Source: Rhodocyclaceae bacterium
GTDB lineage: Bacteria; Pseudomonadota; Gammaproteobacteria; Burkholderiales; Rhodocyclaceae
Assembly: GCA_013388985.1 (NCBI GenBank)
Contig: JACAEF010000007.1
Span: 1 to 64,000, forward strand
Direction: 5' to 3'
Length of the DNA: 64,000 bases
In this document: one piece after another, positions 1 through 64,000 of the stretch
Layout: each line of letters begins with the position of its first letter
Numbering within the stretch: the stretch's first letter is position 1
Program-made: the position numbers and the translations under genes
Notes under the pieces: generated by a model
Databases searched by the model: none
What the model saw: only the letters and a program-made list of their open reading frames with translations
Told to the model about the DNA's origin: nothing

Positions 1-1442
1 GGGGGGCCCCGACGCCGCAACCGCCCAGCCCATACATCGCGCGCTATCTCGCGCCGATTGCCGAAATCGCCGGCCAGGCCGACGTCGCCAGCGCCTTCGG
101 CGTGCCGACCACCTTCCTCGCCTTGCAGCTCGCCGAGAACGATGATTATTTTTTCGAGGAGCTGCGCTGCCATTTTCCTTTCCGTCACGCCGCGCTGCTC
201 GCTGCCCGTGACACCGCCGACGCCGCGCTGCCCCGCCCGCTCGCCGAGGAGATCCACGCCGACCGTCACCATCGCGCCGCCCTGCTCTACGAAGCGGTCA
301 CCCGCCCCGGCGGAGGTGAAAAGCAGCCGGTCTGGCAACGCTGGCTGGACGAGCTCTTCCTGCATCCGCGCTGGGGTTTCGTCGGCACATTGGCGGTGTT
401 CGCGCTGGTGCTGTTCTTCGTCTTCGAAGTCAGCAGCTGGCTCGACAGCCATACCGTCGCGCGCCTCGTCGAATGGGCTTCGGCCTGGCAACCGACCGAT
501 CTGGCCGGCGTGGTCATGCGTGCAGTGCTGGACGGCATCATCGGCCTGCTGGGCATCGTCATTCCCTATATGATCCCGCTGGTGGTGCTGCTGGTCTTCC
601 TCGAAGAGTCGGGCATCATGCACCGCGTCGCCTTCGTCGTCGATTACGGCTTTCACCGGCTCGGCCTGCACGGCGGCGTCGCCCTGCCCTTCCTGATGGG
701 GCTCGGCTGCAACGTGCCGGCGCTCGCCGCCACGGCCGCCGTCACCCACGGCCGCGACCGCACCGTCGCCGCACTGTTGATCACCTTCCTGCCCTGCTCG
801 GCGCGCTCGGCGATCATCCTCGCGCTGGGCGGCAAGTATCTCGGCGGCTTCGGCGTCTTCGCGCTGTTCATGCTCGCACCGATCGTCGTCAGCCTGATCG
901 GCAAACTGCTCAAGCGCCGCTATCCCGAAACCACGCCGGGCATGATCCTGCACATCCCGCCCTATGCCCTGCCCGGCGCGCGCCGGCTGCTGTGGAACAC
1001 CTGGGACCGCAGCCGCGACATCGTCATGATCGTGCTGCCGTTGCTGGTCGCCGGCAGCGTCGTGCTCGCGCTGCTCGCCTACTTCGGCATGGATCGCTGG
1101 ATCAATCTGGCGCTGACGCCGATCACCTCTTGGTGGCTCGGCCTGCCCGTCGCGCTCGGCGTGCCGATCCTGTTCGGCGTGCTGAGGAAGGAACTCTCGC
1201 TGCTGATGGTCTTCCAGGCGCTCGGCACGCAGGAACTCGCCGGCGTGCTGACGACGACGCAGATCGCCACCTTCCTCGTCTTCCTCACCTTCTATGTGCC
1301 TTGCGTGTCGACCTTCGCGATGATGCTCAAACTGCTGGGACGGAAAGAGGCTGCCTTCTCGGTCGCGCTGTCGGTCGGCGCGGCGCTCATCGTCGCGATG
1401 GCGGTGCGCATGCCGTTGGAACTGCTCGATCGGTTCATCTGA
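1..1442 (+). CDS. feoB: Ferrous iron transport protein B (FeoB), 3' part
   Basis: This is the C-terminal part of the inner-membrane Fe(II) transporter FeoB, and it is cut by the window start. The frame is open from base 3, so the N-terminal G domain lies upstream. About 480 residues are visible. They include the helical spacer (PYIARYLAPIAEIAG), then the membrane core with the family motifs GCNVPALAAT, LPCSARSA, VLRKEL and YVPCVSTFAMM. These are the duplicated Gate regions that line the iron path. Downstream is a convergent AEC permease, so the gene ends its transcription unit here. FeoA and any Fur box would lie outside the window. Confidence 0.93.
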   Translation, partial: GAPTPQPPSPYIARYLAPIAEIAGQADVASAFGVPTTFLALQLAENDDYFFEELRCHFPFRHAALLAARDTADAALPRPLAEEIHADRHHRAALLYEAVTRPGGGEKQPVWQRWLDELFLHPRWGFVGTLAVFALVLFFVFEVSSWLDSHTVARLVEWASAWQPTDLAGVVMRAVLDGIIGLLGIVIPYMIPLVVLLVFLEESGIMHRVAFVVDYGFHRLGLHGGVALPFLMGLGCNVPALAATAAVTHGRDRTVAALLITFLPCSARSAIILALGGKYLGGFGVFALFMLAPIVVSLIGKLLKRRYPETTPGMILHIPPYALPGARRLLWNTWDRSRDIVMIVLPLLVAGSVVLALLAYFGMDRWINLALTPITSWWLGLPVALGVPILFGVLRKELSLLMVFQALGTQELAGVLTTTQIATFLVFLTFYVPCVSTFAMMLKLLGRKEAAFSVALSVGAALIVAMAVRMPLELLDRFI

Positions 1443-1451
1443 AGATCTACT

Positions 1452-2387
1452 TCAGCCCACCAGCGTCAGCACCAGCGGCGTGGTCAGCGAGGACAGCAGC
1501 GTCGTGAGCACGAGGGCGGCGGCGACCGGCCCCTGGAGGGCGCGGAACTGCTGCGCCATCATATAGACGTTGATGCCCATCGCCAGCGAGGCGAGCAGCG
1601 TCACCACCCGGGTTTCGAGCGGCGGCAGGCCGAGCGCCCGCGCCAGCAGCCAGACCACCAGCGGCTGCATGCCAAGCTTGATCGCGCTGATCACCAGACT
1701 CTGGGCAAGGCCCTCACGGATGCGGTAGGCGGCCAGCCCCATGCCGAGCGCGACGAGCGAGAACGGCACGGCGCCGCGGCCGAGCATTTCCAGCGGCACG
1801 TCGATGAAGGTGGGCAGCGGAATGCCGACGAGCCCCCACAGCGTGCCGGCGAGGATCGAAGCGACGATCGGATTGGTGAGCACGCCGCGCGCCGTCTTGC
1901 CGAAGCCGCGCAGCGAGAATTCGCCATGGCGCGCCCATTCGACCGAAACCGTGACCAGCGTCCAGAGAATCAACGCATTGAAGACGATGACGAGCGAAAC
2001 GGCCGGCAGGGCGGCCGGTCCGAGCGCCGTCTTGGCGATGGCGATGCCGAGCATGACGTTGTTGGAAAACACGCCGCCGAGCGCAAACACCGACTGACCG
2101 ACGCCATCGAGCCCAAACAGGCCGCGCGCGACCAGCCGGCCGATGACGAAGACGATCAGGCAGCCGCCGAAAAAGGCCGCCAGCAGGCGAAAATCGACCG
2201 CGGGCAGCTGCGAGACGTCGCTCATCATGCGGAACAGCATCGCCGGCATGGCCACCGCATAGGCGAAGCGGCCGAGCGCCTCGCCGACCGCGTCCGGCCA
2301 TCGGCCGGAGCGCGCCAGCGCGTAGCCCAGCAGCACGAGCAGGAACAGCGGGCTGGCGAGCGAGAAATGATGGAAAAATGACGACAT
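1452..2387 (-). CDS. AEC-family transporter (auxin efflux carrier type)
   Basis: This 311-residue protein is almost entirely hydrophobic, with about ten predicted membrane spans. It matches the AEC family of secondary carriers (PF03547): N-terminal half with LLGYALARSG, a central polar loop and a C-terminal half starting near LVALGMGLAAYRIREG. The family exports or imports organic acids and auxin-like acids, so the substrate cannot be told from sequence. I start at the ATG at 2387. An in-frame TTG five codons upstream (2402) is possible, but has no better ribosome site. The gene converges on feoB, and its upstream side carries a short hairpin repeat. Confidence 0.8.
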   Translation of the reverse strand: MSSFFHHFSLASPLFLLVLLGYALARSGRWPDAVGEALGRFAYAVAMPAMLFRMMSDVSQLPAVDFRLLAAFFGGCLIVFVIGRLVARGLFGLDGVGQSVFALGGVFSNNVMLGIAIAKTALGPAALPAVSLVIVFNALILWTLVTVSVEWARHGEFSLRGFGKTARGVLTNPIVASILAGTLWGLVGIPLPTFIDVPLEMLGRGAVPFSLVALGMGLAAYRIREGLAQSLVISAIKLGMQPLVVWLLARALGLPPLETRVVTLLASLAMGINVYMMAQQFRALQGPVAAALVLTTLLSSLTTPLVLTLVG

Positions 2388-2432
2388 GCCTTCGTGATCC
2401 AAGCCGTTCCGGCGCCACGCGATTACGCTTCG

Positions 2433-2484
2433 CCCCCGCCTGTGGCGGGGCCCCCTTCGCTACGCGTGGCTTCAGGCGCCGGCT
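2433..2484 (-). repeat. Short dispersed 3'-end repeat, copy 1
   Basis: About 50 bases just after the stop codon of the VOC gene closely match the sequence at 21998-22048, which follows the stop codon of the reductase gene. Read with the gene, both copies run AGCCGGCGC(C)TGAAG, then CGCGTAGCG(G)AAGG, then a hairpin. Here the hairpin is CCCCGCC-TGT-GGCGGGG (2434-2450), with a perfect 7-bp stem and no long T run. It may act as an mRNA 3'-end stabiliser or weak terminator. That role is inferred from position and structure only. Confidence 0.6.
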
Positions 2485-2486
2485 TT

Positions 2487-2948
2487 TTACGAGAGTGCCG
2501 CGATCACCTCGGGCGGCGCCTGCACCAGCTCGATCAGCACGCCTTCGCCGGCGATCGGAAACTCGTCGCTCGCTTTCGGATGCAGAAAGCAGATGTCGTA
2601 ACCGGCCGCGCCCTTCCGGATGCCGCCGGGTGCTACGCGCACGCCCTGCTTCGAAAGCCATTCGACCGCCTTGGGCAGATCGTCGACCCACAGGCCGACG
2701 TGATTGAGCGGCGTGGCATGCACGGCCGGCTTCTTCTCGGGGTCGATGGGCTGCATGAGATCCACCTCGACCTTGTGCGCGCCCTGGCCGATCGCGCAGA
2801 TGTCTTCATCGACGTTCTCGCGTTCCGAGACGAAATTGCCCGTGACCTCCAGGCCGAGCATATCGACCCACAGCCTGCGCAGCCTGTCTTTCGATAGGCC
2901 ACCAATGGCGATCTGCTGGATACCCAGCACCTTGAACGGTCTTGTCAT
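2487..2948 (-). CDS. VOC (glyoxalase/dioxygenase fold) family protein
   Basis: This 153-residue protein has the vicinal-oxygen-chelate fold (PF00903 type). It opens with [11 protein letters not shown] and carries [11 protein letters not shown] and a late [11 protein letters not shown], which place the usual His/Glu metal ligands. It resembles lactoylglutathione lyases and methylmalonyl-CoA epimerase-like proteins, but I cannot assign a substrate. Its ATG overlaps the lgt stop (ATGA at 2945-2948), so it is probably translated by coupling to lgt. A wider open frame reaching 3281 exists, but the overlap and the family start at MTRPFKVLG favour this one. Confidence 0.82.
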
Positions 2949-3727
2949 TGTTTTTTCCCTCTGACGAACAGAAAAGCGCCGATGACGATCATCGGCAGCG
3001 ATAGCCACTGCCCCATACTGACGACGTAGGAATGGCCGAAGACGCCGGCATCGGGCTCGCGGAAATATTCGCCCAGCCAGCGCGCCACGCCATAGCCGAC
3101 CAAAAACAGGGCCGACACCTGCCCACGCGGCCGCGGCCTGGCCGAGAACCACCACAGCAAGGCCCACAGCAATAAGCCTTCGCCGCATGCCTGATAGAGC
3201 TGCGACGGATGGCGCGGCAAGCCGTCGACCTGCGGAAAGACCATCGCCCACGGCAGATCGGGCGGGGCGATGCGCCCCCACAGCTCGCCGTTGATGAAGT
3301 TACCGATGCGGCCGAGCCCCAGCCCGATCGGCACCAGCGGCGCGATGAAGTCGGTGAGCTGCCAGAAGCCCAGGCCATGTTTCTTCGCATACAGTCCCAC
3401 CGCGACGAGCACGCCGAGGAAGCCGCCATGGAAGCTCATGCCGCCTTTCCAGACGGCGAGGATCTCGAGCGGGTGAGCAAGATAATAGCCGGGCTCGTAG
3501 AACAGCACCTGGCCGAGCCGGCCGCCGATCACCACGCCGAGCACGCCATAGAACAGCAAATCGTCGATGTGCTGCGGCGTCAGGCCATGCCAGGGTTGAC
3601 GCTGTGCGCGCCGCTTGCCCAGGACCAGGAAGGCAACGAACGCCAGCAGATACATCAGCCCATACCAGCGCACGGCGAGTGGGCCGAGATGGATCGCGAC
3701 GGGATCGAACTGGGGATGCACGAGCAT
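2945..3727 (-). CDS. lgt: Prolipoprotein diacylglyceryl transferase
   Basis: Lgt is an inner-membrane enzyme that moves diacylglycerol from phosphatidylglycerol to the lipobox cysteine of prolipoproteins, the first step of lipoprotein maturation. The 260-residue length is normal. The N-terminus [11 protein letters not shown], the HGGFLG motif and the signature [14 protein letters not shown] are all visible, followed by HPSQLYQ. Membrane spans run through the whole protein. It is the first gene of a two-gene unit with the VOC protein. It diverges from ilvD, with about 60 bases between the two starts. Confidence 0.96.
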
Positions 3728-3790
3728 GGGCGGGCGGCAAAGGCTAAACTAACGCATCGCATTCTACGTTGCCCGCACAGGAGTTCCCCG

Positions 3791-5638
3791 ATGCCCGCCT
3801 ATCGTTCCCGCACCTCCACCCACGGCCGCAACATGGCCGGCGCGCGCGCGCTGTGGCGCGCCACCGGCATGAAGGACGATGATTTCGACAAGCCGATCAT
3901 TGCCGTCGTCAATTCCTTCACCCAGTTCGTGCCCGGGCACGTGCATCTGAAGGACATGGGCCAGCTCGTCGCGCGCCAGATCGAGGCGGCCGGCGGCGTG
4001 GCCAAGGAATTCAACACCATCGCCATCGACGACGGCATCGCGATGGGCCACGGCGGCATGCTCTACAGCCTGCCCAGCCGCGACCTGATCGCGGATTCGG
4101 TCGAATACATGGTGAATGCGCACACCGTCGATGCGATGGTCTGCATCTCGAATTGCGACAAGATCACCCCGGGCATGCTGATGGCCGCCCTGCGTCTCAA
4201 CATCCCGACCGTGTTCGTCTCCGGCGGACCGATGGAAGCCGGCAAGGTGCGCTGGCATGGCGAGGCGCGCAAGGTGGACCTGATCGACGCGATGATCGAG
4301 GCCGCCGATCCCAGGAACAGCGACAGGGAAGTCGCGGCGATGGAACGCTCGGCCTGCCCCACCTGCGGCTCGTGCTCGGGGATGTTCACCGCCAACTCGA
4401 TGAACTGCCTCGCCGAAGCACTGGGCCTCGCGCTGCCCGGCAACGGCACGCTGGTCGCGACACACGCCGACCGGGAAAAACTCTTCGTCAAGGCCGGCCG
4501 GTTGATCGTCGAGCTGGCGAAACGCTATTACGAACAGGACGATGTCTCGGTGCTGCCGCGTTCGATCGCCAACTTCAAAGCCTTCGAGAACGCGATGAGT
4601 CTCGACATCGCGATGGGCGGCTCGACCAACACCGTGCTGCACCTGCTCGCCTGCGCGCAGGAAGCCGGGGTGAATTTCACGATGGCCGACATCGACCGGC
4701 TCTCGCGCCAGGTGCCGAACCTGTGCAAGGTCGCGCCCTCGACGCAGAAATACCACATGGAAGACGTGCATCGCGCCGGCGGCATCATGGCGATCTTGGG
4801 CGAGCTCGACCGCGCCGGGCTGATCCACCGCGACAGCCCGACCGTGCTCTATGCCTCGATGGGCGAGCAGATCGACTTGTGCGACGTGCGCCGCAACGAC
4901 GACAAGAAGGTGCAGGAGTTTTATCGCGCCGCGCCGGGCGGCGTGCCGACGCAGGTGGCCTTTTCGCAGAACCGCCGCTATCCGACGCTCGATCTCGACC
5001 GCGCCAACGGCTGCATCCGCGACCTCGAACACGCCTACTCGAAGGACGGGGGCTTGGCCGTGCTGTTCGGCAATCTCGCCGAGAAGGGCTGCATCGTCAA
5101 GACCGCCGGTGTGGACGAGTCGATCCTCACATTCACCGGCCGCGCCAGGGTCTGCGAATCGCAGGAGGAAGCCGTCGAGAAGATCCTCGGCGGGCAGATC
5201 CAGCCGGGCGATGTCGTCGTCATCCGCTACGAAGGTCCGAAGGGCGGGCCCGGCATGCAGGAGATGCTCTACCCGACCTCGTATCTGAAATCGATGGGCC
5301 TGGGCAAGCAGTGCGCGCTCCTGACCGATGGCCGCTTCTCCGGCGGCACCTCGGGCCTGTCGATCGGCCATGTCTCGCCGGAGGCGGCCGCTGGCGGCAC
5401 GATCGCGCTGGTCGAAGAAGGCGACACGATCGAGATCGACATTCCGAACCGCCGCATCGAGCTCAAAGTCGAAAAATCGGCGCTGGCGAGACGGCACGCC
5501 GCGATGGCAGCGAAGGGTGCCACGGCGTGGAAACCGGCCAAACGCGAGCGCGTGGTCTCCAACGCCCTCAAGGTCTATGCCGCGATGGCCACCTCGGCCG
5601 ACCAGGGCGCCGTGCGCGACGTCTCGAAACTGTCGTGA
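3791..5638 (+). CDS. ilvD: Dihydroxy-acid dehydratase
   Basis: IlvD dehydrates 2,3-dihydroxy-isovalerate and 2,3-dihydroxy-3-methylvalerate to the keto acids that precede valine and isoleucine. At 615 residues it matches the E. coli type. Cluster-binding cysteines are seen in [11 protein letters not shown] and [18 protein letters not shown], and the C-terminal GRFSGGTSG is present. The ATG at 3791 follows AGGAG at 3779-3783. The frame stays open upstream to 3209, antisense to lgt, but that part has no family similarity. Near the C-terminus, KSALARRH is encoded by the 25-base dispersed motif. The stop overlaps the GTG of the next gene. Confidence 0.97.
5473..5497 (+). repeat. 25-base dispersed coding motif, site 1 (in ilvD)
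   Basis: One of 11 copies in the window of the motif AAAGTCGGCGCTGG, centre CGAG, then ACGGCAC. It matches 24 of 25 positions (AAAA at the start). In the ilvD frame it encodes KSALARRH. Confidence 0.8.
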
Positions 5639-6051
5639 GCGAATTCCAACGCCTGTTCGCCGGCCGACTCTGGTCGGTGATGTCTTGGGAACAGCTCGAT
5701 GCGTTCTGGAAGCGCATCGGCGGCGAGGGCTGGTATGTGTATGCGGTGGGCGAAAGCGTGCCCGCGGCACCCGTCACGCCCGAGGCGCTCGCCGCATTCA
5801 TCGAGAAGATCGATGCGCTGCTGCGCCGCGAACACCATCACGACTACTGCGGCATCGTCTATGCCGACGATCTCGAAACGCCGACGTTCGTGAAGATCTT
5901 CGACCCGAACAATCTCGGCGTCTCCTGCGGCTTTTCCGACAATCCGCCGCTGCCGGGCTGGATTCTCAGCCGCGTGCCGCCCGAGGATCTGAAGCCCGCC
6001 GCGCCGCTGCCGGAAGGCCGCCGGCGCTGGTGGCGCGCGCTGTTCGGCTGA
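5635..6051 (+). CDS. Conserved-looking hypothetical protein downstream of ilvD
   Basis: This 138-residue soluble protein starts at a GTG that overlaps the ilvD stop (GTGA, 5635-5638), so it is probably translationally coupled to ilvD. I do not recognise a family. The sequence is rich in acidic and aromatic residues. It has a central [13 protein letters not shown], a [25 protein letters not shown] stretch that looks structured, and a basic C-terminus [10 protein letters not shown]. It has no signal peptide or membrane span. An in-frame ATG at about 5680 is an alternative start. The coupling suggests a link to amino-acid synthesis or simply shared expression. Confidence 0.7.
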
Positions 6052-6071
6052 ATTTTGACAAGGGGAGAAAC

Positions 6072-6593
6072 ATGGCAACGACGACAAGAAGAAAACCCGC
6101 GGCGAAAAAAACCGCTGCAACCAGAACGACCACACGCCAGCCGAAGCCGCAGGATACCCGGCATGTGCTGAGCGAGCTCAAGCAACTCGCCAAGGAGCTC
6201 AACCAGGCCGCCAAGGGGCTGTCGAAGCGTGCGGCGGGCAACCCCAAGGAGGTGGCGGCGATCCTCGGCAGCGTCGAGCGCATGACGGCAGACGCCGCCA
6301 CCAAGTCGCTCGCCGAGGCCGAAGCGGCGAAACAGCTCGTCAAGGAAGCCCTGACATCGCTGGGCCGCGACTGGAGCCGCAGGGAGCTGGAAGAAAAACT
6401 GGCCGGTGTGAGCGGACATCTGACCAACATCATCGTCGCGCAGGAATTCCAGGACCTCGCCGGGCAGGCGCTCAGAAAGGCGATGAAGGCGCTCGTCGGC
6501 GCGATCATCGTCGTCGAGAGCGGCGGCCCGACCGAGGAGCAGCGCTTGTCGCAGAAGGATGTCGATAGCCTGCTGAAAGACTTGCTCCCGTAA
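6072..6593 (+). CDS. Small CheZ-like protein with a Lys/Ala/Thr-rich N-terminal tail
   Basis: This 173-residue protein has a basic, disordered N-terminus (residues 1-27, ending before DTRHVLSELKQL). It continues with long helices and ends in a C-terminal peptide QKDVDSLLKDLL (161-172). The stretch QEFQDLAGQALRKAM (124-138) matches the CheZ catalytic helix: D128 and Q132 fit the DxxxQ pair that drives dephosphorylation of CheY-P. The terminal peptide resembles the CheY-binding tail of CheZ. The assignment to the CheZ family is therefore by motif. The protein is shorter than E. coli CheZ (214), lies outside any che cluster and has a histone-like tail, so its partner may be another response regulator. 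ATG at 6072 follows AGGGGAG. Confidence 0.75.
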   Translation: MATTTRRKPAAKKTAATRTTTRQPKPQDTRHVLSELKQLAKELNQAAKGLSKRAAGNPKEVAAILGSVERMTADAATKSLAEAEAAKQLVKEALTSLGRDWSRRELEEKLAGVSGHLTNIIVAQEFQDLAGQALRKAMKALVGAIIVVESGGPTEEQRLSQKDVDSLLKDLLP

Positions 6594-6623
6594 CTCTTTA
6601 TCCGACAAATTTGATCAGGTATA

Positions 6624-6648
6624 GTCGGGCTTCCACCGGAGGCCCGAC
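6624..6648 (+). promoter_or_regulatory. Hairpin enclosing the ribosome site of the DUF255 gene
   Basis: GTCGGGC (6624-6630) and GCCCGAC (6642-6648) form a perfect 7-bp stem that ends directly at the ATG at 6649. The Shine-Dalgarno bases GGAG lie in the 11-base loop, continuing into the stem. Such a structure could limit translation. A TATAGT at 6620-6625 could be a -10 box, which would place the hairpin at or before the transcript start, so the role is uncertain. Confidence 0.35.
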
Positions 6649-8457
6649 ATGAATCCCAACAACCGTCTCGCCAGCGAGACTTCTCCTTATCTGCTGCAGC
6701 ACGCCGACAACCCCGTCGACTGGCTGCCCTGGGGCGACGAAGCACTGGCGCTCGCGCGCGCCGAGGACAAGCCGATCCTGCTCTCGATCGGCTATTCGGC
6801 CTGTCACTGGTGCCACGTGATGGCGCACGAATCCTTCGAGGACGAGGCGGTCGCCGCGGTGATGAACCGGCTGTTCATCAACGTCAAGGTCGACCGCGAG
6901 GAGCGTCCCGATCTCGACCAGATCTATCAGAGTGCGCACCAGATGCTCACCGGACGTCCCGGCGGCTGGCCGCTGACGCTGTTCCTCACCCCCGAGGGCA
7001 CGCCCTTCTATGGCGGCACCTATTTCCCGAAGGAAGCGCGTTACGGCCTGCCGGGCTTCGTCGAGCTGTGCGAACGCATCAGCGAAATCTGGCGCACGCG
7101 GCGTCCCGACATCGAGGCGCAGAACCGCGAATTGCGCGCGGCGATGAACCGCGAGGTACCGCCACCCGCCATCGAGCTCGACGCGCGGCCGATCATGCGG
7201 CTGCGCGCGATCCTGCTCGGCAGCTTCGATCGCGAGCATGGCGGCTTCGGTGGCGCGCCGAAATTCCCGCACCCGACCGACCTCGCCTTCCTGCTGCACC
7301 GCACGAACGATCCCGAAGCGCAGGAGGTCGCTCTTTTCACCCTGCGCCGCATGGCGATGGGCGGCATTCATGATCAGCTCGGCGGCGGCTTCTTCCGCTA
7401 CAGCGTCGACGCCCGGTGGGAGATTCCGCACTTCGAAAAGATGCTCTACGACAACGCCCAGCTGCTCGGCCTCTACGCCGATGCTTTCACGCTGAGCGGA
7501 GATGCGTTTTTCCGCCGGGTCGCCGAAGGCATCGTCGGCTGGCTCACGCGCGAGATGACCAGTCCGGAAGGCGCCTTCTACTCGTCGCTCGACGCCGATG
7601 CGGAAGGCGAGGAAGGGCGCTTCTACGTCTGGGACCGCGCCGAGTTCGCCCGGCTGCTCACGCCGCAAGAATCGGCGCTGGCGATACGGCACTGGGGGCT
7701 CGACCAGCGGCCGAATTTCGAAAACCGCTCCTGGCATCTGAAGATCGCCGCACCGCTGACGCCGGGCGAAAAGACGCTGATCGAATCCGCGCGAGCGAAG
7801 CTGTTCGCCGCGCGCGAAAAGCGTGTCCGCCCGGGCTGCGACGACAAGATTCTGACGAGCTGGAATGCGCTGACGATCGCCGCGCTGAGCCGCGCCGCCC
7901 GCCGCCTCGATCGCCCCGACTGGCTGACCGCGGCGCGACGCGCGCTCGACTTCCTGAAAACGCATCACTGGCGAAATGGCCGGCTGCTCGCCACCTCGCG
8001 CGCCGGCCAGGCGCATCTGCCCGCCTACCTCGACGATCACGCCTTCCTGCTCGCCGCGCTGCTCGAACTCGACGAAGCCGACCCGCGCGACGAAGATCTC
8101 GATTTCGCGCAACAGCTCGCCGACGCGCTGCTCGCGCGTTTCGAGGACAGGAAGAACGGCGGCTTCTTCTTCACCGCCCACGATCACGAAAGTCTGATCC
8201 AGCGGCCGAAGCCCCCCCACGACAACGCGCTGCCCGCGGGCAACGGCGTCGCCGCGCTGGCATTGCGCCGACTGGGCGAGTGCCGTGCCGAAATCCGCTA
8301 TCTCGGCGCGGCGCGGCGCGCCTTGCAGGCCTTTGCCGACCCGCTCGCCCGCCAGCCATCCGGCTGTGCCACCCTGGTCATGGCGCTCGAAGCCGAGCTC
8401 GCCGTCAACCCGCCAGGATGTAGCGACGTTGTGTGTAGCGTACCGGCAAGCAACTGA
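6649..8457 (+). CDS. Thioredoxin-domain protein, DUF255 / YyaL (SSP411) family
   Basis: This 602-residue cytoplasmic protein starts with the family signature [22 protein letters not shown] thioredoxin-like domain follows with the CxxC-type motif SACHWCHVM, then [10 protein letters not shown] and [13 protein letters not shown]. The rest is an (alpha/alpha)6 barrel-like region with [12 protein letters not shown], typical of this family and its eukaryotic SPATA20 relatives. The biochemical role is unknown. It is somewhat shorter than many members, mostly near the C-terminus. ESALAIRH is encoded by a copy of the 25-base motif (7668-7692). Confidence 0.9.
7668..7692 (+). repeat. 25-base dispersed coding motif, site 2 (in the DUF255 gene)
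   Basis: It matches 22 of 25 positions, with a CGAT centre in place of CGAG. It is read as ESALAIRH, the same frame as in ilvD. Confidence 0.6.
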
Positions 8458-8548
8458 ATGACGGGCGATTCCTTCTCAAGCCCCCCGTTTTCCGTTAGAC
8501 TGTCGGGCGCTTTTCCACCCCACCCAACCGATACGAGGAAGATTCAAC

Positions 8549-8860
8549 ATGAAGATTGTCGCTGCCGCACTGATCGCCGCTGGCGTGATGGTTTCCGCTC
8601 CCGCGATGGCCAACCTCGAGCTGGCCAAGAAGAGCAACTGCATGTCCTGCCACATGGTCGACAAGAAGCTGGTCGGCCCCGCCTATCAGGATGTCGCCAA
8701 GAAATACGCCGGCGACAAGGATGCCGTCAAGAAGCTCACCGAAAAGGTGAAGAAGGGCGGCAAGGGCGTCTGGGGCGAAGTGCCGATGCCGCCCAACTCC
8801 GCCGTCAAGGACGCCGATATCGAGACCCTGGTGAAGTGGATTCTCGCCGGCGCGAAGTAA
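8549..8860 (+). CDS. Small periplasmic cytochrome c (class I, c-551/c-552 type)
   Basis: This 103-residue protein has an N-terminal signal peptide ending at about residue 21 (APAMA-NLELAKK). It has one heme site CMSCH at residues 31-35 and a likely axial methionine, M80, in GEVPMPPNS. It closes with ADIETLVKWILAGAK. This is the pattern of small class I electron carriers that serve terminal oxidases or nitrite reductases. Cytochrome c maturation proteins and Sec export are needed. It is preceded by GAGGAAG and followed by a strong terminator, so it is probably monocistronic and well expressed. Confidence 0.93.
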   Translation: MKIVAAALIAAGVMVSAPAMANLELAKKSNCMSCHMVDKKLVGPAYQDVAKKYAGDKDAVKKLTEKVKKGGKGVWGEVPMPPNSAVKDADIETLVKWILAGAK

Positions 8861-8887
8861 GCCGATCCGAAGGGTTACGCCGACGAC

Positions 8888-8915
8888 GGGGAGCCTTGGC
8901 TCCCCGTTTTTTTTT
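8888..8915 (+). terminator. Rho-independent terminator after the cytochrome c gene
   Basis: GGGGAGCC and GGCTCCCC (8888-8895 and 8898-8905) form a very stable hairpin, followed by a run of nine T (8907-8915). It lies between two convergent genes. On the opposite strand there is no equal T run, so it mainly ends the cytochrome transcript. Confidence 0.92.
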
Positions 8916-8917
8916 CA

Positions 8918-9571
8918 TCAAGCCAGCGTGTCCGCACCGCCGCCTTGCCCTTGCGGCAGCGTCGCGTTCGCCAACAGGATCAGGCGGGCGATCTCGGCGG
9001 TGGAATGCACGCCGAGCTTTTCCATCGCATGGTGACGGTGCACCTGGACGGTCTTGTCGCTGATCGACAACTTGCGCGCGATGGTCTTGTTGCCATCGCC
9101 CGCCGCGAGCAGTTCCGCGACCTCGCGTTCGCGCTGGGTGAGAGAGGCGAGCCGGCCTTGCGCCGCCTCGATGCTGGTGCGCGAGAGGCATTGCTGGATG
9201 CTGTAACGCACCGCGCGTCCGACGGCATCGAGCAGCACGTGGTCCTTGCAGGGTTTCTCCAGGAAGTCGATCGCGCCGCGCTTCATCGCCTGCACCGCCA
9301 TCGGCAAATCGCCATGCGCAGTCAGGAAAATCACCGGCAGACAGATGGCCTGCGCACGCAGGATGCGCTGCACCTCCAGACCGCCCATCAGCGGCATCAT
9401 GACATCCAGCACCAGACAACCCGGCACGTCACGTTGATAAGCGTCGAAGAATTCCTGTGCGGTGGCGAATGCCCGGGAACGCCACCCGGCGGCATCGAGC
9501 AGGAAGCTCAGCGAGTCGCGCATCGCCGCGTCGTCGTCGACGACATAGATCAGGGCATCCCGTTCATTCAT
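8918..9571 (-). CDS. Response regulator, FixJ/TtrR type (receiver + LuxR HTH)
   Basis: This 217-residue regulator has an N-terminal receiver domain (VVDDDAAMRDS, phospho-acceptor D56 in CLVLDVMMP, then LTAHGD and the conserved K in LEKPC). A C-terminal LuxR-type helix-turn-helix follows (LTQREREVAELLAAG ... DKTVQVHRHHAMEKLGV). Its start overlaps the stop of the kinase gene (ATGA, 9568-9571), so the two are translated together and form one two-component system. By analogy with TtrR it should activate a nearby promoter; the divergent UPF0324 gene is the natural candidate. Confidence 0.92.
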   Translation of the reverse strand: MNERDALIYVVDDDAAMRDSLSFLLDAAGWRSRAFATAQEFFDAYQRDVPGCLVLDVMMPLMGGLEVQRILRAQAICLPVIFLTAHGDLPMAVQAMKRGAIDFLEKPCKDHVLLDAVGRAVRYSIQQCLSRTSIEAAQGRLASLTQREREVAELLAAGDGNKTIARKLSISDKTVQVHRHHAMEKLGVHSTAEIARLILLANATLPQGQGGGADTLA

Positions 9572-11358
9572 GCGCTTTCCTCCTCAGGTAGCCAGAAGCT
9601 GGCGCACACACCCGTCTGCGTGTTGCGCAGCTGCAGCGATCCGCCATGGGATTCGACGATCCCTTTGCTCAGAGACAGCCCGAGACCGAGGCCCTCCGGC
9701 TTGGTGGTAAAAAAAGGCTCGAACAGCCGGGCGCGATACGCTTCGTCGACCCCGCCTCCCTGGTCGCACACCACCACGCGGTAACCGAGCGCCTCGGCCG
9801 AGAGGCTCACCTCGATCGGCTGGGCAGGGTTTCCCCGTCCTGCCTGTGCCTCGAAGGCATTCTGCAACAGGTTGAGCACGACCTGCTGGAGCTGGATCGC
9901 GTCGGCCCGCACCCGGTAGCGATCGGAGTCGGCGTCTGCCCGCCAGACGATCTCTGCGTCGGGACGGCCGACGCGGAAGAGATCGATCGCCTCCCTGACG
10001 AGTGGCGCCAGGCTCACCGCCCTGACACTGCCGCCCCCTTTCCTGGCGAAGCTGCGGATCTTCTCGATGGTCTGCGCGGCGCGGCTGCTCTGACGTTCGA
10101 TTTCCTGACAGCCGGAACGCAACGGCTCGGCTTCCAGCCGCCCGGCGGCGACGCGCCGCTCGATGCCACGCGCATAATTGGCGATCGCCGCGAGCGGCTG
10201 CTTCAACTCATGGGCGATCGCACTCGCCATGCCACCGAGGATCGCCATCCGCCCGGCATGTTCGAGCTCGCTCTGACGCTCGCGCATCGCCGCTGCCAAA
10301 CGTTCCTTTTCGGCATGCATCTCGTTCAGTTCGCGGGTGCGGCGCTTGACGAGATAATCGACACGCACGGCATGCACGACCAGGGCGATGAGCAGGATGG
10401 CGACGATACCGAGGCCGACGCGGTGGCGCTGGAGCAACGCGGCGAGGGTTTCCTCCTGCAAGGTGGCGTATCGGCCGATGCGCAGATCGCGGAACAGGTC
10501 GTCGACGATGTCGTAATGGGCGGGCGTCGACCATTGGCTGCCTTCCGGGGTGCGCGGCATTTCGAGCAGGGCGATCGCCACCTTCTTGGCGAGCGCCGGA
10601 TCGGTATGGCCCAGCGCGGCAAACGGCCAATCGGGATAGAGGCGCGAGGAGGTCTGGCAGCGAAAACCAGGAATCTGCCGGGGAGACAGCACGCGCAGCG
10701 CGCCGGGTTCGATCTCTCCTTGCGCCACCATCTGCTCGATCAGACACGTCTTGACGATGCCCGCATCGGCCCTGCCTTCCTTGACGGCGCGCGCGATCGC
10801 CTGGATCGGAAAACCGACGAACTCCAGCCGCCCCAGATCACGGTCGGGATCGACGCCCGCCAGCAACAGCTCGCGCGCGGCAATCTGGTAGCAGCAGAAT
10901 GCATCCGGACTGGCGGCGAGCAGATGCTTGCCTGAGAGATCGGCGAGCTCACGGAGCGGGGATTCCGCGCGCACGATCACTGCCGAGCCGACGGCCTGCG
11001 TCGGCGAGATGCCAAGCGGCGAATCCAGGGTGACGAGGCGCGTGACGCCGTCGCTGTGCTCCAGTTCGCTGTAATTCCCCGCATTGGTGATGACGAAGTG
11101 AACGCTGCCTTCGCGCACTGCCCGGCGCATGCCGGGATGGTCGAGGCCGACGAGGGCGAAGTTCAACTCCGGCAGGCGCCGGTTGAGCCAATCGAAAACG
11201 TAGGCCCACTCCTGCTCGGCGTTCTCGATGCCCTTGTCCGCGAGCACACCGACGCGGATTTCCTGTCGTGTTGCCGTCCCGCCGCTGCACACCCCCGCCT
11301 GACCGAGCAAGAGCACAGCCGCCGCTAGCACAAAAAACCTGCGCAGTAAATTGGACAA
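9568..11358 (-). CDS. Sensor histidine kinase with PhnD-like periplasmic domain (TtrS type)
   Basis: I start at the TTG at 11358, which has GAGG eight bases upstream, giving 596 residues. A longer TTG frame from 11430 is less likely. Order: signal/anchor helix (1-25); PhnD-like ligand domain (about 33-280) with EIRVGVLADKG, a cysteine pair in DAFCCYQ and GFRCQTSS; membrane span (about 314-334); coiled linker; HisKA with H383 in AIAHELKQP; and an ATPase domain with GLGLGLSLSKG. This is the architecture of the tetrathionate sensor TtrS. No tetrathionate reductase is nearby, so the ligand is unknown and may be an anion related to the neighbouring exporter. Confidence 0.9.
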   Translation of the reverse strand: MSNLLRRFFVLAAAVLLLGQAGVCSGGTATRQEIRVGVLADKGIENAEQEWAYVFDWLNRRLPELNFALVGLDHPGMRRAVREGSVHFVITNAGNYSELEHSDGVTRLVTLDSPLGISPTQAVGSAVIVRAESPLRELADLSGKHLLAASPDAFCCYQIAARELLLAGVDPDRDLGRLEFVGFPIQAIARAVKEGRADAGIVKTCLIEQMVAQGEIEPGALRVLSPRQIPGFRCQTSSRLYPDWPFAALGHTDPALAKKVAIALLEMPRTPEGSQWSTPAHYDIVDDLFRDLRIGRYATLQEETLAALLQRHRVGLGIVAILLIALVVHAVRVDYLVKRRTRELNEMHAEKERLAAAMRERQSELEHAGRMAILGGMASAIAHELKQPLAAIANYARGIERRVAAGRLEAEPLRSGCQEIERQSSRAAQTIEKIRSFARKGGGSVRAVSLAPLVREAIDLFRVGRPDAEIVWRADADSDRYRVRADAIQLQQVVLNLLQNAFEAQAGRGNPAQPIEVSLSAEALGYRVVVCDQGGGVDEAYRARLFEPFFTTKPEGLGLGLSLSKGIVESHGGSLQLRNTQTGVCASFWLPEEESA

Positions 11359-11469
11359 TTCGATTACCTCGCTTGGGCGAACGACCAATATCCATCCGCG
11401 CTTTGCATGCCTATATTGCCAATAAAGCAAGGCGCCTGACGGTTTTCAACCAACGGAGGAGGGAGAAAC
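11359..11469 (+). promoter_or_regulatory. Divergent promoter region between the TtrS-like kinase and the UPF0324 gene
   Basis: These 111 bases separate two divergent starts. They contain an imperfect inverted repeat, GCGCTTTGC (11398-11406) and GCAAGGCGC (11427-11435), 20 bases apart and differing at one position. An AT-rich TATATTGCCAATAAA lies between the arms. This is a reasonable operator candidate for the LuxR-type regulator encoded next door, by position and symmetry only. AGGAGGG precedes the ATG at 11470. Confidence 0.35.
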
Positions 11470-12615
11470 ATGAGCATCGCGGAAGAAACGGGCTTCCTGG
11501 GCAAACTGCCCAAGGCCCTGCCCGGACTGGCACTGCTGATCGGCACGATGGTGGTGATCCGGCTCTGGGTCGAACCCTGGATGACAAACGCCGTCATCCT
11601 CGGCCAGAAAGGCTGGCTGATCAAGGTCACCCATCTCAATTACATCCTGCTCGGCATCATCATGGGCCTGCTCTACCGCAACGTGATCTTCGGCGGCAAG
11701 CTGCCCGAAATCTTTGCCGACGGCTTCAAGCTCTCGCGTCTGTTCATCAAGACCGGCATCATCCTGCTCGGCTCGCTCTACACGGTACAGGCGATCGTCA
11801 AGCTCGGCGCGATGGCGATCTTCCTGATCGGCGGCTTCGTCGTATTGTCGATCGTCATGGTGCTGTGGCTCGGCAAGCTCTTCGGCATGGATCGATCGAT
11901 GACCGGCGTGATGGCCAACGCCTGCTCGATCTGCGGCGTCTCCGCAGCCGTCGCCACCGCGCCGGCGGTCGAAGCCAAGGCCTCGCATGTCGCTTACGCG
12001 ATCGCCACCATTCTCGGCTTCGGCATCCTGACGATGTTCATCAGCCCCTTCATCGGCCATGCGCTGGAACTCAACGACCTGCAGTATGGCGCCTGGGTCG
12101 GCACCGGCATCCTCAACTCCGGCCAGGTGCTGGCCGCCTGTCTCGCCTTCAATCCGAATGTCGCGCCCGGGACGGCGGTATCGGTCGGCGAGATCTGGAA
12201 CATCATGCGCGTGATCTCGATTCCGTTCGCGGTGTTCGCCGTCACCGTCTGGTACTGGGCGGGCCACGAGCAGCCGCAGGGCCAGCGCAAGTCGCTCACC
12301 CAGCTCCTGGTCGAGAAGTTCCCGGTCTTCGTCTTGGGCTTCCTCGCCATGGTGCTGCTCACCAGCATCGGTGCCTTCGGCGATGCCGGCATCAAAGGCG
12401 GACCGCCGGCCTCGGCGACGATCAAGATGATCCGCGACTGGATGCAGTGGATCTTCGGCATCGGGCTGGTCGGCATGGGCGGCTACATCGATTTCAAGGA
12501 GCTCAGGCAGGCCGGCGGCACGCCGCTCAAGGTCGGCCTGATCGTCGGCGCCACCAAATACGTGCTGGCTTTGGTGCTGGTGCTGTTGATTCGCGACCAT
12601 CTCGTCGAAATCTGA
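11470..12615 (+). CDS. UPF0324 / YeiH-type putative sulfate or sulfonate exporter
   Basis: This 381-residue inner-membrane protein has about ten spans. It matches the conserved family PF03601 (YeiH, often called putative sulfate exporter). Visible family stretches are LNYILLGIIMGLLY, the signature NACSICGVSAAVA, WVGTGILNSGQVLAA and GMGGYIDFKEL. Substrates are not firmly established for the family; sulfur compounds such as sulfate or sulfoacetate have been proposed. It leads an operon with a 49-residue membrane protein and a universal stress protein, and faces a TtrSR-like sensor pair that probably controls it. Confidence 0.87.
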   Translation: MSIAEETGFLGKLPKALPGLALLIGTMVVIRLWVEPWMTNAVILGQKGWLIKVTHLNYILLGIIMGLLYRNVIFGGKLPEIFADGFKLSRLFIKTGIILLGSLYTVQAIVKLGAMAIFLIGGFVVLSIVMVLWLGKLFGMDRSMTGVMANACSICGVSAAVATAPAVEAKASHVAYAIATILGFGILTMFISPFIGHALELNDLQYGAWVGTGILNSGQVLAACLAFNPNVAPGTAVSVGEIWNIMRVISIPFAVFAVTVWYWAGHEQPQGQRKSLTQLLVEKFPVFVLGFLAMVLLTSIGAFGDAGIKGGPPASATIKMIRDWMQWIFGIGLVGMGGYIDFKELRQAGGTPLKVGLIVGATKYVLALVLVLLIRDHLVEI

Positions 12616-12633
12616 TCTTTGGGAGAGGACATC

Positions 12634-12783
12634 ATGGCAGGAACGAAAATCGGCTCCGAGACCATGGCCAGCGCGGCCAAGGGCAAAATGACGCTGTTCC
12701 GCGACGACCGGCAGGAAGACTGGGGGGCGATCGTCTTCAGCATCCTGATCATCGCCGTGATCGTCGTGCTGACGATGAAATGA
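12634..12783 (+). CDS. 49-residue single-span membrane protein
   Basis: The small frame starts at ATG 12634 after GGGAGAGG and ends at TGA 12781-12783. It has a polar N-terminus (MAGTKIGSETMASAAKGKM), an acidic patch DDRQEDW and then one hydrophobic helix, GAIVFSILIIAVIVVLTMK, to the end. Its stop overlaps the start of the universal stress gene (ATGA, 12780-12783). Good ribosome site, tight spacing and coupled overlap make it a real gene. It is likely an accessory subunit of the UPF0324 transporter; no family is recognised. Confidence 0.78.
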   Translation: MAGTKIGSETMASAAKGKMTLFRDDRQEDWGAIVFSILIIAVIVVLTMK

Positions 12784-13229
12784 ACGGGGCGGGCACCATC
12801 GCGGTCGCCGTCGACGGCTCGCCGGCCAGCGAGGCGCCGCTCGCGGAGGCGCTGCGCCTGGCGCGCGACGGGCGGCGTCCGCTGCTCGGCGTGTTCGTCT
12901 TCGATACCGGCTGGGCGGATTACATCGGCAACGACTGGCAATCCGCCGCCGGCGCGCGCCAGGGTTTTCTCGACTACATCCGCGGCCAGCTCGAAGCGCA
13001 GGCCGAAGCGGCTCGGGAACAGTTCGTGGCGGCGACGCGCGGCCACGCGCAAGCGCGGTTCGCCGTGATTTTCGGCGAGCCGCTGGAAACCCTCTGCGAT
13101 CTGATGGCGCGCAGCGAGGCGGAGACCCTGGTCGCGGGCAGGGAAACCTTCCAGGTCTGCGGCCGACCCAGCGTCAAAACGCTGGCGCGCGACCTCGCGC
13201 GCCGGGTGCGCTCCTTGCGCATCGTCTGA
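12780..13229 (+). CDS. Universal stress protein family
   Basis: This 149-residue protein has the UspA fold: an opening strand TIAVAVDGSPASEAPLAEALRLA, a central variable part, and FGEPLETLCDLMARSEAETLVAGRE near the end. The usual ATP-binding G-2x-G-9x-G(S/T) stretch is not clear, since the end reads VAGRETFQVCGRPSVKTL, so nucleotide binding is doubtful. It is translationally coupled to the 49-residue membrane protein and closes the UPF0324 operon. In such operons Usp domains may act as cytoplasmic regulators of the transporter; that is inference. Confidence 0.82.
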   Translation: MNGAGTIAVAVDGSPASEAPLAEALRLARDGRRPLLGVFVFDTGWADYIGNDWQSAAGARQGFLDYIRGQLEAQAEAAREQFVAATRGHAQARFAVIFGEPLETLCDLMARSEAETLVAGRETFQVCGRPSVKTLARDLARRVRSLRIV

Positions 13230-13336
13230 GCGGAGCGATGCGGCGCCACGCCCGGCATTGACATGACGGGTGTGGCAAGCAACAATCGTCGGCACTCGCC
13301 TGAACAACTCCAACAATTCGCAAAGGAGCCCGCCCG

Positions 13337-14572
13337 ATGAATTCCCAGCTCAAAACGCTTTCCTTGTCCATCGCCGCCGCTGTCGTGATGATCGGCTGCG
13401 GCAAGAAGGAGGAAGCCCCGCAACCCGCTCCGCAGGCCGCCGCGCCCGCTCCGGCCGCCCCCGCGCCCGTGACCGTGAAGATCGGCCACGTCGCGCCGCT
13501 CACCGGCGGCATCGCCCACCTCGGCAAGGACAACGAAAACGGCGCGCGCCTGGCGATCGACGAGGCCAACGCCGCCGGGATCAAGCTCGGCGGCGCGCCG
13601 GTCAAGTTCGAACTGGTCGCCGAGGATGACCAGGCCGATCCCAAGATCGGCAACACCGTCGCGCAAAAGCTCGTCGACGCCAAGGTCGCCGGCGTCGTCG
13701 GCCATCTGAATTCGGGCACGACGATTCCCGCCTCGGCGATCTACAACCAGGCCGGCATCCCGATGATTTCCGGTTCTGCGACCAACCCGGCGCTCACCGA
13801 ACAGGGCTTCAAGAACGTCTTCCGCGTCGTCGGCCGCGACGACCAGCAAGGTCCAGCCGTCGCCAACTACCTGATCGCCACCGCCAAGCCAAAGGTGGCT
13901 GCGGTGATCGACGATGCCACCGCCTATGGCGAGGGCCTCGCCAACGAGGTCGAAAAGACCTTCAAGGCCGCCGGCATCAAGGTGCTGCCGCGCGAGAAGG
14001 GCACCGACAAGACCGCCGACTGGAAGGCCGTGCTCACCAAGATCAAGGGCAAGAAGCCCGATGTCGTCTTCTATGGCGGCATGGACGCCACCGGCGGCCC
14101 GCTGCTCAAGCAGGCGCGCGAGCTGAAGATCAATGCGGTGTTCAGCTTCGGCGACGGCGCGTGCACCGACAAGATGGCCGAGCTTGCCGGCGCCGCCGCC
14201 GAGGGGCTGATCTGTTCGCAGGCCGGCATCCCGGTGCAGGCTGCGGGCAAGAAGTTCCTCGATGCCTACAAGGCCAAGTTCGGCATCGACCCCATCCTCT
14301 ACTCGCCCTTCACCTACGACGCAACCTGGCTGCTGGTCGAGGCGATGAAGAAGGCCGACTCGGCCGATCCGGCCAAGTATCTGTCGGCGCTGGCGGCGAG
14401 CAGCTACGATGGCGCCTCCGGCCACATCGAGTTCGACGAGAAGGGCGATCGCAAGGATGCCGAAATGACCATCTTCACGATGAAGGAGGGCAAGGTCACG
14501 CCGCTGGCGATCATCAAGGGTGACAAGTCGCTGACGCTGGACGAATACGCCGCCCAGTCCGCCGCGAAGTAA
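13337..14572 (+). CDS. livK: Branched-chain amino-acid type ABC substrate-binding lipoprotein
   Basis: This 411-residue type I periplasmic binding protein carries a lipoprotein signal (VVMIGC, C21). An Ala/Pro linker of about 20 residues then separates the membrane anchor from the LivJ/LivK domain that begins VTVKIGHVAPLTGG. Typical stretches are VVGHLNSGTTIPASAIYN, FRVVGRDDQQGPAVANYL and GYDGASGHIEFDEKGDR-like (SSYDGASGHIEF). It delivers a ligand, probably leucine, isoleucine, valine or a related amino acid, to the LivHMGF complex encoded next. A lipid-anchored, rather than soluble, binding protein is unusual in E. coli terms. RBS AAAGGAG precedes ATG 13337. Confidence 0.93.
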   Translation: MNSQLKTLSLSIAAAVVMIGCGKKEEAPQPAPQAAAPAPAAPAPVTVKIGHVAPLTGGIAHLGKDNENGARLAIDEANAAGIKLGGAPVKFELVAEDDQADPKIGNTVAQKLVDAKVAGVVGHLNSGTTIPASAIYNQAGIPMISGSATNPALTEQGFKNVFRVVGRDDQQGPAVANYLIATAKPKVAAVIDDATAYGEGLANEVEKTFKAAGIKVLPREKGTDKTADWKAVLTKIKGKKPDVVFYGGMDATGGPLLKQARELKINAVFSFGDGACTDKMAELAGAAAEGLICSQAGIPVQAAGKKFLDAYKAKFGIDPILYSPFTYDATWLLVEAMKKADSADPAKYLSALAASSYDGASGHIEFDEKGDRKDAEMTIFTMKEGKVTPLAIIKGDKSLTLDEYAAQSAAK

Positions 14573-14590
14573 GCTCCTCTCCGCTCCACG

Positions 14591-14625
14591 CAACGGCGCC
14601 TTCGGTTTTCCACAGGGCGCCGTTG
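14591..14625 (+). terminator. Intercistronic hairpin between the binding-protein gene and livH
   Basis: CAACGGCGCC (14591-14600) and GGCGCCGTTG (14616-14625) form a perfect 10-bp stem with a 15-base loop. There is no T run after it, so it is more likely an RNA stabiliser or partial attenuator than a full stop. This is common where a binding protein must be made in excess over its membrane partners. Confidence 0.7.
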
Positions 14626-14651
14626 CTGTCTGTTGGGTATCATCCGCGCCC

Positions 14652-15644
14652 GTGGATACCTTTCTCCAACAGCTCATCAACGGCCTGACCACCGGCAGCG
14701 TCTATGCCATCGTCGCCCTGGGCTACACGATGGTCTATGGCGTGATCCAGTTGATCAACTTCGCGCATGGCGAAGTGGTGATGATCGGCGCGATGGTCGC
14801 CTTCTCGGTCATCATGGCGCTCGTCGGCGCCGGCACGGGGCTTCCGCCAGCGCTGGTCGTCCTCCTGGGCGTGCTCGCCGCGGTCCCTGTCTGCATGGCG
14901 ATCGGCTATGCTCTGGAACGCCTCGCCTATCGTCCGCTGCGCCACGCGCCGCGTCTGGCGCCCCTGATCACGGCGATCGGCATGTCGATCATCCTCCAGC
15001 ACCTCGCCCTCTTGATCTGGGGCCGCGACCCGCGCGCCTTTCCGCAGATCCTGGAAAACGCCAGCTTCGCGATCGGCGGTGCGGCGATCAGCACGGTGCA
15101 GATCGCCATCATCCTGCTCTCGCTGCTGATGATGGCCGGCCTCACCTGGTTCGTCCATCGCACCAAGTTCGGCATCGCCATCCGCGCCACCGCCGAGGAT
15201 GTGCGCGTCGCCGCGTTGATGGGCATCGACGCCAACCGCGTGATCGCCGCCACCTTCGTGATCGGCGCCGCGCTGGGCGCCGTTGCCGGCGTGATGGTCG
15301 GCACCTATTACGGCATCGCCCATTACACGATGGGCTTCGTCCTCGGCCTGAAAGCCTTTTCCGCCGCGGTGCTCGGCGGCATCGGCAACCTCGCCGGCGC
15401 GATGCTCGGCGGCATCGTCCTTGGCCTCGTCGAAGCGCTCGGCACCGGCTACATCAGCGAGATCAGCGACCTGTGCCAGTGGCCGCTGGTCGGTGAGCTG
15501 CTCACCGAGCGCTGCGCGGCCGAAGGCCACGTGATCCTGTTCGGCAGCAATTACCAGGACGTGTTCGCCTTCCTGGTGCTGATCCTCGTCCTCGTCTTCC
15601 GGCCTTCGGGTCTGCTGGGCGAGCGCGTCGCGGAGCGCGCATGA
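14652..15644 (+). CDS. livH: Branched-chain amino-acid ABC transporter permease LivH
   Basis: This 330-residue integral membrane permease starts at GTG 14652. It begins FLQQLINGLTTGSVYAIVALGYTMVYGVIQLINFAHGE, the classic LivH opening. It later has FGIAIRATAEDVRVAALMGID, the cytoplasmic loop that docks with the ATPases, and GLKAFSAAVLGGIGNLAGAMLGG. About 30 residues near 270-295 (LCQWPLVGELLTERCAAEGH) look like an extra periplasmic loop. The stop overlaps the livM start (ATGA). It forms the pore with LivM. Confidence 0.95.
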   Translation: MDTFLQQLINGLTTGSVYAIVALGYTMVYGVIQLINFAHGEVVMIGAMVAFSVIMALVGAGTGLPPALVVLLGVLAAVPVCMAIGYALERLAYRPLRHAPRLAPLITAIGMSIILQHLALLIWGRDPRAFPQILENASFAIGGAAISTVQIAIILLSLLMMAGLTWFVHRTKFGIAIRATAEDVRVAALMGIDANRVIAATFVIGAALGAVAGVMVGTYYGIAHYTMGFVLGLKAFSAAVLGGIGNLAGAMLGGIVLGLVEALGTGYISEISDLCQWPLVGELLTERCAAEGHVILFGSNYQDVFAFLVLILVLVFRPSGLLGERVAERA

Positions 15645-16699
15645 AGCGCCAGACCCTCGGCCTTGCCATCGTCGCCCTCGCCCTGCTGGCGCTGCCGCTG
15701 GTACTCACCCAGATCGGCACGGCCTGGGTGAGGATCGCCAACCTGGCGATCCTGTTCATCTTCCTCTCGCTGGGCCTCAACATCGTCGTCGGCATGGCCG
15801 GACTGCTCGATCTCGGCTATGTCGCGTTCTATGCCGTCGGCGCCTATACCTGGGCGCTCTTGGCCTCGCCGCACTTCGACCTGCATCTGCCCTTCTGGGT
15901 CATCCTGCCGTTGGGCGCGCTCTTCGCCTGCATCGCCGGTGCCGTGCTGGGAGCGCCGACTTTGCGCCTGCGCGGCGATTACCTGGCGATCGTCACGCTC
16001 GGCTTCGGCGAAATCGTGCGCATCTTCATGAACAACCTCTCGGCGCCGTTCAACATCACCAACGGCCCGAAAGGCATCACGCGCATCGACGGCATGCGCA
16101 TCGGCGATTTCAATTTCACGCAGACCGACACGCTGCTCGGCATCGCCTTCACCGGTCCGGCCAAGTATTACTACCTGCTGCTACTGCTGCTCCTCGGCGT
16201 CATCGTCGTCAACCTGCGCCTGCAGAATTCGCGCATCGGCCGCGCCTGGGTAGCGATCCGCGAGGACGAGATTGCCGCCAAGGCGGTGGGCATCAACACG
16301 CGCAACGTGAAACTCCTCGCCTTCGCGATGGGCGCCAGCTTCGGCGGCATCGCCGGCGGCATGTTCGCAGCGATGCAGGGTTTCGTCAGTCCCGAGAGCT
16401 TCGTGCTCAACGAATCGATCATGATCCTGGCAATGATCGTGCTGGGCGGCATGGGCAACGTCTGGGGCGTGATCGCCGGGGCGCTGTTGCTGTCCTTCGT
16501 GCCGGAATTCCTGCGCTACTCGGTCGAACCGCTGCAGCGTGCAGTGTTCGGCCGCATGCTGATCGATCCCGAAGTGCTGCGCATGCTGCTGTTCGGCATC
16601 GCCCTGGTGCTGACGATGCGCTTCCGTCCCGCCGGGTTGTGGCCAGAAAAGCGCCACCAGCGCGAGATGAGCCAAGCTCTGGAGGGGACGGGCGCATGA
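15641..16699 (+). CDS. livM: Branched-chain amino-acid ABC transporter permease LivM
   Basis: This 352-residue membrane permease is the second half of the Liv pore. It shows the family core FLSLGLNIVVGMAGLLDLGYVAFYAVGAYTWALL, then TLRLRGDYLAIVTLGFGEIVRI and the coupling loop GRAWVAIREDEIAAKAVGINTRNVKLLAFAMGA. It ends FRPAGLWPEKRH. ATG overlaps the livH stop, and its own stop overlaps livG (ATGA at 16696-16699), so all five liv genes form one transcription unit. Confidence 0.95.
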   Translation: MKRQTLGLAIVALALLALPLVLTQIGTAWVRIANLAILFIFLSLGLNIVVGMAGLLDLGYVAFYAVGAYTWALLASPHFDLHLPFWVILPLGALFACIAGAVLGAPTLRLRGDYLAIVTLGFGEIVRIFMNNLSAPFNITNGPKGITRIDGMRIGDFNFTQTDTLLGIAFTGPAKYYYLLLLLLLGVIVVNLRLQNSRIGRAWVAIREDEIAAKAVGINTRNVKLLAFAMGASFGGIAGGMFAAMQGFVSPESFVLNESIMILAMIVLGGMGNVWGVIAGALLLSFVPEFLRYSVEPLQRAVFGRMLIDPEVLRMLLFGIALVLTMRFRPAGLWPEKRHQREMSQALEGTGA

Positions 16700-17472
16700 G
16701 CGCAGCCGCCCCGCTGCTGCTCGAAGCGCGCAACATCAGCAAGCGCTTCGGCGGCGTGCAGGCCCTGAAAGACGTCTCGCTGACCATCCGCACAGGCGAG
16801 ATCTACGGGTTGATCGGGCCGAATGGCGCCGGCAAGACCACCTTCTTCAACGTGCTGACCGGGCTTTACCAGCGCGACAGCGGCGATGTGCTGTTCGCCG
16901 ACCAGGCGCTCGATTTGACGAGCCCCAACCGCGTCGCCGCCGCCGGCATCGCGCGCACCTTCCAGAACATCCGTCTGTTCGGCAACATGACCGCGCTCGA
17001 AAACGTGATGGTCGGTCGCCACGTGCGCACGCGTGCCGGCGTATTCGGCGCGATCCTGCGCACCGCTTCGCAACGCGCCGAGGAGGCTGCGATCAGGCGC
17101 CGCGCCCTGGAACTGCTGCACTACGTCGGCATCGCCCATCGCGCCCACGATCTCGCGCGCCATCTCTCCTACGGCGACCAACGCCGTCTCGAAATCGCCC
17201 GCGCGCTGGCCACCGAGCCGAAACTGCTGGCGCTCGACGAGCCTGCCGCCGGCATGAACGCCACCGAGACCGCCGGACTGCGCCAGCTCATCGAGGGGTT
17301 GCGCAACGACGGCCTGACGGTGCTGCTGATCGAGCACGACGTCAAGCTGGTGATGGGTCTGTGCGACCGCATCGCGGTGCTCGACTACGGCGAGAAAATC
17401 GCCGAGGACGTGCCGGCCGTGGTGCAGAAAGATCCGAAAGTGATCGCAGCCTATTTGGGGGGAGCAGGATGA
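16696..17472 (+). CDS. livG: Branched-chain amino-acid ABC transporter ATPase LivG
   Basis: This 258-residue ABC ATPase has Walker A GPNGAGKTT, Q-loop FQNIRLF, signature LSYGDQRRLEIARAL, Walker B LLALDEPAAGM and the H-loop IEHDVKLVM. LSYGDQ instead of LSGGQ is the LivG signature. I start at ATG 16696, which overlaps livM and follows GGAGGGG; an open frame back to 16639 is within livM. It works as a heterodimer with LivF on the cytoplasmic side of LivHM. Confidence 0.95.
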   Translation: MSAAAPLLLEARNISKRFGGVQALKDVSLTIRTGEIYGLIGPNGAGKTTFFNVLTGLYQRDSGDVLFADQALDLTSPNRVAAAGIARTFQNIRLFGNMTALENVMVGRHVRTRAGVFGAILRTASQRAEEAAIRRRALELLHYVGIAHRAHDLARHLSYGDQRRLEIARALATEPKLLALDEPAAGMNATETAGLRQLIEGLRNDGLTVLLIEHDVKLVMGLCDRIAVLDYGEKIAEDVPAVVQKDPKVIAAYLGGAG

Positions 17473-18200
17473 ACACCCCTCAGGAGCGGAAATTCGCCTT
17501 GCTGGAAGCCGTCGATCTCGAAGTCCATTACGGCGGCATCGCCGCGGTGAAGGGCGTCTCCTTTGCCGTCGAGGAAGGCGAGATGGTCTGTCTGATCGGC
17601 GCCAACGGTGCGGGCAAGACCTCGACGCTCAAGGCGTTGGCGCGCATGATCCCCTCGCGCGGCGAAATCCGCTACAAAACCGAACGCCTCGACCGTCTGC
17701 CCAGTCATGCGCTGATCAAGATGGGGCTCGCGCTGGTGCCAGAAGGCCGCGGCATCTTCGCGCGCCTGACGGTGGCGGAAAACCTCGCGATGGGCGCCTA
17801 TCACCGCAGTGACAAGGCCGGCATCGCCGCCGATCTGGAGCACGTCTATGGCCTGCTGCCGCGCCTCAAGGAGCGCGCCGAGCAACTCGCCGGCACGCTC
17901 TCCGGCGGCGAGCAGCAGATGCTGGCGATCGGCCGCGCCCTGATGGGCCGGCCGAAGCTGCTACTGCTCGACGAGCCGTCGATGGGGCTGGCCCCGCTGA
18001 TGGTCGAAAAGGTCTTCGAAGTGATCCGCGCGGTCGCCGCCGAAGGGGTGACGATCTTCCTCGTCGAGCAAAACGCCCGGCTCGCGTTGCATACCTGTTC
18101 GCGCGGTTATGTGATGGAGAGCGGCAAGATCACGCTCGCCGACAGCTCTGCAAGGCTACTCGCCGACCCACGCGTGCGGGCTGCCTACCTCGGCGAGTGA
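17469..18200 (+). CDS. livF: Branched-chain amino-acid ABC transporter ATPase LivF
   Basis: This 243-residue ABC ATPase has Walker A GANGAGKTS, PEGRGIFARLTVAENL typical of LivF, signature LSGGEQQMLAIGRAL, Walker B LLLLDEPSMGL and H-loop VEQNARLAL. The ATG at 17469 overlaps the livG stop. The 3' end overlaps by 16 bases, tail to tail, with the convergent GGDEF-EAL-CZB gene, so transcription from both sides must read into the other gene's end. Confidence 0.95.
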   Translation: MNTPQERKFALLEAVDLEVHYGGIAAVKGVSFAVEEGEMVCLIGANGAGKTSTLKALARMIPSRGEIRYKTERLDRLPSHALIKMGLALVPEGRGIFARLTVAENLAMGAYHRSDKAGIAADLEHVYGLLPRLKERAEQLAGTLSGGEQQMLAIGRALMGRPKLLLLDEPSMGLAPLMVEKVFEVIRAVAAEGVTIFLVEQNARLALHTCSRGYVMESGKITLADSSARLLADPRVRAAYLGE

Positions 18201-21001
18201 CCCCTCGTACCGGCAGCCGGAGCGGCGATTTTGCGGATGATCTCCTCCAGCTTGGCCAGCAGGGCATCGCGCTTGCCCAGGACATCATTCATCAGGCCGA
18301 GCGCCGCAGCACGTTCGCCGCTCTCGCACAGCGCCACGATACGGCGGCCCAGCGCGTGGATCTCGTCGTGGATGCGTTCGATGGCTGAAAATTCCGGCAG
18401 CACGCCATAGCGCTGACGGCCTTCGCCGTACATCCAGCGTCCGAAACGGCAATCGTGCGGATCGAGCGGCAAGAGCTCGCTCCGGTAAGGCTCGGCACGT
18501 TCGACACACCCGATCAGGATCTCGACCCAGCGCCGGTGCTCGACCGACGCCGTGACGAGCGGCAGATCGGCGCGCGGCAGCACGTGGCCGGCGGCCTCGC
18601 GCAGGCTGGCATCCGGCTGCCAGGCCGCGATCCAGTCGGGTAGCTGCGCCGCCGGCATCGGCCGGCCGATGCCGTAGCCCTGCGCCCGATCGCAGCCCAG
18701 ATAGAGCAGCATCGTCGCGTGATCGACCGTTTCGACGCCCTCGGCGATCACTTCGTCACGGAAGGCCGTCGCCAGACCGAGCACGCCCTCGACGATCGCC
18801 AGGTCATCCGGATCGTGCAGCATGTCGCGCACGAAGGATTGGTCGATCTTCAGGAGGTCGATCGGTAGCCGCCGCAAGTAAGCGAGCGAGGCATAGCCGG
18901 TGCCGAAATCGTCGAGCGCGAAACGCACCCCCAGCTTGCGGCACTGCTCCATGCGGCTCGAGACGCCGACGACGTCCTCCAGCGCCGCGGACTCGAGGAC
19001 TTCGAGCTCGAACAGCGCCGGCGAAGCCCCTGGATGGCGCACCAGCGCCGCGGCGAGGAAATCGGCGAAAGACGGCTGCTGCAGATGCACCGCCGGCAGG
19101 TTGATGCTGATGCCGATTTCCAGGCCCTGCGCCTGCCAGGCTTCCAGCTGCGCCAGCGCCGAGTCGATCACCCATTCCGAAAGACGGATGCCGAATTCAC
19201 GGTCGCTGGCGGCCAGCGGCAGGAACTCGCCCGGTGCGAGCAGGCCATCCACCGGATGCTGCCAGCGCACCAGCGCTTCCACGCCGATGATGCGCATCGC
19301 ACGCAGATCGGCCTTGGGCTGATAGAAAAGGCAGAGTTCGCCGCCTTCGAGCGCGGCGGCGAGACGAGCGAGCGCCTCCTGTCGCGCCTGGCTGTCGCGA
19401 TCCACCCCGGGATCGAAAACGTGATGACGATTGCGTCCTGCCTGCTTGGCGCGGTACATCGCCTGGTCGGCATGACGGATCAGCGCATCGGCATCGGCAT
19501 CGTCCTCGGGGAAGAAGGTGACACCGATGCTGGCCGACAGATTCACATGCTCGCCGTCGATCGGATAAGGTTGCGCCAACGCGGACAGGACGCGACCGAG
19601 CAGTTGCAGATAGCCGTCCGTGTCGGCAGAGCCCGAGAGCACCAGCACGAATTCGTCGCCGCCGAGACGCGCGATGGTGTCGGTCTCGCGCAGCGTCGCC
19701 CGCAGGCGGTTGGCGACCTCGACGAGAATCAAATCGCCGATGCCATGACCATAGAGGTCGTTGACCGGTTTGAAGCCATCGAGGTCGAGCAGCGCCACCG
19801 CCACGCGCGTGCCGTTGCGGCGCGCCTGCGCCAGCGCCATCGCCATGCGGTCGGCGAGCAGCGTGCGGTTCGGTAGCTGGGTGAGCGGATCGAAATGGGC
19901 GAGGCGCTCGAGCGCGTTGGCCGCGCGCTTCAGTTCGGTGATGTCGCTGGTGGCGCCCGAAAAGCGCAGCACTTTTCCCGCCGTGTCCCACTGCGCCTGG
20001 CCGCGGCTGCGGCACCAGACGGCATGCCCGTCTTTGTGGCGCATGCGGAAGATGCAATCGAACGGCCGCCGCTCCTCGAAATGCTGGCGCAGGGCTTCGG
20101 CCAGCAACGGGCGGTCTTCGGGCAGCACGAGACTCTCCATCGCCTCGCGGTCATTGGGAAGCTCGTCGTCGCGATAACCGAGTATCTGTTTCAGGCGCGG
20201 CGAAAAGTAGTAATCACCCCGTTCCAGATCCCAGTCCCAGATGCCGTCGTTGGAGCCATCGACGGCATGCTGGAAACGCGCCTCGCTGCGCTGGAGATTG
20301 GCGATCGTCGTCGCCAGGCTTTCCGCCATCCGGTTGAACGCGGCGGCCAACCGCGACAGCTCGTCGGCACCGGGCAGGTCGATGCGTTCATCCAGTTTCC
20401 CGGAAGCCAGGCGCTGGGCGGCGCGTTCCAGCGCGCCGAGACGGCGCATCAGCCAGAAATCGAGGGGCAGCAGCAAGACGAGGCCGAACAATACGCCGAC
20501 GAAACCGATCCGGAACAGCTTGGCGGTCAGGCGCGCCCGCGCTTCCTCGATGAAGCCGAGCGCAATGCCATAACGCCCCTCGCCGAGTATTTGCCCCGCG
20601 AAGCCAACCGCAACCCGTACATGCCTGACGCCAAGCCGTTCTTCTCCCGGTTCGGGCAGCACCGTGTCGGCCGGCCAGCCGGCACGGGCAACCACCCGCC
20701 CCTGGTGATCGTAAATCACCAGATGCGTGACCGTGCCTTCGTTGACGAGACGCTCGGCGAGACCGCCGAGCGTCGCATAATCGCGCTGTGCCAGCGGCAG
20801 GGCGAGTGTGGCCGCGAGGAGCGTGTCGGTGCGCTCGACATGTTGCAGCAATTGGCCGCGCAGCTCGCTTTCGAGCAGGTCCCAAGTCTGCCAGACGAGC
20901 AGCCCCAGCAGGGAAAGGAGCGCCAGCAGCGTCATCACCGTCAGCTTGGCGCGAAACGAGTAGTGGGCGAACCAGCTCGAAAGCGGCGTGATCGGGATCA
21001 T
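18185..21001 (-). CDS. Membrane GGDEF-EAL protein with C-terminal zinc-binding CZB domain
   Basis: This 938-residue protein has, in order: membrane helix (about 20-40), periplasmic segment, second helix (about 160-180), HAMP, PAS (about 240-370), GGDEF (about 375-540), EAL (about 555-800) and a CZB domain at the end. [11 protein letters not shown] and the inhibitory RETD site five residues before it are intact, and VEALVRWQHP keeps the EAL motif. It may therefore both make and degrade c-di-GMP. CZB ligands are seen in EHRRW, DCRFGRWMYGEG and RIHDEIHALG, and CZB domains sense zinc or hypochlorous acid. It is coupled to the PhnD-like gene upstream (TGATG). A TTG at 21004 is an alternative start. 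Confidence 0.93.
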   Translation of the reverse strand: MIPITPLSSWFAHYSFRAKLTVMTLLALLSLLGLLVWQTWDLLESELRGQLLQHVERTDTLLAATLALPLAQRDYATLGGLAERLVNEGTVTHLVIYDHQGRVVARAGWPADTVLPEPGEERLGVRHVRVAVGFAGQILGEGRYGIALGFIEEARARLTAKLFRIGFVGVLFGLVLLLPLDFWLMRRLGALERAAQRLASGKLDERIDLPGADELSRLAAAFNRMAESLATTIANLQRSEARFQHAVDGSNDGIWDWDLERGDYYFSPRLKQILGYRDDELPNDREAMESLVLPEDRPLLAEALRQHFEERRPFDCIFRMRHKDGHAVWCRSRGQAQWDTAGKVLRFSGATSDITELKRAANALERLAHFDPLTQLPNRTLLADRMAMALAQARRNGTRVAVALLDLDGFKPVNDLYGHGIGDLILVEVANRLRATLRETDTIARLGGDEFVLVLSGSADTDGYLQLLGRVLSALAQPYPIDGEHVNLSASIGVTFFPEDDADADALIRHADQAMYRAKQAGRNRHHVFDPGVDRDSQARQEALARLAAALEGGELCLFYQPKADLRAMRIIGVEALVRWQHPVDGLLAPGEFLPLAASDREFGIRLSEWVIDSALAQLEAWQAQGLEIGISINLPAVHLQQPSFADFLAAALVRHPGASPALFELEVLESAALEDVVGVSSRMEQCRKLGVRFALDDFGTGYASLAYLRRLPIDLLKIDQSFVRDMLHDPDDLAIVEGVLGLATAFRDEVIAEGVETVDHATMLLYLGCDRAQGYGIGRPMPAAQLPDWIAAWQPDASLREAAGHVLPRADLPLVTASVEHRRWVEILIGCVERAEPYRSELLPLDPHDCRFGRWMYGEGRQRYGVLPEFSAIERIHDEIHALGRRIVALCESGERAAALGLMNDVLGKRDALLAKLEEIIRKIAAPAAGTRGHSPR

Positions 21002-21876
21002 CAAGGCTCGCTCATCACGCGCCGCGTTTCCGGCAGGAAGCGATCGAGGGAGACGAGTGTCCTGGGATCGGGCAAGACGAAGCCCCCTTGCCCGGACGCT
21101 TTGCCGAAGTTGGCTCCCGCTGCGCTGTCGCTGAATTCGAGCACCACCTTCTGGATCAGCGCCGGCGCCGGGAGATCGGCGGCCGGTCGCGCCATCAACA
21201 AGCCGCCGGGCAGATCTTCCGAACGGTAAAGAATGTGCAACTGGTCACGCAGCTCGACGGGAAAATCCGGATAGGCCACATCCGGGCAGGCCGCCGCCGC
21301 GGCTTCGCCCAAGGCCACCGCCTGCGCGGCGTTGAACGGCGTCTTTTCCGTGCGCAGCATGACGTCGATGCCGGGTCTGAGCCCACTCTCCTTCAGGACG
21401 GCCGCCGTCACCTGGGCCGTCACCGTCAGGGGATCGATCATGGCCACCGTCTTGCCGCGCAGGTCGACAAGCTGGCCGATAGGTCCCGCCTTCTGCACGA
21501 GCAGGAATATCCTCAATTTCCTCTTCGCGATGCCCAGCACGAGGTGATCCCGGTCGCGATGGGCCTGCCAGCCCGGACCGGGGCCGATGAAATAGACGTC
21601 GAACTCGCCATCGAGCACACGGCGCTGGAAGCGCTTGAAATCCGGCGCGGTCGTCATCGCGACGTGGCGCTGCAAGGCGGCGGCGAAATGGGCACGCAAC
21701 GGCTCGAAGACGGTCAGCAGCCGGGCGGTCGGTAAATAGGGGACGACGCCGAATTCGAGCGGACGGAGCCGCCCGGACGCATCGGCGCCGTAAGCGCACT
21801 TGGCGAGCGCACCCCCCATCAAGCCTAGCGAAGCCATGACGAGGCGCCGACGCTGGGAATCGGTCGCATGAGTCAT
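21001..21876 (-). CDS. PhnD-like periplasmic binding protein paired with a c-di-GMP enzyme (copy 1)
   Basis: This 291-residue member of the phosphate/phosphite/phosphonate binding family (PF12974) starts at ATG 21876. The signal region SQRRRLVMASLGLMGGA contains a twin-arginine-like pattern. The domain begins LEFGVVPYLPTARLLTVFEPL, the PhnD opening, and has DFKRFQRRVLDGEFDVYFIGPG and LRGKTVAMIDPLTVTAQV. No phnC or phnE transporter gene is near. Its stop overlaps the start of the GGDEF-EAL-CZB gene, so the likely role is ligand sensing for that enzyme, as in the NspS-MbaA pair of Vibrio. The ligand is unknown. Confidence 0.85.
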   Translation of the reverse strand: MTHATDSQRRRLVMASLGLMGGALAKCAYGADASGRLRPLEFGVVPYLPTARLLTVFEPLRAHFAAALQRHVAMTTAPDFKRFQRRVLDGEFDVYFIGPGPGWQAHRDRDHLVLGIAKRKLRIFLLVQKAGPIGQLVDLRGKTVAMIDPLTVTAQVTAAVLKESGLRPGIDVMLRTEKTPFNAAQAVALGEAAAAACPDVAYPDFPVELRDQLHILYRSEDLPGGLLMARPAADLPAPALIQKVVLEFSDSAAGANFGKASGQGGFVLPDPRTLVSLDRFLPETRRVMSEP

Positions 21877-21997
21877 GTTGTGATTGCCCCCCGACGAACC
21901 TGGCGGAATCAATATTAACCCGATTCTGCCGTCATGGCTTGCAGCCCGCGTGCGTCATCCAGGGGGGCCGTGCCGGCGGCGCTCGCGGTCGTCACAT

Positions 21998-22048
21998 CCC
22001 GCCTGCAGCGGGACCACCTTCCGCTACGCGCGCCTTCAGCGCCGGCTA
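21998..22048 (-). repeat. Short dispersed 3'-end repeat, copy 2
   Basis: This is the same repeat as at 2433-2484. Read with the reductase gene it begins in the stop codon (TAGCCGGCGCTGAAGG), continues CGCGCGTAGCGGAAGG and ends in the small hairpin CCCGC-TGCAG-GCGGG. The close match in base sequence and in position right after a stop codon makes this a repeat family rather than chance. Confidence 0.6.
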
Positions 22049-23050
22049 TTTCGGCGCATAGGAGAAGACGTCGGCGAAGAACTCCTCGGCCGGCAGGCCG
22101 TGCGCGGTGAAGTCGCGCTGCGCCGCCTCGCACATTGCCGGCGCGCCGCAGACGTAGGCCTGGAAGGCCGACAGATCGGGATGGTCGGCGAGCACCGCCT
22201 GATGGACGAGGCCAGTGCGGCCACGCCAGTCGGCATCCGGTTCGGAGAGCACCGGCGTGTAGGCGATGCCGTTCTCGCGCGCCCAACGCTCGGCCAGCGC
22301 ATTCATGTAGAGGCCGGCGCGGTCCTTCGCCCCCCAGTAGAGCTGCATCGGTCGCCGGATGCCGATGTGCAGCGCGTGCTCGATCAATCCCTTGATCGGC
22401 GCGAAGCCGGTGCCGCCGGCCACCAGGAGGATCGGTTTGGCGGAATCCTCGCGCAGGAAGAAGCTGCCGAAGGGGCCTTCGATGCGCAGGATGTCCTTTT
22501 CCTTCATCTTCGTGAACACATGCTCGGTGAAATTGCCGCCCGGGATGCGGCGCACGTGCAGTTCGAGCAGGTCGTCGGCATGCGGCGCATTGGCGAGCGA
22601 AAAGGCGCGGCGCTTGCCGTCCGGGAGCAGGAATTCGATGTACTGTCCGGCGAGGAACTGCAGACGCTCGTTGGTCGGCAGCTTCAAGCGGATCACCATC
22701 ACGTCGTCGGCAACACGTTCCAGCTTCTGCACGCGGCAGGGCAGCGTCTTCACCGGGATGTCGCCGACGGTGGCGACTTCGTGCACTTCGATCACCAGGT
22801 CGGAGCGTGGCGTGGCGCAACACAAGAGTGCCATGCCGGCGACCCGTTCCGCGGCGGGCAGCGCGCTTTCCTGGGCGATACCGAGATCGACTTCGCCGCT
22901 CAGGACTTTCGCCTTGCAGGCGCCACAGGCGCCATTCTTGCAGCCGTAGGGCAGGTGGATGCCGGCATCGAGCGCGGCTTCGAGGATCGTGGCGCCGTCC
23001 GCGACGCTGAAGGTATGGCCGCTGGGCTGAAGGGTGACTTGATGAGCCAT
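22046..23050 (-). CDS. Flavin reductase with N-terminal 2Fe-2S ferredoxin domain (AscD/BenC type)
   Basis: This 334-residue oxidoreductase has a plant-type ferredoxin domain first: C37, C42 and C45 in YGCKNGACGACK, plus C77 or C78 in LLCCATP. An FAD domain follows with RAFSLANAP, then an NAD domain with VAGGTGFAPIKG and CGAPAMCEAA. It passes electrons from NAD(P)H through FAD to the iron-sulfur centre. Members are annotated as CDP-6-deoxy-glucoseen reductase or as phenol or benzoate oxygenase reductase. No oxygenase is nearby, so the electron acceptor is unknown. The start is 14 bases from a divergent SDR gene. Confidence 0.9.
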   Translation of the reverse strand: MAHQVTLQPSGHTFSVADGATILEAALDAGIHLPYGCKNGACGACKAKVLSGEVDLGIAQESALPAAERVAGMALLCCATPRSDLVIEVHEVATVGDIPVKTLPCRVQKLERVADDVMVIRLKLPTNERLQFLAGQYIEFLLPDGKRRAFSLANAPHADDLLELHVRRIPGGNFTEHVFTKMKEKDILRIEGPFGSFFLREDSAKPILLVAGGTGFAPIKGLIEHALHIGIRRPMQLYWGAKDRAGLYMNALAERWARENGIAYTPVLSEPDADWRGRTGLVHQAVLADHPDLSAFQAYVCGAPAMCEAAQRDFTAHGLPAEEFFADVFSYAPK

Positions 23051-23064
23051 GCGATAATTGTCCG

Positions 23065-23949
23065 GTGAGAAAAAGAAGATTGTTGATCGTCGGTTGCGGG
23101 GATGTCGCGCGCCGCGCGCTGCCCTGTCTGTTACGCCGCTGGCAGGTCACCGCGCTGGTGCGCCAGCACGACCCCGGGCTGCGCAGTCAGGGGGTGCGGC
23201 AGATCGTCGGCGACCTCGACCAGGCGGAGAGCCTCGCCCGGCTCGCCGGCCTCGCCGACGCGGTACTGCACAGCGCACCGCCGCCCGGCGAAGGCAGCGA
23301 CGACCCGCGCACCCGCAGGCTGCTCGCAACGCTGGCCAAGGCGCGGAGTCTACCACGCAGGCTCGTCTACATCAGCACCAGCGGGGTGTATGGCCCCTGC
23401 AACGGCGAGCGCGTCACCGAGACGCGCCGCTGCGCCGCCGCCACGCCCCGCGCGCGCCGCCGGCTCGCGGCGGAAACCCGGCTGCGTGCCGTCGGCCGAC
23501 GTGGCCTTCGCGTCAGCCTCCTGCGTGCCCCCGGCATCTATGCCGCCGACCGGCTGCCGCTGGAGCGTGTGCGGCGCGGCGATCCGGTGCTGCTCGCCGC
23601 CGAGGATTCCTTCACCAATCACATCCATGCCGAGGACCTCGCCGCCGCCTGCTGCGCGGCGCTGGAGCGCGGCCGGCCGAACCGCGCCTACAACATCTGC
23701 GACGATTCCGACCTGCACATGGGCGACTGGTTCGACAAGCTCGCCGATGCGTTTCAGTTGCCCCGCCCGCCGCGCGTCACGCGCGCCGAGGCACAGCTCC
23801 GCCTGTCGCCGCAACTGCTGTCGTTCATGAACGAATCGCGCCGGCTGACCAACACGCGCATGAAGCGCGAGCTGAAACTGAAACTGCGCTACCCCACCGT
23901 CGATGACGGCCTCAAAGCCGCCCTGGAGAAACACCGATGCTCTGGCTGA
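23065..23949 (+). CDS. NAD(P)-binding sugar-epimerase-like protein (extended SDR, YeeZ type)
   Basis: This 294-residue protein starts at GTG 23065. It has a Rossmann opening LLIVGCGDVARRAL, where GxGxxA/G is partly kept, then LVYISTSGVYG with the serine and the Tyr of the SDR active site, and HAEDLAAACCAAL near the end. The usual YxxxK lysine is not obvious: after SGVYGPCNG comes ARRRLAAETRLRA, with lysine replaced. The protein may therefore bind nucleotide without classical SDR catalysis. The sequence is very arginine-rich. Its end overlaps hemJ by 13 bases. Confidence 0.8.
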   Translation: MRKRRLLIVGCGDVARRALPCLLRRWQVTALVRQHDPGLRSQGVRQIVGDLDQAESLARLAGLADAVLHSAPPPGEGSDDPRTRRLLATLAKARSLPRRLVYISTSGVYGPCNGERVTETRRCAAATPRARRRLAAETRLRAVGRRGLRVSLLRAPGIYAADRLPLERVRRGDPVLLAAEDSFTNHIHAEDLAAACCAALERGRPNRAYNICDDSDLHMGDWFDKLADAFQLPRPPRVTRAEAQLRLSPQLLSFMNESRRLTNTRMKRELKLKLRYPTVDDGLKAALEKHRCSG

Positions 23950-24353
23950 AAGCCTTCCACATCTTCTTCGTCGTCAGCTGGTTCGCCGGCCTCTTTTATC
24001 TGCCGCGCATCTTCGTCAATCTGGCGATGGTGCCGGCCGACAGCACGCCCGAACGCGAACGCCTGCTCGTGATGGCCAGGAAGCTCTACAAGTTCGTCAC
24101 GCCGATCGGCCTCCTGGCCGTCGCCACCGGCCTCACGCTGTGGTTCGGCTTCGGCTTCTCCGGCGGCTGGCTGCACGTCAAGACCGCGCTGGTCGTCGGG
24201 CTGCTCGCCTACCATTTCTATTGCGGCCGGCTGCTGCGCCAGTTCAATGACGGCAGCAACACCCGCTCGCATGTCTGGTTCCGCGTCTTCAACGAGCTGC
24301 CGGTGCTGGTGCTGCTCGCGGTCGTGATCCTCGTCGTGGTGAAGCCGTTTTGA
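23937..24353 (+). CDS. hemJ: Protoporphyrinogen IX oxidase HemJ
   Basis: HemJ is a small inner-membrane enzyme that oxidises protoporphyrinogen IX to protoporphyrin IX in heme synthesis. The 138-residue protein has four predicted spans. It carries the family opening LWLKAFHIFFVVSWFAGLFYLPRIFV (with the conserved His), then HVKTALVVGLLAYHFYCGRLL and FRVFNELPVLVLLAVVILVVVKPF. The ATG lies inside the end of the SDR gene. hemE is also in this window at 48.8-49.8 kb, but the two are not linked in one operon. A dispersed repeat follows the stop directly. Confidence 0.9.
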   Translation: MLWLKAFHIFFVVSWFAGLFYLPRIFVNLAMVPADSTPERERLLVMARKLYKFVTPIGLLAVATGLTLWFGFGFSGGWLHVKTALVVGLLAYHFYCGRLLRQFNDGSNTRSHVWFRVFNELPVLVLLAVVILVVVKPF

Positions 24354-25729
24354 AGCGCAGAGTCGTTCGTCATACGGGGGGCGAAGGGGGGCGGGCCAGC
24401 CCAATCGAGAAACAGGGCAGCGCCGCCGCAGGGCCGCCCCAAGGCGGCGCGGCACGTGCCGAAAGCACGAACCGCGACGCGTCCCCCACGAAAGACGCCC
24501 TCATTGTCGAGCGCCGCGCCAAGCGGCGCTCGCTGGTGAGAACCCCCCGCGAGGGGGGCGAAGGGGGGCGGGCCGAATATTTCGCCACTTGTCCACGTGG
24601 GCTGGAGGCACTGCTCGCCGAGGACATCGTTGCGGTGGGCGGAAGCGACGTGACGATCACCCCCGGCGGTGCGGGATTTTCGGGCAGCCAGGAAACCTGC
24701 TACCGCCTGAACCTCACTTCGCGCATCGCCACGCGCGTGCTGTGCCGTCTCGCCAGCGCCGACTTTCGCAATGAGCAGGACATCTACCGGCTCGCCTACG
24801 AGACCGGCTGGCCCAGGCTGTTCGACGTCTCGCGCAGCATCCGCGTCTATGTCACCGCGGTCAAGGCGCCGTTCAAGAGCCTCGAATATGTCACGCTGAA
24901 GGTGAAGGATGCCGTCTGCGACCGCTTCCGCGCCGAGGTCGGCCGCCGGCCCGACGTGAATACCGCAGCGCCCGACGTGCGCATCCACCTCTATGTCACG
25001 GCCCAGGAAGCCACGTTGTACATCGACACCTCGGGCGAGCCGCTCTGGCTTCGGGGCCAGAAGATCGCCAAGGTCGCCGCGCCGCTCAAGGAAAATCTCG
25101 CCGCCGGCATTCTGCGCCTGGCGGGCTGGCGACCCGGCATGCCGCTCCTCGATCCGATGTGCGGTTCGGGCACCCTGTTGCTCGAAGCCGCCGGCATGGC
25201 GCTCGATGACGCGCCGGGTCTTGCGCGCGAGATGAAGGATTTCGGCTTCACGAAGCTGCTCGATTACCAGCCGGCGCTGTGGAAGCGGCTGTGCGTCGAG
25301 GCCGCCGCGCGCCGCATCGCCACGCCGGAAAAGCTGCCGATCTGGGGCGCCGACCGTGACCCCGATGCCGTGGCGCGCTGCCGACAGAACCTCGCCCATG
25401 CCGGTCTGGACGACCTGATCGAGGTGCGCCAGGCCGACCTCCTCGACCTCGAGCCGCCGACGCCGGCGGGGGTATTGGTCACCAACCCGCCTTATGGCGA
25501 ACGCCTGGGCGAGCTCGAGGAACTGGCGACCTTCTATCCGCGTCTGGGCGATGCGCTGAAAAAACGCTTCGCCGGCTGGCACTGCTGGTTTCTCTCCGCC
25601 GATACGCGGCTGCCGAAGCTGATCGGCCTGCGGCCCGACCGCAGGATTCCGCTTTATAACGGCGCGCTCGAATGCCGGCTCTACGGCTTTCCGATCGTCG
25701 CCGGCAGCGCACGCAAGCCCGTTACTTGA
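24350..25729 (+). CDS. rlmL: THUMP-domain RNA methyltransferase (RlmL N-half / YpsC type) with repeat-derived N-terminus
   Basis: The enzyme part begins AEYFATCPRGLEALLAED. It contains a THUMP RNA-binding domain, then the methyltransferase with LLDPMCGSGTLLLEAA (SAM site) and the catalytic NPPYGERLG. This matches the rRNA guanine-N2 methyltransferase half of RlmL. The C-terminal RlmK half of E. coli is absent. The start is a problem: the frame opens at TTG 24350, overlapping the hemJ stop, and its first 75 residues are low-complexity and lie mostly within a dispersed repeat. GTG 24536 (397 residues) is the main alternative. CRLASADF is encoded by the 25-base motif. Confidence 0.87.
   Translation: MKRRVVRHTGGEGGRASPIEKQGSAAAGPPQGGAARAESTNRDASPTKDALIVERRAKRRSLVRTPREGGEGGRAEYFATCPRGLEALLAEDIVAVGGSDVTITPGGAGFSGSQETCYRLNLTSRIATRVLCRLASADFRNEQDIYRLAYETGWPRLFDVSRSIRVYVTAVKAPFKSLEYVTLKVKDAVCDRFRAEVGRRPDVNTAAPDVRIHLYVTAQEATLYIDTSGEPLWLRGQKIAKVAAPLKENLAAGILRLAGWRPGMPLLDPMCGSGTLLLEAAGMALDDAPGLAREMKDFGFTKLLDYQPALWKRLCVEAAARRIATPEKLPIWGADRDPDAVARCRQNLAHAGLDDLIEVRQADLLDLEPPTPAGVLVTNPPYGERLGELEELATFYPRLGDALKKRFAGWHCWFLSADTRLPKLIGLRPDRRIPLYNGALECRLYGFPIVAGSARKPVT
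24431..24573 (+). repeat. Hairpin-ended dispersed element, copy 1
   Basis: The element begins GGGCCGCCCCAAG and contains GCGGCACG, GACGCCC and TCGAGCG. It ends with CCCCCC-GCGA-GGGGGG (24543-24558), then GCGAAGGGG and GCGGGCC. The same ordered blocks recur at 33430-33561 and at 35484-35619. The end block GGGGGCGAAGGGGGGCGGG is also present alone at 24376-24396, so this locus may hold one full and one partial copy. It lies between hemJ and the methyltransferase part of the next gene, in their direction. Confidence 0.75.
24742..24766 (-). repeat. 25-base dispersed coding motif, site 3 (in the RlmL-like gene)
   Basis: It matches all 25 positions on the minus strand. In the gene frame it is read as CRLASADF, the same peptide found in Pth and RsmB. 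Confidence 0.85.
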
Positions 25730-26195
25730 AGAACAGCATCCAGACGACGATCAACACGAGCAGCAAGATCGCCAGCTTGCCGATCAGCGCGAAGAAGCCG
25801 CCGCCCCCGCTCGGCGGGCCGTGCTCGACCGGAACATGGGGGCGGACGCCAATTTCGCGTTCCTCGCGGGCGATAGCGTCGCGTGCCACGAGGGGATCGA
25901 GCGGATCGCCCAGATCGGCGCCGCGATCCTGCTTGTCGACCTTCTGATACGCCTCGCGCAGCGGAATCTGCAGCTTGCGGGCGAGATCGATCGCCCGGAT
26001 CAGCTTGTTGATCTCGGCGAGGAACAGCAGCTCGGCCGTCACCTCGACCGGAAAGCCCTTGCGCTGGCCATCGCGCGTGTCCGTCATCAGATGGGTGATG
26101 TACTGGTCGAGATCGTGGGTGCCCCACAGCATGCAGATGCGGTTGCGCACATGCGGGAAGGCTTCGATCGCGCTGGCTTCGGTAGTGGGCTTCAT
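25722..26195 (-). CDS. Tail-anchored hypothetical protein downstream of pilU
   Basis: This 157-residue protein has a soluble helical part with TAELLFLAEINKLIRAIDLARKLQIPLREAYQKV. A Pro/Gly linker follows (HVPVEHGPPSGGGG), then one C-terminal hydrophobic helix FFALIGKLAILLLVLIVVWMLFFK, so it should sit in the inner membrane facing the cytoplasm. No family is recognised. It begins 21 bases after the pilU stop on the same strand and probably belongs to the pilTU transcript, which hints at a role near type IV pili. Its end overlaps the RlmL-like gene by 8 bases, tail to tail. Confidence 0.75.
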   Translation of the reverse strand: MKPTTEASAIEAFPHVRNRICMLWGTHDLDQYITHLMTDTRDGQRKGFPVEVTAELLFLAEINKLIRAIDLARKLQIPLREAYQKVDKQDRGADLGDPLDPLVARDAIAREEREIGVRPHVPVEHGPPSGGGGFFALIGKLAILLLVLIVVWMLFFK

Positions 26196-26216
26196 GGTCG
26201 GTTTCGTCCTCGCGGG

Positions 26217-27353
26217 TTAGACGATGTCGAGGTGCTTGATGCCGCTTTGCAGGTCGCGCTCGGCCATTTCCTTGCCGTGCAGCTTGATCTGCAGACGGAC
26301 TTCGTTCATCGAGTCGGCGAAGCGCAGCGCATCCTCGTAGCTGATCTTGCCGGCTTCGTAGAGGTCGAACAGCGCCTGGTCGAAGGTCTGCATGCCGAGC
26401 TCGCGCGAGCGCTTCATCACCTCCTTGATCTCGTGCACCTCACCCTTGCCGATCAGATCGGAGATCAGCGGCGAGTTGATCAGGATCTCGACCGCAGCAA
26501 CCCGCCCCTTGCCTTCGCGCGCCGGCAACAGGCGCTGCGAGACGACGGCCTTCAGGTTCAGCGACAGGTCCATCAGGAGCTGCGGGCGCCGCTCCTCGGG
26601 GAAGAAGTTGATGATGCGGTCCATCGCCTGGTTGGCGTTGTTCGCGTGCAGCGTGCCCATGCACAGGTGGCCGGTCTCGGCGAAGGCGATCGCGTGCTCC
26701 ATCGTCTCGCGGTCGCGGATCTCGCCGATCAGGATCACGTCCGGTGCCTGGCGCAGCGTGTTCTTCAGCGCCGCTTCCCAGGAATCGGTATCGACGCCGA
26801 CCTCGCGCTGGGTGATGATGCAGTTCTTGTGCTCATGCACGTATTCGACCGGGTCCTCGATCGTGATGATGTGACCATAGCTGTGTTCGTTGCGGTAGCC
26901 GATCATCGCCGCCAACGAGGTCGATTTGCCCGAGCCGGTGCCGCCGACGAACAGCACCAGGCCGCGCTTCGTCATGCCGATGTCCTTGATGACGGGCGGC
27001 AGGCCAAGATCCTCGAACTTCGGGATCGTCGTGTTGATGGTGCGGAACACCAGGCCGACGCGCCCTTGCTGGATGAAGGCATTGACGCGGAAGCGGCCGA
27101 TGCCCGCCGGGCTGATCGCGAAGTTGCACTCCTTGGTTTCCTCGAAGGTGGCCGCCTGCTTGTCGTTCATCACCGCGTGCGCCAGCTCGATGGTGTGCTG
27201 GGGCATCAAGGGCTGGGCGGTGACCGGCGTCACCTTGCCATCGACCTTGATCGCGGGCGGAAAGCCGGCGGTGATGAAGAGATCCGAGCCCTTCTTCTGC
27301 ACCAGCATCGCCAGCAGCTGGTAGAGGAATTTGAGCGATTCGTCGCGTTCCAT
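26217..27353 (-). CDS. pilU: Type IV pilus retraction ATPase PilU
   Basis: This 378-residue hexameric ATPase assists PilT in pilus retraction. It has SDLFITAGFPPAIKVDG at the N-terminus, Walker A GGTGSGKSTSLAAM, the Asp box ITIEDPVEY, Walker B VILIGEIRDRETM and the His box FAETGHLCMGTLHANNANQ. The start at ATG 27353 is five bases after the pilT stop; an open frame back to 27446 is inside pilT. A separate pilU next to pilT is normal for pseudomonads and betaproteobacteria. Confidence 0.95.
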   Translation of the reverse strand: MERDESLKFLYQLLAMLVQKKGSDLFITAGFPPAIKVDGKVTPVTAQPLMPQHTIELAHAVMNDKQAATFEETKECNFAISPAGIGRFRVNAFIQQGRVGLVFRTINTTIPKFEDLGLPPVIKDIGMTKRGLVLFVGGTGSGKSTSLAAMIGYRNEHSYGHIITIEDPVEYVHEHKNCIITQREVGVDTDSWEAALKNTLRQAPDVILIGEIRDRETMEHAIAFAETGHLCMGTLHANNANQAMDRIINFFPEERRPQLLMDLSLNLKAVVSQRLLPAREGKGRVAAVEILINSPLISDLIGKGEVHEIKEVMKRSRELGMQTFDQALFDLYEAGKISYEDALRFADSMNEVRLQIKLHGKEMAERDLQSGIKHLDIV

Positions 27354-27358
27354 GCGCC

Positions 27359-28402
27359 TTACCCGAGAAAGGTATCCTTGTTGGCGGCCTTGGCGCGCGC
27401 CTCGGCGGCCGAGACGACGTTGCGCCGGACCAGATCCGCGAGGCACTGGTCGAGCGTCTGCATGCCGAACTGCTGACCGGTCTGGATCGCCGAATACATC
27501 TGCGCCACTTTGTTCTCGCGGATCAGGTTCCTGATCGCCGGCGTACCGATCATGATCTCGTGCGCGGCGACGCGGCCGTTGCCATCCTTGGTCTTCAGCA
27601 GCGTCTGGGCGATCACCGCGCGCAGGGATTCGGAAAGCATCGAGCGCACCATCTCCTTTTCCGCGGCGGGAAAGACATCGACGATCCGGTCGATGGTCTT
27701 GGCTGCCGACGAAGTGTGCAGCGTGCCGAACACCAGGTGGCCGGTCTCGGCCGCGGTGAGCGCGAGGCGGATGGTTTCCAGGTCGCGCATTTCACCAACC
27801 AGGATCACGTCCGGGTCCTCACGCAGCGCCGAGCGGAGCGCGTTGGCGAACGACAGCGTGTGCGGCCCGACCTCGCGCTGGTTGATCAGACACTTCTTCG
27901 ATTCATGGACGAATTCGATCGGGTCCTCGACGGTGAGGATGTGGGCGAATTCCTTTTCGTTGATGTGATCGATCATCGCCGCCAGCGTCGTCGACTTGCC
28001 GGAGCCGGTCGGCCCGGTGACCAGCACGATGCCGCGCGGCTGGTCGGCGATCTCGGCGAAGATTTTCGGCGCGTTGAGCTGCTCGAGGGTGAGCACCTTC
28101 GAGGGAATGGTGCGGAACGCCGCCGCGGCGCCGCGGTTCTGCACATAGGCATTGACGCGGAAGCGCGCCAGATTCGGCACCGCGAACGAGAAGTCGCATT
28201 CCAGCGTCTCCTCATAGTGCTTGCGCTGAGCGTCGTTCATGATGTCATAGACCATCGCGTGCACGTCCTTGTGCTCCATCGGCGGCAGGTTGATGCGCCG
28301 GATGTCGCCATGCACGCGGATCATCGGCGGCAGGCCGGAGGACAGGTGCAGATCGGAGGCCTTGTTCTTGACCGCAAAGGCCAACAGTTCGGTGATATCC
28401 AT
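27359..28402 (-). CDS. pilT: Type IV pilus retraction ATPase PilT
   Basis: This 347-residue retraction motor powers pilus disassembly, twitching and DNA uptake. Features are MDITELLAFAVKNKASDLHLSSGLPPMIRVHGD, Walker A GPTGSGKSTTLAAM, LTVEDPIEFVHESK, VILVGEMRDLETIRLALTAAETGHLVFGTLHTSSA and the C-terminal AIRNLIRE (AIRNLIR box needed for retraction). It diverges from yggS across about 70 bases, an arrangement common in this bacterial class. The presence of pilT and pilU matters for the uptake-signal idea about the 25-base motif. Confidence 0.97.
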   Translation of the reverse strand: MDITELLAFAVKNKASDLHLSSGLPPMIRVHGDIRRINLPPMEHKDVHAMVYDIMNDAQRKHYEETLECDFSFAVPNLARFRVNAYVQNRGAAAAFRTIPSKVLTLEQLNAPKIFAEIADQPRGIVLVTGPTGSGKSTTLAAMIDHINEKEFAHILTVEDPIEFVHESKKCLINQREVGPHTLSFANALRSALREDPDVILVGEMRDLETIRLALTAAETGHLVFGTLHTSSAAKTIDRIVDVFPAAEKEMVRSMLSESLRAVIAQTLLKTKDGNGRVAAHEIMIGTPAIRNLIRENKVAQMYSAIQTGQQFGMQTLDQCLADLVRRNVVSAAEARAKAANKDTFLG

Positions 28403-28470
28403 CTCGAAAAATTCTCCCTGCGGCCCGACAGACCGCTTCGGTATACTAATTTCAGCAATTCAAACGCTAT

Positions 28471-29178
28471 ATGACAACAATTTCAACCAACCTGCAAGCC
28501 GTGAAAAGGCGCATTATCGATGCCTGTTCCGCCGCCGGGCGCGATCCGGGCACGGTGCGCCTGCTGGCCGTCTCGAAAACCTTCCCCGCTCAAGCCGTCC
28601 GGGAAGCCCATGCCGCCGGGCAGCGGGCCTTCGGCGAAAGCTATGTGCAGGAAGCGCTCGCCAAGCAGTCCGAACTGGCCGACCTCGCTCTCGAATGGCA
28701 TTTCATCGGCCCCTTGCAAAGCAACAAGACGAAGGCGGTGGCCGGACATTTCGCCTGGGCGCATTCGGTCGAGCGGCTGAAGATCGCCGAGCGGCTCGCG
28801 GCGCAGCGCCCAGCTGACCTGCCACGACTGAACGTCTGCGTGCAGGTGAATGTCAGCGGCGAAGCGACGAAGAGCGGCTGCGCGCCGGAAGAGGCGCCGG
28901 CGCTGTGTCGGGCGGTGGCGAAGCTGCCCAATCTCATGCTGCGTGGCCTGATGACCATCCCCGAGCCCGGTCGGGGCGATGCCGCAGAAAACTCGGCGCT
29001 GGCGAGACGGCAGTTTTCCCTGCTACGCGAACTGTTCGAACGCATCAGACAAGACGGTCTCGCACTCGACACGCTGTCGATGGGCATGAGCCACGATCTT
29101 GAAGAAGCGATCATGGAAGGTGCGACGATCGTGCGTGTTGGCACGGCAATCTTTGGTGAAAGGAATTACACGACATGA
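28471..29178 (+). CDS. yggS: PLP homeostasis protein YggS (PLPBP family)
   Basis: This 235-residue pyridoxal-phosphate-binding protein of the alanine-racemase fold controls free PLP and amino-acid balance, with no known enzymatic reaction. The PLP lysine lies in LLAVSKTFPAQAVREA. Other family stretches are FGESYVQEALAK, LEWHFIGPLQSNKTKAVAGHF, VQVNVSGEATKSGC and TLSMGMSHDLEEAIMEGATIVRVGTAIFG. It leads the yggS-proC-yggT-DUF167 operon. NSALARRQ in a variable loop is encoded by a copy of the 25-base motif. Confidence 0.95.
   Translation: MTTISTNLQAVKRRIIDACSAAGRDPGTVRLLAVSKTFPAQAVREAHAAGQRAFGESYVQEALAKQSELADLALEWHFIGPLQSNKTKAVAGHFAWAHSVERLKIAERLAAQRPADLPRLNVCVQVNVSGEATKSGCAPEEAPALCRAVAKLPNLMLRGLMTIPEPGRGDAAENSALARRQFSLLRELFERIRQDGLALDTLSMGMSHDLEEAIMEGATIVRVGTAIFGERNYTT
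28989..29013 (+). repeat. 25-base dispersed coding motif, site 4 (in yggS)
   Basis: It matches 23 of 25 positions (AAAC start, final G). It is read as NSALARRQ, the same frame as in ilvD. Confidence 0.75.
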
Positions 29179-29987
29179 AAATCACCTTCATCGGCGGCGG
29201 CAACATGGCCACCGCGCTGATCGGCGGCCTGCGCAAACAGGGCTTCTCGGCCGCCGGCATCCAGGTCGTCGATCCGGTCGAGGAGACCCGCGCGCGCCTC
29301 ACCGACACTTTCGGCGTGCGCTGCGCAGCGGCGATCGATGCGGCCGCGCTCAATTGTGAAGTGCTGATGCTCGCGGTCAAGCCGCAGGTGATGAAGGAAG
29401 CGCTGCTGCCCGCCGCCGGCAGGCTGACGAACCAGCTCGTGATCAGCATCGCCGCCGGCCTCAGGCTGGCGGACATCGGCCGCTGGCTGGGCGGCTACCC
29501 GCGCCTCGTGCGCTCCATGCCCAACACCCCGGCGCTGATCGGCGCCGGCATCACGGGGCTCTACGCCCCTCCGGCAGTCGATCATGAAGACCGCGCCACC
29601 GCCGAGAAGATCCTCCACGCGGTCGGCCGCACGCTGTGGGTCGAGGATGAGGCGCTGATGGATGTCGTCACCGCCGTCTCGGGCAGCGGGCCGGCCTACG
29701 TCTTCTACTTCATCGAGGCGCTGCAAAACGCCGGCGTCTCGCTCGGCCTGCCGGCCGAGACCTCGCGCCTGTTGGCGATCGAGACCTTCCTCGGCGCGGC
29801 GAAGCTGGCCGAGGCGAGCATTGATCCCGTCGATCAGCTGCGTATGCGCGTCACCTCGAAGGGCGGCACGACCGCGGCGGCGCTCGAAGTATTCAACGAC
29901 GAGGCGCTCGACGCGATCATCGCCCGCGGCGTCGAAGCGGCGGCCGCGCGCGGCCGCGAGCTGTGCGAGATTCTCGGGCAGGACTGA
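29175..29987 (+). CDS. proC: Pyrroline-5-carboxylate reductase
   Basis: ProC carries out the last step of proline synthesis, reducing pyrroline-5-carboxylate with NAD(P)H. The 270 residues include the Rossmann motif FIGGGNMATALIGGL, VLMLAVKPQVMKEAL, VRSMPNTPALIGAGITGL and the C-terminal signature VSGSGPAYVFYFIEAL with LRMRVTSKGGTTAAAL. ATG overlaps the yggS stop (ATGA), and the stop overlaps the yggT start (TGATG), so expression is tightly coupled. Confidence 0.97.
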   Translation: MKITFIGGGNMATALIGGLRKQGFSAAGIQVVDPVEETRARLTDTFGVRCAAAIDAAALNCEVLMLAVKPQVMKEALLPAAGRLTNQLVISIAAGLRLADIGRWLGGYPRLVRSMPNTPALIGAGITGLYAPPAVDHEDRATAEKILHAVGRTLWVEDEALMDVVTAVSGSGPAYVFYFIEALQNAGVSLGLPAETSRLLAIETFLGAAKLAEASIDPVDQLRMRVTSKGGTTAAALEVFNDEALDAIIARGVEAAAARGRELCEILGQD

Positions 29988-30532
29988 TGCTGGCGCAGAT
30001 CCTCTCGCTCCTGCTCGGCACGGCGGCCAGCCTGCTCACCCTTGCTTTTCTCGCGCGCTTTTGGATGCAGTGGGTGCGCGCGCCATTCCGCAATCCCGTC
30101 GGCCAGTTCGTCGTCGTGTTCACCAACTGGGCCGTGATGCCGCTGCGGCGTATCGTCCCCGGCCTGTTCGGCCTCGATCTGGCCAGCGTGCTGGCCGCCT
30201 GGCTGACGCAATGCGTGTATCTGTTCGTCATCGCCAGCGTGACGGGCGCCACCCTCCTCTCGCTGGGCGGTTTCCTCGCCCTCGCCTGGGCCGCGACCCT
30301 CGGCCTCCTCGAGCTGTTCGTCTATCTGCTGATGGGCATCGTGATCCTCGCCGCGCTGCTGTCGTGGCTCGCGCCCTTTGCTCCGGCGGCGCCGCTGTTC
30401 CACGGCCTCGCCGCGCCGCTCCTGAACCCGGTGCGCCGCATCGTGCCGGTGATCGGCGGGCTCGATTTCGCCCCGCTGGTCGTCGTCCTGCTGCTGCAGA
30501 TCGCGCTGATCGTTTTGGAGAACCTGCGCTGA
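29987..30532 (+). CDS. yggT: YggT-family membrane protein
   Basis: This 181-residue inner-membrane protein has two YggT repeats, each with a hydrophobic hairpin and a PLRRIVPG-like turn: FTNWAVMPLRRIVPGLFGLDLAS and LLNPVRRIVPVIGGLDFAPLVVVLLL. The doubled form is typical of proteobacteria. The function is unclear; links to osmotic adaptation and to cell division factors in other phyla have been suggested. I start at ATG 29987, which overlaps the proC stop, rather than the longer frame. Confidence 0.9.
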   Translation: MLAQILSLLLGTAASLLTLAFLARFWMQWVRAPFRNPVGQFVVVFTNWAVMPLRRIVPGLFGLDLASVLAAWLTQCVYLFVIASVTGATLLSLGGFLALAWAATLGLLELFVYLLMGIVILAALLSWLAPFAPAAPLFHGLAAPLLNPVRRIVPVIGGLDFAPLVVVLLLQIALIVLENLR

Positions 30533-30822
30533 TGGCCGACTGGGTCCAAGCCGACGGCACCGGCGTGATCCTCACGCTGCACATCCAGCCGGGCGCGAAA
30601 AAGACCGAGGTCGCCGGTCTCCATGGCGGGGCGCTGAAGATCCGGCTGGCCGCACCGCCGGTCGAGGGCAGGGCCAACGAGGCACTGATCGCCTTCCTGG
30701 CGAAGAAACTCGGCGCTGGCAGGACGGCAGTCGAGCTGTTGAGCGGCCAGACCGCGCGTGCCAAGCGCGTGCGCATCGCCGGCATCACGCCGCAGGACGT
30801 GATCGCGGCACTGGAGACGTAA
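30532..30822 (+). CDS. yggU: DUF167 (YggU) family protein
   Basis: This 96-residue soluble protein shows the full DUF167 pattern: LHIQPGAKKTEVAGLHGGALKIRLAAPPVEGRANEALIAFLAKKLG, then VELLSGQTARAKRVRIAG. The function is unknown. ATG overlaps the yggT stop. GAGRTA in the loop before the last strand is encoded by a divergent copy of the 25-base motif; homologues usually have other residues there. Confidence 0.92.
   Translation: MADWVQADGTGVILTLHIQPGAKKTEVAGLHGGALKIRLAAPPVEGRANEALIAFLAKKLGAGRTAVELLSGQTARAKRVRIAGITPQDVIAALET
30706..30730 (+). repeat. 25-base dispersed coding motif, site 5 (in the DUF167 gene)
   Basis: It matches 21 of 25 positions, with centre CAGG. It is read as LGAGRTA, the frame also used in the ROK and ntrY genes. 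This is the weakest accepted copy. Confidence 0.5.
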
Positions 30823-31659
30823 ATGGCGACGTATGCGATCGGCGACGTCCAGGGCTGTTTCGAGCCGCTCCAGCGCCTGCTCGATTACCTGCACTTCTCG
30901 CCCGCGACGGACCGGCTCTGGTTCGTCGGCGATCTGGTCAATCGCGGCCCCGCTTCACTCGAAGTGCTGCGCTTCGTCAAAAGCCTCGGCCCGGCCGCGG
31001 CGACCGTGCTCGGCAACCACGATCTGCATCTGGTGATGCAGGCGGCCGGCTTCGGCAAGGCGAACAAGGAGGACACGCTCGACGCGGTGCTCGCTGCGCC
31101 GGACCGCGACGAGCTGCTCGCCTGGCTGCGCGCCCAACCTTTGTTTCATGTCGAGAACGGCTGGGGCATGGTGCATGCCGGCTTGCTGCCGGCCTGGGAT
31201 GTCGGCCAGGCGCAGGCGCTCTCGGACGAGGTCTCCGCGGCGCTGACCGCACCGGATTACCGCGATTTCCTCGCCCATATGTGGGGCTCGGAGCCCAATG
31301 CCTGGCGTGATGACCTCACCGGCTGGGACCGTTTGCGGGTGATCGTCAATGCGATGACGCGGATGCGCTTCGTCTGGCCTGACGGGCGCATGGAATTCCG
31401 CGCACCGGGCTCGAAGGGGCCGCCGGAGCGCGGACCGGCGGGCACGCTGCCGTGGTTCGCCGTGCCGGGACGGCGCAGCGCCGATCACCAGATCATCTTC
31501 GGCCACTGGTCGGCGCTGGGGTTCCGGCAGATGGACAATGTGCTCGCGCTCGACTCCGGCTGCCTGTGGGGTGGCAGCCTCACCGCGGTACGGCTCGAAG
31601 ACCGGCGCGTGTTCCAGATGCCGTGCGGACGTGCAGCCCAGCCCACTGGATGGGAGTGA
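30823..31659 (+). CDS. apaH: Symmetrical bis(5'-nucleosyl)-tetraphosphatase ApaH
   Basis: ApaH splits diadenosine tetraphosphate into two ADP and also removes Np4-type RNA caps. The 278-residue metallophosphatase shows [36 protein letters not shown] and [11 protein letters not shown], the metal-binding motifs, and later [11 protein letters not shown] and GHWSALGF. It starts directly after the DUF167 stop (TAA ATG) and is the last gene of this operon. It converges on ychF. Confidence 0.95.
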
Positions 31660-31701
31660 TCCGTTCCGGGTCGGGCTCTCCGGCAGAATTTGCGCGGTCG
31701 A

Positions 31702-32796
31702 TCAGACGTTGAACAGGAAATTCATCACGTCGCCATCCCTGACGACGTAGTCCTTGCCTTCGGCGCGCATCTTGCCCGCCTCCTTCGCGCCCTGTTCGCC
31801 GCCATAGGCGATGAAGTCTTCATACGCGATGGTCTGCGCGCGGATGAAACCGCGCTCGAAGTCGGTGTGGATCACGCCGGCCGCCTGCGGGGCAGTATCG
31901 CCCTGATGGATCGTCCAGGCGCGCACTTCCTTGACGCCGGCGGTGAAGTAGGTTTGCAGGCCGAGCAGATGATAGGCGGCGCGGATCAGGCGATTGAGGC
32001 CCGGTTCCGTCATGCCCATGTCGGCGAGGAAGACCTGCTTGTCCTCATCCGACAGGTCGGCGATCTCGGCCTCGATCGCGGCGCAGATCGGCACCACGTC
32101 CGCGCCTTCCTTGGCGGCATGGGCGATCACCGCGTCGAGATGCGGGTTGTTCGTGAAGCCGTCCTCCTTGACGTTGGCGGCATAGAGCACCGGCTTCGCG
32201 GTGAGCAGGAAGAAGGGGCGCAGATTGGCCTTTTCCTCTTTCGATAGATCGAGCGCGCGCACCGGCTTCGCTTCGTTCAATTGCTTTTGGCATTTTTCGA
32301 GCACATCGACGATGAGTTTCGCCTCCTTGTCGCCGCCCGCTTTCGCCTGCTTCGAATAGCGCGCGAGCGCCTTCTCGACGGTGGCCAGATCGGCGAGCGC
32401 CAGCTCGGTGTCGATGACCTCGATATCCCGCAGCGGATCGACGCTGCCCGAGACATGGACGACGTTCGGATCGTCGAAGCAGCGCACGACATGGACGATC
32501 GCGTCGGTCTCGCGGATGTTGGCGAGGAACTGGTTGCCCAGCCCCTCGCCTTGGCTTGCGCCGGCGACGAGACCGGCGATGTCGACGAATTCGACGACGG
32601 CCGGCACGACGCGCTGCGGCTTGACGATCTTTGCCAGTTCCTGAAGACGCGGGTCGGGCACTTCGACGATGCCGACGTTCGGCTCGATGGTGCAGAACGG
32701 ATAGTTTTCCGCGGCGATGCCCGATTTGGTCAGCGCGTTGAACAGGGTGGACTTGCCGACGTTGGGCAGGCCGACGATGCCGCATTTGAGACTCAT
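31702..32796 (-). CDS. ychF: Ribosome-binding ATPase YchF
   Basis: This 364-residue Obg-family protein prefers ATP over GTP and binds ribosomes and redox-stress factors. Visible are G1 [46 protein letters not shown] and the altered G4 NVKE (YAANVKEDG) that explains ATP binding. The C-terminal TGS-like domain is [32 protein letters not shown]. Its start overlaps the pth stop (ATGA). This pairing with pth is widely conserved. Confidence 0.97.
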
Positions 32797-33398
32797 GGTT
32801 CTTCCTTCCTGGGGAGGGTAGGCTTGGCGTTGATCTTCTGCATCGCGGCGTTGAAATCGCCTTTCGCGAGCAGCGGCCAGGCGGCGAGCGCGCGCTCGAG
32901 GGCGGCGTCGATGTCCGCCGCTTCCTCTCTGCGGGGCGGTTTCAGCACATAGTTGATCACTTCGTTCTTGTCGCCCGGATGGCCGATGCCGATGCGCAGG
33001 CGCCAGTAATCCTGCGTGCCGAGATGACTGGTGATGTCCTTGAGGCCATTGTGGCCGCCCAGGCCCCCGCCGAACTTGAGACGCAGCTGGCCCGGCGGCA
33101 GGTCGAGTTCGTCATGGACGACGAGCATCTCGGCGGGCGCGATGCGGTAGAAGTGCGCGAGCGCCTGCACCGCCTGGCCGGAGCGGTTCATGAAGGTCTG
33201 CGGCATCAGCAGATAAAAGTCGGCGCTGGCGAGACGGCACTTGGCAACCTGGCCATGAAAGCGCGACTCGCGGGTGAAGCCGACTCCCAGCGCGCGCGCC
33301 AGACGCTCACAAAACCAAAACCCGGCGTTGTGCCGGGTTTCGGAATATTCGGGCCCCGGATTGCCAAGGCCGACGACGAGTCGCAAAGCCACTTGCAA
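32793..33398 (-). CDS. pth: Peptidyl-tRNA hydrolase
   Basis: Pth recycles peptidyl-tRNAs that drop off the ribosome. The enzyme shows [23 protein letters not shown] (catalytic His), [12 protein letters not shown] and [30 protein letters not shown], all as expected. The start is odd: there is no ATG and no clear Shine-Dalgarno. TTG 33398, GTG 33392 or TTG 33386 are possible, the last giving the usual distance to the GLGNPG motif. A dispersed element lies just upstream, so the original leader may have been displaced. CRLASADF is encoded by the 25-base motif. Confidence 0.93.
33216..33240 (+). repeat. 25-base dispersed coding motif, site 6 (in pth, opposite strand)
   Basis: It matches all 25 positions. 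Read in the pth frame (minus strand) it gives CRLASADF, in the loop before PQTFMNRSG. Confidence 0.85.
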
Positions 33399-33429
33399 TC
33401 AACGCGAAAGCGAAGGTAGCGTTTGCGAA

Positions 33430-33561
33430 GGGCCGCCCCAAGCAAATGCGGCACGCGCCGCAAGGCGCAATCCGCACTGCTCCAGCGACGAAGACGCCCG
33501 ATATATCGAGCGTAGCGAGCCGTTCCGAACCCCCCGCGAGGGGGGCGAAGGGGAGCGGGCC
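33430..33561 (+). repeat. Hairpin-ended dispersed element, copy 2
   Basis: It has the same blocks as the copy at 24431-24573: GGGCCGCCCCAAG, GCGGCACGCGCCG, CGACGAAGACGCCCG, ATCGAGCG, then CCCCCC-GCGA-GGGGGG (33530-33545) and GCGAAGGGG, GCGGGCC. It fills the gap between rplY and pth and begins two bases from the rplY stop. It is oriented against those genes. Confidence 0.75.
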
Positions 33562-33562
33562 A

Positions 33563-34228
33563 TTACTTCTTCTTCTCGGGGGCTGCGGCCGCCGGCTTCT
33601 TCTCGGTGATGACCTGGGTCTCGACCGGCGCGGTTTCCATGGCCTCGTCGGAAGAAGCGCCGGCACCCCGCACGACGATGGTCGCGACCACCGGATCGCC
33701 CTCGCCGTGATGCACCGCCTCGACGCCCGCCGGCAGCTTGAGCTGGGAGACGTGCAGCGACTGGCCGCCTTGCAGGTCCTTGAGGTCGACTTCGATGAAT
33801 TCCGGCAGATCCTTCGGCAGGCACTTGACGTCGAGCTCGGTCATCACATGCTGCACCATGCCGCCGGCGAGCTTGACGCCCGGGGCGATCTCGGCATTGA
33901 TGAAGTGCAACGGCACCTTCTGGTGGATCTTGTGGGTGGCGTCGATGCGCTGGAAATCCACATGGCGGATCTGCCGCTTGACCGGGTGCATCTGCACGTC
34001 ACGCAGCAGGCACATTTCCTTCGTGCCGCCGATGACGAGGTTGATGATCGAGGAATGGAAGGCTTCCTTGCGCAGGGCCTGGAAGAGCTCGTTGTGATCG
34101 AGCTCGATCATCTGCGGGGCGGCGGAACCGCCATAGACGATACCCGGCACACGGCCTGCGCGACGCAGGCGGCGGCTCGCACTCGTTCCCTGCACATCGC
34201 GCTGGGTTGCATTGATTTCGAATTGCAT
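33563..34228 (-). CDS. rplY: 50S ribosomal protein L25/general stress protein Ctc
   Basis: This 221-residue long-form L25 binds 5S rRNA. The L25 domain begins FEINATQRDVQGTSASRRLRRAGRVPGIVYGG, and the C-terminal Ctc domain begins with RIDATHKIHQKVPLHFINAE. It ends in an acidic-basic low-complexity tail of Ala, Glu and Lys. It stands between prs and pth as in many betaproteobacteria. A hairpin lies between prs and this gene. Transcription continuing to pth would have to pass through the dispersed element. Confidence 0.96.
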   Translation of the reverse strand: MQFEINATQRDVQGTSASRRLRRAGRVPGIVYGGSAAPQMIELDHNELFQALRKEAFHSSIINLVIGGTKEMCLLRDVQMHPVKRQIRHVDFQRIDATHKIHQKVPLHFINAEIAPGVKLAGGMVQHVMTELDVKCLPKDLPEFIEVDLKDLQGGQSLHVSQLKLPAGVEAVHHGEGDPVVATIVVRGAGASSDEAMETAPVETQVITEKKPAAAAPEKKK

Positions 34229-34240
34229 GGTTTGCTCCAG

Positions 34241-34266
34241 AAAAGTCCTGCCCGCGACCAGGCAGG
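34241..34266 (-). terminator. Hairpin with short T run between prs and rplY
   Basis: Read on the minus strand, CCTGCC and GGCAGG form a 6-bp stem, followed two bases later by TTTT (34244-34241). It lies 14 bases after the prs stop. The stem is short, so it probably acts as a partial terminator that lets some transcripts continue into rplY. Confidence 0.5.
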
Positions 34267-34279
34267 GGGTTGATGAAAC

Positions 34280-35230
34280 TCATTCCATGAACAGCGAGGA
34301 CACCGATTCTTCGTTGCTGATGCGGATGATGGTTTCGGCCAGCAGGCCGGCGATGGTGACGACGCGGATGCGCTTGCAGGCGAGCGCGTCCTCGCGCAGC
34401 GGAATCGTGTCGGTGACGACCAGTTCGTCGAGGTCGGATTCCTCGATGCGCGCCACCGCGCTGCCGGAGAGCACCGGGTGGGTGCAGTAGGCGATCACTT
34501 TCTTCGCGCCGTGTTCCTTGAGCGCGCGTGCCGCCTTGACCAGCGTGCCGGCGGTATCGACGATGTCGTCCATGATCACGCAGCTCCTGCCTTCGACGTC
34601 GCCGATGATGTGCATCACCTCGGCGACGTTGGCGCGCGGGCGGCGCTTGTCGATGATCGCCAGATCCGTTTCCAGCCGCTTGGCCGCGGCGCGGGCGCGC
34701 AGCACGCCGCCGACGTCGGGCGAGACGACCAAGAGGTCGTCGTGGCGCTGCTTCCAGATGTCGCCCAAGAGGATCGGCGTCGCGTAGATGTTGTCGACCG
34801 GGATGTCGAAGAAGCCCTGGATCTGGTCGGCGTGCAGATCGACGGTCAGCACGCGCTGCACGCCGACGGCCTGCAGCATGTTGGCGACCACCTTGGCGGC
34901 GATCGGCACGCGCGCCGAGCGTGGCCGGCGGTCCTGGCGCGCATAGCCGTAGTAGGGCACCGCGGCGGTGATGCGGCCGGCCGAGGCGCGCTTCAAGGCA
35001 TCGGCGAGGATCACCAGCTCCATCAGGTTGTCGTTGGCCGGCGCGCAGGTCGGCTGCAGGATGAAGACGTCCTTGCCGCGCACGTTCTCGAGCAGCTCGA
35101 CATTGCTTTCGCCATCCGAGAAGCGGCCGACGGTGGCGCGGCCCAGCGAGATGTTGAGACGCTTGGCGACGTCGGACGCCAATTTCGGATTGGCGTTGCC
35201 GGTGAAGACCATCAGACTGTCGTAGGCCAT
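34280..35230 (-). CDS. prs: Ribose-phosphate pyrophosphokinase
   Basis: Prs makes PRPP from ribose 5-phosphate and ATP for nucleotide, His and Trp synthesis. The 316 residues include the opening [19 protein letters not shown], the ATP-site region [38 protein letters not shown], the flexible loop [19 protein letters not shown] and the PRPP loop [18 protein letters not shown]. The gene is preceded by tRNA-Gln on the same strand, the usual betaproteobacterial order; the ispE that often comes before is not here. Confidence 0.97.
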
Positions 35231-35281
35231 GGCGTCCCTGAAAGCGAAACGGGCAGCCCTTGCCGTCTGCCCGTGAGAATC

Positions 35282-35358
35282 TGGCTGGGGAGGAAGGATT
35301 CGAACCCTCGTATGCCGGAATCAAAATCCGGTGCCTTAACCAACTTGGCGACTCCCCA
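35282..35358 (-). tRNA. glnU: tRNA-Gln (anticodon UUG)
   Basis: This is a 77-base tRNA read on the minus strand, with encoded CCA. The acceptor stem TGGGGAG pairs with CTCCCCA, with discriminator base G. The D-arm contains AGTTGGTTAAGGC. The anticodon stem CCGGA/TCCGG holds the loop TTTTGAT, giving anticodon TTG. The T-arm GAGGG-TTCGAAT-CCTTC is regular. It lies between the third dispersed element and prs. UUG reads CAA and, by wobble, CAG. Confidence 0.97.
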
Positions 35359-35483
35359 TTTCCCGGCTGCAAGAAAAGGGTGCAGCGCGAAAGGCCGCGA
35401 ATTTTCCGGGTTTTGGACTAGCCTGTCAATGCCTTGCGCGCCAACTTTCATGATGCGAGGCCTCACCCCGCATCATGAAAGAC

Positions 35484-35619
35484 ACCCGCCCCCCCTTCGC
35501 CCCCCTCGCGGGGGGTCTTATCAGCTCGCTGCGCTCGAAAATGCGGGCGTCGTCAAAAACGCGTAGAGCGGTTCGCGCCATTCGGCGCGTGCCGCCTGCG
35601 GGCAGGGAAACCCTGCCCT
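35484..35619 (-). repeat. Hairpin-ended dispersed element, copy 3
   Basis: Read on the minus strand it has GCGGCACGCGCCG, GACGACGCCCG, TTCGAGCGCAGCGAGC, then CCCCCC-GCGA-GGGGGG (35515-35500) and GCGAAGGGG, GGCGGG. The first block differs from copies 1 and 2: it has GGGCAGG-GTTT-CCTGCCC, another hairpin, instead of GGGCCGCCCC. It lies between the pxpA stop and tRNA-Gln, in the direction of both. Confidence 0.72.
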
Positions 35620-35634
35620 CGGCTGCCGTGTCTT

Positions 35635-36411
35635 TCACGTCAACTCCGGTAACGTCGCGAGCCGCCAGCCCTCGGCTTCGAGCGCGGCGCGCAGGTGGCG
35701 GGCGACGGCCACCGCCTCCGCCCCGTCGCCATGCACGCAGACGCTGCCGATCGCGGTGGGAATGCGCTTGCCGGAGAGTGCGATCAGCGCGCCCTCGGCG
35801 AGCATCGCCCGCACATGCGCGGCGCAAGCCTCGGCGCCGTGGATCATCGCGCCCGGCGTGCCGCGTGGCGCGAGCTGGCCGTCGTCCTGGTAGGCGCGGT
35901 CGGCGAAGATTTCCTCGACCACGGTCAGCCCGGCTTCTCGGCCGGCGACGAGCAAGGCGGAAGCGGCCGGCGCGAGCAGGATCAGCTTGGCGTCGACTGC
36001 GCGCACCGCGCGGCAGATCGCGGCGCTGATGCCGGCATCGACGCAGGCCTGGTTGTTGAGCGCGCCATGCGGCTTGACGTGCGTCACCTGCCCGCCTTCG
36101 AGCGCGGCCACCGCGATCAGCGCGCCCACCTGGTAGGCGACGAGATTCTCGATCTCGGCGTGACTCATCTTCAGCGCCCGCCGGCCGAAGCCCTGCAGGT
36201 CGTGATAGCCCGGATGGGCGCCGATGCTCACCCCCTTGGCGATACAGGCCGCCACCGTGCGGCGCATCACGTCCGGGTCGCCGGCATGGAAGCCGCAGGC
36301 GAGATTGGCCGAGGCGACGATGTCGAGCAGCGCGTCGTCGTCGCCCATCACCCAGGGGCCGAAGCTCTCGCCGAGATCGGCATTCAGGTTGATGACTTTT
36401 TCATTCGGCAT
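35635..36411 (-). CDS. pxpA: 5-oxoprolinase subunit A (LamB/YcsF family)
   Basis: PxpA works with PxpB and PxpC in ATP-dependent opening of 5-oxoproline (pyroglutamate) to glutamate. The 258-residue protein starts INLNADLGESFGPWVMGDDDALL and shows ANLACGFHAGDPDVMRRTV, GAHPGYHDLQGFGRRAL and HVKPHGALNNQA, all family signatures. It overlaps the end of pxpC by 11 bases and is the last gene of a six-gene TRAP-pxp operon. Confidence 0.94.
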   Translation of the reverse strand: MPNEKVINLNADLGESFGPWVMGDDDALLDIVASANLACGFHAGDPDVMRRTVAACIAKGVSIGAHPGYHDLQGFGRRALKMSHAEIENLVAYQVGALIAVAALEGGQVTHVKPHGALNNQACVDAGISAAICRAVRAVDAKLILLAPAASALLVAGREAGLTVVEEIFADRAYQDDGQLAPRGTPGAMIHGAEACAAHVRAMLAEGALIALSGKRIPTAIGSVCVHGDGAEAVAVARHLRAALEAEGWRLATLPELT

Positions 36412-37405
36412 GGATCACCCCATCGACGAGGTTGGTTTCATACAGCGCCGCGAGGTCGGGCTCGCCCATCGCCAGCGGGCGGATCGCGGCGATCGTCGCG
36501 GCAAGCCACTCTTCCTGCGCGCGCAAGGCGGCGAGCGCTTCATCGACCGTCACCGCCGCGAAGCGGATCGCATCGCCCGGCAGCAGGCGCCCGAGCCGCG
36601 GCAGATCGGCCGAGATCACCGTGGCGATCTTCGCATAGCCGCCGACCGTCTGGCCATCGGCGAGCAGCACGATCGGCCGGCCGTCGCCCGGCACCTGGAT
36701 CGCGCCGGGTGTGACCGCGTCCGAGACGATGTCGGCGCCGGCGACATGATCGAGCTTCGGGCCGGAGAGCCGCAGGCCCATGCGGTCGGCCTGCGGCGTC
36801 ACCGTGAATCCGGCGCAAAGGAACGTCTCCCAGGCGGCGTCGGTGAACCGCTCCCGCTGCGGGCCGGGAATCACGCGGAGCGGGCCGGCGGCGAAAGTCG
36901 GCGCTGGCAGCACGGCACGTTCCGGGCCGGAAAGCTCGGCCTGGCCCACCGGCAGGCACATGTCCTTCTGCAGGAGCTGGCCGAAGCCGGCGCGCGCATA
37001 GGTCGAGCGGCTGCCGAGCACCGGCGGCACGGCGAATCCACCGGCGACCGCGAGATAGCCTGCGCCAACCGTCACCTTGCCGATCTTCAGCACGTCGCCG
37101 GCCGCCAGCATCGCGCTCTGCCACGGAGGCAAGGCCTTGCGGCCGCCCTCGGCCGTGTCGATCACGCCTTCGGCTTGGGCGAGCGCCACGCGCAGGGGCA
37201 CAAGCGCCCGCAGCCGCGGGCCGATGAGTCGCATCTCCAGCGCGGCTGCGCCTTGGGGATTGCCGACCAGCGCATTCGCGAGCCGCAGGCTCACGGCATC
37301 GAGCGCACCCGAAGTCGGCACGCCGAAGCGACGGAAGCCCGGCCGGCCGAGGTCTTGCACGCTGGCCGGCACGGGGCAGTCGAGCACCTCGAACGCGCTA
37401 GACAC
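36401..37405 (-). CDS. pxpC: 5-oxoprolinase subunit C (biotin-dependent carboxyltransferase family, KipA type)
   Basis: This 334-residue protein starts at GTG 37405. It opens FEVLDCPVPASVQDLGRPGFRRFGVPTSGALDAVSLRLANALVGN, the KipA/PxpC signature. Later it has KIGKVTVGAGYLAVAGGFAVPPVLGSRSTYARAGFG and GRPIVLLADGQTVGGYAKIATV. With PxpB it forms the catalytic part of 5-oxoprolinase. The start overlaps pxpB by 8 bases. LPAPTFA in a variable region is encoded by a copy of the 25-base motif. Confidence 0.93.
   Translation of the reverse strand: MSSAFEVLDCPVPASVQDLGRPGFRRFGVPTSGALDAVSLRLANALVGNPQGAAALEMRLIGPRLRALVPLRVALAQAEGVIDTAEGGRKALPPWQSAMLAAGDVLKIGKVTVGAGYLAVAGGFAVPPVLGSRSTYARAGFGQLLQKDMCLPVGQAELSGPERAVLPAPTFAAGPLRVIPGPQRERFTDAAWETFLCAGFTVTPQADRMGLRLSGPKLDHVAGADIVSDAVTPGAIQVPGDGRPIVLLADGQTVGGYAKIATVISADLPRLGRLLPGDAIRFAAVTVDEALAALRAQEEWLAATIAAIRPLAMGEPDLAALYETNLVDGVIHAE
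36894..36918 (+). repeat. 25-base dispersed coding motif, site 7 (in pxpC, opposite strand)
   Basis: It matches 22 of 25 positions, with centre CAGC. In the pxpC frame it is read as RAVLPAPTF, the same frame as in priA. Confidence 0.6.
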
Positions 37406-38039
37406 GGACGAACATCACCGTGTCGCCGGGGGCGAGCAGGGCCGGTCGTTCGGCGTTGGCGGCGTCGAACATCCGCACTTCGGTGCGGCCGACGAGGTGC
37501 CAGCCGCCGGGGCTTTCCCACGGATAGACCGCCGCCTGCTGCCCGGCGATCGCCACGCTGCCGGGCGGCACGGCGGTGCGTGGCGTCGCGCGGCGCGGCA
37601 GGCGCAGCCAGTCGGGCAGGTCGCCCAGATAGGGAAAGCCCGGCAGGAAGCCGATCAGATAGACGGTGAATTCGAGGCTGCAGAGCGTGTCGACGATGTC
37701 CTCCGCGCTGCGCCCCGTTGCTTTCGCCACCTCAGCGAGATCGGGCCCGGACTCGCCGCCGAAGCGCACCGGGATTTCGACGTGCCGTCCCGCCATCACC
37801 GACTTTGACGGAGTTGTCGTCGCCGCCGTCAGCCGCTCGATCAGCGCTTGCCGGTCGATGATGAGCGGATCGAAATGCACGGTCAGCGAGCGGTAAGTCG
37901 GCACGAGGTCGGTGACGCCGGGCAGGCTCTCGTTGGCCAGCGCCTCGTAGGCCGCCATGACTTGCGCATGGACGGCGCGATCGATCGAATCGCCGAGCTC
38001 CAGCGTCAGCGCCGCGTCGCCGAGTTCGCGAAGCCTCAT
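37398..38039 (-). CDS. pxpB: 5-oxoprolinase subunit B (KipI type)
   Basis: This 213-residue protein starts at ATG 38039, overlapping the dctM stop (ATGA). It begins MRLRELGDAALTLELGD and has the KipI/PxpB signatures YRSLTVHFDPL, EIPVRFGGESGPDLAEVA and FTVYLIGFLPGFPYLGDLP, then GSVAIAGQQAAVYPWESPGGWHLVGRT. The overlap with the TRAP permease shows the pxp genes are co-translated with the transporter. A longer open frame to 38717 is antisense-like overlap with dctM and is not used. Confidence 0.93.
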   Translation of the reverse strand: MRLRELGDAALTLELGDSIDRAVHAQVMAAYEALANESLPGVTDLVPTYRSLTVHFDPLIIDRQALIERLTAATTTPSKSVMAGRHVEIPVRFGGESGPDLAEVAKATGRSAEDIVDTLCSLEFTVYLIGFLPGFPYLGDLPDWLRLPRRATPRTAVPPGSVAIAGQQAAVYPWESPGGWHLVGRTEVRMFDAANAERPALLAPGDTVMFVRV

Positions 38040-39334
38040 CCGACCATCTGCCCCGGCAGCCAGGTGACGAGGCCGGGGAAGGCGTAGAGGAGTCCTACGG
38101 CGAGGAGCATCAGCACGAAGGCCGGCAGCGCCTGCCAGGCGATCCAGGTGATCTCTTTGCCCGTCATGCCCTGCAGCACGAACAGGTTGAAACCGACCGG
38201 CGGCGTGATCTGCGCCATCTCGACGACGACGACGAGAAAGACGCCGAACCAGATCAAATCGATGCCGGCAGCCTGGATGGTCGGCTGAATCACGGCGATG
38301 GTGAGCACCACCATCGAGATGCCGTCGAGGAAGCAGCCGAGCAGGATGTAGAACAGCATCAGCCCGAACAGCAGCCAGAACGGTGTGAGCCCCAGCCCGC
38401 CGATCCATTCGGCGAGATGGCGCGGTAGTCCCAGATAGCCCATCGACAGCGTGAGGAAGGCCGAGCCGGCGAGGATCAGCGCGATCATGCAGTAGAGCCT
38501 CGTCGCGCCCATCAGGCTGTCGCGGAAGGTTTGCCACGACAGCGCCCCCTGGCTCGCCGCGACGATCAGGCTGCCGACCACGCCCAAGGCCGCCGCCTCG
38601 GTGGCGGTGGCGACGCCGGCATAGATCGAGCCGAGCACGAGGCCGATCAAGAGCACCACCGGGATCAGATGGCGGGCGGCGTAGAGCTTCTCGGCAAAGC
38701 GCGTGTGTGCCGTGCAAGGCGGGATCGCCTCGCGATGCATGAGCGCCCAGACGACGATCCAGCCCATGAACAGGAGCCCCAGCATGAGCCCCGGCAGCAC
38801 GCCGCCGATGAACAGCTTGGCGATCGAGACTTCCGCCGCGACGCCATAGACGATCATGATGATCGACGGCGGGATCAACAGGCCCAGCGTGCCGGCGCCG
38901 GCCAGCGTGCCGATCGTGATCGCCTCGGGATAGCCGCGCTTCTTCAATTCCGGCAGTGTGATCTTGCCGATCGTCGCGCAGGTGGCGGCCGACGAGCCTG
39001 AGACCGCGGCGAAGATCGTGCAGCCGATCACGTTGGTGTGCAAGAGCCGCCCCGGCAGGCGTTCCAGCCAGGGCGCGAGGCCCTTGAACATGTCCTCCGA
39101 GAGCTTCGTGCGGAACAGGATCTCGCCCATCCAGAGGAACATCGGCAGCGCGGTCAGCGTCCAGGAGGAACTCGCGCCCCAGATCGTCACCGCCATCGCG
39201 TCGCCGGCCGGCCGCGCCGAGAACAGCTCCATGCCGAGCCAGCCCACACCGAGGAGCGCCAGGCCGATCCAGACGCCGCTACCCAACAGCGCGAAGAGGA
39301 AGACGATCAGCGAGAAGGTGATGAGGCCTTCCAC
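38036..39334 (-). CDS. dctM: TRAP transporter large permease (DctM)
   Basis: This 432-residue membrane protein has about 12 spans and the DctM features VIGCTIFAAVSGSSAATCATIGKITLPELKKRGYP, GTLAGAGTLGLLIPPSIIMIVYGV and VVVEMAQITPPVGFNLFVLQGMTG. It uses a sodium gradient to import the ligand delivered by DctP. It abuts dctQ (TGATG-type join at 39334) and overlaps pxpB. Genome context suggests that the ligand is 5-oxoproline or a related lactam or acid. Confidence 0.95.
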   Translation of the reverse strand: MEGLITFSLIVFLFALLGSGVWIGLALLGVGWLGMELFSARPAGDAMAVTIWGASSSWTLTALPMFLWMGEILFRTKLSEDMFKGLAPWLERLPGRLLHTNVIGCTIFAAVSGSSAATCATIGKITLPELKKRGYPEAITIGTLAGAGTLGLLIPPSIIMIVYGVAAEVSIAKLFIGGVLPGLMLGLLFMGWIVVWALMHREAIPPCTAHTRFAEKLYAARHLIPVVLLIGLVLGSIYAGVATATEAAALGVVGSLIVAASQGALSWQTFRDSLMGATRLYCMIALILAGSAFLTLSMGYLGLPRHLAEWIGGLGLTPFWLLFGLMLFYILLGCFLDGISMVVLTIAVIQPTIQAAGIDLIWFGVFLVVVVEMAQITPPVGFNLFVLQGMTGKEITWIAWQALPAFVLMLLAVGLLYAFPGLVTWLPGQMVG

Positions 39335-39849
39335 TATTCGCTCCGCACCGGTTCGGCATCGGCGGCGCGATGTCGCGGTTCTCGATGCCGGAGCACGCCG
39401 ACGAAACTATCGAGAAGCGCGATCACGAAGACGAGGCTGCCCAGCGCCATCGCCGACTGCGGCAGCCACAAGGGCGTCGCGTCGTTGCCCTGGGAAATGT
39501 CGTTGAACGTGTAGGACTGCCAGACCAGCCGCAGCGAGAACCACGCCAGGAGCCCCGCGAGCAGCAGGCCCGCCGCATGCGACCAGAGCTGCAGCACGCG
39601 ATGCACGCTCGGGCCGAAGCGCTCGAGCAGCAGGGTCACGCGGATGTGCTCGCCGCGCTTGAAGGTGTGTGCGAGCGCCAGGAAGGCCGCAGCCGCCATG
39701 CAGTAGCCGGCATAGGCGTCGGTGCCGCGCACGTGGAAATGCAGCAACCGTCCGGCGATGGAGGTGAGGATCATCGCCAGCGTGCCGATCATCGCCAGCG
39801 CCGCCAGCCACGCGGCGGCGCCGTAGAGTCGATCGAGGAAGCGCCGCAC
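39334..39849 (-). CDS. dctQ: TRAP transporter small permease (DctQ)
   Basis: This 171-residue protein has four predicted spans. It contains AYAGYCMAAAAFLALAHTFKRGEHIRVTLLLERF, a typical DctQ stretch with the conserved GEHIRV motif. It forms a complex with DctM. It follows dctP without a gap and joins dctM at a one-base overlap. Its C-terminal tail is charged and variable. Confidence 0.92.
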   Translation of the reverse strand: MRRFLDRLYGAAAWLAALAMIGTLAMILTSIAGRLLHFHVRGTDAYAGYCMAAAAFLALAHTFKRGEHIRVTLLLERFGPSVHRVLQLWSHAAGLLLAGLLAWFSLRLVWQSYTFNDISQGNDATPLWLPQSAMALGSLVFVIALLDSFVGVLRHREPRHRAADAEPVRSE

Positions 39850-40821
39850 TTACTTCTTGCGATAAGCGTCCAGAATCGCCTGCCCGTCGGCGCCGGCCGA
39901 CTTCAGCCATTCACCGATCATCGTCTCGCCGACCTTCTGCAGATCGGCCTTGAGCTGGGGCGAGGGCGTGGCGACGTTCATACCGTTCTTGGCCAGCTCG
40001 GCGAGATAGAACTTCGTCTTCTCTTCGGAGAGCTTCCAGCCGCGCTCCTCGGCGGCGGCAGCGGCTTTCAGCAGCGCGTCCTGTGTGGCCTTGTCGAGCG
40101 CGTCGAAGGCCTTCTGCGAGACCAGCACCGCGTTCTTCGGCAGCCAGGCCTGCACGTCATAGAAGTTCTTCACCTGCTCCCAGACCTTGCTGTCGTAACC
40201 GGTCGCACCCGAGGTCATGAAGGCGCCGACCGCGCCGGTGGCGAGCGCCTGCGAGAGTTCCGCCGCCTGGATCGTCACCGGCTGGGCGCCCACCAGTTCG
40301 GCGATGCGTGAAGTCTGCGGGCTGTAGGCGCGCCACTTGACGCCCTTGAGATCGGCCGCCGAGTTGATCGGGTTCTTCGAGAAGATGCCCTGCGGCGGCC
40401 ACGGAACCGAAAACAGCACTTTCAGTCCCTGCCTGGCGAGCTTGGCTTCGAGCACCGGCCGCTGCGCCTGCCAGAGCTTCTTCGCTTCGGGATAGGAAGT
40501 GGCCAGGAAGGGCACCCCGTCGGCGCCGAACACCGGGTCTTCGTTGGCATAGCCGGAGAGCAGGATCTCGCCGATCTGCGCCTGGCCGCCCTGCACCGCG
40601 CGCTTGATCTCGTTGGCCTTGAAAAGGGATCCGCCCGGATGCACGGTGATCTTCAGCTTGCCACCCGTGGCCGTAGCCACGTCATTGACGAACTGCTGGA
40701 TGTTCTCGGTGTGGAAGTTGGCGGCCGGATAGGGGGTCGGCATGTCCCAGGCGGTCTGCGCCAGGGCGGTGGTGGCCGCGAAGCCGAGCGCGGCGAGGAA
40801 CGAACGTGCGGCGGATTTCAT
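39850..40821 (-). CDS. dctP: TRAP transporter periplasmic solute-binding protein (DctP)
   Basis: This 323-residue protein starts at ATG 40821 after AGGAGG. It has a Sec signal MKSAARSFLAALGFAATTALA. The DctP domain reads WDMPTPYPAANFHTENIQQFVNDVATATGGKLKITVHPGGSLFKANEIKRAVQGGQAQIG, then KGVKWRAYSPQTSRIAELVGAQPVTIQ. It is the first gene of the dctPQM-pxpBCA operon and the best target for a ligand test. The open frame extends 25 codons further upstream, but the ribosome site and signal peptide settle the start. Confidence 0.94.
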   Translation of the reverse strand: MKSAARSFLAALGFAATTALAQTAWDMPTPYPAANFHTENIQQFVNDVATATGGKLKITVHPGGSLFKANEIKRAVQGGQAQIGEILLSGYANEDPVFGADGVPFLATSYPEAKKLWQAQRPVLEAKLARQGLKVLFSVPWPPQGIFSKNPINSAADLKGVKWRAYSPQTSRIAELVGAQPVTIQAAELSQALATGAVGAFMTSGATGYDSKVWEQVKNFYDVQAWLPKNAVLVSQKAFDALDKATQDALLKAAAAAEERGWKLSEEKTKFYLAELAKNGMNVATPSPQLKADLQKVGETMIGEWLKSAGADGQAILDAYRKK

Positions 40822-40867
40822 CTGCGATGCCTCCTTTTCTTGTGGTCGTGGGCAGAAAAACCGGAGC

Positions 40868-40896
40868 AACTTAGCGAAGCCGCCGGCAAACGTCAA
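40868..40896 (-). promoter_or_regulatory. Candidate sigma-70 promoter of the TRAP-pxp operon
   Basis: Read on the minus strand, TTGACG (40896-40891) and TAAGTT (40873-40868) are 17 bases apart and lie about 50 bases before the dctP start. The -35 is near consensus and the -10 is weak. No repressor site was seen. Confidence 0.4.
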
Positions 40897-40922
40897 TTGC
40901 GGCCAACCCGTAAAATCGTCCC

Positions 40923-41486
40923 ATGCGCTCCGACCGCATCCTCACCATCCCGAACCTGATCACACTCGCCCGGCTCGGCCTGTTGCCGCTTCTGTTGTGG
41001 ATGCTGGCGGTCCGGCGCTATGAGCTGGCCTTCTGGCTATTCGTCGCCGCCAGCGTCGGCGACGGACTCGACGGCTGGCTGGCGCGCCGCCTCGATCAGC
41101 GCTCGCGTCTGGGCGCCGTGCTCGATCCGATCGCCGACAAGCTGACCATCCTCGGCATCGCATGGATTCTCGCCACCGAGGGCCTGCTGCCGGTGTGGAT
41201 CGCGGCGCTGATGAGCCTGCGCGATCTCGTCATCGTCGCCGGCGCGCTCGCCTACCGGCAGGTGGTCGGCACGCTGGAAATGGCGCCGACGCGGCTTTCC
41301 AAGCTCAATACCGTGCTCGAATTCCTGCTGCTCGCACTTGCCCTGATGCTGGCCAATGGCTGGATCGTCGCCGGCCCCTGGCTCTCGCCCGCGCTCGCCG
41401 TCGTCGCCTTCACGATCGTCGCCTCCGGCGCGCAGTACGTCTGGGTCTGGGGCAAGAAAGCGAAAGATCATGCGCATCGGCATTGA
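40923..41486 (+). CDS. CDP-alcohol phosphatidyltransferase family protein (PgsA-like)
   Basis: This 187-residue membrane enzyme has the family active-site pattern in [29 protein letters not shown], which gives DxxDG..AR and the two distal Asp residues. It has an N-terminal [17 protein letters not shown]. It joins a CDP-diacylglycerol lipid to an alcohol such as glycerol 3-phosphate, making phosphatidylglycerol phosphate or a related product. Whether it is the main PgsA is not certain. The ROK gene starts inside its last 17 bases. Confidence 0.9.
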
Positions 41487-42309
41487 CTTGGGCGGCACCA
41501 AGACCGAGATCATCGTCCTCGACGATGCCGGCGAAACCCTGCTGCGCAGCCGCGTGCCGACGCCGCGCGGCGACTATGCGGCCACCGTCGCGACCATCGC
41601 CGCGCTGGTGCAAGAGGCCGAAGCGAAAGTCGGCGCTGGTAACACGGCACCCCTGGCCACGGTGGGCATCGGCATCCCCGGCGCCGAATCGCGCGTCACG
41701 GGGCTCATCAAGAACGCGAACTCCACCTGGCTGATCGGCCGCCCCTTGCGCGCCGATCTCGAAGCCGCGCTGGGCCGGCCGGTGCGCATCGAAAACGACG
41801 CGAACTGCTTCGCGCTCTCCGAGGCCACCGATGGCGCGGCGGCAGGCGCAGCAGTCGTGTTCGGTGTGATCCTCGGCACCGGCGTCGGCGGCGGCATCGT
41901 CGTCGATGGCCGGGTGCTGGTCGGGCCGAACGCGATCGCCGGCGAATGGGGGCACAATCCGCTGCCAGACGAAGAGGAAGCCCGGCCCTGCTACTGCGGA
42001 CGCGAGAACTGCATCGAGACCTTCCTCTCCGGCCCGGCGCTCGCGCTCGAGGGCGGCGCTGACGACGAAGCCGCGCTGCAGCGCTACGAGCGGCGGCTCG
42101 CCCGCGCGCTGGCGCAGGTGATCAACATCCTCGATCCGGACGTGATCGTGCTCGGCGGCGGCGTCTCGAACCTCGACCGGCTGTATGATCGCGTGCCCCG
42201 GCTGTGGGGCGAATGGGTGTTCTCCGACCATGTCGCGACACGGCTTTTGAAGAACAAGCATGGCGATTCCTCGGGCGTCCGGGGCGCCGCCTGGCTCTGG
42301 AACGAATAG
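41470..42309 (+). CDS. ROK-family sugar kinase
   Basis: This 279-residue protein starts at ATG 41470 ([18 protein letters not shown]). It shows the phosphate loop [17 protein letters not shown], the catalytic [29 protein letters not shown] and GEWGHNPLP. The ROK zinc motif follows in [21 protein letters not shown]. This points to a fructo-, gluco- or N-acetylglucosamine kinase rather than a repressor, because no HTH is present. KVGAGNTAP in a loop is encoded by a copy of the 25-base motif. Confidence 0.92.
41626..41650 (+). repeat. 25-base dispersed coding motif, site 8 (in the ROK gene)
   Basis: It matches 22 of 25 positions, with centre TAAC. It is read as KVGAGNTA. Confidence 0.6.
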
Positions 42310-42313
42310 AACA

Positions 42314-42676
42314 ATGCATGCGCATCATCCCCAACCCGATTTCATCTTCGATGTCGATCTCGAAGATTTCGACGCCCGCGTCATCGAGGCATCGAAAATC
42401 AAGCCGGTCATCGTCGATTTCTGGGCCGACTGGTGCCCGCCCTGCCGCGCGCTCACGCCCGTGCTCGAGCGCGTGGCCCGCGCCTTCGAGGGCAGGCTGC
42501 TGCTCGCCAAGGTCGAGGTCGATGAAGGCGCCAACATGAAGCTCGCCGGCCGCTATGGCCTCAAGGGCTTCCCGACCGTGCTGCTGTTCATCGGCGGCGA
42601 GATCAAGGGGCGCTTCTCCGGCGCGCGCGCCGAGCACTGGGTGCGCGACTTCCTCGAGGAGCACGGCGCCTCATGA
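42314..42676 (+). CDS. Thioredoxin-fold protein with WCPPC active site
   Basis: This 120-residue cytoplasmic protein has a thioredoxin domain: PVIVDFWADWCPPCRALTPVLERVA (C41 and C44) and the cis-proline loop YGLKGFPTVLLF. WCPPC replaces the WCGPC of TrxA. This is the form seen in co-chaperone-type and TlpA-like thioredoxins, so the redox potential is likely different from TrxA. An N-terminal extension of about 20 residues (MHAHHPQPDFIFDVDLEDFD) precedes the fold. It starts after the ROK stop and overlaps the MFS start (ATGA). Confidence 0.9.
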   Translation: MHAHHPQPDFIFDVDLEDFDARVIEASKIKPVIVDFWADWCPPCRALTPVLERVARAFEGRLLLAKVEVDEGANMKLAGRYGLKGFPTVLLFIGGEIKGRFSGARAEHWVRDFLEEHGAS

Positions 42677-43899
42677 ACACCACGACGGCTCCCAACCCCT
42701 GGACGCGGGTCTTCGCCCCCTTCGCGACGGGGTATTTCCTCTCTTATCTGCTGCGGAACGCGAATGCGGTCATCTCGCCCGAGCTGCGGCAGGATCTGGG
42801 TCTTTCGGCCGCCGATCTCGGCCTGCTGACCTCGGCCTATCTGCTCGTCTTCGGTGCCTTCCAGCTGCCGCTCGGGCTGCTGCTCGACCGTTTCGGGCCG
42901 CGGCGCGTCGAAACGGCCTTGCTGCTGATCTGCGCGGCCGGCTGCGCGCTATTCGCCACTGGCCATGGCCTTGCGCAGCTGACGCTGGCCCGTGCGCTGA
43001 TCGGCCTGGGCGTCTCGGCCTGCCTGATGGCGAGCTTCAAGTCGTTCTCGCTGTGGTTTCCGCTGGAACGGCAGGCCTCGCTCAACGCTGCGATCATGGC
43101 GGCCGGCGGTCTGGGGGCGCTGATGGCGAGTTCTCCGCTCTCCGCGCTGCTGCCGGTGCTCGGCTGGCGCGGGATTTTCTTCGCCATCGCCGGACTCAGC
43201 CTCGTGGTCGCCCTGCTGATCTTCACCTCGCCGGAAAAGACCGGGCAGGCGGAGCGCGAAACGCTCGCAAAGCAGCTCGCCGGCCTCGCAACGATCTTCA
43301 CGAGCCGCGCTTTCTGGCGCTTCGCGCCGCAGACCTCGCTGGTCGTCGGTGGCTTCATGGCGCTGCAGGGGCTCTGGGCGCTGCCGTTCATGACGCAGGT
43401 CGACCAACTCGCGCGCGAAAAGGCGGCCAACGTGCTGCTGCTGATGGCGGTGGCGATGATGATCGGCTTCCTGTTCATCGCCTTCTTCGTGCGGCGGCTC
43501 GCGCAGGCCGGCCTGCCGCCGGCCCGGCTCTTGGCCATCGGCATCGGCTGCGGGCTCGTCGCTACGCTCGGCATCGTCCTGCAGGTCGCGCCCGCCTGGC
43601 TGCTCTGGCCGATCCTCGGGCTGGTCTTCGCGGTGAGCAATCTCGCCTATGCGCTGCTGTGCGCCGAATTTCCGGTGCAATTGGCCGGGCGCGTCAATAC
43701 CGCGTTGAATTTCGGCGCCTTCGTCGGTGCCTTCGGCATCCAGTGGCTGTTCGGCATCGCCGTCGATGGTTTCCAGGCCGCCGGCCTGGCCGCGCCCGCC
43801 GCCCATCGCGCCACCCTGGCGGGCCTGCTCGTGCTGCAAACGGTGGGCTGGCTGTGGTACGTGCGGGAGACGCGGCGCGCGCGCCTCAGCGCGTCTTGA
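42673..43899 (+). CDS. Major facilitator superfamily transporter
   Basis: This 408-residue protein has 12 predicted spans. The opening FATGYFLSYLLRNANAVISPELRQDLGLSAADLGLLTSAYLLVFGAFQLPLGLLLDRFGPRRVE carries the MFS motif DRFGPRR between spans 2 and 3. It resembles the nitrate/organic-acid facing MFS carriers, but no specific substrate can be named. ATG overlaps the thioredoxin stop. The end overlaps by 14 bases, tail to tail, with the cytochrome c' gene. Confidence 0.87.
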   Translation: MNTTTAPNPWTRVFAPFATGYFLSYLLRNANAVISPELRQDLGLSAADLGLLTSAYLLVFGAFQLPLGLLLDRFGPRRVETALLLICAAGCALFATGHGLAQLTLARALIGLGVSACLMASFKSFSLWFPLERQASLNAAIMAAGGLGALMASSPLSALLPVLGWRGIFFAIAGLSLVVALLIFTSPEKTGQAERETLAKQLAGLATIFTSRAFWRFAPQTSLVVGGFMALQGLWALPFMTQVDQLAREKAANVLLLMAVAMMIGFLFIAFFVRRLAQAGLPPARLLAIGIGCGLVATLGIVLQVAPAWLLWPILGLVFAVSNLAYALLCAEFPVQLAGRVNTALNFGAFVGAFGIQWLFGIAVDGFQAAGLAAPAAHRATLAGLLVLQTVGWLWYVRETRRARLSAS

Positions 43900-44338
43900 A
43901 ATCCTGGTGGCACCCCTTGCAGGTGGTCTCGACGGCCGACCATGCGGCTTCGGCCGTGCGCTTGTCCGTGGTGCCGGCGACGGCGGCGAGCCGGTCGGTG
44001 GCGGCGTAGAAATCCCGTTTCGCGCGGGCGAATTTTTCCGGTTCGCTCCAGACCTCGGCCTTCGCATGGCTCGGCGGATAGAGCGTGTCGGGCAGGAAGT
44101 AGTCCCAGGGGGCATCGCGGCGCGCCATCAGTTCGCTCGTCAGCTGCTGGAACTTGGCGGCGTCGAACGAACCGGTGCGGAACATCACCCCCATCGGCTC
44201 GAAGGCCTTGAGGATTTCCTTGAAGGCGGCGCGGCGATGCGCCACCGGCTGGCCGGGGCGGTTGTCCGGCGGTTCGCCGCCGCAGGCGGACAAAACGAGA
44301 ACGGTGAGCAAGAGAAGGGATGAGCGGATGTTCTTCAT
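43886..44338 (-). CDS. Lipid-anchored cytochrome c' (class II)
   Basis: This 150-residue protein has a lipoprotein signal LVLSAC (C19) and a four-helix domain. The heme site is at the C-terminus, CKGCH at residues 140-144, with the class II ending WSAVETTCKGCHQDFKTR. Cytochromes c' bind NO and CO and can protect against nitrosative stress. A lipobox is unusual, since most cytochromes c' are soluble, so this one should be fixed to a membrane. Its ATG overlaps the mlaF stop (ATGA), an odd operon partner. Confidence 0.9.
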   Translation of the reverse strand: MKNIRSSLLLLTVLVLSACGGEPPDNRPGQPVAHRRAAFKEILKAFEPMGVMFRTGSFDAAKFQQLTSELMARRDAPWDYFLPDTLYPPSHAKAEVWSEPEKFARAKRDFYAATDRLAAVAGTTDKRTAEAAWSAVETTCKGCHQDFKTR

Positions 44339-45159
44339 GAGCGTGCGGAGGGCGTTTCGAGCCGCAGATCGTTGCCGAATGCCGGCGCGGGATAGTGGAA
44401 GGCCACCGGGCCGTCGGGTTTGGCGTGGATGAACTGGTGCACGGCCGGGTCGGGCGAGTTGCGCAGTTCGTCCGGCGTGCCGCTGGCGACGACGACGCCG
44501 TCGTGGATGAAATAGGCGAGATCGACGACCTTCAGCGTTTCCGGCACATCATAAGTGACGACGATCGAGGTGGCGCCGAGCGCGTCGTTGAGACGGCGGA
44601 TCAGCTGGGCGATGACGTTGAGCGAGATCGGGTCGAGGCCGGCGAAGGGCTCGTCGTACATCGTCAGCACCGGGTCGAGCGCGATCGCGCGCGCCAGCGC
44701 GACGCGCCGCGCCATGCCGCCGGAGAGCTCGTTGGGCATCAGCTGGCTGGCGCCGCGCAGCCCCACCGCATGCAGCTTCATCAGCACCAGATCGTGGATG
44801 ACTTCCTCCGGCAGATCGGTCAGCTCACGCATCGGGAAGGCGATGTTGTCATACACCGAGATGTCGGAGAACAGTCCGCCGGCCTGGAACATCATGCCGA
44901 TCTCGCGGCGCAGCTGGTAGAGGCCCGCGTCATCGAGTTCATGGACGATCCTGCCGTCGAAGTGCACGCGGCCGCGCTGCGGCCTGAGCTGGCCGCCGAT
45001 CAGCCGTAAGAGCGTGCTCTTGCCCGCGCCGGAGACGCCGAGGATGCCGACCAGCTTGCCGCGCGGCACGGTCAGGTGGATGCCGCGCAGGACCCGATTG
45101 GCGTTGTAGGCGAAATGCAGGTCCTCGACTTCGATCAGGGCCGCGCCGCGTTCAGGCAT
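44335..45159 (-). CDS. mlaF: MlaF-type ABC ATPase without its usual neighbours
   Basis: This 274-residue ABC ATPase has Walker [40 protein letters not shown], signature [15 protein letters not shown] and Walker [15 protein letters not shown]. The MlaF-specific end [22 protein letters not shown] is present. MlaF powers phospholipid trafficking between outer and inner membranes with MlaB, MlaD and MlaE. None of these is near; instead the gene lies between a chemoreceptor (8-base overlap) and a cytochrome c'. In the H-loop region the text is [10 protein letters not shown], where VVTHD is expected, so the switch histidine is replaced by tyrosine. Confidence 0.88.
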
Positions 45160-46288
45160 GGCAGAGCAGATTCGGATCGTTCTTGCCGCTGGCGGCCAGC
45201 TTCTCGAGGCTGGCGAGCACCTTGAAGCTCGTCTCCTCCAGCGTGGCGACGTGCGCGAAGCAGCGCTCGATGTCGCCAGCCGCATTGGCGGCGAGCGCGG
45301 CCTGGCCGGCGTCATGGAAGGCCTTGTGCGGGCCTTCCATCTCCGCGTATCCCGGCAGCCTGGCGAAGCAGTCGCGGCCCTCGCCCTCGTAATACCACTT
45401 GCCGAGGCGGCAGGTGGTATGCGATGCGAACTCCTCCGCGGACTTGCTGGACACGCCCATCAACACGCGATAGATCTCGAACTTGTAGAGCAGGTGGTCG
45501 ATCTTCGCCACTTCGACGAAGCTGCGCAGCGCGGCGGCGGCGATCGTTCCTTCCATGCGCCGGGAGAGCTCGAAGAGTGCGCGCATGTCGTCGGTGGCGC
45601 TGGCGCCCTCCTTGCCGAAGCCCGCGCTGCGCTCCGCCCATTGCTCCATCTGCTCGCGGGTGACGCGCGTCTCGGACTGGATCGCGGTCACCAGCCCGGA
45701 GATCTCGTTGGTCGCGGTCGCCGTGCGTTCGGCGAGCTTGCGCACCTCGTCCGCCACGACGGCGAAGCCACGTCCCATCTCGCCGGCGCGCGCCGCCTCG
45801 ATCGCGGCATTGAGCGCCAGAAGGTTGGTCTGGTCGGCGATCTCGCGGATCAGCTGGACGATGCCGCCGATCTGTTGCGCGCGCTCGGCGAGGCTCTGCA
45901 CGTTCTGCGCCATCGTCGCGCTGTCGCTCGCCTGCGCCGCCAGGCTGGCGGCGATCTTCTCCATCGATTGCCGGCAGTTGCCGGACACCGTCGACGCCTC
46001 GACGGCCTGGCGCTTCTCCTCACGCAGATCGGCCGCGATGCTCCCCTGCGAGCGCTGAATTTCGACGAAGGAATCGCCGAACGACTGCATGGTCTTGTAG
46101 ATGCGCTGGCAACGGTCGAAATCGGCATTGAGCAGGGCGAGGCTCTCTTCCGCGGTGCGTTTTGCCTGCATTGCCGCATCGCGCTCGCGAAGGGCCGCGT
46201 CGGCGCGCGCGCGCTCGGCGCTCAGTTCCGCTTCCAGCTGGGCGATTTTCTTCTTGTAGTTGCCACAAAACATGATGCTCTTCTCCAT
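45152..46288 (-). CDS. Soluble chemoreceptor (MCP) with C-terminal CZB zinc domain
   Basis: This 378-residue cytoplasmic receptor has no membrane span. It has an N-terminal coiled coil (about 10-60), the signalling domain with the hairpin tip [43 protein letters not shown], and a CZB domain (about 250-340) with [24 protein letters not shown] and [10 protein letters not shown] zinc ligands. It resembles TlpD of Helicobacter, which senses oxidants through the zinc-bound Cys. ATG 46273 (MFCGNYKKK) has the better ribosome site, GGAGAAG, and may be the true start. Confidence 0.93.
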
Positions 46289-46355
46289 TCACGATGCGCC
46301 CCGTCGTCCCACGGCGCGAAAGTGCGCATGTTACTCCTGCGTCGCTCGTGCGCGG

Positions 46356-48416
46356 TCAATACTCCAACGGATCGACGTCGAGATGCCAGCGCAGCCCGCG
46401 CGGAGTTTTGAGCCCGTAGAGCTCCGCCAGCCACGCGTCGAGAAAGGCGTGCAGCCGGGGGCGGCTCTTCGCTTCGACCAGCAGTTGCGCGCGCTCGCGG
46501 TTTTTGAGCCGGAAGAGCCGCATCGGCACCGGGTCGTAGAGCAGGATGCCGGAAAAATCCTTCATCGCCGGCACGGCGCACGCAGTTTCCCCTCCCGCGA
46601 GGGCGGGGCTGGGGGTGGGGGGGCCGAGAGTCGGCGCTCGCGAGACGGCACCCTGCAGGAAATCGAGCGCCTGGGCGAGTTCCGGTGCTTCGGCACGCAG
46701 CATCGCCTGAAAGGAAAAGGGCGGGAAACCCGCGGCTTCGCGCTCGGCGAGCTGTTCGCGCGCGAAAGCGACATAGTCGTGGTCGGCCAGCGCGCGATAG
46801 AGGGGATGGTCGGGATATTCGGTCTGGATCAGCACCTCGCCGGGAAGCGCATGGCGGCCGGAGCGGCCGCCGACCTGCATCAGCTGGGAAAACAGCCGCT
46901 CGGGGGCGCGAAAGTCGGCGGCGAACAGCGCGGCATCGGCGCCGACGACGCCCACCAGGGTGAGCTTGGGGAAATCGTGGCCCTTGGCGAGCATCTGCGT
47001 GCCGACGAGGATGTCGGCCTCGCCGGAATGAATCTTGTCGAGCAGCGCTTGCCACTTTTTCGGCGAATCGGCCGAATCGCGGTCGATGCGCAGGATGCGC
47101 GCTTCCGGAAACAGCGTGCCGAGCCGCTCTTCGAGCCGCTGCGTGCCACGGCCGAAGGGATGCAGGTCGAGATTGCCGCAGTCGGGGCAGGCGCGCGGGA
47201 TCATGGCTTCGAGGCCGCAGTGATGGCATCTGAGGCACTTGTCGGCCAGATGCAGCACGAGGTTCGCCGCGCAGCGCCGGCAGCGCGAGATCCAGCCACA
47301 GGCCGGACAGGCGAGCACCGGCGCATAACCGCGCCGGTTGAGGAAGATCAGGCTCTGTTCATTGCGCTTAAGGCGTTCGCCCACCGCAAGGATCAGCTCC
47401 TGGCTCAGCCCGTCCTGCAGCTTCTGGCGGCGCGTATCGACGACGGCGACGGTCGGCAGCTCGGCCGCGGCCACCGCGCGCTCGGGCAATTCGAGCAGGC
47501 GGTAACGGCCGCTTTGCGCATGATGGAAGCTTTCCAGCGACGGCGTCGCCGAGCCGAGCACGATCGGCACGTCGCGCTGCCGGGCGCGCCAGATCGCGAC
47601 GTCGCGCGCCGAGTAGCGCAGGCCTTCCTGCTGCTTGAACGACGGATCGTGTTCCTCGTCGACGACGATCAGGCCGAGACGCGGCAGCGGCATGAACACG
47701 GAAAGCCGCGTGCCGAGCACGATGTCGGCGCTGCCGTCCAGCGCGGCGAGGAAGGCGCGGGCGCGCGCCGCATCCGCGACGCCGCTGTGGGCGGAGACGA
47801 TGCGCGCCGCCGGAAAGCGGCTGCGCACCCGGGCTTCGAGCTGCGGCGTGAGCGCGATCTCCGGCACCAGCATCAGCGCCTGGCCGCCGCGCGCGAGCAC
47901 CGCCTCGATCGCGCGCAGATACACCTCGGTCTTGCCGCTGCCGGTGACGCCGAAGAGCAGGAAGGTCTGGAAGCCGGCAGCACCCGTGATCGCGTCGATG
48001 GCGGCCAGCTGGTCGGGTGTCGGGGCATTGCCGGGCGGGGGTGCCGTCCCACCCGCGCCGAGTTTTCGCTTCATCTCTCTCGGCCGCTTGCCGCGGCGCA
48101 AGAGCGGCGGCAGCGCGAAGCTCAACACCTGGCCGAGGGGGTGATGGTAATACTGCGCGCAGAACCGGCACAGCTCGAGCCACTCCTCCGGCAGCGGCGG
48201 CAAGCCGGAGAGGAGCTCGACGGCTTTGAGCTTTTCCGCCGGCTGGTCGCTGTGGGCGATCTCACCCACCACCACGCCGATCTTGCCAGCCTTGCCCGAG
48301 GTGCCGAACGGAACCCTGACCAGCCGCCCGACCAGATTGCCGTCGATTTCACCGTCGAGACGGTAATCGAACAGCCGGGGCACCGGCACATCGAGCGCGA
48401 CCTGAAGCAGTCTCAC
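46356..48416 (-). CDS. priA: Primosomal replication protein N' (helicase PriA)
   Basis: PriA restarts stalled replication forks. The 686-residue protein starts at GTG 48416. It has the DNA-binding N-domain, Walker A FGVTGSGKTEVYLRAI, the DEEH box VVDEEHDPSFKQQEGLRYSARDVAIWRA, and the zinc-binding cysteines CPACGWISRCRRC and CLRCHHCG. Helicase motifs LVGTQMLAKGHDFPKLTLVGVV and GRSGRHALPGEVLIQT follow. Near the C-terminus a Pro/Gly-rich insert (APTLGPPTPSPALAGGETAC) is coded by a GC-rich run and a copy of the 25-base motif. Confidence 0.96.
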   Translation of the reverse strand: MRLLQVALDVPVPRLFDYRLDGEIDGNLVGRLVRVPFGTSGKAGKIGVVVGEIAHSDQPAEKLKAVELLSGLPPLPEEWLELCRFCAQYYHHPLGQVLSFALPPLLRRGKRPREMKRKLGAGGTAPPPGNAPTPDQLAAIDAITGAAGFQTFLLFGVTGSGKTEVYLRAIEAVLARGGQALMLVPEIALTPQLEARVRSRFPAARIVSAHSGVADAARARAFLAALDGSADIVLGTRLSVFMPLPRLGLIVVDEEHDPSFKQQEGLRYSARDVAIWRARQRDVPIVLGSATPSLESFHHAQSGRYRLLELPERAVAAAELPTVAVVDTRRQKLQDGLSQELILAVGERLKRNEQSLIFLNRRGYAPVLACPACGWISRCRRCAANLVLHLADKCLRCHHCGLEAMIPRACPDCGNLDLHPFGRGTQRLEERLGTLFPEARILRIDRDSADSPKKWQALLDKIHSGEADILVGTQMLAKGHDFPKLTLVGVVGADAALFAADFRAPERLFSQLMQVGGRSGRHALPGEVLIQTEYPDHPLYRALADHDYVAFAREQLAEREAAGFPPFSFQAMLRAEAPELAQALDFLQGAVSRAPTLGPPTPSPALAGGETACAVPAMKDFSGILLYDPVPMRLFRLKNRERAQLLVEAKSRPRLHAFLDAWLAELYGLKTPRGLRWHLDVDPLEY
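46577..46626 (-). repeat. GC-rich insert in priA
   Basis: The minus-strand bases encode GPPTPSPALAGGETACAVP, a low-complexity loop in an otherwise conserved protein. The DNA is a C/G run with CCCTCCCGCGAGGGCGGGG, giving a short hairpin CCCGC-GAG-GGCGGG. It directly abuts the 25-base motif at 46627. It looks like a small repeat that has been tolerated in frame. Its family was not found elsewhere in the window. Confidence 0.45.
46627..46651 (+). repeat. 25-base dispersed coding motif, site 9 (in priA, opposite strand)
   Basis: It matches 23 of 25 positions (one change in the start block and one in the GCGCTGG block). In the priA frame it is read as GAVSRAPTL, beside the low-complexity insert. 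Confidence 0.75.
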
Positions 48417-48498
48417 TTAGCGACGTTCCTTCGAGCAAATCTTCGCAATCGGCTTCAATCGGTTGCCGGGAAAGGCTTTTTCCAATTCACGCATAACC

Positions 48499-48507
48499 TG
48501 TGGATAA
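48499..48507 (-). promoter_or_regulatory. DnaA box 1 (TTATCCACA)
   Basis: The minus-strand sequence TTATCCACA is the exact consensus DnaA box. It lies 83 bases upstream of the priA start, inside a local AT-rich stretch. Confidence 0.5.
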
Positions 48508-48674
48508 TTTTGTGAGCAATTGCCGGCGGAAATGTCAAGAAAAACCGGGAGTCTTACCAAAGTAAATGTCGGCATCCGGAAGGAATGTTATTTTCCGTTT
48601 CAGATCAAACAGTTACATAAACACCCTTGGCGACCGGAGGGAAAACCGCTTGCAAATCATGGGGATCGGCATTC

Positions 48675-48683
48675 TGTGCATAA
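48675..48683 (-). promoter_or_regulatory. DnaA box 2 (TTATGCACA)
   Basis: The minus-strand sequence TTATGCACA matches the TTATNCACA DnaA consensus, in the same orientation as box 1 and 176 bases away. Confidence 0.45.
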
Positions 48684-48776
48684 CTCGTTTTCCCGCAGGC
48701 CGGAATGCCGCACGGGCTGCGGGTTGGCGGCGGGTGGATGGCGCGAAGGCCGACGGGAAGGGCTTTCCCGCCACCC

Positions 48777-49838
48777 TCATTTCCGGGGATGACGATGGAC
48801 GGTATCGACCAGCACCGCGACGTTCTCGGGCGGCGTGTGCTGATTGATGCCATGCCCGAGATTGAAGACATGGCCGGTGTCGCCGCCGCCGAAGCTCTCC
48901 AGCACACGCGTCGCCTCCCGGGCGACCGCGTCGGGCGAGGCAAACAGCGCGATCGGGTCCATGTTGCCCTGCAATGCCACCCGCTCGCCGACCCGCCTTC
49001 GCGCTTCACCAAGGTCCGTGGTCCAGTCGAGGCCGACCGCGTCGCAGCCGCAAGACGCGATCGCTTCGAGCCACTGCCCGCCGCCTTTGGTGAACACGAT
49101 GCAGGGCACGCGCTCGCCATCGTGAGTCTTCTTCTTAAGGCCCGCGACCACGCGCTGCATGTAGGCGAGCGAGAACTCGCGAAACGCCGCATGCGAGAGC
49201 GCGCCGCCCCAGGTATCGAAGATCTGCACCGCCTGGGCGCCGCATTCGATCTGCGCGTTCAGATAGCGCGTGACGGCTTCGGCATTTACTTCGAGGATGC
49301 GGTGCAGTAGGTCGGGGCGGTCGTAGAGCATCGTCTTCAGGACGCGGAAATCGTCCGACGAGCCGCCCTCGACCATGTAGCAGGCGAGCGTGAAGGGCGA
49401 GCCGGAGAAGCCGATCAGCGGCACGCTGTTGGCAAGCGCGCGGCGAATCTCGGCCACCGCGTCGAGCACATAGCGCAGATGGTCGTAAGGGTCGGGCGCG
49501 GCCAGATCGCGGATCGCCCATTCCTCGCGCAAGGGGCGCTCGAAGCGGGGGCCTTCGCCGTCGGCGAAGTAGAGGCCCAGCCCCATCGCATCCGGCACGG
49601 TGAGGATGTCGGAAAACAGGATCGCGGCATCCAGGTCGTAGCGCGCCAGCGGCTGCAAGGTCACCTCGCAGGCGAGGCTCGGCGTCTTGCACAGCTCGAG
49701 GAAGCTGCCGGCGCGCTTCCTTGTTTCGCAATACTCGGGGAGATAGCGGCCCGCCTGGCGCATCAGCCATACCGGAGTGCGGGTGGTGGGTTCGCGCAGC
49801 AGCGCGCGCAGGAAATCGTCGTTTTCGGGACGGGCCAT
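48777..49838 (-). CDS. hemE: Uroporphyrinogen decarboxylase
   Basis: HemE removes four carboxyl groups from uroporphyrinogen III to give coproporphyrinogen III in heme synthesis. The 353 residues begin [31 protein letters not shown], the family signature with the substrate-binding Arg residues, and show [44 protein letters not shown] and [16 protein letters not shown]. Start ATG 49838; an open frame to 50015 is antisense to the next gene. It diverges from the phosphofructokinase gene. Confidence 0.97.
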
Positions 49839-49935
49839 GATCGAAAATCCCCTATGCAGGAATCGAATTATCGCATGCCGGCCCGGCCGAAATCGCGGAC
49901 AATGCCGCGGTAGCGGCAACACCCGGGAGGCTTCC

Positions 49936-51078
49936 ATGGCAACCAGACAGATCGGCATCCTCACCGCCGGCGGCGACAGCCCCGGCCTGAACGCGGCGAT
50001 CCGCGGCGTCGGCAAGGCCGCGATGGGTTATTACAAGATGCATGTGATCGGCTTCCGCGACGGTTTCCGCGGCCTGATGGAAAACCGCACGATGGCACTC
50101 GACGGCGGCCAGCTCTCCGGCATCCTCACGCTGGGTGGCACGATCCTCGGCACCAGCCGCGACAAGCCGCACAAGATGCCCGTCGGCGGCAAGTTGCTCG
50201 ACATGACCGACGCGATCGTCGGCAACTACCATGAGCACCATCTCGACTGCCTCGTCTGCCTGGGGGGCGGCGGCACGCTGAAGAACGCGCTGCGCCTCAA
50301 GGAACGGGGCCTGAACGTCATCAACCTGCCGAAGACCATCGACAACGACGTCTGGGGCACCGACACCACCTTCGGCTTCGATACCGCGCTCGGCATCGCC
50401 ACCGAGTGCATCGACCGCCTGCACAGCACCGCGCACAGCCATCACCGCATCATCGTCGTCGAGATCATGGGGCATCGCGCCGGCTGGCTGGCGCTCGGCG
50501 CTGGGCTAGCCGGCGGCGCCGACGTGATCCTGATTCCCGAGATTCCCTATGACGTCGAAAGCATCGCCGAAGCGATCCGCGAGCGGGTCAATGGCGGCAA
50601 GCCTTTCTCGATCGTCGCCGTCGCCGAAGGCGCGATCTCGAAGCAGGATCTGGCCGCGCTCGCCGAGGTGAAACGGCAGAAGAAGGCTGCCAAGAAAAAA
50701 GCGGGGAAGACCGTCAAGCCCCCCGAAAAAATGGACGACAGCGAAGCCGACGCCGCGGCGCTGATCTACGCGAACCGCACGCTCCGGCTCGCCCGGCAGC
50801 TCGAAAAGCTCACCGGGCTCGAAGCGCGCCTGACCATCCTCGGCCATCTGCAGCGCGGCGGCACGCCCTCGGCAGCCGACCGCATCCTCGCCACTCGCCT
50901 GGGTACCGCCGCCGCCGACCTGATCGCGAAGAAACATTACGGCGTGCTGGTCGCCGCGCATGGCGAGGGCACGCGCCCGTTGCCGATCGAGGAAGTCGCC
51001 GGCAAGGTGAAGACCGTGCCGCCCGACCATCCGCTGGTGCTCTCGGCGCGGCGCGTGGGAACGAACTTAGGGGATTGA
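49936..51078 (+). CDS. pfkA: 6-phosphofructokinase family protein with unusual active-site residues
   Basis: This 380-residue protein has the PFK fold: [58 protein letters not shown] and [21 protein letters not shown]. The catalytic Asp is D136 in TIDND. Two positions define cofactor use: GGGGT at 110-114 has Gly where ATP enzymes have GGDG (metal-binding Asp lost), and K133 before TIDND is the PPi-type residue. Phosphoryl donor, ATP or PPi, is therefore unclear. A Lys-rich insert lies at 246-265. ATG 49936 follows GGGAGG. The stop overlaps the next gene (TGATG). Confidence 0.88.
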
Positions 51079-51650
51079 TGGAAGCCTTCCTGATCGCGAC
51101 GGGCATCGTCGCGCTGGCCGAAGTCGGCGACAAGACCCAGCTGCTCGCGCTGCTGCTCGCCGCCAAGTTCCGCCGTCCGCTGCCGATCGTCGCCGGCATT
51201 TTCGTCGCGACGGTGGTGAATCACGCGCTCGCCGGCGCGCTCGGCGCGGGCATTGCCGCACTCTTCGCGCCGGAAACGCTGCGCTGGCTGCTGGGGCTGT
51301 CCTTCATCGCCATGGCGGCCTGGCTGCTCGTTCCCGACGCGGTCGAGGAAGACGAAACCCGGCTCGCGCGGCTGGGCGTGTTTGGCACGACGCTGGTCGC
51401 CTTCTTCCTCGCCGAGATGGGCGACAAGACGCAGATCGCCACGGTCGCGCTGGCGGCGCAGTATCGGGCGGTCTTTGCCGTCGTCCTCGGCACCACGCTG
51501 GGCATGATGATCGCGAACGCGCCGGCCGTGCTGCTGGGCGACCGTATCGCCCACAGGCTGCCGGAAAGGCTGATTCACGGCATCGCCGCCGCAGTCTTCC
51601 TGATCCTCGGCATCGTCACGCTGCTGGGCATCGACGAACGCTTCGCCTAG
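51078..51650 (+). CDS. GDT1/TMEM165 (UPF0016) family cation transporter
   Basis: This 190-residue membrane protein has six spans in two repeats, each with the family motif: AEVGDKTQLLALLLAAKFRRP in the first and AEMGDKTQIATVALAAQYR in the second. Characterised bacterial members export Mn(II), and eukaryotic ones move Ca or Mn with H+. Export of manganese is the likely role. It is coupled to the phosphofructokinase gene by a one-base overlap. Confidence 0.92.
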   Translation: MEAFLIATGIVALAEVGDKTQLLALLLAAKFRRPLPIVAGIFVATVVNHALAGALGAGIAALFAPETLRWLLGLSFIAMAAWLLVPDAVEEDETRLARLGVFGTTLVAFFLAEMGDKTQIATVALAAQYRAVFAVVLGTTLGMMIANAPAVLLGDRIAHRLPERLIHGIAAAVFLILGIVTLLGIDERFA

Positions 51651-51763
51651 CTGCCGGTTACAAAGGGTTACAACTGCGCCGTCAGCAGCGCCGTGCGATG
51701 ACGCGTTATTGTCGGTAGGCGCATGTGCGCTGGATACCCCGAACCTGAATGAAAGGAACCGCA

Positions 51764-51988
51764 ATGAACAAGCTGCTCGCCACCCTGATCGCCGGTCTGT
51801 TTGCCGCTTCCGCCTTTGCCGCCGATGCGCCGGCGGCGCCCGCGACCCCCGCCAAGCCGGCCACCCCCGCCGTCGCCGCGACGCCGGCCACCCCTGCCGA
51901 GGCTGCCACCCCGGCCGCCCCGGCCAAGGCCAAGAAGACCAAGGCCGCCAAGACGCATCGCAAGGCTGCCAAGCCGGCTGCCAACTGA
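51764..51988 (+). CDS. Small exported Ala/Pro/Thr-Lys-rich protein
   Basis: This 74-residue protein starts at ATG 51764 after AAAGGA, not at the ATG at 51749. It has a signal peptide MNKLLATLIAGLFAASAFA. The mature part begins ADAPAAPATPAKPATPAVAA, a run of Ala-Thr-Pro repeats, and ends in a basic tail KAKKTKAAKTHRKAAKPAAN. It resembles small periplasmic acid-shock-type or PsiF-like proteins in style, but no family is certain. It stands alone, with its own terminator. Confidence 0.75.
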   Translation: MNKLLATLIAGLFAASAFAADAPAAPATPAKPATPAVAATPATPAEAATPAAPAKAKKTKAAKTHRKAAKPAAN

Positions 51989-52010
51989 TCAGGTAACCAT
52001 CCGGCCTGGA

Positions 52011-52036
52011 CGCCCCCGAAGGGGGCGTTTTCGTTT
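52011..52036 (+). terminator. Rho-independent terminator after the small exported protein
   Basis: CGCCCCC and GGGGGCG (52011-52017 and 52021-52027) form a 7-bp stem with a 3-base GAA loop, followed by TTTTCGTTT. It lies between this gene and the convergent trkH. Confidence 0.9.
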
Positions 52037-52050
52037 CCGGGGCGCGCCGG

Positions 52051-53505
52051 CTACTTCTTCCAGAACGCCGGCGTCAGCACGACCAGCAAGGTGAAGATTT
52101 CCAGCCGCCCGAGCAGCATCGCAAAGGTGCACACCCAGGTCTGGAAGTCGGAGAGCGAAGCGAAGGTCGTCGCCGGCCCGACCTCGCCCAGACCGGGACC
52201 GGTATTGTTGATGCTGGCGACGACGGCCGAAAAGGCCGTGATGCTGTCGAGTCCCGAGAAGGACAGCACCAGGGTGAGCGTCGTCACCGCAACCATATAG
52301 ACGAAGCCGAAGGCGAGCACCGCGAAGAGGATCTTGGCCTCGACCGGCACGCCGCCGATGCGCACCAGCCAGACCGCCTTCGGGTGCATCGCGCGCATCA
52401 GCTCGCGATAGACCTGCTTGAACAGGATGATCGCGCGCATCATCTTGATGCCGCCGCCGGTCGAACCGGCGCTGGTGGCAAAGCTGGAGAGAAACAACAT
52501 CCACAACGGCGCGAAGCTTGGCCAGAGCGCATAGTCGGTATTGGCATAACCGGTCGTCGTGGCGATCGAGACGACGTTGAAGGCGGCAAAGCGCAGTGCC
52601 GTCGGAAAATCGGGATAGACGCCGCGCGCGAAGAGATAGAGCGCGATACCAACCACGCTGCCGAGCACCACGACCAGATACCAGCCGAACTCGGGATCGT
52701 GCAGGTAGGGTCGCAGGCTGCGGCCATGCACGGCGAGGAAGTGGGTGGCGAAATTGACACCCGCCAGCAGCATGAAGACGATCGCCACCGCTTCGATGGC
52801 TGGAGAGTTCCAGTACGCGAAGCTCGCGTCGTGGCTGGAGAACCCGCCCAGTCCCATCGTCGTGAAGGCGTGCATCACGGCATCGAACCACTCCATCCCC
52901 GCCCAGTGGAAAGCCAGAACGCAGGCGAGCGTGATGCCGGCATAGACGGCCCAGAGGCCTTTCGCGGTATGCGTCATGCGCGGCGTGAGCTGGGCGTCCT
53001 TCATCGGCCCGGGTGTCTCGGCCTTGAACATCTGCCGGCCGCCGATGCCCAAGAGCGGCAGCACCGCGACCGCCAGCACGATCAGGCCCATGCCGCCCAG
53101 CCAGACCAGCATGCCGCGCCAGAGGTTGATCGAGCGCGGCAGCGTGTCGAGATGGTCGAGCACGGTGGCGCCGGTCGTCGTCAGCCCGGATACCGCCTCG
53201 AAGTAGGCGTCGGTGAAAGAAATGCCGAGATGGAAGACGAACGGCAGGCAGGCGAACGCCGGCACCAGGGTCCAGACCATCACCACCAGCAGGAAGCCGT
53301 CGCGTACCTTGAGCTCGTTCCGGTCGCGGTGCGTGAGCCACCACAGCCAAAGCCCGCAGGTCAGCGTCGCCAAAAAGGCTTCGTCATAGGCCGACTCGGC
53401 GCCATCCTGCCAAAGCCAGGAAAACAGCACGGGCACCAGCAGGGTCAGCGAGAAACCCGTCAGCAACACGCCAAAGACGCGGATGACCGGGTAAAAGCGT
53501 TTCAT
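52051..53505 (-). CDS. trkH: Trk potassium uptake channel TrkH
   Basis: This 484-residue K+ channel has four pseudo-repeats (M1-P-M2). The filter loops can be read as GLTTTGATV, FTTMGLGGF, STTTGYANTD and INNTGPGLGEV. A span-connecting loop near GSTGGGIKMMRAIILFK is also conserved. Length and motifs match the E. coli type. Start ATG 53505, 14 bases after the trkA stop, puts both in one operon with the regulator and cyclic-di-GMP genes upstream. Confidence 0.97.
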   Translation of the reverse strand: MKRFYPVIRVFGVLLTGFSLTLLVPVLFSWLWQDGAESAYDEAFLATLTCGLWLWWLTHRDRNELKVRDGFLLVVMVWTLVPAFACLPFVFHLGISFTDAYFEAVSGLTTTGATVLDHLDTLPRSINLWRGMLVWLGGMGLIVLAVAVLPLLGIGGRQMFKAETPGPMKDAQLTPRMTHTAKGLWAVYAGITLACVLAFHWAGMEWFDAVMHAFTTMGLGGFSSHDASFAYWNSPAIEAVAIVFMLLAGVNFATHFLAVHGRSLRPYLHDPEFGWYLVVVLGSVVGIALYLFARGVYPDFPTALRFAAFNVVSIATTTGYANTDYALWPSFAPLWMLFLSSFATSAGSTGGGIKMMRAIILFKQVYRELMRAMHPKAVWLVRIGGVPVEAKILFAVLAFGFVYMVAVTTLTLVLSFSGLDSITAFSAVVASINNTGPGLGEVGPATTFASLSDFQTWVCTFAMLLGRLEIFTLLVVLTPAFWKK

Positions 53506-53519
53506 GACGGAATCGTGGC

Positions 53520-54911
53520 TCAGATGAACTGGAAGCCGACCTGAAAGAGCTTCTCGACCTGCACGACCTCGCGCTTGCGCATGCAAAAGACGATCACGTG
53601 ATCGCCGGATTCGATCACCGTGTCGTGGTGCGGGATGATCACGCGTCCGCCCTCGACGCCGGCATCCTGGCGCACGATGGCACCGATGTGGGCGCCGTGG
53701 ATCTTCGGCAGCTCCTCGATGCGCCGGCCGACCACTTTCGAGGTCTTGCGATCGCCGTGCGCGATCAGTTCGAGCGCCTCGGCGGCGCCGCGCCGCAGGC
53801 TATGCACGCGCGCGACATCGCCACGCCGCACGTGCGTCAGCAGCGGCCCGATCGACACCTGGGCGGGCGACATGCCGATGTCGATCGGCCCGCCCTGCAC
53901 CATGTCGGCGTAGGCGCGGCGGTTGATCAGCGCCAGCACGCGTTTGCAGCCGAGTCTCTTGGCCAGCGACGCCGCCATGATGTTGTCCTCGTCGTCGTTG
54001 GTCAGCGCCAGGAACATGTCGATCTCGTCGATGTTCTCCTGCGACAGCAGGTTCTCGTCGGTGGCTTCGCCATGCAGCACCAGCGTGCTGGACAGTCTGC
54101 CGGCGATCGTTTCGGCGCGCCGCCGGTCGACCTCGATGAGCTTGACCGCATAGCGGGTTTCGAGCGTGCGCGCGACACGCAGGCCGATGTTGCCGCCGCC
54201 GGCGATCATCACGCGCTTGACCGGCTCGGCGCTGCGCCGCAACTCGGTGAGCACCAGCCGGATGTACTGGCTGTCGGCGAGCAGGAAGACCTCGTCGCCC
54301 TGTTCGATGACGGTGTCGCCATCCGGATCGACCGGTTGGTGCTCGCGGAAGATCGCGGCGATGCGCGCGTCCACGCCGGGCGGCAGGTGTTCGCGCATCG
54401 CGCGGATCGGCTGGCCGACCAGCAGGCCGTCCTGCTTGGCGCGCATGCCGACCAGGGTCACCTTGCCGTTGGCGAATTCGAGCACCTGCAGGGCGCCGGG
54501 AAACTCGATCAGCTTGGCGATGTAGTCGGTGATGTCCTGCTCCGGGCAAATCGCGTAATCGACGGCGAAATTCTCGTTCGACAGCAGCTCGGGTTCGAGC
54601 AGGTCGGGTGAGCGCAGACGGGCGATGCGCGTGGTGACGTTGAACAGGCTGCGGGCGATCTTGCAGGCCACCAGATTGGTCTGATCGGACTGGGTCACGG
54701 CGACGAGCATGTCGGTATCCTCGATGCCGGCCTCGCGCAGCACCGACGGATAGGCGGCGTTGCCGGTCACCGTGCGCACGTCGAGCCGGTCGGCGAGCGC
54801 CGCGAGCGCTTCGTGATTCTGATCGATGACGGTGATGTCGTTGGCTTCCGAGGCGAGCGCCTCGGCGACCGAGGCGCCGACCTGGCCGGCGCCGAGGATG
54901 AGGATCTTCAT
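53520..54911 (-). CDS. trkA: Trk potassium uptake regulatory subunit TrkA
   Basis: This 463-residue cytoplasmic ring subunit gates TrkH by binding ATP, ADP or NAD(H). It has two RCK (KTN) halves: KILILGAGQVGASVAEAL with Rossmann GxGxxG, then KRVMIAGGGNIGLRVARTLE for the second, each followed by a TrkA-C domain (GQPIRAMREHLPPGVDARIAAIFR and GRRIEELPKIHGAHIGAIVRQ). It is 10 bases after the ntrX-like regulator stop. This ntrX-trkA-trkH order is common in betaproteobacteria. Confidence 0.97.
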   Translation of the reverse strand: MKILILGAGQVGASVAEALASEANDITVIDQNHEALAALADRLDVRTVTGNAAYPSVLREAGIEDTDMLVAVTQSDQTNLVACKIARSLFNVTTRIARLRSPDLLEPELLSNENFAVDYAICPEQDITDYIAKLIEFPGALQVLEFANGKVTLVGMRAKQDGLLVGQPIRAMREHLPPGVDARIAAIFREHQPVDPDGDTVIEQGDEVFLLADSQYIRLVLTELRRSAEPVKRVMIAGGGNIGLRVARTLETRYAVKLIEVDRRRAETIAGRLSSTLVLHGEATDENLLSQENIDEIDMFLALTNDDEDNIMAASLAKRLGCKRVLALINRRAYADMVQGGPIDIGMSPAQVSIGPLLTHVRRGDVARVHSLRRGAAEALELIAHGDRKTSKVVGRRIEELPKIHGAHIGAIVRQDAGVEGGRVIIPHHDTVIESGDHVIVFCMRKREVVQVEKLFQVGFQFI

Positions 54912-54921
54912 CGCGGAGGCT

Positions 54922-56181
54922 TCACTCGTCTTCCTTGGCCGTGGCGTTGCGCAAGCCCAGATCCTTCAGTTTGCGATAGAGGTGGGTGCGCTCGAGGCCG
55001 GTCTTCTCGGCCAGTCGCGTCATGCTGCCGCCATCGACGCGCAGGTGGTGCTCGAAGTAGAGCTTCTCGAACATCTCGCGCGCCTCCCGGAGCGGCAGTT
55101 CGAGCATTTCCGGCAACAGGCCCGGAGGAATCTCCGGCGCCGCCTCCAGCCCGGGCGCGAGCAGATGCTCGACGTCCTCGACGCCGATTTCCGTCTCGAG
55201 CGCGGCGAGCGCCAGCGACTTGAGCACGCTGCGCAACTGCGGATAGCCCTCCTGCCAGGGATACTGGCGCAACGCATTCTGGGCCGCGACGGAGAGATGG
55301 CGCACCGGCACTTCGCCCGTCTCGGCGAGCTGCGCGAGCAGATGCGTGGCGAGATCGGGGATTTCATCCTTGAGCTCGGCGAACGATGGCAAGCCGATGC
55401 TGATCTCGAACAGACGGTCGATCACGGCGGCGTCCCAGCCTTGAGCGACGAGCGCGGAAGCGGCGTGCGTCGTGGCGGTCACGAGGCGCAGGTTGTGCCG
55501 ATCGAGACGATCGAGCGCGAAAGCGAGATTCTTCTGCTGCAGGCGCGTCAGTTTCGCCAGCTCGCCGCAATAGAGCACGCCGCCGCTCGCCTGGGCGAGC
55601 AGATCGACCGAGATCGGACTGGAATCCTGGCCGAGATCGATCCAGGGCTTGGCAGGAATCTGCAGAGTGCGCGCGGCGAGCTCGACGATCGAGGCCTGCG
55701 GCGCGCGCAGCAGTACCGAACGGCTCTTGGCGGCCACCTGCTCGAGGCGGCGGCGCAGATCCTTGAGCAGCGCCGAGCGGGGGAAGGCGGCGAGCGTCAG
55801 CACCGCACCGGCCTTGGGATGATGTTCGAGGCCCTGCTTCACCGCGGCGAGCAGCTTTTGCATGCTGATCGGCTTTTCGAGGAAACCGACGGCGCCGATC
55901 TTCGTCGCCTCGACGGCGGTTTCGATCGTCGCATGACCGGACATCATCACCACCGGCATGTTGAGCTTGCCGGCCGCCGCCCACTCCTTGAGCAGGGTCA
56001 CGCCATCGGTGTCGGGCATCCAGATGTCGAGCAGCACGAGGTCGGGACGATGCGCATCGCGCCAGGCGCGCGCGGCGGCGGCATTCTCACAGGTCGCGAC
56101 GTCATGCCCCTCGTCGGTGAGGATTTCGGAAAGCAGCTCACGGATGCCGACTTCGTCGTCGATGACCAGAATCTGGGACAT
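54922..56181 (-). CDS. ntrX: NtrX-like response regulator with a degenerate AAA+ domain
   Basis: This 419-residue regulator has a receiver domain (VIDDEVGIREL, acceptor D52 in LVLLDIWMP, MMSGHATIE, K in LEKPIS). A middle domain aligns with sigma-54 activators but has lost its ATPase: the Walker A position reads RAPQASIV, the Walker B position GGVLYCGEL, and no GAFTGA loop is seen. A Fis-type HTH ends it (MTRLAEKTGLERTHLYRKLKDLGL). It should therefore regulate by binding DNA, without opening sigma-54 promoters. It follows the GGDEF-EAL gene after about 86 bases; its likely kinase, NtrY-like, is 3.7 kb upstream. Confidence 0.93.
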   Translation of the reverse strand: MSQILVIDDEVGIRELLSEILTDEGHDVATCENAAAARAWRDAHRPDLVLLDIWMPDTDGVTLLKEWAAAGKLNMPVVMMSGHATIETAVEATKIGAVGFLEKPISMQKLLAAVKQGLEHHPKAGAVLTLAAFPRSALLKDLRRRLEQVAAKSRSVLLRAPQASIVELAARTLQIPAKPWIDLGQDSSPISVDLLAQASGGVLYCGELAKLTRLQQKNLAFALDRLDRHNLRLVTATTHAASALVAQGWDAAVIDRLFEISIGLPSFAELKDEIPDLATHLLAQLAETGEVPVRHLSVAAQNALRQYPWQEGYPQLRSVLKSLALAALETEIGVEDVEHLLAPGLEAAPEIPPGLLPEMLELPLREAREMFEKLYFEHHLRVDGGSMTRLAEKTGLERTHLYRKLKDLGLRNATAKEDE

Positions 56182-56267
56182 GGATGCAGATTATCCCGGA
56201 AAAGCGCGCCGTGCCATACGGAATAGGAGGGCATTCGCCATCTCAAACGCCACCATCGGCTTGCCGT

Positions 56268-59039
56268 TCAGGATCGAGGCGGCGTGCCGAGCCGCGCCAG
56301 GAATGCCGCCACCGGCTGCGGCCGTCCGAACAGATAGCCCTGAAAATGACGACAGCCGTTGTGCCTGAGCCAGGCCAGTTGCGCCTCGGTCTCGACGCCT
56401 TCGGCGACGACCTCGAGCTGCATCTGGTGAGCGATCAGCAAAATGGTCTTCGATAGCGCGGCATCGTCGCTGTCCTGCGGCAGGCCGGCGACGAAGGCGC
56501 GGTCGATCTTCAGTTCCTGCAGCGGCAGGCGCTTCAGGTAGGACAGCGAGGAATAGCCGGTGCCGAAATCGTCGATCGAGAAACGGATGCCGAGCGCCTG
56601 CAGTTCGTGCATGCGCGCAGCGGCTTCGCCGAGGTCGGCGAGCAGCAGACTCTCGGTGATTTCGAGCACCAAGCGGGCGGGGCTCGCGCCTGTCTCGGCG
56701 AGGATCGTTCGCACCCGGCCGACGAAATCCGCCTTGCGGAACTGTCGCGGACTGATGTTCACGGCCAGCCGCAGGTCGTGGCCGGAATCCTCGAGGCTCC
56801 TGAGCAGGATCGCGGCGCGCCGCAGCACCCACTCGCCGAGCCCGTCGATCAACCCGCTTTCCTCGGCCAAGGGGATGAAGGAGGTCGGCGGCACCGCGCC
56901 ACGGCGGGGATGCATCCAGCGCAGCAGGACCTCGGCGCCGACGATGCGCCCCTCCGCATCGTGCTGGCCCTGCAGGTAGAGCTCGAACTCCTCGGCGGCG
57001 ATCGCCGCGCGCAGATCGTTTTCCAGCGCGAGTCGTTCCTCGACCAGCGACTGCATTTCCGGCTCGAAGAAACAGACGGCATTGCGCCCGCCCTCCTTGG
57101 CCTGATACATCGCGGTATCGGCATTGCGCAACAGGATTTCGCAACTCTCGCCGGCACCATCGGGAAACAGCGTGACGCCGATCGATGCGCCCAGATGGCA
57201 CAGACCACCGATCGGGCCGAGATCGTAAGGCTGGGCGAGCAGCAGCCGCAGCTTGTCGGCGACATGACGCGCGCCGGACGCGGCCGCCGCCGCATCGGTG
57301 GCGAGACCGGGCAGCAGGACGACGAATTCGTCCCCGCCCAGGCGCGCGACGGTATCGACCTCGCGCAGCTGGCTCTTCAGTCGCGCCGCCGTTTCGCGCA
57401 GCACGGCATCGCCCGCCGAGTGGCCGTGCGCATCGTTGATCTGCTTGAAATGATCGAGATCGATGAACAGCAACGCGCCATGATGGCCATGGCGGCGCGC
57501 CTCGGCGAGCTCGCGTTCGAGCCGGTCGAGCAGCAGCCGGCGATTGGGCAGATGGGTGAGCGAATCGAAGAAGGCGAGCCGCTCGATCTCGTCCTGGGCG
57601 GCGCGCCGCTCGGTGATGTCCAGATGCGTGCCGGTGACGCGCAGCGGCCGTCCCTCGGCATCGGTTTCGGTGACCCGGCCGCGCGAGAGGATCCAGCGCC
57701 ATTGTCCATCCTTGCCACGCATGCGGAATTCGGCCTCGTATTGCGGCGAGGAACCTTCGAGATGCTCCTTGAAGGCGCGTTTCGCCGCCGGCAGATCGTC
57801 GGGGTGGATCAGCGCGATCCACGGATCGGCAAGCGCGGCGAAATCGTCTGGGCGGTAGCCGAGCATGCCGGCCCAGCGCGCATCGACGACGAGGCCGCCG
57901 GTGGCCAGATCGCGGTCCCACAAGCCGAGATTCGCGCCCTTGAGCGCGAGTTCGAGACGCATCCGGCTCGCTTCGAGATCGGCGCGCAGCCGATAGGATT
58001 CCGAGACATCGCGGAATACCATCACCACGCCGAGCATCTGTCCCGTGCCATCGCGGATCGGCGCGGCGCTGTCGGAAATATGATGGCGCCGGCCGTCCTT
58101 CGCCACCAGGACGGTGTGGTTGGCCAGGCCCACCACCAGCCCGGTCTCCAGCACGCGCCCGACCGGGATTTCGGCCGGCTGGCCGGAAAGCGCGTGCTCG
58201 ATCTTCAGGATTTCGGCGACGCTGCGGCCGCGCGCTTCCGCCTCGGTCCAGCCGGTCAGCGCCTCGGCCACCGGATTGAGGTAGGTCACACGCATCGTCT
58301 GGTCGGTGGTGAGCAGGCCGTCGCCGATCGATTGCAGGATCGCCGTCACCTCGCCTTCGCTGGCCGCGAGCTCCTGCACGGTGGCCTGCACGGTTTCGGC
58401 CATGCGGTTGAAATCGCGGGCGAGCTGGCCGATCTCGTCCTCGGCCGCATCCTTCACGCGCGCATCGAGCCGGCCCGCCGCGATCCCGTGCGCGGTGGCC
58501 GCCAGCCGCGCGAGTCGGCGGGTCAGCCGCCGCGCGAAGGTGCGGAACAGCACCGTCACCAGCGCCAGAATCAGCATCGCGGCCAGCAGCATCACCCAGC
58601 CCATGCGCTCCAGCAGGAGGCCGATGCCGCCGGCGCTCAAATGCAGCTGCACCCGGCCGAACGATACCCCGCTCTCTTCGAGCTCGAAGGTGCGCGTCAC
58701 CCCGAAAGGCGACACCCCTTTCTCCTGCGCTTCGGCCACCGGCGTGCCATCGGCGGAAACGACCGTGATCGCGTCGATCGCATCGCTCTTCACCAGCTCC
58801 TGCGCGATTTCCCGCACCGTGGCATAGTTGCGTTCGATCATCGGACCGGTCAGCGCCGCGGCAAGCAAGGGGCGCAGCGTCGCCTGCTGCTGCTCGACGC
58901 TTTGCTTCGCGGACCAGTCGAGCAGCACGAGCATCATCGCGCCGAACAGCAGCAGCCCCAGCAAGGAGCCGAGCCCGGCGAGCAGATCCAGCTTGTGGCG
59001 GATCGGCAGATTATCCAGAATGCGTGAGAATCTCGACAA
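56268..59039 (-). CDS. Membrane PAS-GGDEF-EAL protein paired with a PhnD-like protein (copy 2)
   Basis: This 923-residue protein starts at TTG 59039 with GAGGAGG five bases before. Order: membrane helix (about 19-40), periplasmic part, second helix (about 150-170), HAMP, two PAS domains, GGDEF (about 480-650) and EAL (about 665-915). [12 protein letters not shown] is preceded by the inhibitory site REVD; the EAL motif is EVL ([11 protein letters not shown]), a common active variant. It lacks the CZB domain of copy 1. It probably makes or breaks c-di-GMP under control of the PhnD-like protein encoded just before it. Confidence 0.93.
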
Positions 59040-59909
59040 TCAGGCCTCCTCGCGCATCTGGCGATACAGCTCGGTGACGAGCGGATCGAGCGCCTTCATC
59101 TCGGCCTCCGTGACCGGTACCAGCCCCTGATGGCCGAGCGCAGCGATGAAGGACTGGCCGGCGGGCTGGGCGGCGAAGTCGAGCAGCGCCCGGGAAAGCG
59201 CCGGGGCCTTGTCCGCGAGCCGTGGCGCGACATGGTAGATGACGGCCGCCAGCCCCCGCCCCAAGGGCATCAGCACCCGCGCCTTCGCCGCCAGCGCGGC
59301 ATCGACCTGGGCGAGTGTGGTGCGCGACAGGATCGCCGCCTCGACCTCGCCCGCGATCAGGCGCTGCAGGGAATTGGCGTGGCTGCCGGTGACGACGAGG
59401 CGGTAATCGCGTCCAGGGATGCGGTTCTCGTCGCGCAGCAGGCGCAAGCCGATCACCGTCAGGGCGGCGGTACGGTCGGTGACGGCGATCGAGACCTCCC
59501 CCCATTTGAACCCCCTCAAGCTCGTCGGTCCGGAATCCGCCCGCACCGCGAGCACCGGTTCGAGTGGCGCCAGGGTACGCGCGAGCGGCACGTGGCCGAG
59601 TTCGCGCTGGGCGATGCGCGCGAGGATCATCGAATCGGCGACGATGTCGTAGCTGCCTGCGCGCATGCGGGCGAGATGTTCCGCGTAGTTCGGCGCGCTG
59701 GTCAGTTCGACGCTCTGGCCCAGGACGCCTTCGACGAGCGGCAGCAGCGGTGCGTAGAGGCCGACGAGCCGCCGCGCCGGCAGATACGGCACGATCCCGA
59801 ACACCGGCCGGGCGGCCGCGCGCACGACTTCGGGGAACCATGCCGCGGCGGCGATGGCCAGGGTACTGGTCAGGAAGCGGCGGCGTCTCACGGGAAAATC
59901 AGTATTCAT
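59040..59909 (-). CDS. PhnD-like periplasmic binding protein paired with a c-di-GMP enzyme (copy 2)
   Basis: This 289-residue protein has a twin-arginine-type signal VRRRRFLTSTLAIAAAAW. A PhnD-like domain follows: PVFGIVPYLPARRLVGLYAPLLPLVEGVLGQSVELTSAPNYAEHLARMRAGSYDIVADSMILARIA. It shares the VFGIVPYLP-ARLL opening with copy 1 but differs over most of its length, so this is an old duplication or separate acquisition. Its ATG overlaps the ntrY-like stop (ATGA), and its stop abuts the GGDEF-EAL start. No transporter genes are near. The signal may act with the adjacent sensor kinase as well. Confidence 0.86.
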   Translation of the reverse strand: MNTDFPVRRRRFLTSTLAIAAAAWFPEVVRAAARPVFGIVPYLPARRLVGLYAPLLPLVEGVLGQSVELTSAPNYAEHLARMRAGSYDIVADSMILARIAQRELGHVPLARTLAPLEPVLAVRADSGPTSLRGFKWGEVSIAVTDRTAALTVIGLRLLRDENRIPGRDYRLVVTGSHANSLQRLIAGEVEAAILSRTTLAQVDAALAAKARVLMPLGRGLAAVIYHVAPRLADKAPALSRALLDFAAQPAGQSFIAALGHQGLVPVTEAEMKALDPLVTELYRQMREEA

Positions 59910-61684
59910 CGGCCCTTATTCCCTGCTGATGCAAGGGGCAATTGTACGCAAACGCGCGCGCCGCCCCCTTCTGCGGCGGACAGGTTCGCCAGCGTGATGC
60001 TACCGCCGTGGTCGGTGACGATCTTGTGCACGATCGCCAGCCCCAGCCCCGTGCCCTTGGGCTTGGTGGTGACATAGGGTTCGAACGCATGCTGGAGGAT
60101 TTCCGGCGGGAAGCCCGGTCCGTCGTCCGTCACGATGAGCTCGACCGTGCGGCCGGCGTGATGCGTCTTCACCGCGATGCGTGCCGTCTCGCCAGCGCCG
60201 ACTTTGTCCTGCACGGCTTCGCTGGCGTTCTTGATCAGGTTGTGCAGCACCTGGCGCAGCTGGTCGGCGTCGGCGGCCACCGGCGGCAGCAAGGGATCGA
60301 GCTCGGCCGCGATCCCGACCGGCCCGCCGGCATACAGTTCGAGCACTTCGCCGACCAGGCGGTTGAGGTCGAGCGGCTGCAGCTTCGGCGGCGGCAGGCG
60401 CGCGTAGTCGCGGAAGTCATTGACCATCGCCTTCATCGCCTCGACCTGATCGACGATGGTCTGCGTCGCGCGCTTGAGCATCGCGGCATCCTCCGCTGCG
60501 AGCTTGCCGGAGAGCTTCATCTGCAGGCGTTCGGCCGAGAGCTGGATCGGCGTGAGCGGGTTCTTGATCTCGTGGGCGAGCCTTCTGGCCACCTCGCCCC
60601 AGACCGCGGCGCGCTGCGCGGCCTCGCGTTCGATACGCGCCTGGGCGAGCTGCTGCGTCATTTCGTTGAACGAGCGCGTCAACACGCCCAGCTCGTCGTC
60701 GGTCTCCAGCACCGCGCGCGGCGTGAGGTCGCCCGCGGCGACGGCGCGCGTGCCCTCGGCGAGCATCAACAGCGGCTTGGCCAGCCGCCCGGCGAGGAAG
60801 AAAGCCAGCGCGATGGCGGCGAACAGCGCCAGCAACAGCGCGAAGGTCAGCGTCAGCGTGTAGAGCCGCTTCAGGCCGGCGCGACCGAGCTGGAGCTGCT
60901 GGTAATCGCGCTGTGCCGCCTCGACCAGCGCAGCGCTTTGCGCGATCGCCGCCGGCACCGGCTGCTCGATCTGCAGGATCAGCGGTTCGGCTTCGAGGCG
61001 ATAGCTGCTGACCGGAATCAGGGCGCGCACCACGAAGCCGCTCGCGGCATCGCCCTCGACCCGCGCGCTGCCGCTGCCCAGCCGCGCCTGACGCAGTTGC
61101 GTCGGATCGGGCAGTGCCGGCATGAGCCCCTGCAATTCCCCGTCGCGGCTGCTGGCGACCAGGCGGCCGCTCGCCGTCAGCAATGCGGCGGAATTGACGC
61201 CCGTCTGTTCGCGCAGGCGGTTGAGCAGCACGGCGCCCGGCGCGGGCGCCTCGGCGAGGTCGTAGGCCATCGAGCGGCCCTTGGCGAGCAGATCGGCCTG
61301 CATCGTCTCGAACACGCTGCGCGCCAGGTCGAGGCCGCCGTCGAGCGCGGCCTCGATGCGCACGTCGAACCAGGAATCGATGCTTTTCACCGCGAACTGC
61401 ATCGAAACTGCATACACCAGCGCGCCGGGCAGCACCGCCATCGAGGCGAGCATGATCAGCAGGCGCGACTTGAGACGGGCGCCGAACACGCCCTGACGGT
61501 AATCGCGCCACAGGCGGCGCAGCTGGGTGGCGAGCAGGCCGAGCAGCAACAACGCGGCCAGCGCATTCAAGCCGATCAGGAGCGGGATGTGGCGTGCGAA
61601 CAGCGCGGTATCGGCGGATGCCGAAGCAAGCAGGATCACGAGCATGCCGCCCAAGGCTGCGGCGAGCGCGAGCGCAGTGATCAT
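59906..61684 (-). CDS. ntrY: NtrY-like sensor histidine kinase
   Basis: This 592-residue membrane kinase has N-terminal helices (1-20, 33-53 and 75-95), a periplasmic part (about 98-275), a helix (about 279-300) and HAMP (about 300-350). HisKA has H371 in RRLAHEIKNPLTPIQLSAERLQMKL, and the ATPase domain has DDGPGFPPE and GTGLGLAIVHKIV. NtrY kinases sense nitrogen status or redox state and phosphorylate NtrX. Its ntrX-like partner is separated by the PhnD and GGDEF-EAL genes. [10 protein letters not shown] is encoded by a copy of the 25-base motif. Confidence 0.93.
   Translation of the reverse strand: MITALALAAALGGMLVILLASASADTALFARHIPLLIGLNALAALLLLGLLATQLRRLWRDYRQGVFGARLKSRLLIMLASMAVLPGALVYAVSMQFAVKSIDSWFDVRIEAALDGGLDLARSVFETMQADLLAKGRSMAYDLAEAPAPGAVLLNRLREQTGVNSAALLTASGRLVASSRDGELQGLMPALPDPTQLRQARLGSGSARVEGDAASGFVVRALIPVSSYRLEAEPLILQIEQPVPAAIAQSAALVEAAQRDYQQLQLGRAGLKRLYTLTLTFALLLALFAAIALAFFLAGRLAKPLLMLAEGTRAVAAGDLTPRAVLETDDELGVLTRSFNEMTQQLAQARIEREAAQRAAVWGEVARRLAHEIKNPLTPIQLSAERLQMKLSGKLAAEDAAMLKRATQTIVDQVEAMKAMVNDFRDYARLPPPKLQPLDLNRLVGEVLELYAGGPVGIAAELDPLLPPVAADADQLRQVLHNLIKNASEAVQDKVGAGETARIAVKTHHAGRTVELIVTDDGPGFPPEILQHAFEPYVTTKPKGTGLGLAIVHKIVTDHGGSITLANLSAAEGGGARVCVQLPLASAGNKGR
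60181..60205 (-). repeat. 25-base dispersed coding motif, site 10 (in ntrY)
   Basis: It matches all 25 positions. It is read in the ntrY frame as KVGAGETA, between the N-box and the next strand of the ATPase domain. Confidence 0.85.
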
Positions 61685-62271
61685 TGCGGCTCGGGCGTAG
61701 GCACGAACTGCCAGGAGAGGATGCCGGCGCCGACCTGCCAGTCGTTGTTGGCGAGTGCATCGACCTGCAGCGGCTTGGGCAGCTGGCTCTGGTCAAGCGA
61801 GAGACGCACGGCGGCGATGAGCGGCTCGCCGACGGGCAGCGCGCCCGTATCGGCGATGTGCAGCCTGCTGACATGACCAAGCGCCGTCAGCGCCGCTTCG
61901 AGCGTATCGAAATTCTGGTAGAGACTGCCGACGGCGAGGCGATACTGGCGTGTCAGCGCCTGATAGCTCAGCCGGTAGTTGACGACCCGCCCGGCCAGAT
62001 GCTCGTCGATCCAGTACCAGCGCTTGCGCTTGATCTGCACCTCGAAGCGGAAGTTGAGCGGCACGCCCTTACTGACGGCCTCCTCGAAGCGCGCACCCAG
62101 ATGGACGTCGAATTCCGCGTTCACCGCCCAGCCGCGTTCGTCGGGCACCACGGCGGCGCTCTTCGGCTGGATGCCGGCACCCCAGGCCCAGCCGGCGAGC
62201 AGCAGCCCAAGGCACAGCAAGAGCAGCCGCTCAGGGGCATTTCTCCAGCAGGGCGTAATAGAAACCGTCAT
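61681..62271 (-). CDS. DUF4390 family exported protein
   Basis: This 196-residue protein starts at ATG 62271, which overlaps the rsmB end by 41 bases. It has a signal-like hydrophobic stretch LLLLCLGLLLAGWAWG. The DUF4390 pattern follows: GWAVNAEFDVHLGARFEEAVSKGVPLNFRFEVQIKRKRWYWIDEHLAGRVVNYRLSYQALTRQYRLAVG, then FDTLEAALTALGHV. The function is unknown. It stands between rsmB and ntrY in most betaproteobacteria, and its stop overlaps the ntrY start (ATGA). The overlap with rsmB leaves no better start codon. Confidence 0.85.
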   Translation of the reverse strand: MTVSITPCWRNAPERLLLLCLGLLLAGWAWGAGIQPKSAAVVPDERGWAVNAEFDVHLGARFEEAVSKGVPLNFRFEVQIKRKRWYWIDEHLAGRVVNYRLSYQALTRQYRLAVGSLYQNFDTLEAALTALGHVSRLHIADTGALPVGEPLIAAVRLSLDQSQLPKPLQVDALANNDWQVGAGILSWQFVPTPEPQ

Positions 62272-63511
62272 GCAAGGCGGTGGGCAATAGTTGCAGTTCC
62301 GGAAGCTCCCCACCCGTCGGCAGGCGGCGCGCATCCGGATGGCGCGCCACGAAAGCGCGCACCTGCTCGCCATTTTCGGCGGGAAATACCGAGCAGGTGC
62401 AATAAAGCATTTTGCCACCGGGGACCAGCAGCGGCCACAAGGCATCGAGGATCGCGGCCTGGGTCTGTGCGAAAGCCGCCACATCGGCCGCCCGGCGCAG
62501 CCATTTGATGTCGGGGTGACGGCGCGCGACCCCCGAGGCCGAGCAGGGCACGTCGGCGAGGATGCGCGCGAAAGGCCGGCCATCCCACCAGTTTGCCGGG
62601 CGGCGCGCATCGCCGGTGATCACCTGCGCAGCGAGCCCCAGCCGCACGAGGTTCTCGTCGATGCGCCGGGCGCGCCGCTCATCCGCTTCCAGCGCGGTCA
62701 GCTCGAGGTCATGCCGCTCGAGCAGATGGGCGGCCTTGCCGCCGGGCGCCGCGCAGGCATCGAGCACGCGCATGCCGTCCTGTGCAGCGAGGAGCCGCAC
62801 CGCCTGCTGGGCGCCCCAGTCCTGCACCGAGACGCAGCCCTCACGAAAACCCGGGATGCGCTCGACCGGCATGGGGCAATCGAGCAGGATCGCCGTCTCG
62901 TCGAGCGCCCGCCCCGCAGCCCCGGTTTCGGCCAGGCGGGCGAGAAAATCGGCGCTGGCGAGACGGCACCGGGCGTTCAGGCGCAGGGTCATCGGCGGAT
63001 GGCCGTTGCCGGCGGCGGCGATCTCCTGCCAGTGATCAGGGTAGGCAACGCGCAGCAGATCCAGCCACCAGCGCGGATGGCGGAACGAGGCCACCTCGTC
63101 GGCATCGGCAGCGGCGACGAGTTCAGCCCGCCGGCGCTGGAAGTTGCGCAGCACGGCGTTCGTCAGTCCCTTGAACGGCCTGGCGGCGGCCTCGACGGCC
63201 TGATCGACCAGGGTGTGCGCCTCCTCCGGCCGGCGCTCGAGCCGCGAGAGCGCCGTGAGCAGCAGTGCGCGCGCCTTCTGGTCCTTGAGCGGTCGTGAAA
63301 GCAGCCGCGCCAGCAGGAAATCGCCGCGCCCGAAGTCGCGCAGCGCGTTGAAGGCGAGGTCGCGCGCGGCCGGCCGCACTTCGTCAGCCGCCGCGGCGAG
63401 CGCGGCCTCCGGCGTGCGTCCCGCGAGCACCTCCGCCACCGCCCGCGCGGCGGCGGCGAGCGCGCGGGAGAGCGGCGGATGGCGGATGGGGAGGGAAGCG
63501 GCGGCAGTCAT
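62231..63511 (-). CDS. rsmB: 16S rRNA (cytosine-967-C5) methyltransferase RsmB
   Basis: This 426-residue enzyme has an N-terminal NusB-like RNA-binding domain (RDLAFNALRDFGRGDFLLARLL). The Rossmann methyltransferase carries VLDACAAPGGKAAHLLE (SAM site), VPCSASGV (first Cys) and LYCTCSVFPAENGEQV (catalytic Cys). Length and motifs match E. coli RsmB. I start at ATG 63511; an open frame to 63583 lacks similarity. CRLASADF, just before the substrate-binding region, is encoded by a copy of the 25-base motif, as in pth and the RlmL-like gene. Confidence 0.95.
   Translation of the reverse strand: MTAAASLPIRHPPLSRALAAAARAVAEVLAGRTPEAALAAAADEVRPAARDLAFNALRDFGRGDFLLARLLSRPLKDQKARALLLTALSRLERRPEEAHTLVDQAVEAAARPFKGLTNAVLRNFQRRRAELVAAADADEVASFRHPRWWLDLLRVAYPDHWQEIAAAGNGHPPMTLRLNARCRLASADFLARLAETGAAGRALDETAILLDCPMPVERIPGFREGCVSVQDWGAQQAVRLLAAQDGMRVLDACAAPGGKAAHLLERHDLELTALEADERRARRIDENLVRLGLAAQVITGDARRPANWWDGRPFARILADVPCSASGVARRHPDIKWLRRAADVAAFAQTQAAILDALWPLLVPGGKMLYCTCSVFPAENGEQVRAFVARHPDARRLPTGGELPELQLLPTALHDGFYYALLEKCP
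62945..62969 (+). repeat. 25-base dispersed coding motif, site 11 (in rsmB, opposite strand)
   Basis: It matches 24 of 25 positions (AAAA at the start). In the rsmB frame it is read as CRLASADF. Confidence 0.8.
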
Positions 63512-63569
63512 ATGAGCGGCAGACGAATGGTAAGCCAACGAACCGGCATTTCCGTGTTTAATGGGGCCC

Positions 63570-64000
63570 ATGAGCCATTCCACCCCTCTCCCCTTCCCGG
63601 GCCGCCTGACGATCGTCGGCTGGGGCGCGATCGCCCAGGGCGTCCTCCCGCTGCTGCTCCGTCATTTCGCGCTGCGCCCGGAACGGATCGCGATCGTCAC
63701 CGCCGATGCCGAAGGTCTGCAGGAAGCGCTGGATCATGGCATTTCGCATACGATCCTGCCGCTCACGCGTGAGAATTACCGTCAGGTGCTCGCGCCCCTG
63801 GTCGGGCCCGGCGATTTCCTGCTGAACCTTTCGATCAATGTCTCGAGCGTGGCGCTGATCGAGTTCTGCCAGGAGCGCGGCGCGCTCTACCTCGACGCCT
63901 GCGTCGAGCCCTGGGCCGGTGGCTATACGGACCCGGCGCTCACACCCTCGCAGCGCTCGAACTACGCGCTGCGCGAGGCGGCGAAGGCGCTCTCCCGTCC
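63570..64000 (+). CDS. hss: Homospermidine synthase, 5' part
   Basis: The frame opens at ATG 63570 and runs off the window; 143 residues are visible. RLTIVGWGAIAQGVLPLLLRHF is the Rossmann NAD site, and NLSINVSSVALIEFCQERGALYLDACVEPWAGGY with SQRSNYALREAAKAL are strong homospermidine synthase signatures. The enzyme joins two putrescines (or putrescine and spermidine) to homospermidine using NAD as a catalytic cofactor. The gene diverges from rsmB, with starts 58 bases apart. Confidence 0.9.
   Translation, partial: MSHSTPLPFPGRLTIVGWGAIAQGVLPLLLRHFALRPERIAIVTADAEGLQEALDHGISHTILPLTRENYRQVLAPLVGPGDFLLNLSINVSSVALIEFCQERGALYLDACVEPWAGGYTDPALTPSQRSNYALREAAKALSR

Follow-up and report, generated by a model that had tools for sequence, protein, structure and literature searches.

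By comparing related genomes, we found that the conserved unit in this stretch of DNA is a cassette of three genes, encoding a UPF0324 transporter, a small membrane protein and a Usp-family protein. The transporter is likely a pump for sulfite export, and its gene is inherited jointly with those of a stress protein and of a 49-residue membrane protein that had no name before. The cassette lies in a window of 64,000 nucleotides from a sulfur-oxidizing Rhodocyclaceae bacterium (contig JACAEF010000007.1), where it faces the genes of a two-component system; in this genus, the sensor, a modified tetrathionate-type kinase, probably switches the exporter on. All five genes of the original prediction were confirmed, with their coordinates, strands and open reading frames, and the locus contains the following features.

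8918 to 9571, minus strand: FixJ/TtrR-like response regulator of 217 aa, with a receiver domain (PF00072, 88.8 bits) and a LuxR-type HTH (PF00196, 73.7 bits).
9568 to about 11358, minus strand: TtrS-like sensor histidine kinase (PF12974, HisKA and HATPase_c; TtrS model NF040750).
10501 to 11268, minus strand: periplasmic PhnD/PtxB-like sensor domain, residues 55 to 310 counted from the TTG at 11430 (AlphaFold2 model and PtxB match).
10891 to 10896, minus strand: Cys179-Cys180 pair in the predicted anion-binding loop (kinase alignment).
11359 to 11469, no strand: divergent intergenic region, in which the blocks TACCTCG.TTGGG and CCAATATCC are kept in G017 and G002 (alignment).
11470 to 12615, plus strand: UPF0324/PF03601 transporter of the short type (type A), 381 aa (PF03601, 174.1 bits).
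12634 to 12783, plus strand: 49-residue single-helix membrane protein with the motif F..DR.ED.G (conserved partner, purifying selection, predicted helix).
12780 to 13229, plus strand: Usp-family protein of 149 aa that has a GNDWQ motif but lacks the usual ATP motif (PF00582, 31.6 bits; motif counts).

The divergent layout of the regulator and kinase genes relative to the UPF0324 operon holds, as do the coupled starts, which consist of a 4-base overlap (ATGA) in both the kinase/regulator pair and the small-gene/Usp pair. A scan of start candidates pointed to the TTG at 11358, behind GAGGTAA, as the likely kinase start, the reading frame being open to 11430.

The 49-residue protein matches no family model in Pfam or NCBIfam, and its conservation tells us that it is a real gene. 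Conservation of the small gene in relatives was one of the points on which the original prediction could have failed; the gene proved to be conserved and tied to the transporter. Among 60 related genomes, three contained relatives with 82 to 90% identity and a fourth one with 62%, and five matches were weaker, the one in G026 sitting inside a longer unrelated ORF. The gene occupied the same position in 10/10 loci in a scan of genome contigs, six comparisons gave pN/pS values of 0.24 to 0.30, indicative of purifying selection, and the residues F, D, R, E, D and G were invariant across 17 sequences. In 369 sampled genomes of the class, all 21 strong matches lay directly 3' of a UPF0324 gene, with a Usp gene next in 20 of these loci, and 0/8 weak matches were beside UPF0324; this profile count is too low because the profile used (A1) misses the small genes of type C. 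Type C, found by reading locus L088 and by a motif scan, carries a small gene encoding R.ED and a helix upstream of UPF0324 and a Usp gene downstream (L088 and L124). At the phylum level we found seven more matches, each with UPF0324 and Usp. The ORF is very short and has no family model, as might be expected of a leader peptide or a chance ORF rather than a subunit, but this explanation is hardly credible given the purifying selection, the invariant residues, the same partner in every strong class-level match and the placement of the gene upstream, not downstream, in type C. The predicted helix spans residues 27 to 48 (block pLDDT 55 to 76) and the N-terminal part is disordered, in a model of a single read-through chain whose linker is disordered; small proteins were likewise entered as read-through rows in alignment A3. 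Matches to 90 plasmid records were all below 60% identity and none reached 80% query coverage. Among the best matches listed from the open-license PMC literature, nothing dealt with the small protein or with UPF0324 and Usp together beyond the Desulfovibrio papers discussed below.

We then looked at UPF0324 genes outside the cassette. A motif scan of control UPF0324 loci, several of which were cut by contig ends (L130 and L147 among them), found a comparable small ORF absent from 36/36, and Usp was absent from 37/37; the type B genes L134, L136 and L137 reach the ends of their contigs, and the control set excludes them. Likewise, 0/41 canonical YeiH matches had a small protein or Usp as such a partner. 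In a tree made by a fast method, in which long branches were flagged, the UPF0324 proteins accompanied by a small protein, type C included, formed one group (one label change, SH-aLRT 95), and E. coli YeiH fell outside it. The window transporter exceeds the Pfam cut-off of PF03601 (174.1 versus 24.5 bits) and stays below that of the YeiH family (TIGR00698, 78.7 versus 232.6 bits). Sequence comparison thus places the cassette carrier in a separate UPF0324 subfamily.

No relative of the transporter was found in the PDB by sequence at E 1 or less, and a Foldseek search had nothing below E 0.001, so that its fold class rests on VIA-align and on the clan of PF03601, which has been placed in CPA/AT (PMC8562792). 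The VIA-align neighbors were AspT (Z 14.5), NapA (14.4) and SbtA-SbtB (7egk, 14.0), with ASBT and CitS also among them, on a scale where a Z of about 13 is commonplace for helical proteins. The SbtA-SbtB bicarbonate carrier, which shares the broad fold class, resembles the cassette in having a small cytosolic regulator. SbtB is PII-like and is no Usp. TeaABC-TeaD likewise pairs a carrier with a small cytosolic regulator, TeaABC being a TRAP transporter. We know of no one-helix partner of this kind for SbtA-SbtB or TeaABC-TeaD. ATP-binding Usp proteins carry the motif G..G(8-11)G[STN]. The window Usp (31.6 bits, over the PF00582 cut-off of 24) lacks this motif, which we found in 1/24 of its relatives; nucleotide gating is therefore not supported.

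Comparison of genomes also revealed an association of the cassette with dsrA, which was present in 17/20 cassette genomes versus 54/176 genomes without the cassette (p 3.4e-6, kinship ignored), in 0/17 examined genomes with canonical YeiH and in 49/149 genomes without any PF03601. In a hand-picked set of 26 + 26 genomes, the gene was found in 22/26 with the cassette, 0/13 with canonical YeiH and 4/13 free of PF03601; the four cassette genomes without it were G330, G378 and G260, which are fragmented or incomplete, and G051, which is complete. The threshold was E 1e-20 in the first set and E 1e-60 in the later one, and all first-set genomes counted have matches below 1e-60; the 150 later genomes were all the remaining handles of the class sample from G076 to G245, with G071 left out. 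This enrichment fits export of the sulfite made by Dsr.

The original prediction described UPF0324 proteins as proposed exporters of sulfur anions, and this has become more plausible because of the dsrA enrichment and because Salmonella YeiH is reported to confer sulfite resistance and to be induced by sulfite, a UPF0324 phenotype that became clear only recently (PMC12880088). The cargo of YeiH may not transfer to the cassette, since YeiH lies outside the group and its locus has neither small protein nor Usp (nfo follows yeiH in E. coli). A different cargo of the carrier, moved outward or inward, is possible, though we consider it unlikely: a further oxyanion (sulfate, thiosulfate, molybdate or selenite) or bicarbonate, with the dsr link reflecting lifestyle only. 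The fold neighbors, which include the bicarbonate carrier SbtA, ASBT, CitS and AspT, would accommodate another cargo, the dsrA gene of a third of the PF03601-free genomes fits a lifestyle link, and a Desulfovibrio cluster described below shows molybdate phenotypes (PMC10102598). Sulfite is favored by the sulfite-specific phenotype and induction reported for the family member YeiH (PMC12880088), by the 526-fold rise of yeiH on thiosulfate reported in H. denitrificans (PMC11582611) and by the sulfur enzymes that are many of the neighbors of TtrS-like kinases.

The Desulfovibrio vulgaris cluster DVU0539-DVU0545, whose layout we compared from the published text, resembles the window in that a divergent kinase and regulator face a transporter of the PSE family, a protein with one TM helix and a Usp, and its host is a dsrAB organism (PMC10102598). 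It differs in its membrane protein of 133 residues and its two Usps, one of which also comes first (PMC10102598). The regulator of the cluster is reported to activate the operon promoter in E. coli (PMC10102598; PMC3333781) and was tied by its authors to lactate use (PMC3333781); under molybdate stress, disruption of the transporter was an advantage, and the authors call the role of the cluster unclear (PMC10102598).

We then analyzed the two-component system. The response regulator has the Pfam domains Response_reg and GerE and misses the NCBIfam cut-offs of both FixJ (208.8 bits, cut-off 255) and TtrR (NF040749, 164.2 bits, cut-off 290). The kinase has the architecture of TtrS, a PhnD-like sensor followed by HisKA and HATPase_c, with PF12974 (Phosphonate-bd, 125 bits), PF00512 and PF02518 over their Pfam cut-offs, and misses the curated TtrS cut-off (NF040750, 360.8 versus 750 bits). 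TtrSR and ThsSR are likewise described as a PhnD-like periplasmic sensor kinase and a LuxR-type regulator beside a presumed target gene (PMC5408782). The window differs from TtrSR in these sub-cut-off scores, in its Cys-Cys loop and in the absence of TtrA, the statement that no tetrathionate reductase adjoins the locus being true of the whole genome: the best match covered about 130 of the 1032 residues of a TtrA-like probe at 33% identity. Only such matches (33 to 34% over about 125 to 175 residues) were found in the four genomes with this sensor (G000, G002, G017 and G555), and without TtrA we dropped tetrathionate respiration for this genome. The tetrathionate sensing attributed to TtrS should not be carried over to the window kinase, because the TtrS and TtrR scores fall below cut-off and the kinase has changes in the loop predicted to bind the anion.

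Sensor residues 41 to 330, modeled by AlphaFold2 (pLDDT 91.8), superimposed on PtxB with Z 24.4 (249 aligned residues, rmsd 3.1), a relationship also detected by sequence (E 3.4e-5). The loop of the sensor aligns with TSSH of PtxB, FSGH of ArrX and NSGY of AioX. Among 45 related kinases, which are not a census because only the best few candidates per genome were scored (8, 3, or up to 36) and kinases may have been missed, the Cys-Cys pair occurred in four, exactly the clade that faces UPF0324; the others have Gly-Gly, Ser-Gly or Gly-Ala. Comparison shows this clade (support 100/100) to face UPF0324 in all four members, with two UPF0324 proteins of 34% identity, an arrangement found for 0/41 other TtrS-like kinases. 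Since the G555 kinase faces a different UPF0324 type, the pairing has outlived an exchange of the transporter. The vicinal cysteines, unique to the clade, would suit a sensor for arsenite or another thiol-binding oxyanion, and the closest solved structures (Z 20 to 24) include the arsenate/arsenite-binding proteins ArrX and AioX; the carrier would then export the compound that is sensed. We consider this quite improbable, as no arsenic gene was noticed by eye among the neighbors read, the sister kinases adjoin TtrA-like and DsrE-like genes, and the UPF0324 family has a link to sulfite.

The proposal that the locus forms one regulated unit does not extend to a conserved gene order, because the two-component system is absent from 10 of the 13 type A cassettes whose upstream sequence could be read (over 3.4 to 8 kb); an order that includes the kinase was found in just three genomes, all of the genus (3/13 type A loci), and at locus L015 the flanking genes match but the system is missing. 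A kinase search in 35 genomes, which carry the cassette or a cassette-type UPF0324 or gave a weak small-protein match (G034), returned one match, in G014 (40% identity), on a contig other than that of the cassette. The predicted inverted repeat exists (CAATAT, 21 bases, ATATTG; arms 11386 to 11391 and 11413 to 11418), and both arms recur in G017 and partly in G002, but 382 of 1000 shuffled sequences also yield one, so we rejected it as stand-alone evidence for an operator; a promoter and terminator scan of the locus found nothing. The absence from most type A loci, the chance-level repeat and the TtrA-like gene near 19 and TsdA-like cytochrome near 7 of the 45 kinases would agree with a mere neighbor, a TtrS-like tetrathionate or thiosulfate sensor controlling genes elsewhere. 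That reading is rather unlikely in view of the 4/4 versus 0/41 pairing, the lack of TtrA in the sensor-clade genomes and the promoter activation reported for the like-built Desulfovibrio cluster. The divergent layout also resembles that of YeiE-YeiH of Salmonella and E. coli, where the UPF0324 gene is divergent from a sulfur-oxyanion-responsive regulator, there a sulfite-binding LysR protein and not a two-component system, with 120 bp between the starts (PMC12880088) versus 111 bp in the window when 11358 is taken as the kinase start.

We propose, at about even odds, that operon 11470-13229 encodes a three-protein inducible anion exporter, composed of the membrane carrier, the 49-mer as one-helix accessory subunit and the cytosolic Usp. 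Its most likely cargo would be cytoplasmic sulfite from reverse dissimilatory sulfite reductase. The PhnD-type periplasmic domain, with Cys-Cys in its predicted binding loop, would bind a sulfur oxyanion, not necessarily tetrathionate, and the kinase would phosphorylate the FixJ-like regulator, which would activate the divergent promoter. Docking to the carrier may occur through the helix of the 49-mer, and the conserved charged stretch of this small protein (F..DR.ED), which would lie at the edge of the membrane, may hold or read the Usp, which would gate the carrier. A bolder version, which we regard as doubtful, is that the UPF0324 carrier needs the micro-subunit for gating by Usp and that the TtrS-derived kinase has given up tetrathionate to sense sulfite or other thiol-reactive sulfur species by the vicinal cysteines in its anion pocket; the exporter would then serve as a safety valve for sulfur oxidation of the rDsr type, with the Desulfovibrio cluster as the equivalent among sulfate reducers. 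UPF0324 transporters are widespread. If one of their clades does function together with so small a membrane protein and a Usp in organisms whose Dsr generates sulfite, the disposal of toxic sulfite by such cells would have an explanation that can be tested, a small protein family without a name would gain a function, and the regulator would be a case of a known sensor of the tetrathionate type that was re-tuned; the cassette would also provide a context for the unexplained Desulfovibrio cluster.

Two other TtrS-like kinases adjoin a gene of the TauE/SafE type (sulfite exporter) and a PhsA-like enzyme. The names of the neighbor probes (TtrA, TsdA, etc.) were first assigned by eye and then run against models. 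The name SoeA for the L012 molybdoenzyme is by eye only, because no model passed its cut-off. The TtrA probe was nearest to the TtrA model yet fell short of the cut-off (1190 of 1750 bits), and the "PsrA" probe was nearest to the PhsA model (526.6 of 694). The TsdA probe corresponds to a SoxA/TsdA cytochrome domain, the octaheme cytochrome probe was over its model cut-off, and the TauE and DsrE probes were over their Pfam cut-offs.

The window, on contig C112 of a 2.9-Mb genome (G000), carries a two-component system divergent from a three-gene cassette:

8549-8860, cytochrome c, flank of the unit
8918-9571, minus strand, response regulator, overlapping the histidine kinase gene by ATGA
9568-about 11358, minus strand, histidine kinase with a PhnD-like periplasmic domain
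11470-12615, plus strand, UPF0324 transporter (PF03601)
12634-12783, plus strand, small protein (49-residue ORF), 18 bases after UPF0324
12780-13229, plus strand, Usp, overlapping the 49-residue ORF by ATGA
13337-14569, LivK-type binding protein, flank of the unit

Genes, strands and coordinates at 8918-13229 are as the original prediction had described them, and that observation is confirmed. Its idea, a sulfur-oxyanion sensor controlling UPF0324 export, is partly supported in a shifted form. Cytochrome c and DUF255 protein genes lie on the upstream side of the unit; on the downstream side are ABC genes and one for a binding protein of the branched-chain amino acid type. The kinase and regulator scored below the cut-offs of the TtrS (360.8 bits, cut-off 750) and TtrR (164.2 bits, cut-off 290) models, and the transporter, although a PF03601 member, scored far below that of the YeiH-family model (78.7 bits, cut-off 232.6). 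The 49-residue protein had no family match in Pfam or NCBIfam.

We then looked into the conservation of the cassette. Scanning contigs with the window transporter gave the order UPF0324, small gene, Usp in 10/10 loci (one UPF0324 being cut by a contig end). Profile A1, built from 17 small proteins (invariant M1, F22, D25, R26, E28, D29, and G31), yielded 29 matches in 28 of 369 class genomes. The 21 strong ones (20 genomes, E ≤ 4.5e-7) were all located <1 kb downstream of a same-strand PF03601 match, and 20 were followed directly by Usp (the exception being L058); none of the 8 weak ones (E ≥ 6.8e-4) was so placed. The same genomes held 93 PF03601 matches, of which 41 were canonical YeiH (score over 200 bits), and profile A1 found the small gene beside none of these 41. 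A phylum-wide search of 398 genomes gave 10 small-protein matches, 3 already known, and all 7 new ones had UPF0324 and Usp. Purifying selection on the small gene is clear from its pN/pS of 0.24 to 0.30 in six comparisons. The contig scan and the strong class matches thus bear out conservation of the small gene in relatives, the test proposed with the prediction, and the small protein very probably belongs to this transporter clade as a fixed partner.

Three cassette types were distinguished. In type A, that of the window, the transporter is about 381 residues long. The type B transporter has an insertion (about 520 to 560 residues), and its small protein takes the form RG(S/T).L(S/T)(I/V)F..DR.ED; Usp is also present, as is one further protein in 17/18 class matches, SRPBCC-like by eye, the one scanned having no Pfam match. 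Type C came to light on inspection of the DNA flanking the kinase in genome G555, where a small gene (...TFSAERKED plus a helix) is upstream of the transporter and Usp downstream, an arrangement also seen at L124. The controls were 36 UPF0324 loci (L125-L163 minus three type B genes truncated at contig ends). None had an ORF of ≤110 residues in which R.ED precedes a helix-like segment, and a Usp profile made in this analysis found no Usp beside UPF0324 in these loci or at E. coli yeiH (0/37). Of the 40 loci L125-L164, which include that of E. coli, 8 had a YeiE-like LysR gene nearby, versus 0/18 cassette-type loci. A tree of 77 UPF0324 proteins (quick method, long branches flagged) placed all 39 small-gene carriers, together with the three cut type B genes, in a single group set apart by one branch (SH-aLRT 95) with one label change. 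Because of this grouping and the absence from control loci, the small protein and Usp mark one UPF0324 subfamily.

Several variants were seen. Types A and B can occur in tandem: at L018 (4792-9807), in one Gammaproteobacteria MAG, UPF0324 and Usp of type B immediately precede a full type A cassette. A type B cassette at L027 (5925-11104) has as neighbors a metallophosphoesterase gene and one for a fusion of a protein kinase with a Usp domain, and at L013 a metallophosphoesterase-like gene (7027-7791, by eye) immediately precedes a type A cassette; these phosphoesterases and the fused kinase are possible signaling partners. The small protein of L025 (6729-6971) continues past its helix with about 30 additional residues, a tail rich in Ala and Pro. 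Two more UPF0324 groups (L126-L135 and L138-L146, about 440 to 610 residues; L134 being a cut type B gene) have neither small protein nor Usp, and five of their tested genomes (G093, G115, G170, G207, and G216) contain dsrA.

Since the transporter and small gene share one frame in the window, we modeled the read-through chain (best model with a mean pLDDT of 72.6 and pTM of 0.74; five-model pLDDT span, 45.9 to 72.6). For the small protein, the model gave a single helix (residues 27 to 48, block pLDDT 55 to 76) preceded by a disordered N-terminal part. The carrier model resembles proteins of the elevator-type class, AspT, NapA, NHE1, and SbtA (Z 14.0 to 14.5, rmsd 3.9 to 6.2, such Z being only moderately telling for helical proteins). 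The window Usp lacks the usual ATP motif; it and 22/24 relatives have a G[DN]DW[LQ] motif.

Published work reports that Salmonella yeiH is required for growth with sulfite, which raises its promoter via the LysR protein YeiE (PMC12880088), and that in Hyphomicrobium yeiH, a sulfite export candidate, thiosulfate affects this gene more than any other (PMC11582611). In our class sample, dsrA was present in 17/20 small-protein genomes versus 54/176 tested genomes without the small protein (Fisher p 3.4e-6, a statistic that ignores kinship). The 176 divide into canonical YeiH genomes (0/17), genomes with no PF03601 (49/149), and those with other PF03601 types (5/10; G071 left out). With genomes beyond the class sample added, 22/26 cassette genomes have dsrA. 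It is on contig C149 in G000 and about 42 kb from the type A cassette on contig C8 of G035 (L012/L024), where genes for a molybdenum and iron-sulfur enzyme, SoeAB-like by eye and above the cut-off of no model, are convergent with the adjoining cassette at L012. As an association that ignores kinship, this fits an exit route for sulfite produced in the cytoplasm. We read the cassette as a conserved three-protein exporter module whose cargo is most likely sulfite.

We then analyzed the TtrS-like kinases. Scoring the best few candidates per genome in 150 family and 399 order genomes gave at least 45 kinase loci. The window kinase and those of G017 (79%), G002 (77%), and G555 (67%) formed one clade (support 100/100), all four with a UPF0324 gene within a 1.5-kb flank; none was near the other 41 (same flank, wider for 19). 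The G555 transporter, of type C, is 34% identical to that of the window. TtrA is absent from all four genomes, including G000, in line with the prediction that no tetrathionate reductase accompanies the window system.

Cys229 and Cys258 are common to all 45 sensor domains. Cys179-Cys180 occurs in exactly four, the UPF0324-facing ones, the others having Gly-Gly, Ser-Gly (three), or Gly-Ala (one). The structures nearest to the predicted window sensor (pLDDT 91.8) were those of PtxB (Z 24.4, rmsd 3.1 over 249 residues), ArrX, and PhnD. By sequence, the window FCCY stretch aligns with TSSH of PtxB, FSGH of ArrX, and NSGY of AioX, which form the anion-binding loop of those proteins. Because the cysteine pair lies in this predicted loop, a change of ligand in the UPF0324-facing sensors is likely. 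In this genus, the re-tuned sensor would control the exporter module, a full mechanism to which we give an even chance.

The layout has a precedent in Desulfovibrio vulgaris DVU0539-0545, a like-built cluster already in print, where a kinase and regulator face Usp, a PSE transporter, a one-helix protein, and Usp; there the one-helix protein has 133 residues and there are two Usps. Published accounts describe molybdate phenotypes and a role given as unclear (PMC10102598), and a regulator that activates the promoter of the operon in E. coli and that the authors link to lactate use (PMC3333781). The literature searched yielded no account of the small protein's conserved partnership, of its UPF0324 subfamily or dsr tie, or of the altered sensor clade.

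Of the predicted single regulated unit, the three-gene order is conserved but not the two-component system, present in 3/13 type A loci with a readable upstream flank. At L015, a Rhodocyclaceae MAG with the same outer flanks as the window, cytochrome c directly adjoins UPF0324. The kinase and regulator are dispensable to the cassette and look to have been inserted at, or lost from, this site. Across 35 further cassette-type genomes, one related kinase was found, unlinked to the cassette.

TtrS-like sensors seem to serve many sulfur genes, including two exporter families. Besides the four UPF0324 loci, the 45 kinases neighbor TtrA-like genes (19), TsdA-like cytochromes (7), an octaheme tetrathionate reductase family cytochrome (1), a PhsA-like enzyme together with a gene of TauE/SafE type (2), or none of these (12, among them L117 with a distant molybdoenzyme and L110 with a DsrE-like gene); these neighbor names were checked against family models. 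In the sister clade, 3/5 kinases have a TtrA-like gene beside them. The PhsA-like molybdoenzyme and TauE/SafE-type (sulfite exporter) gene lie beside the kinases of L079 and L087 (wide loci L102 and L089), and the PhsA-like enzyme at L089 adjoins the second TtrS-like kinase of G555.
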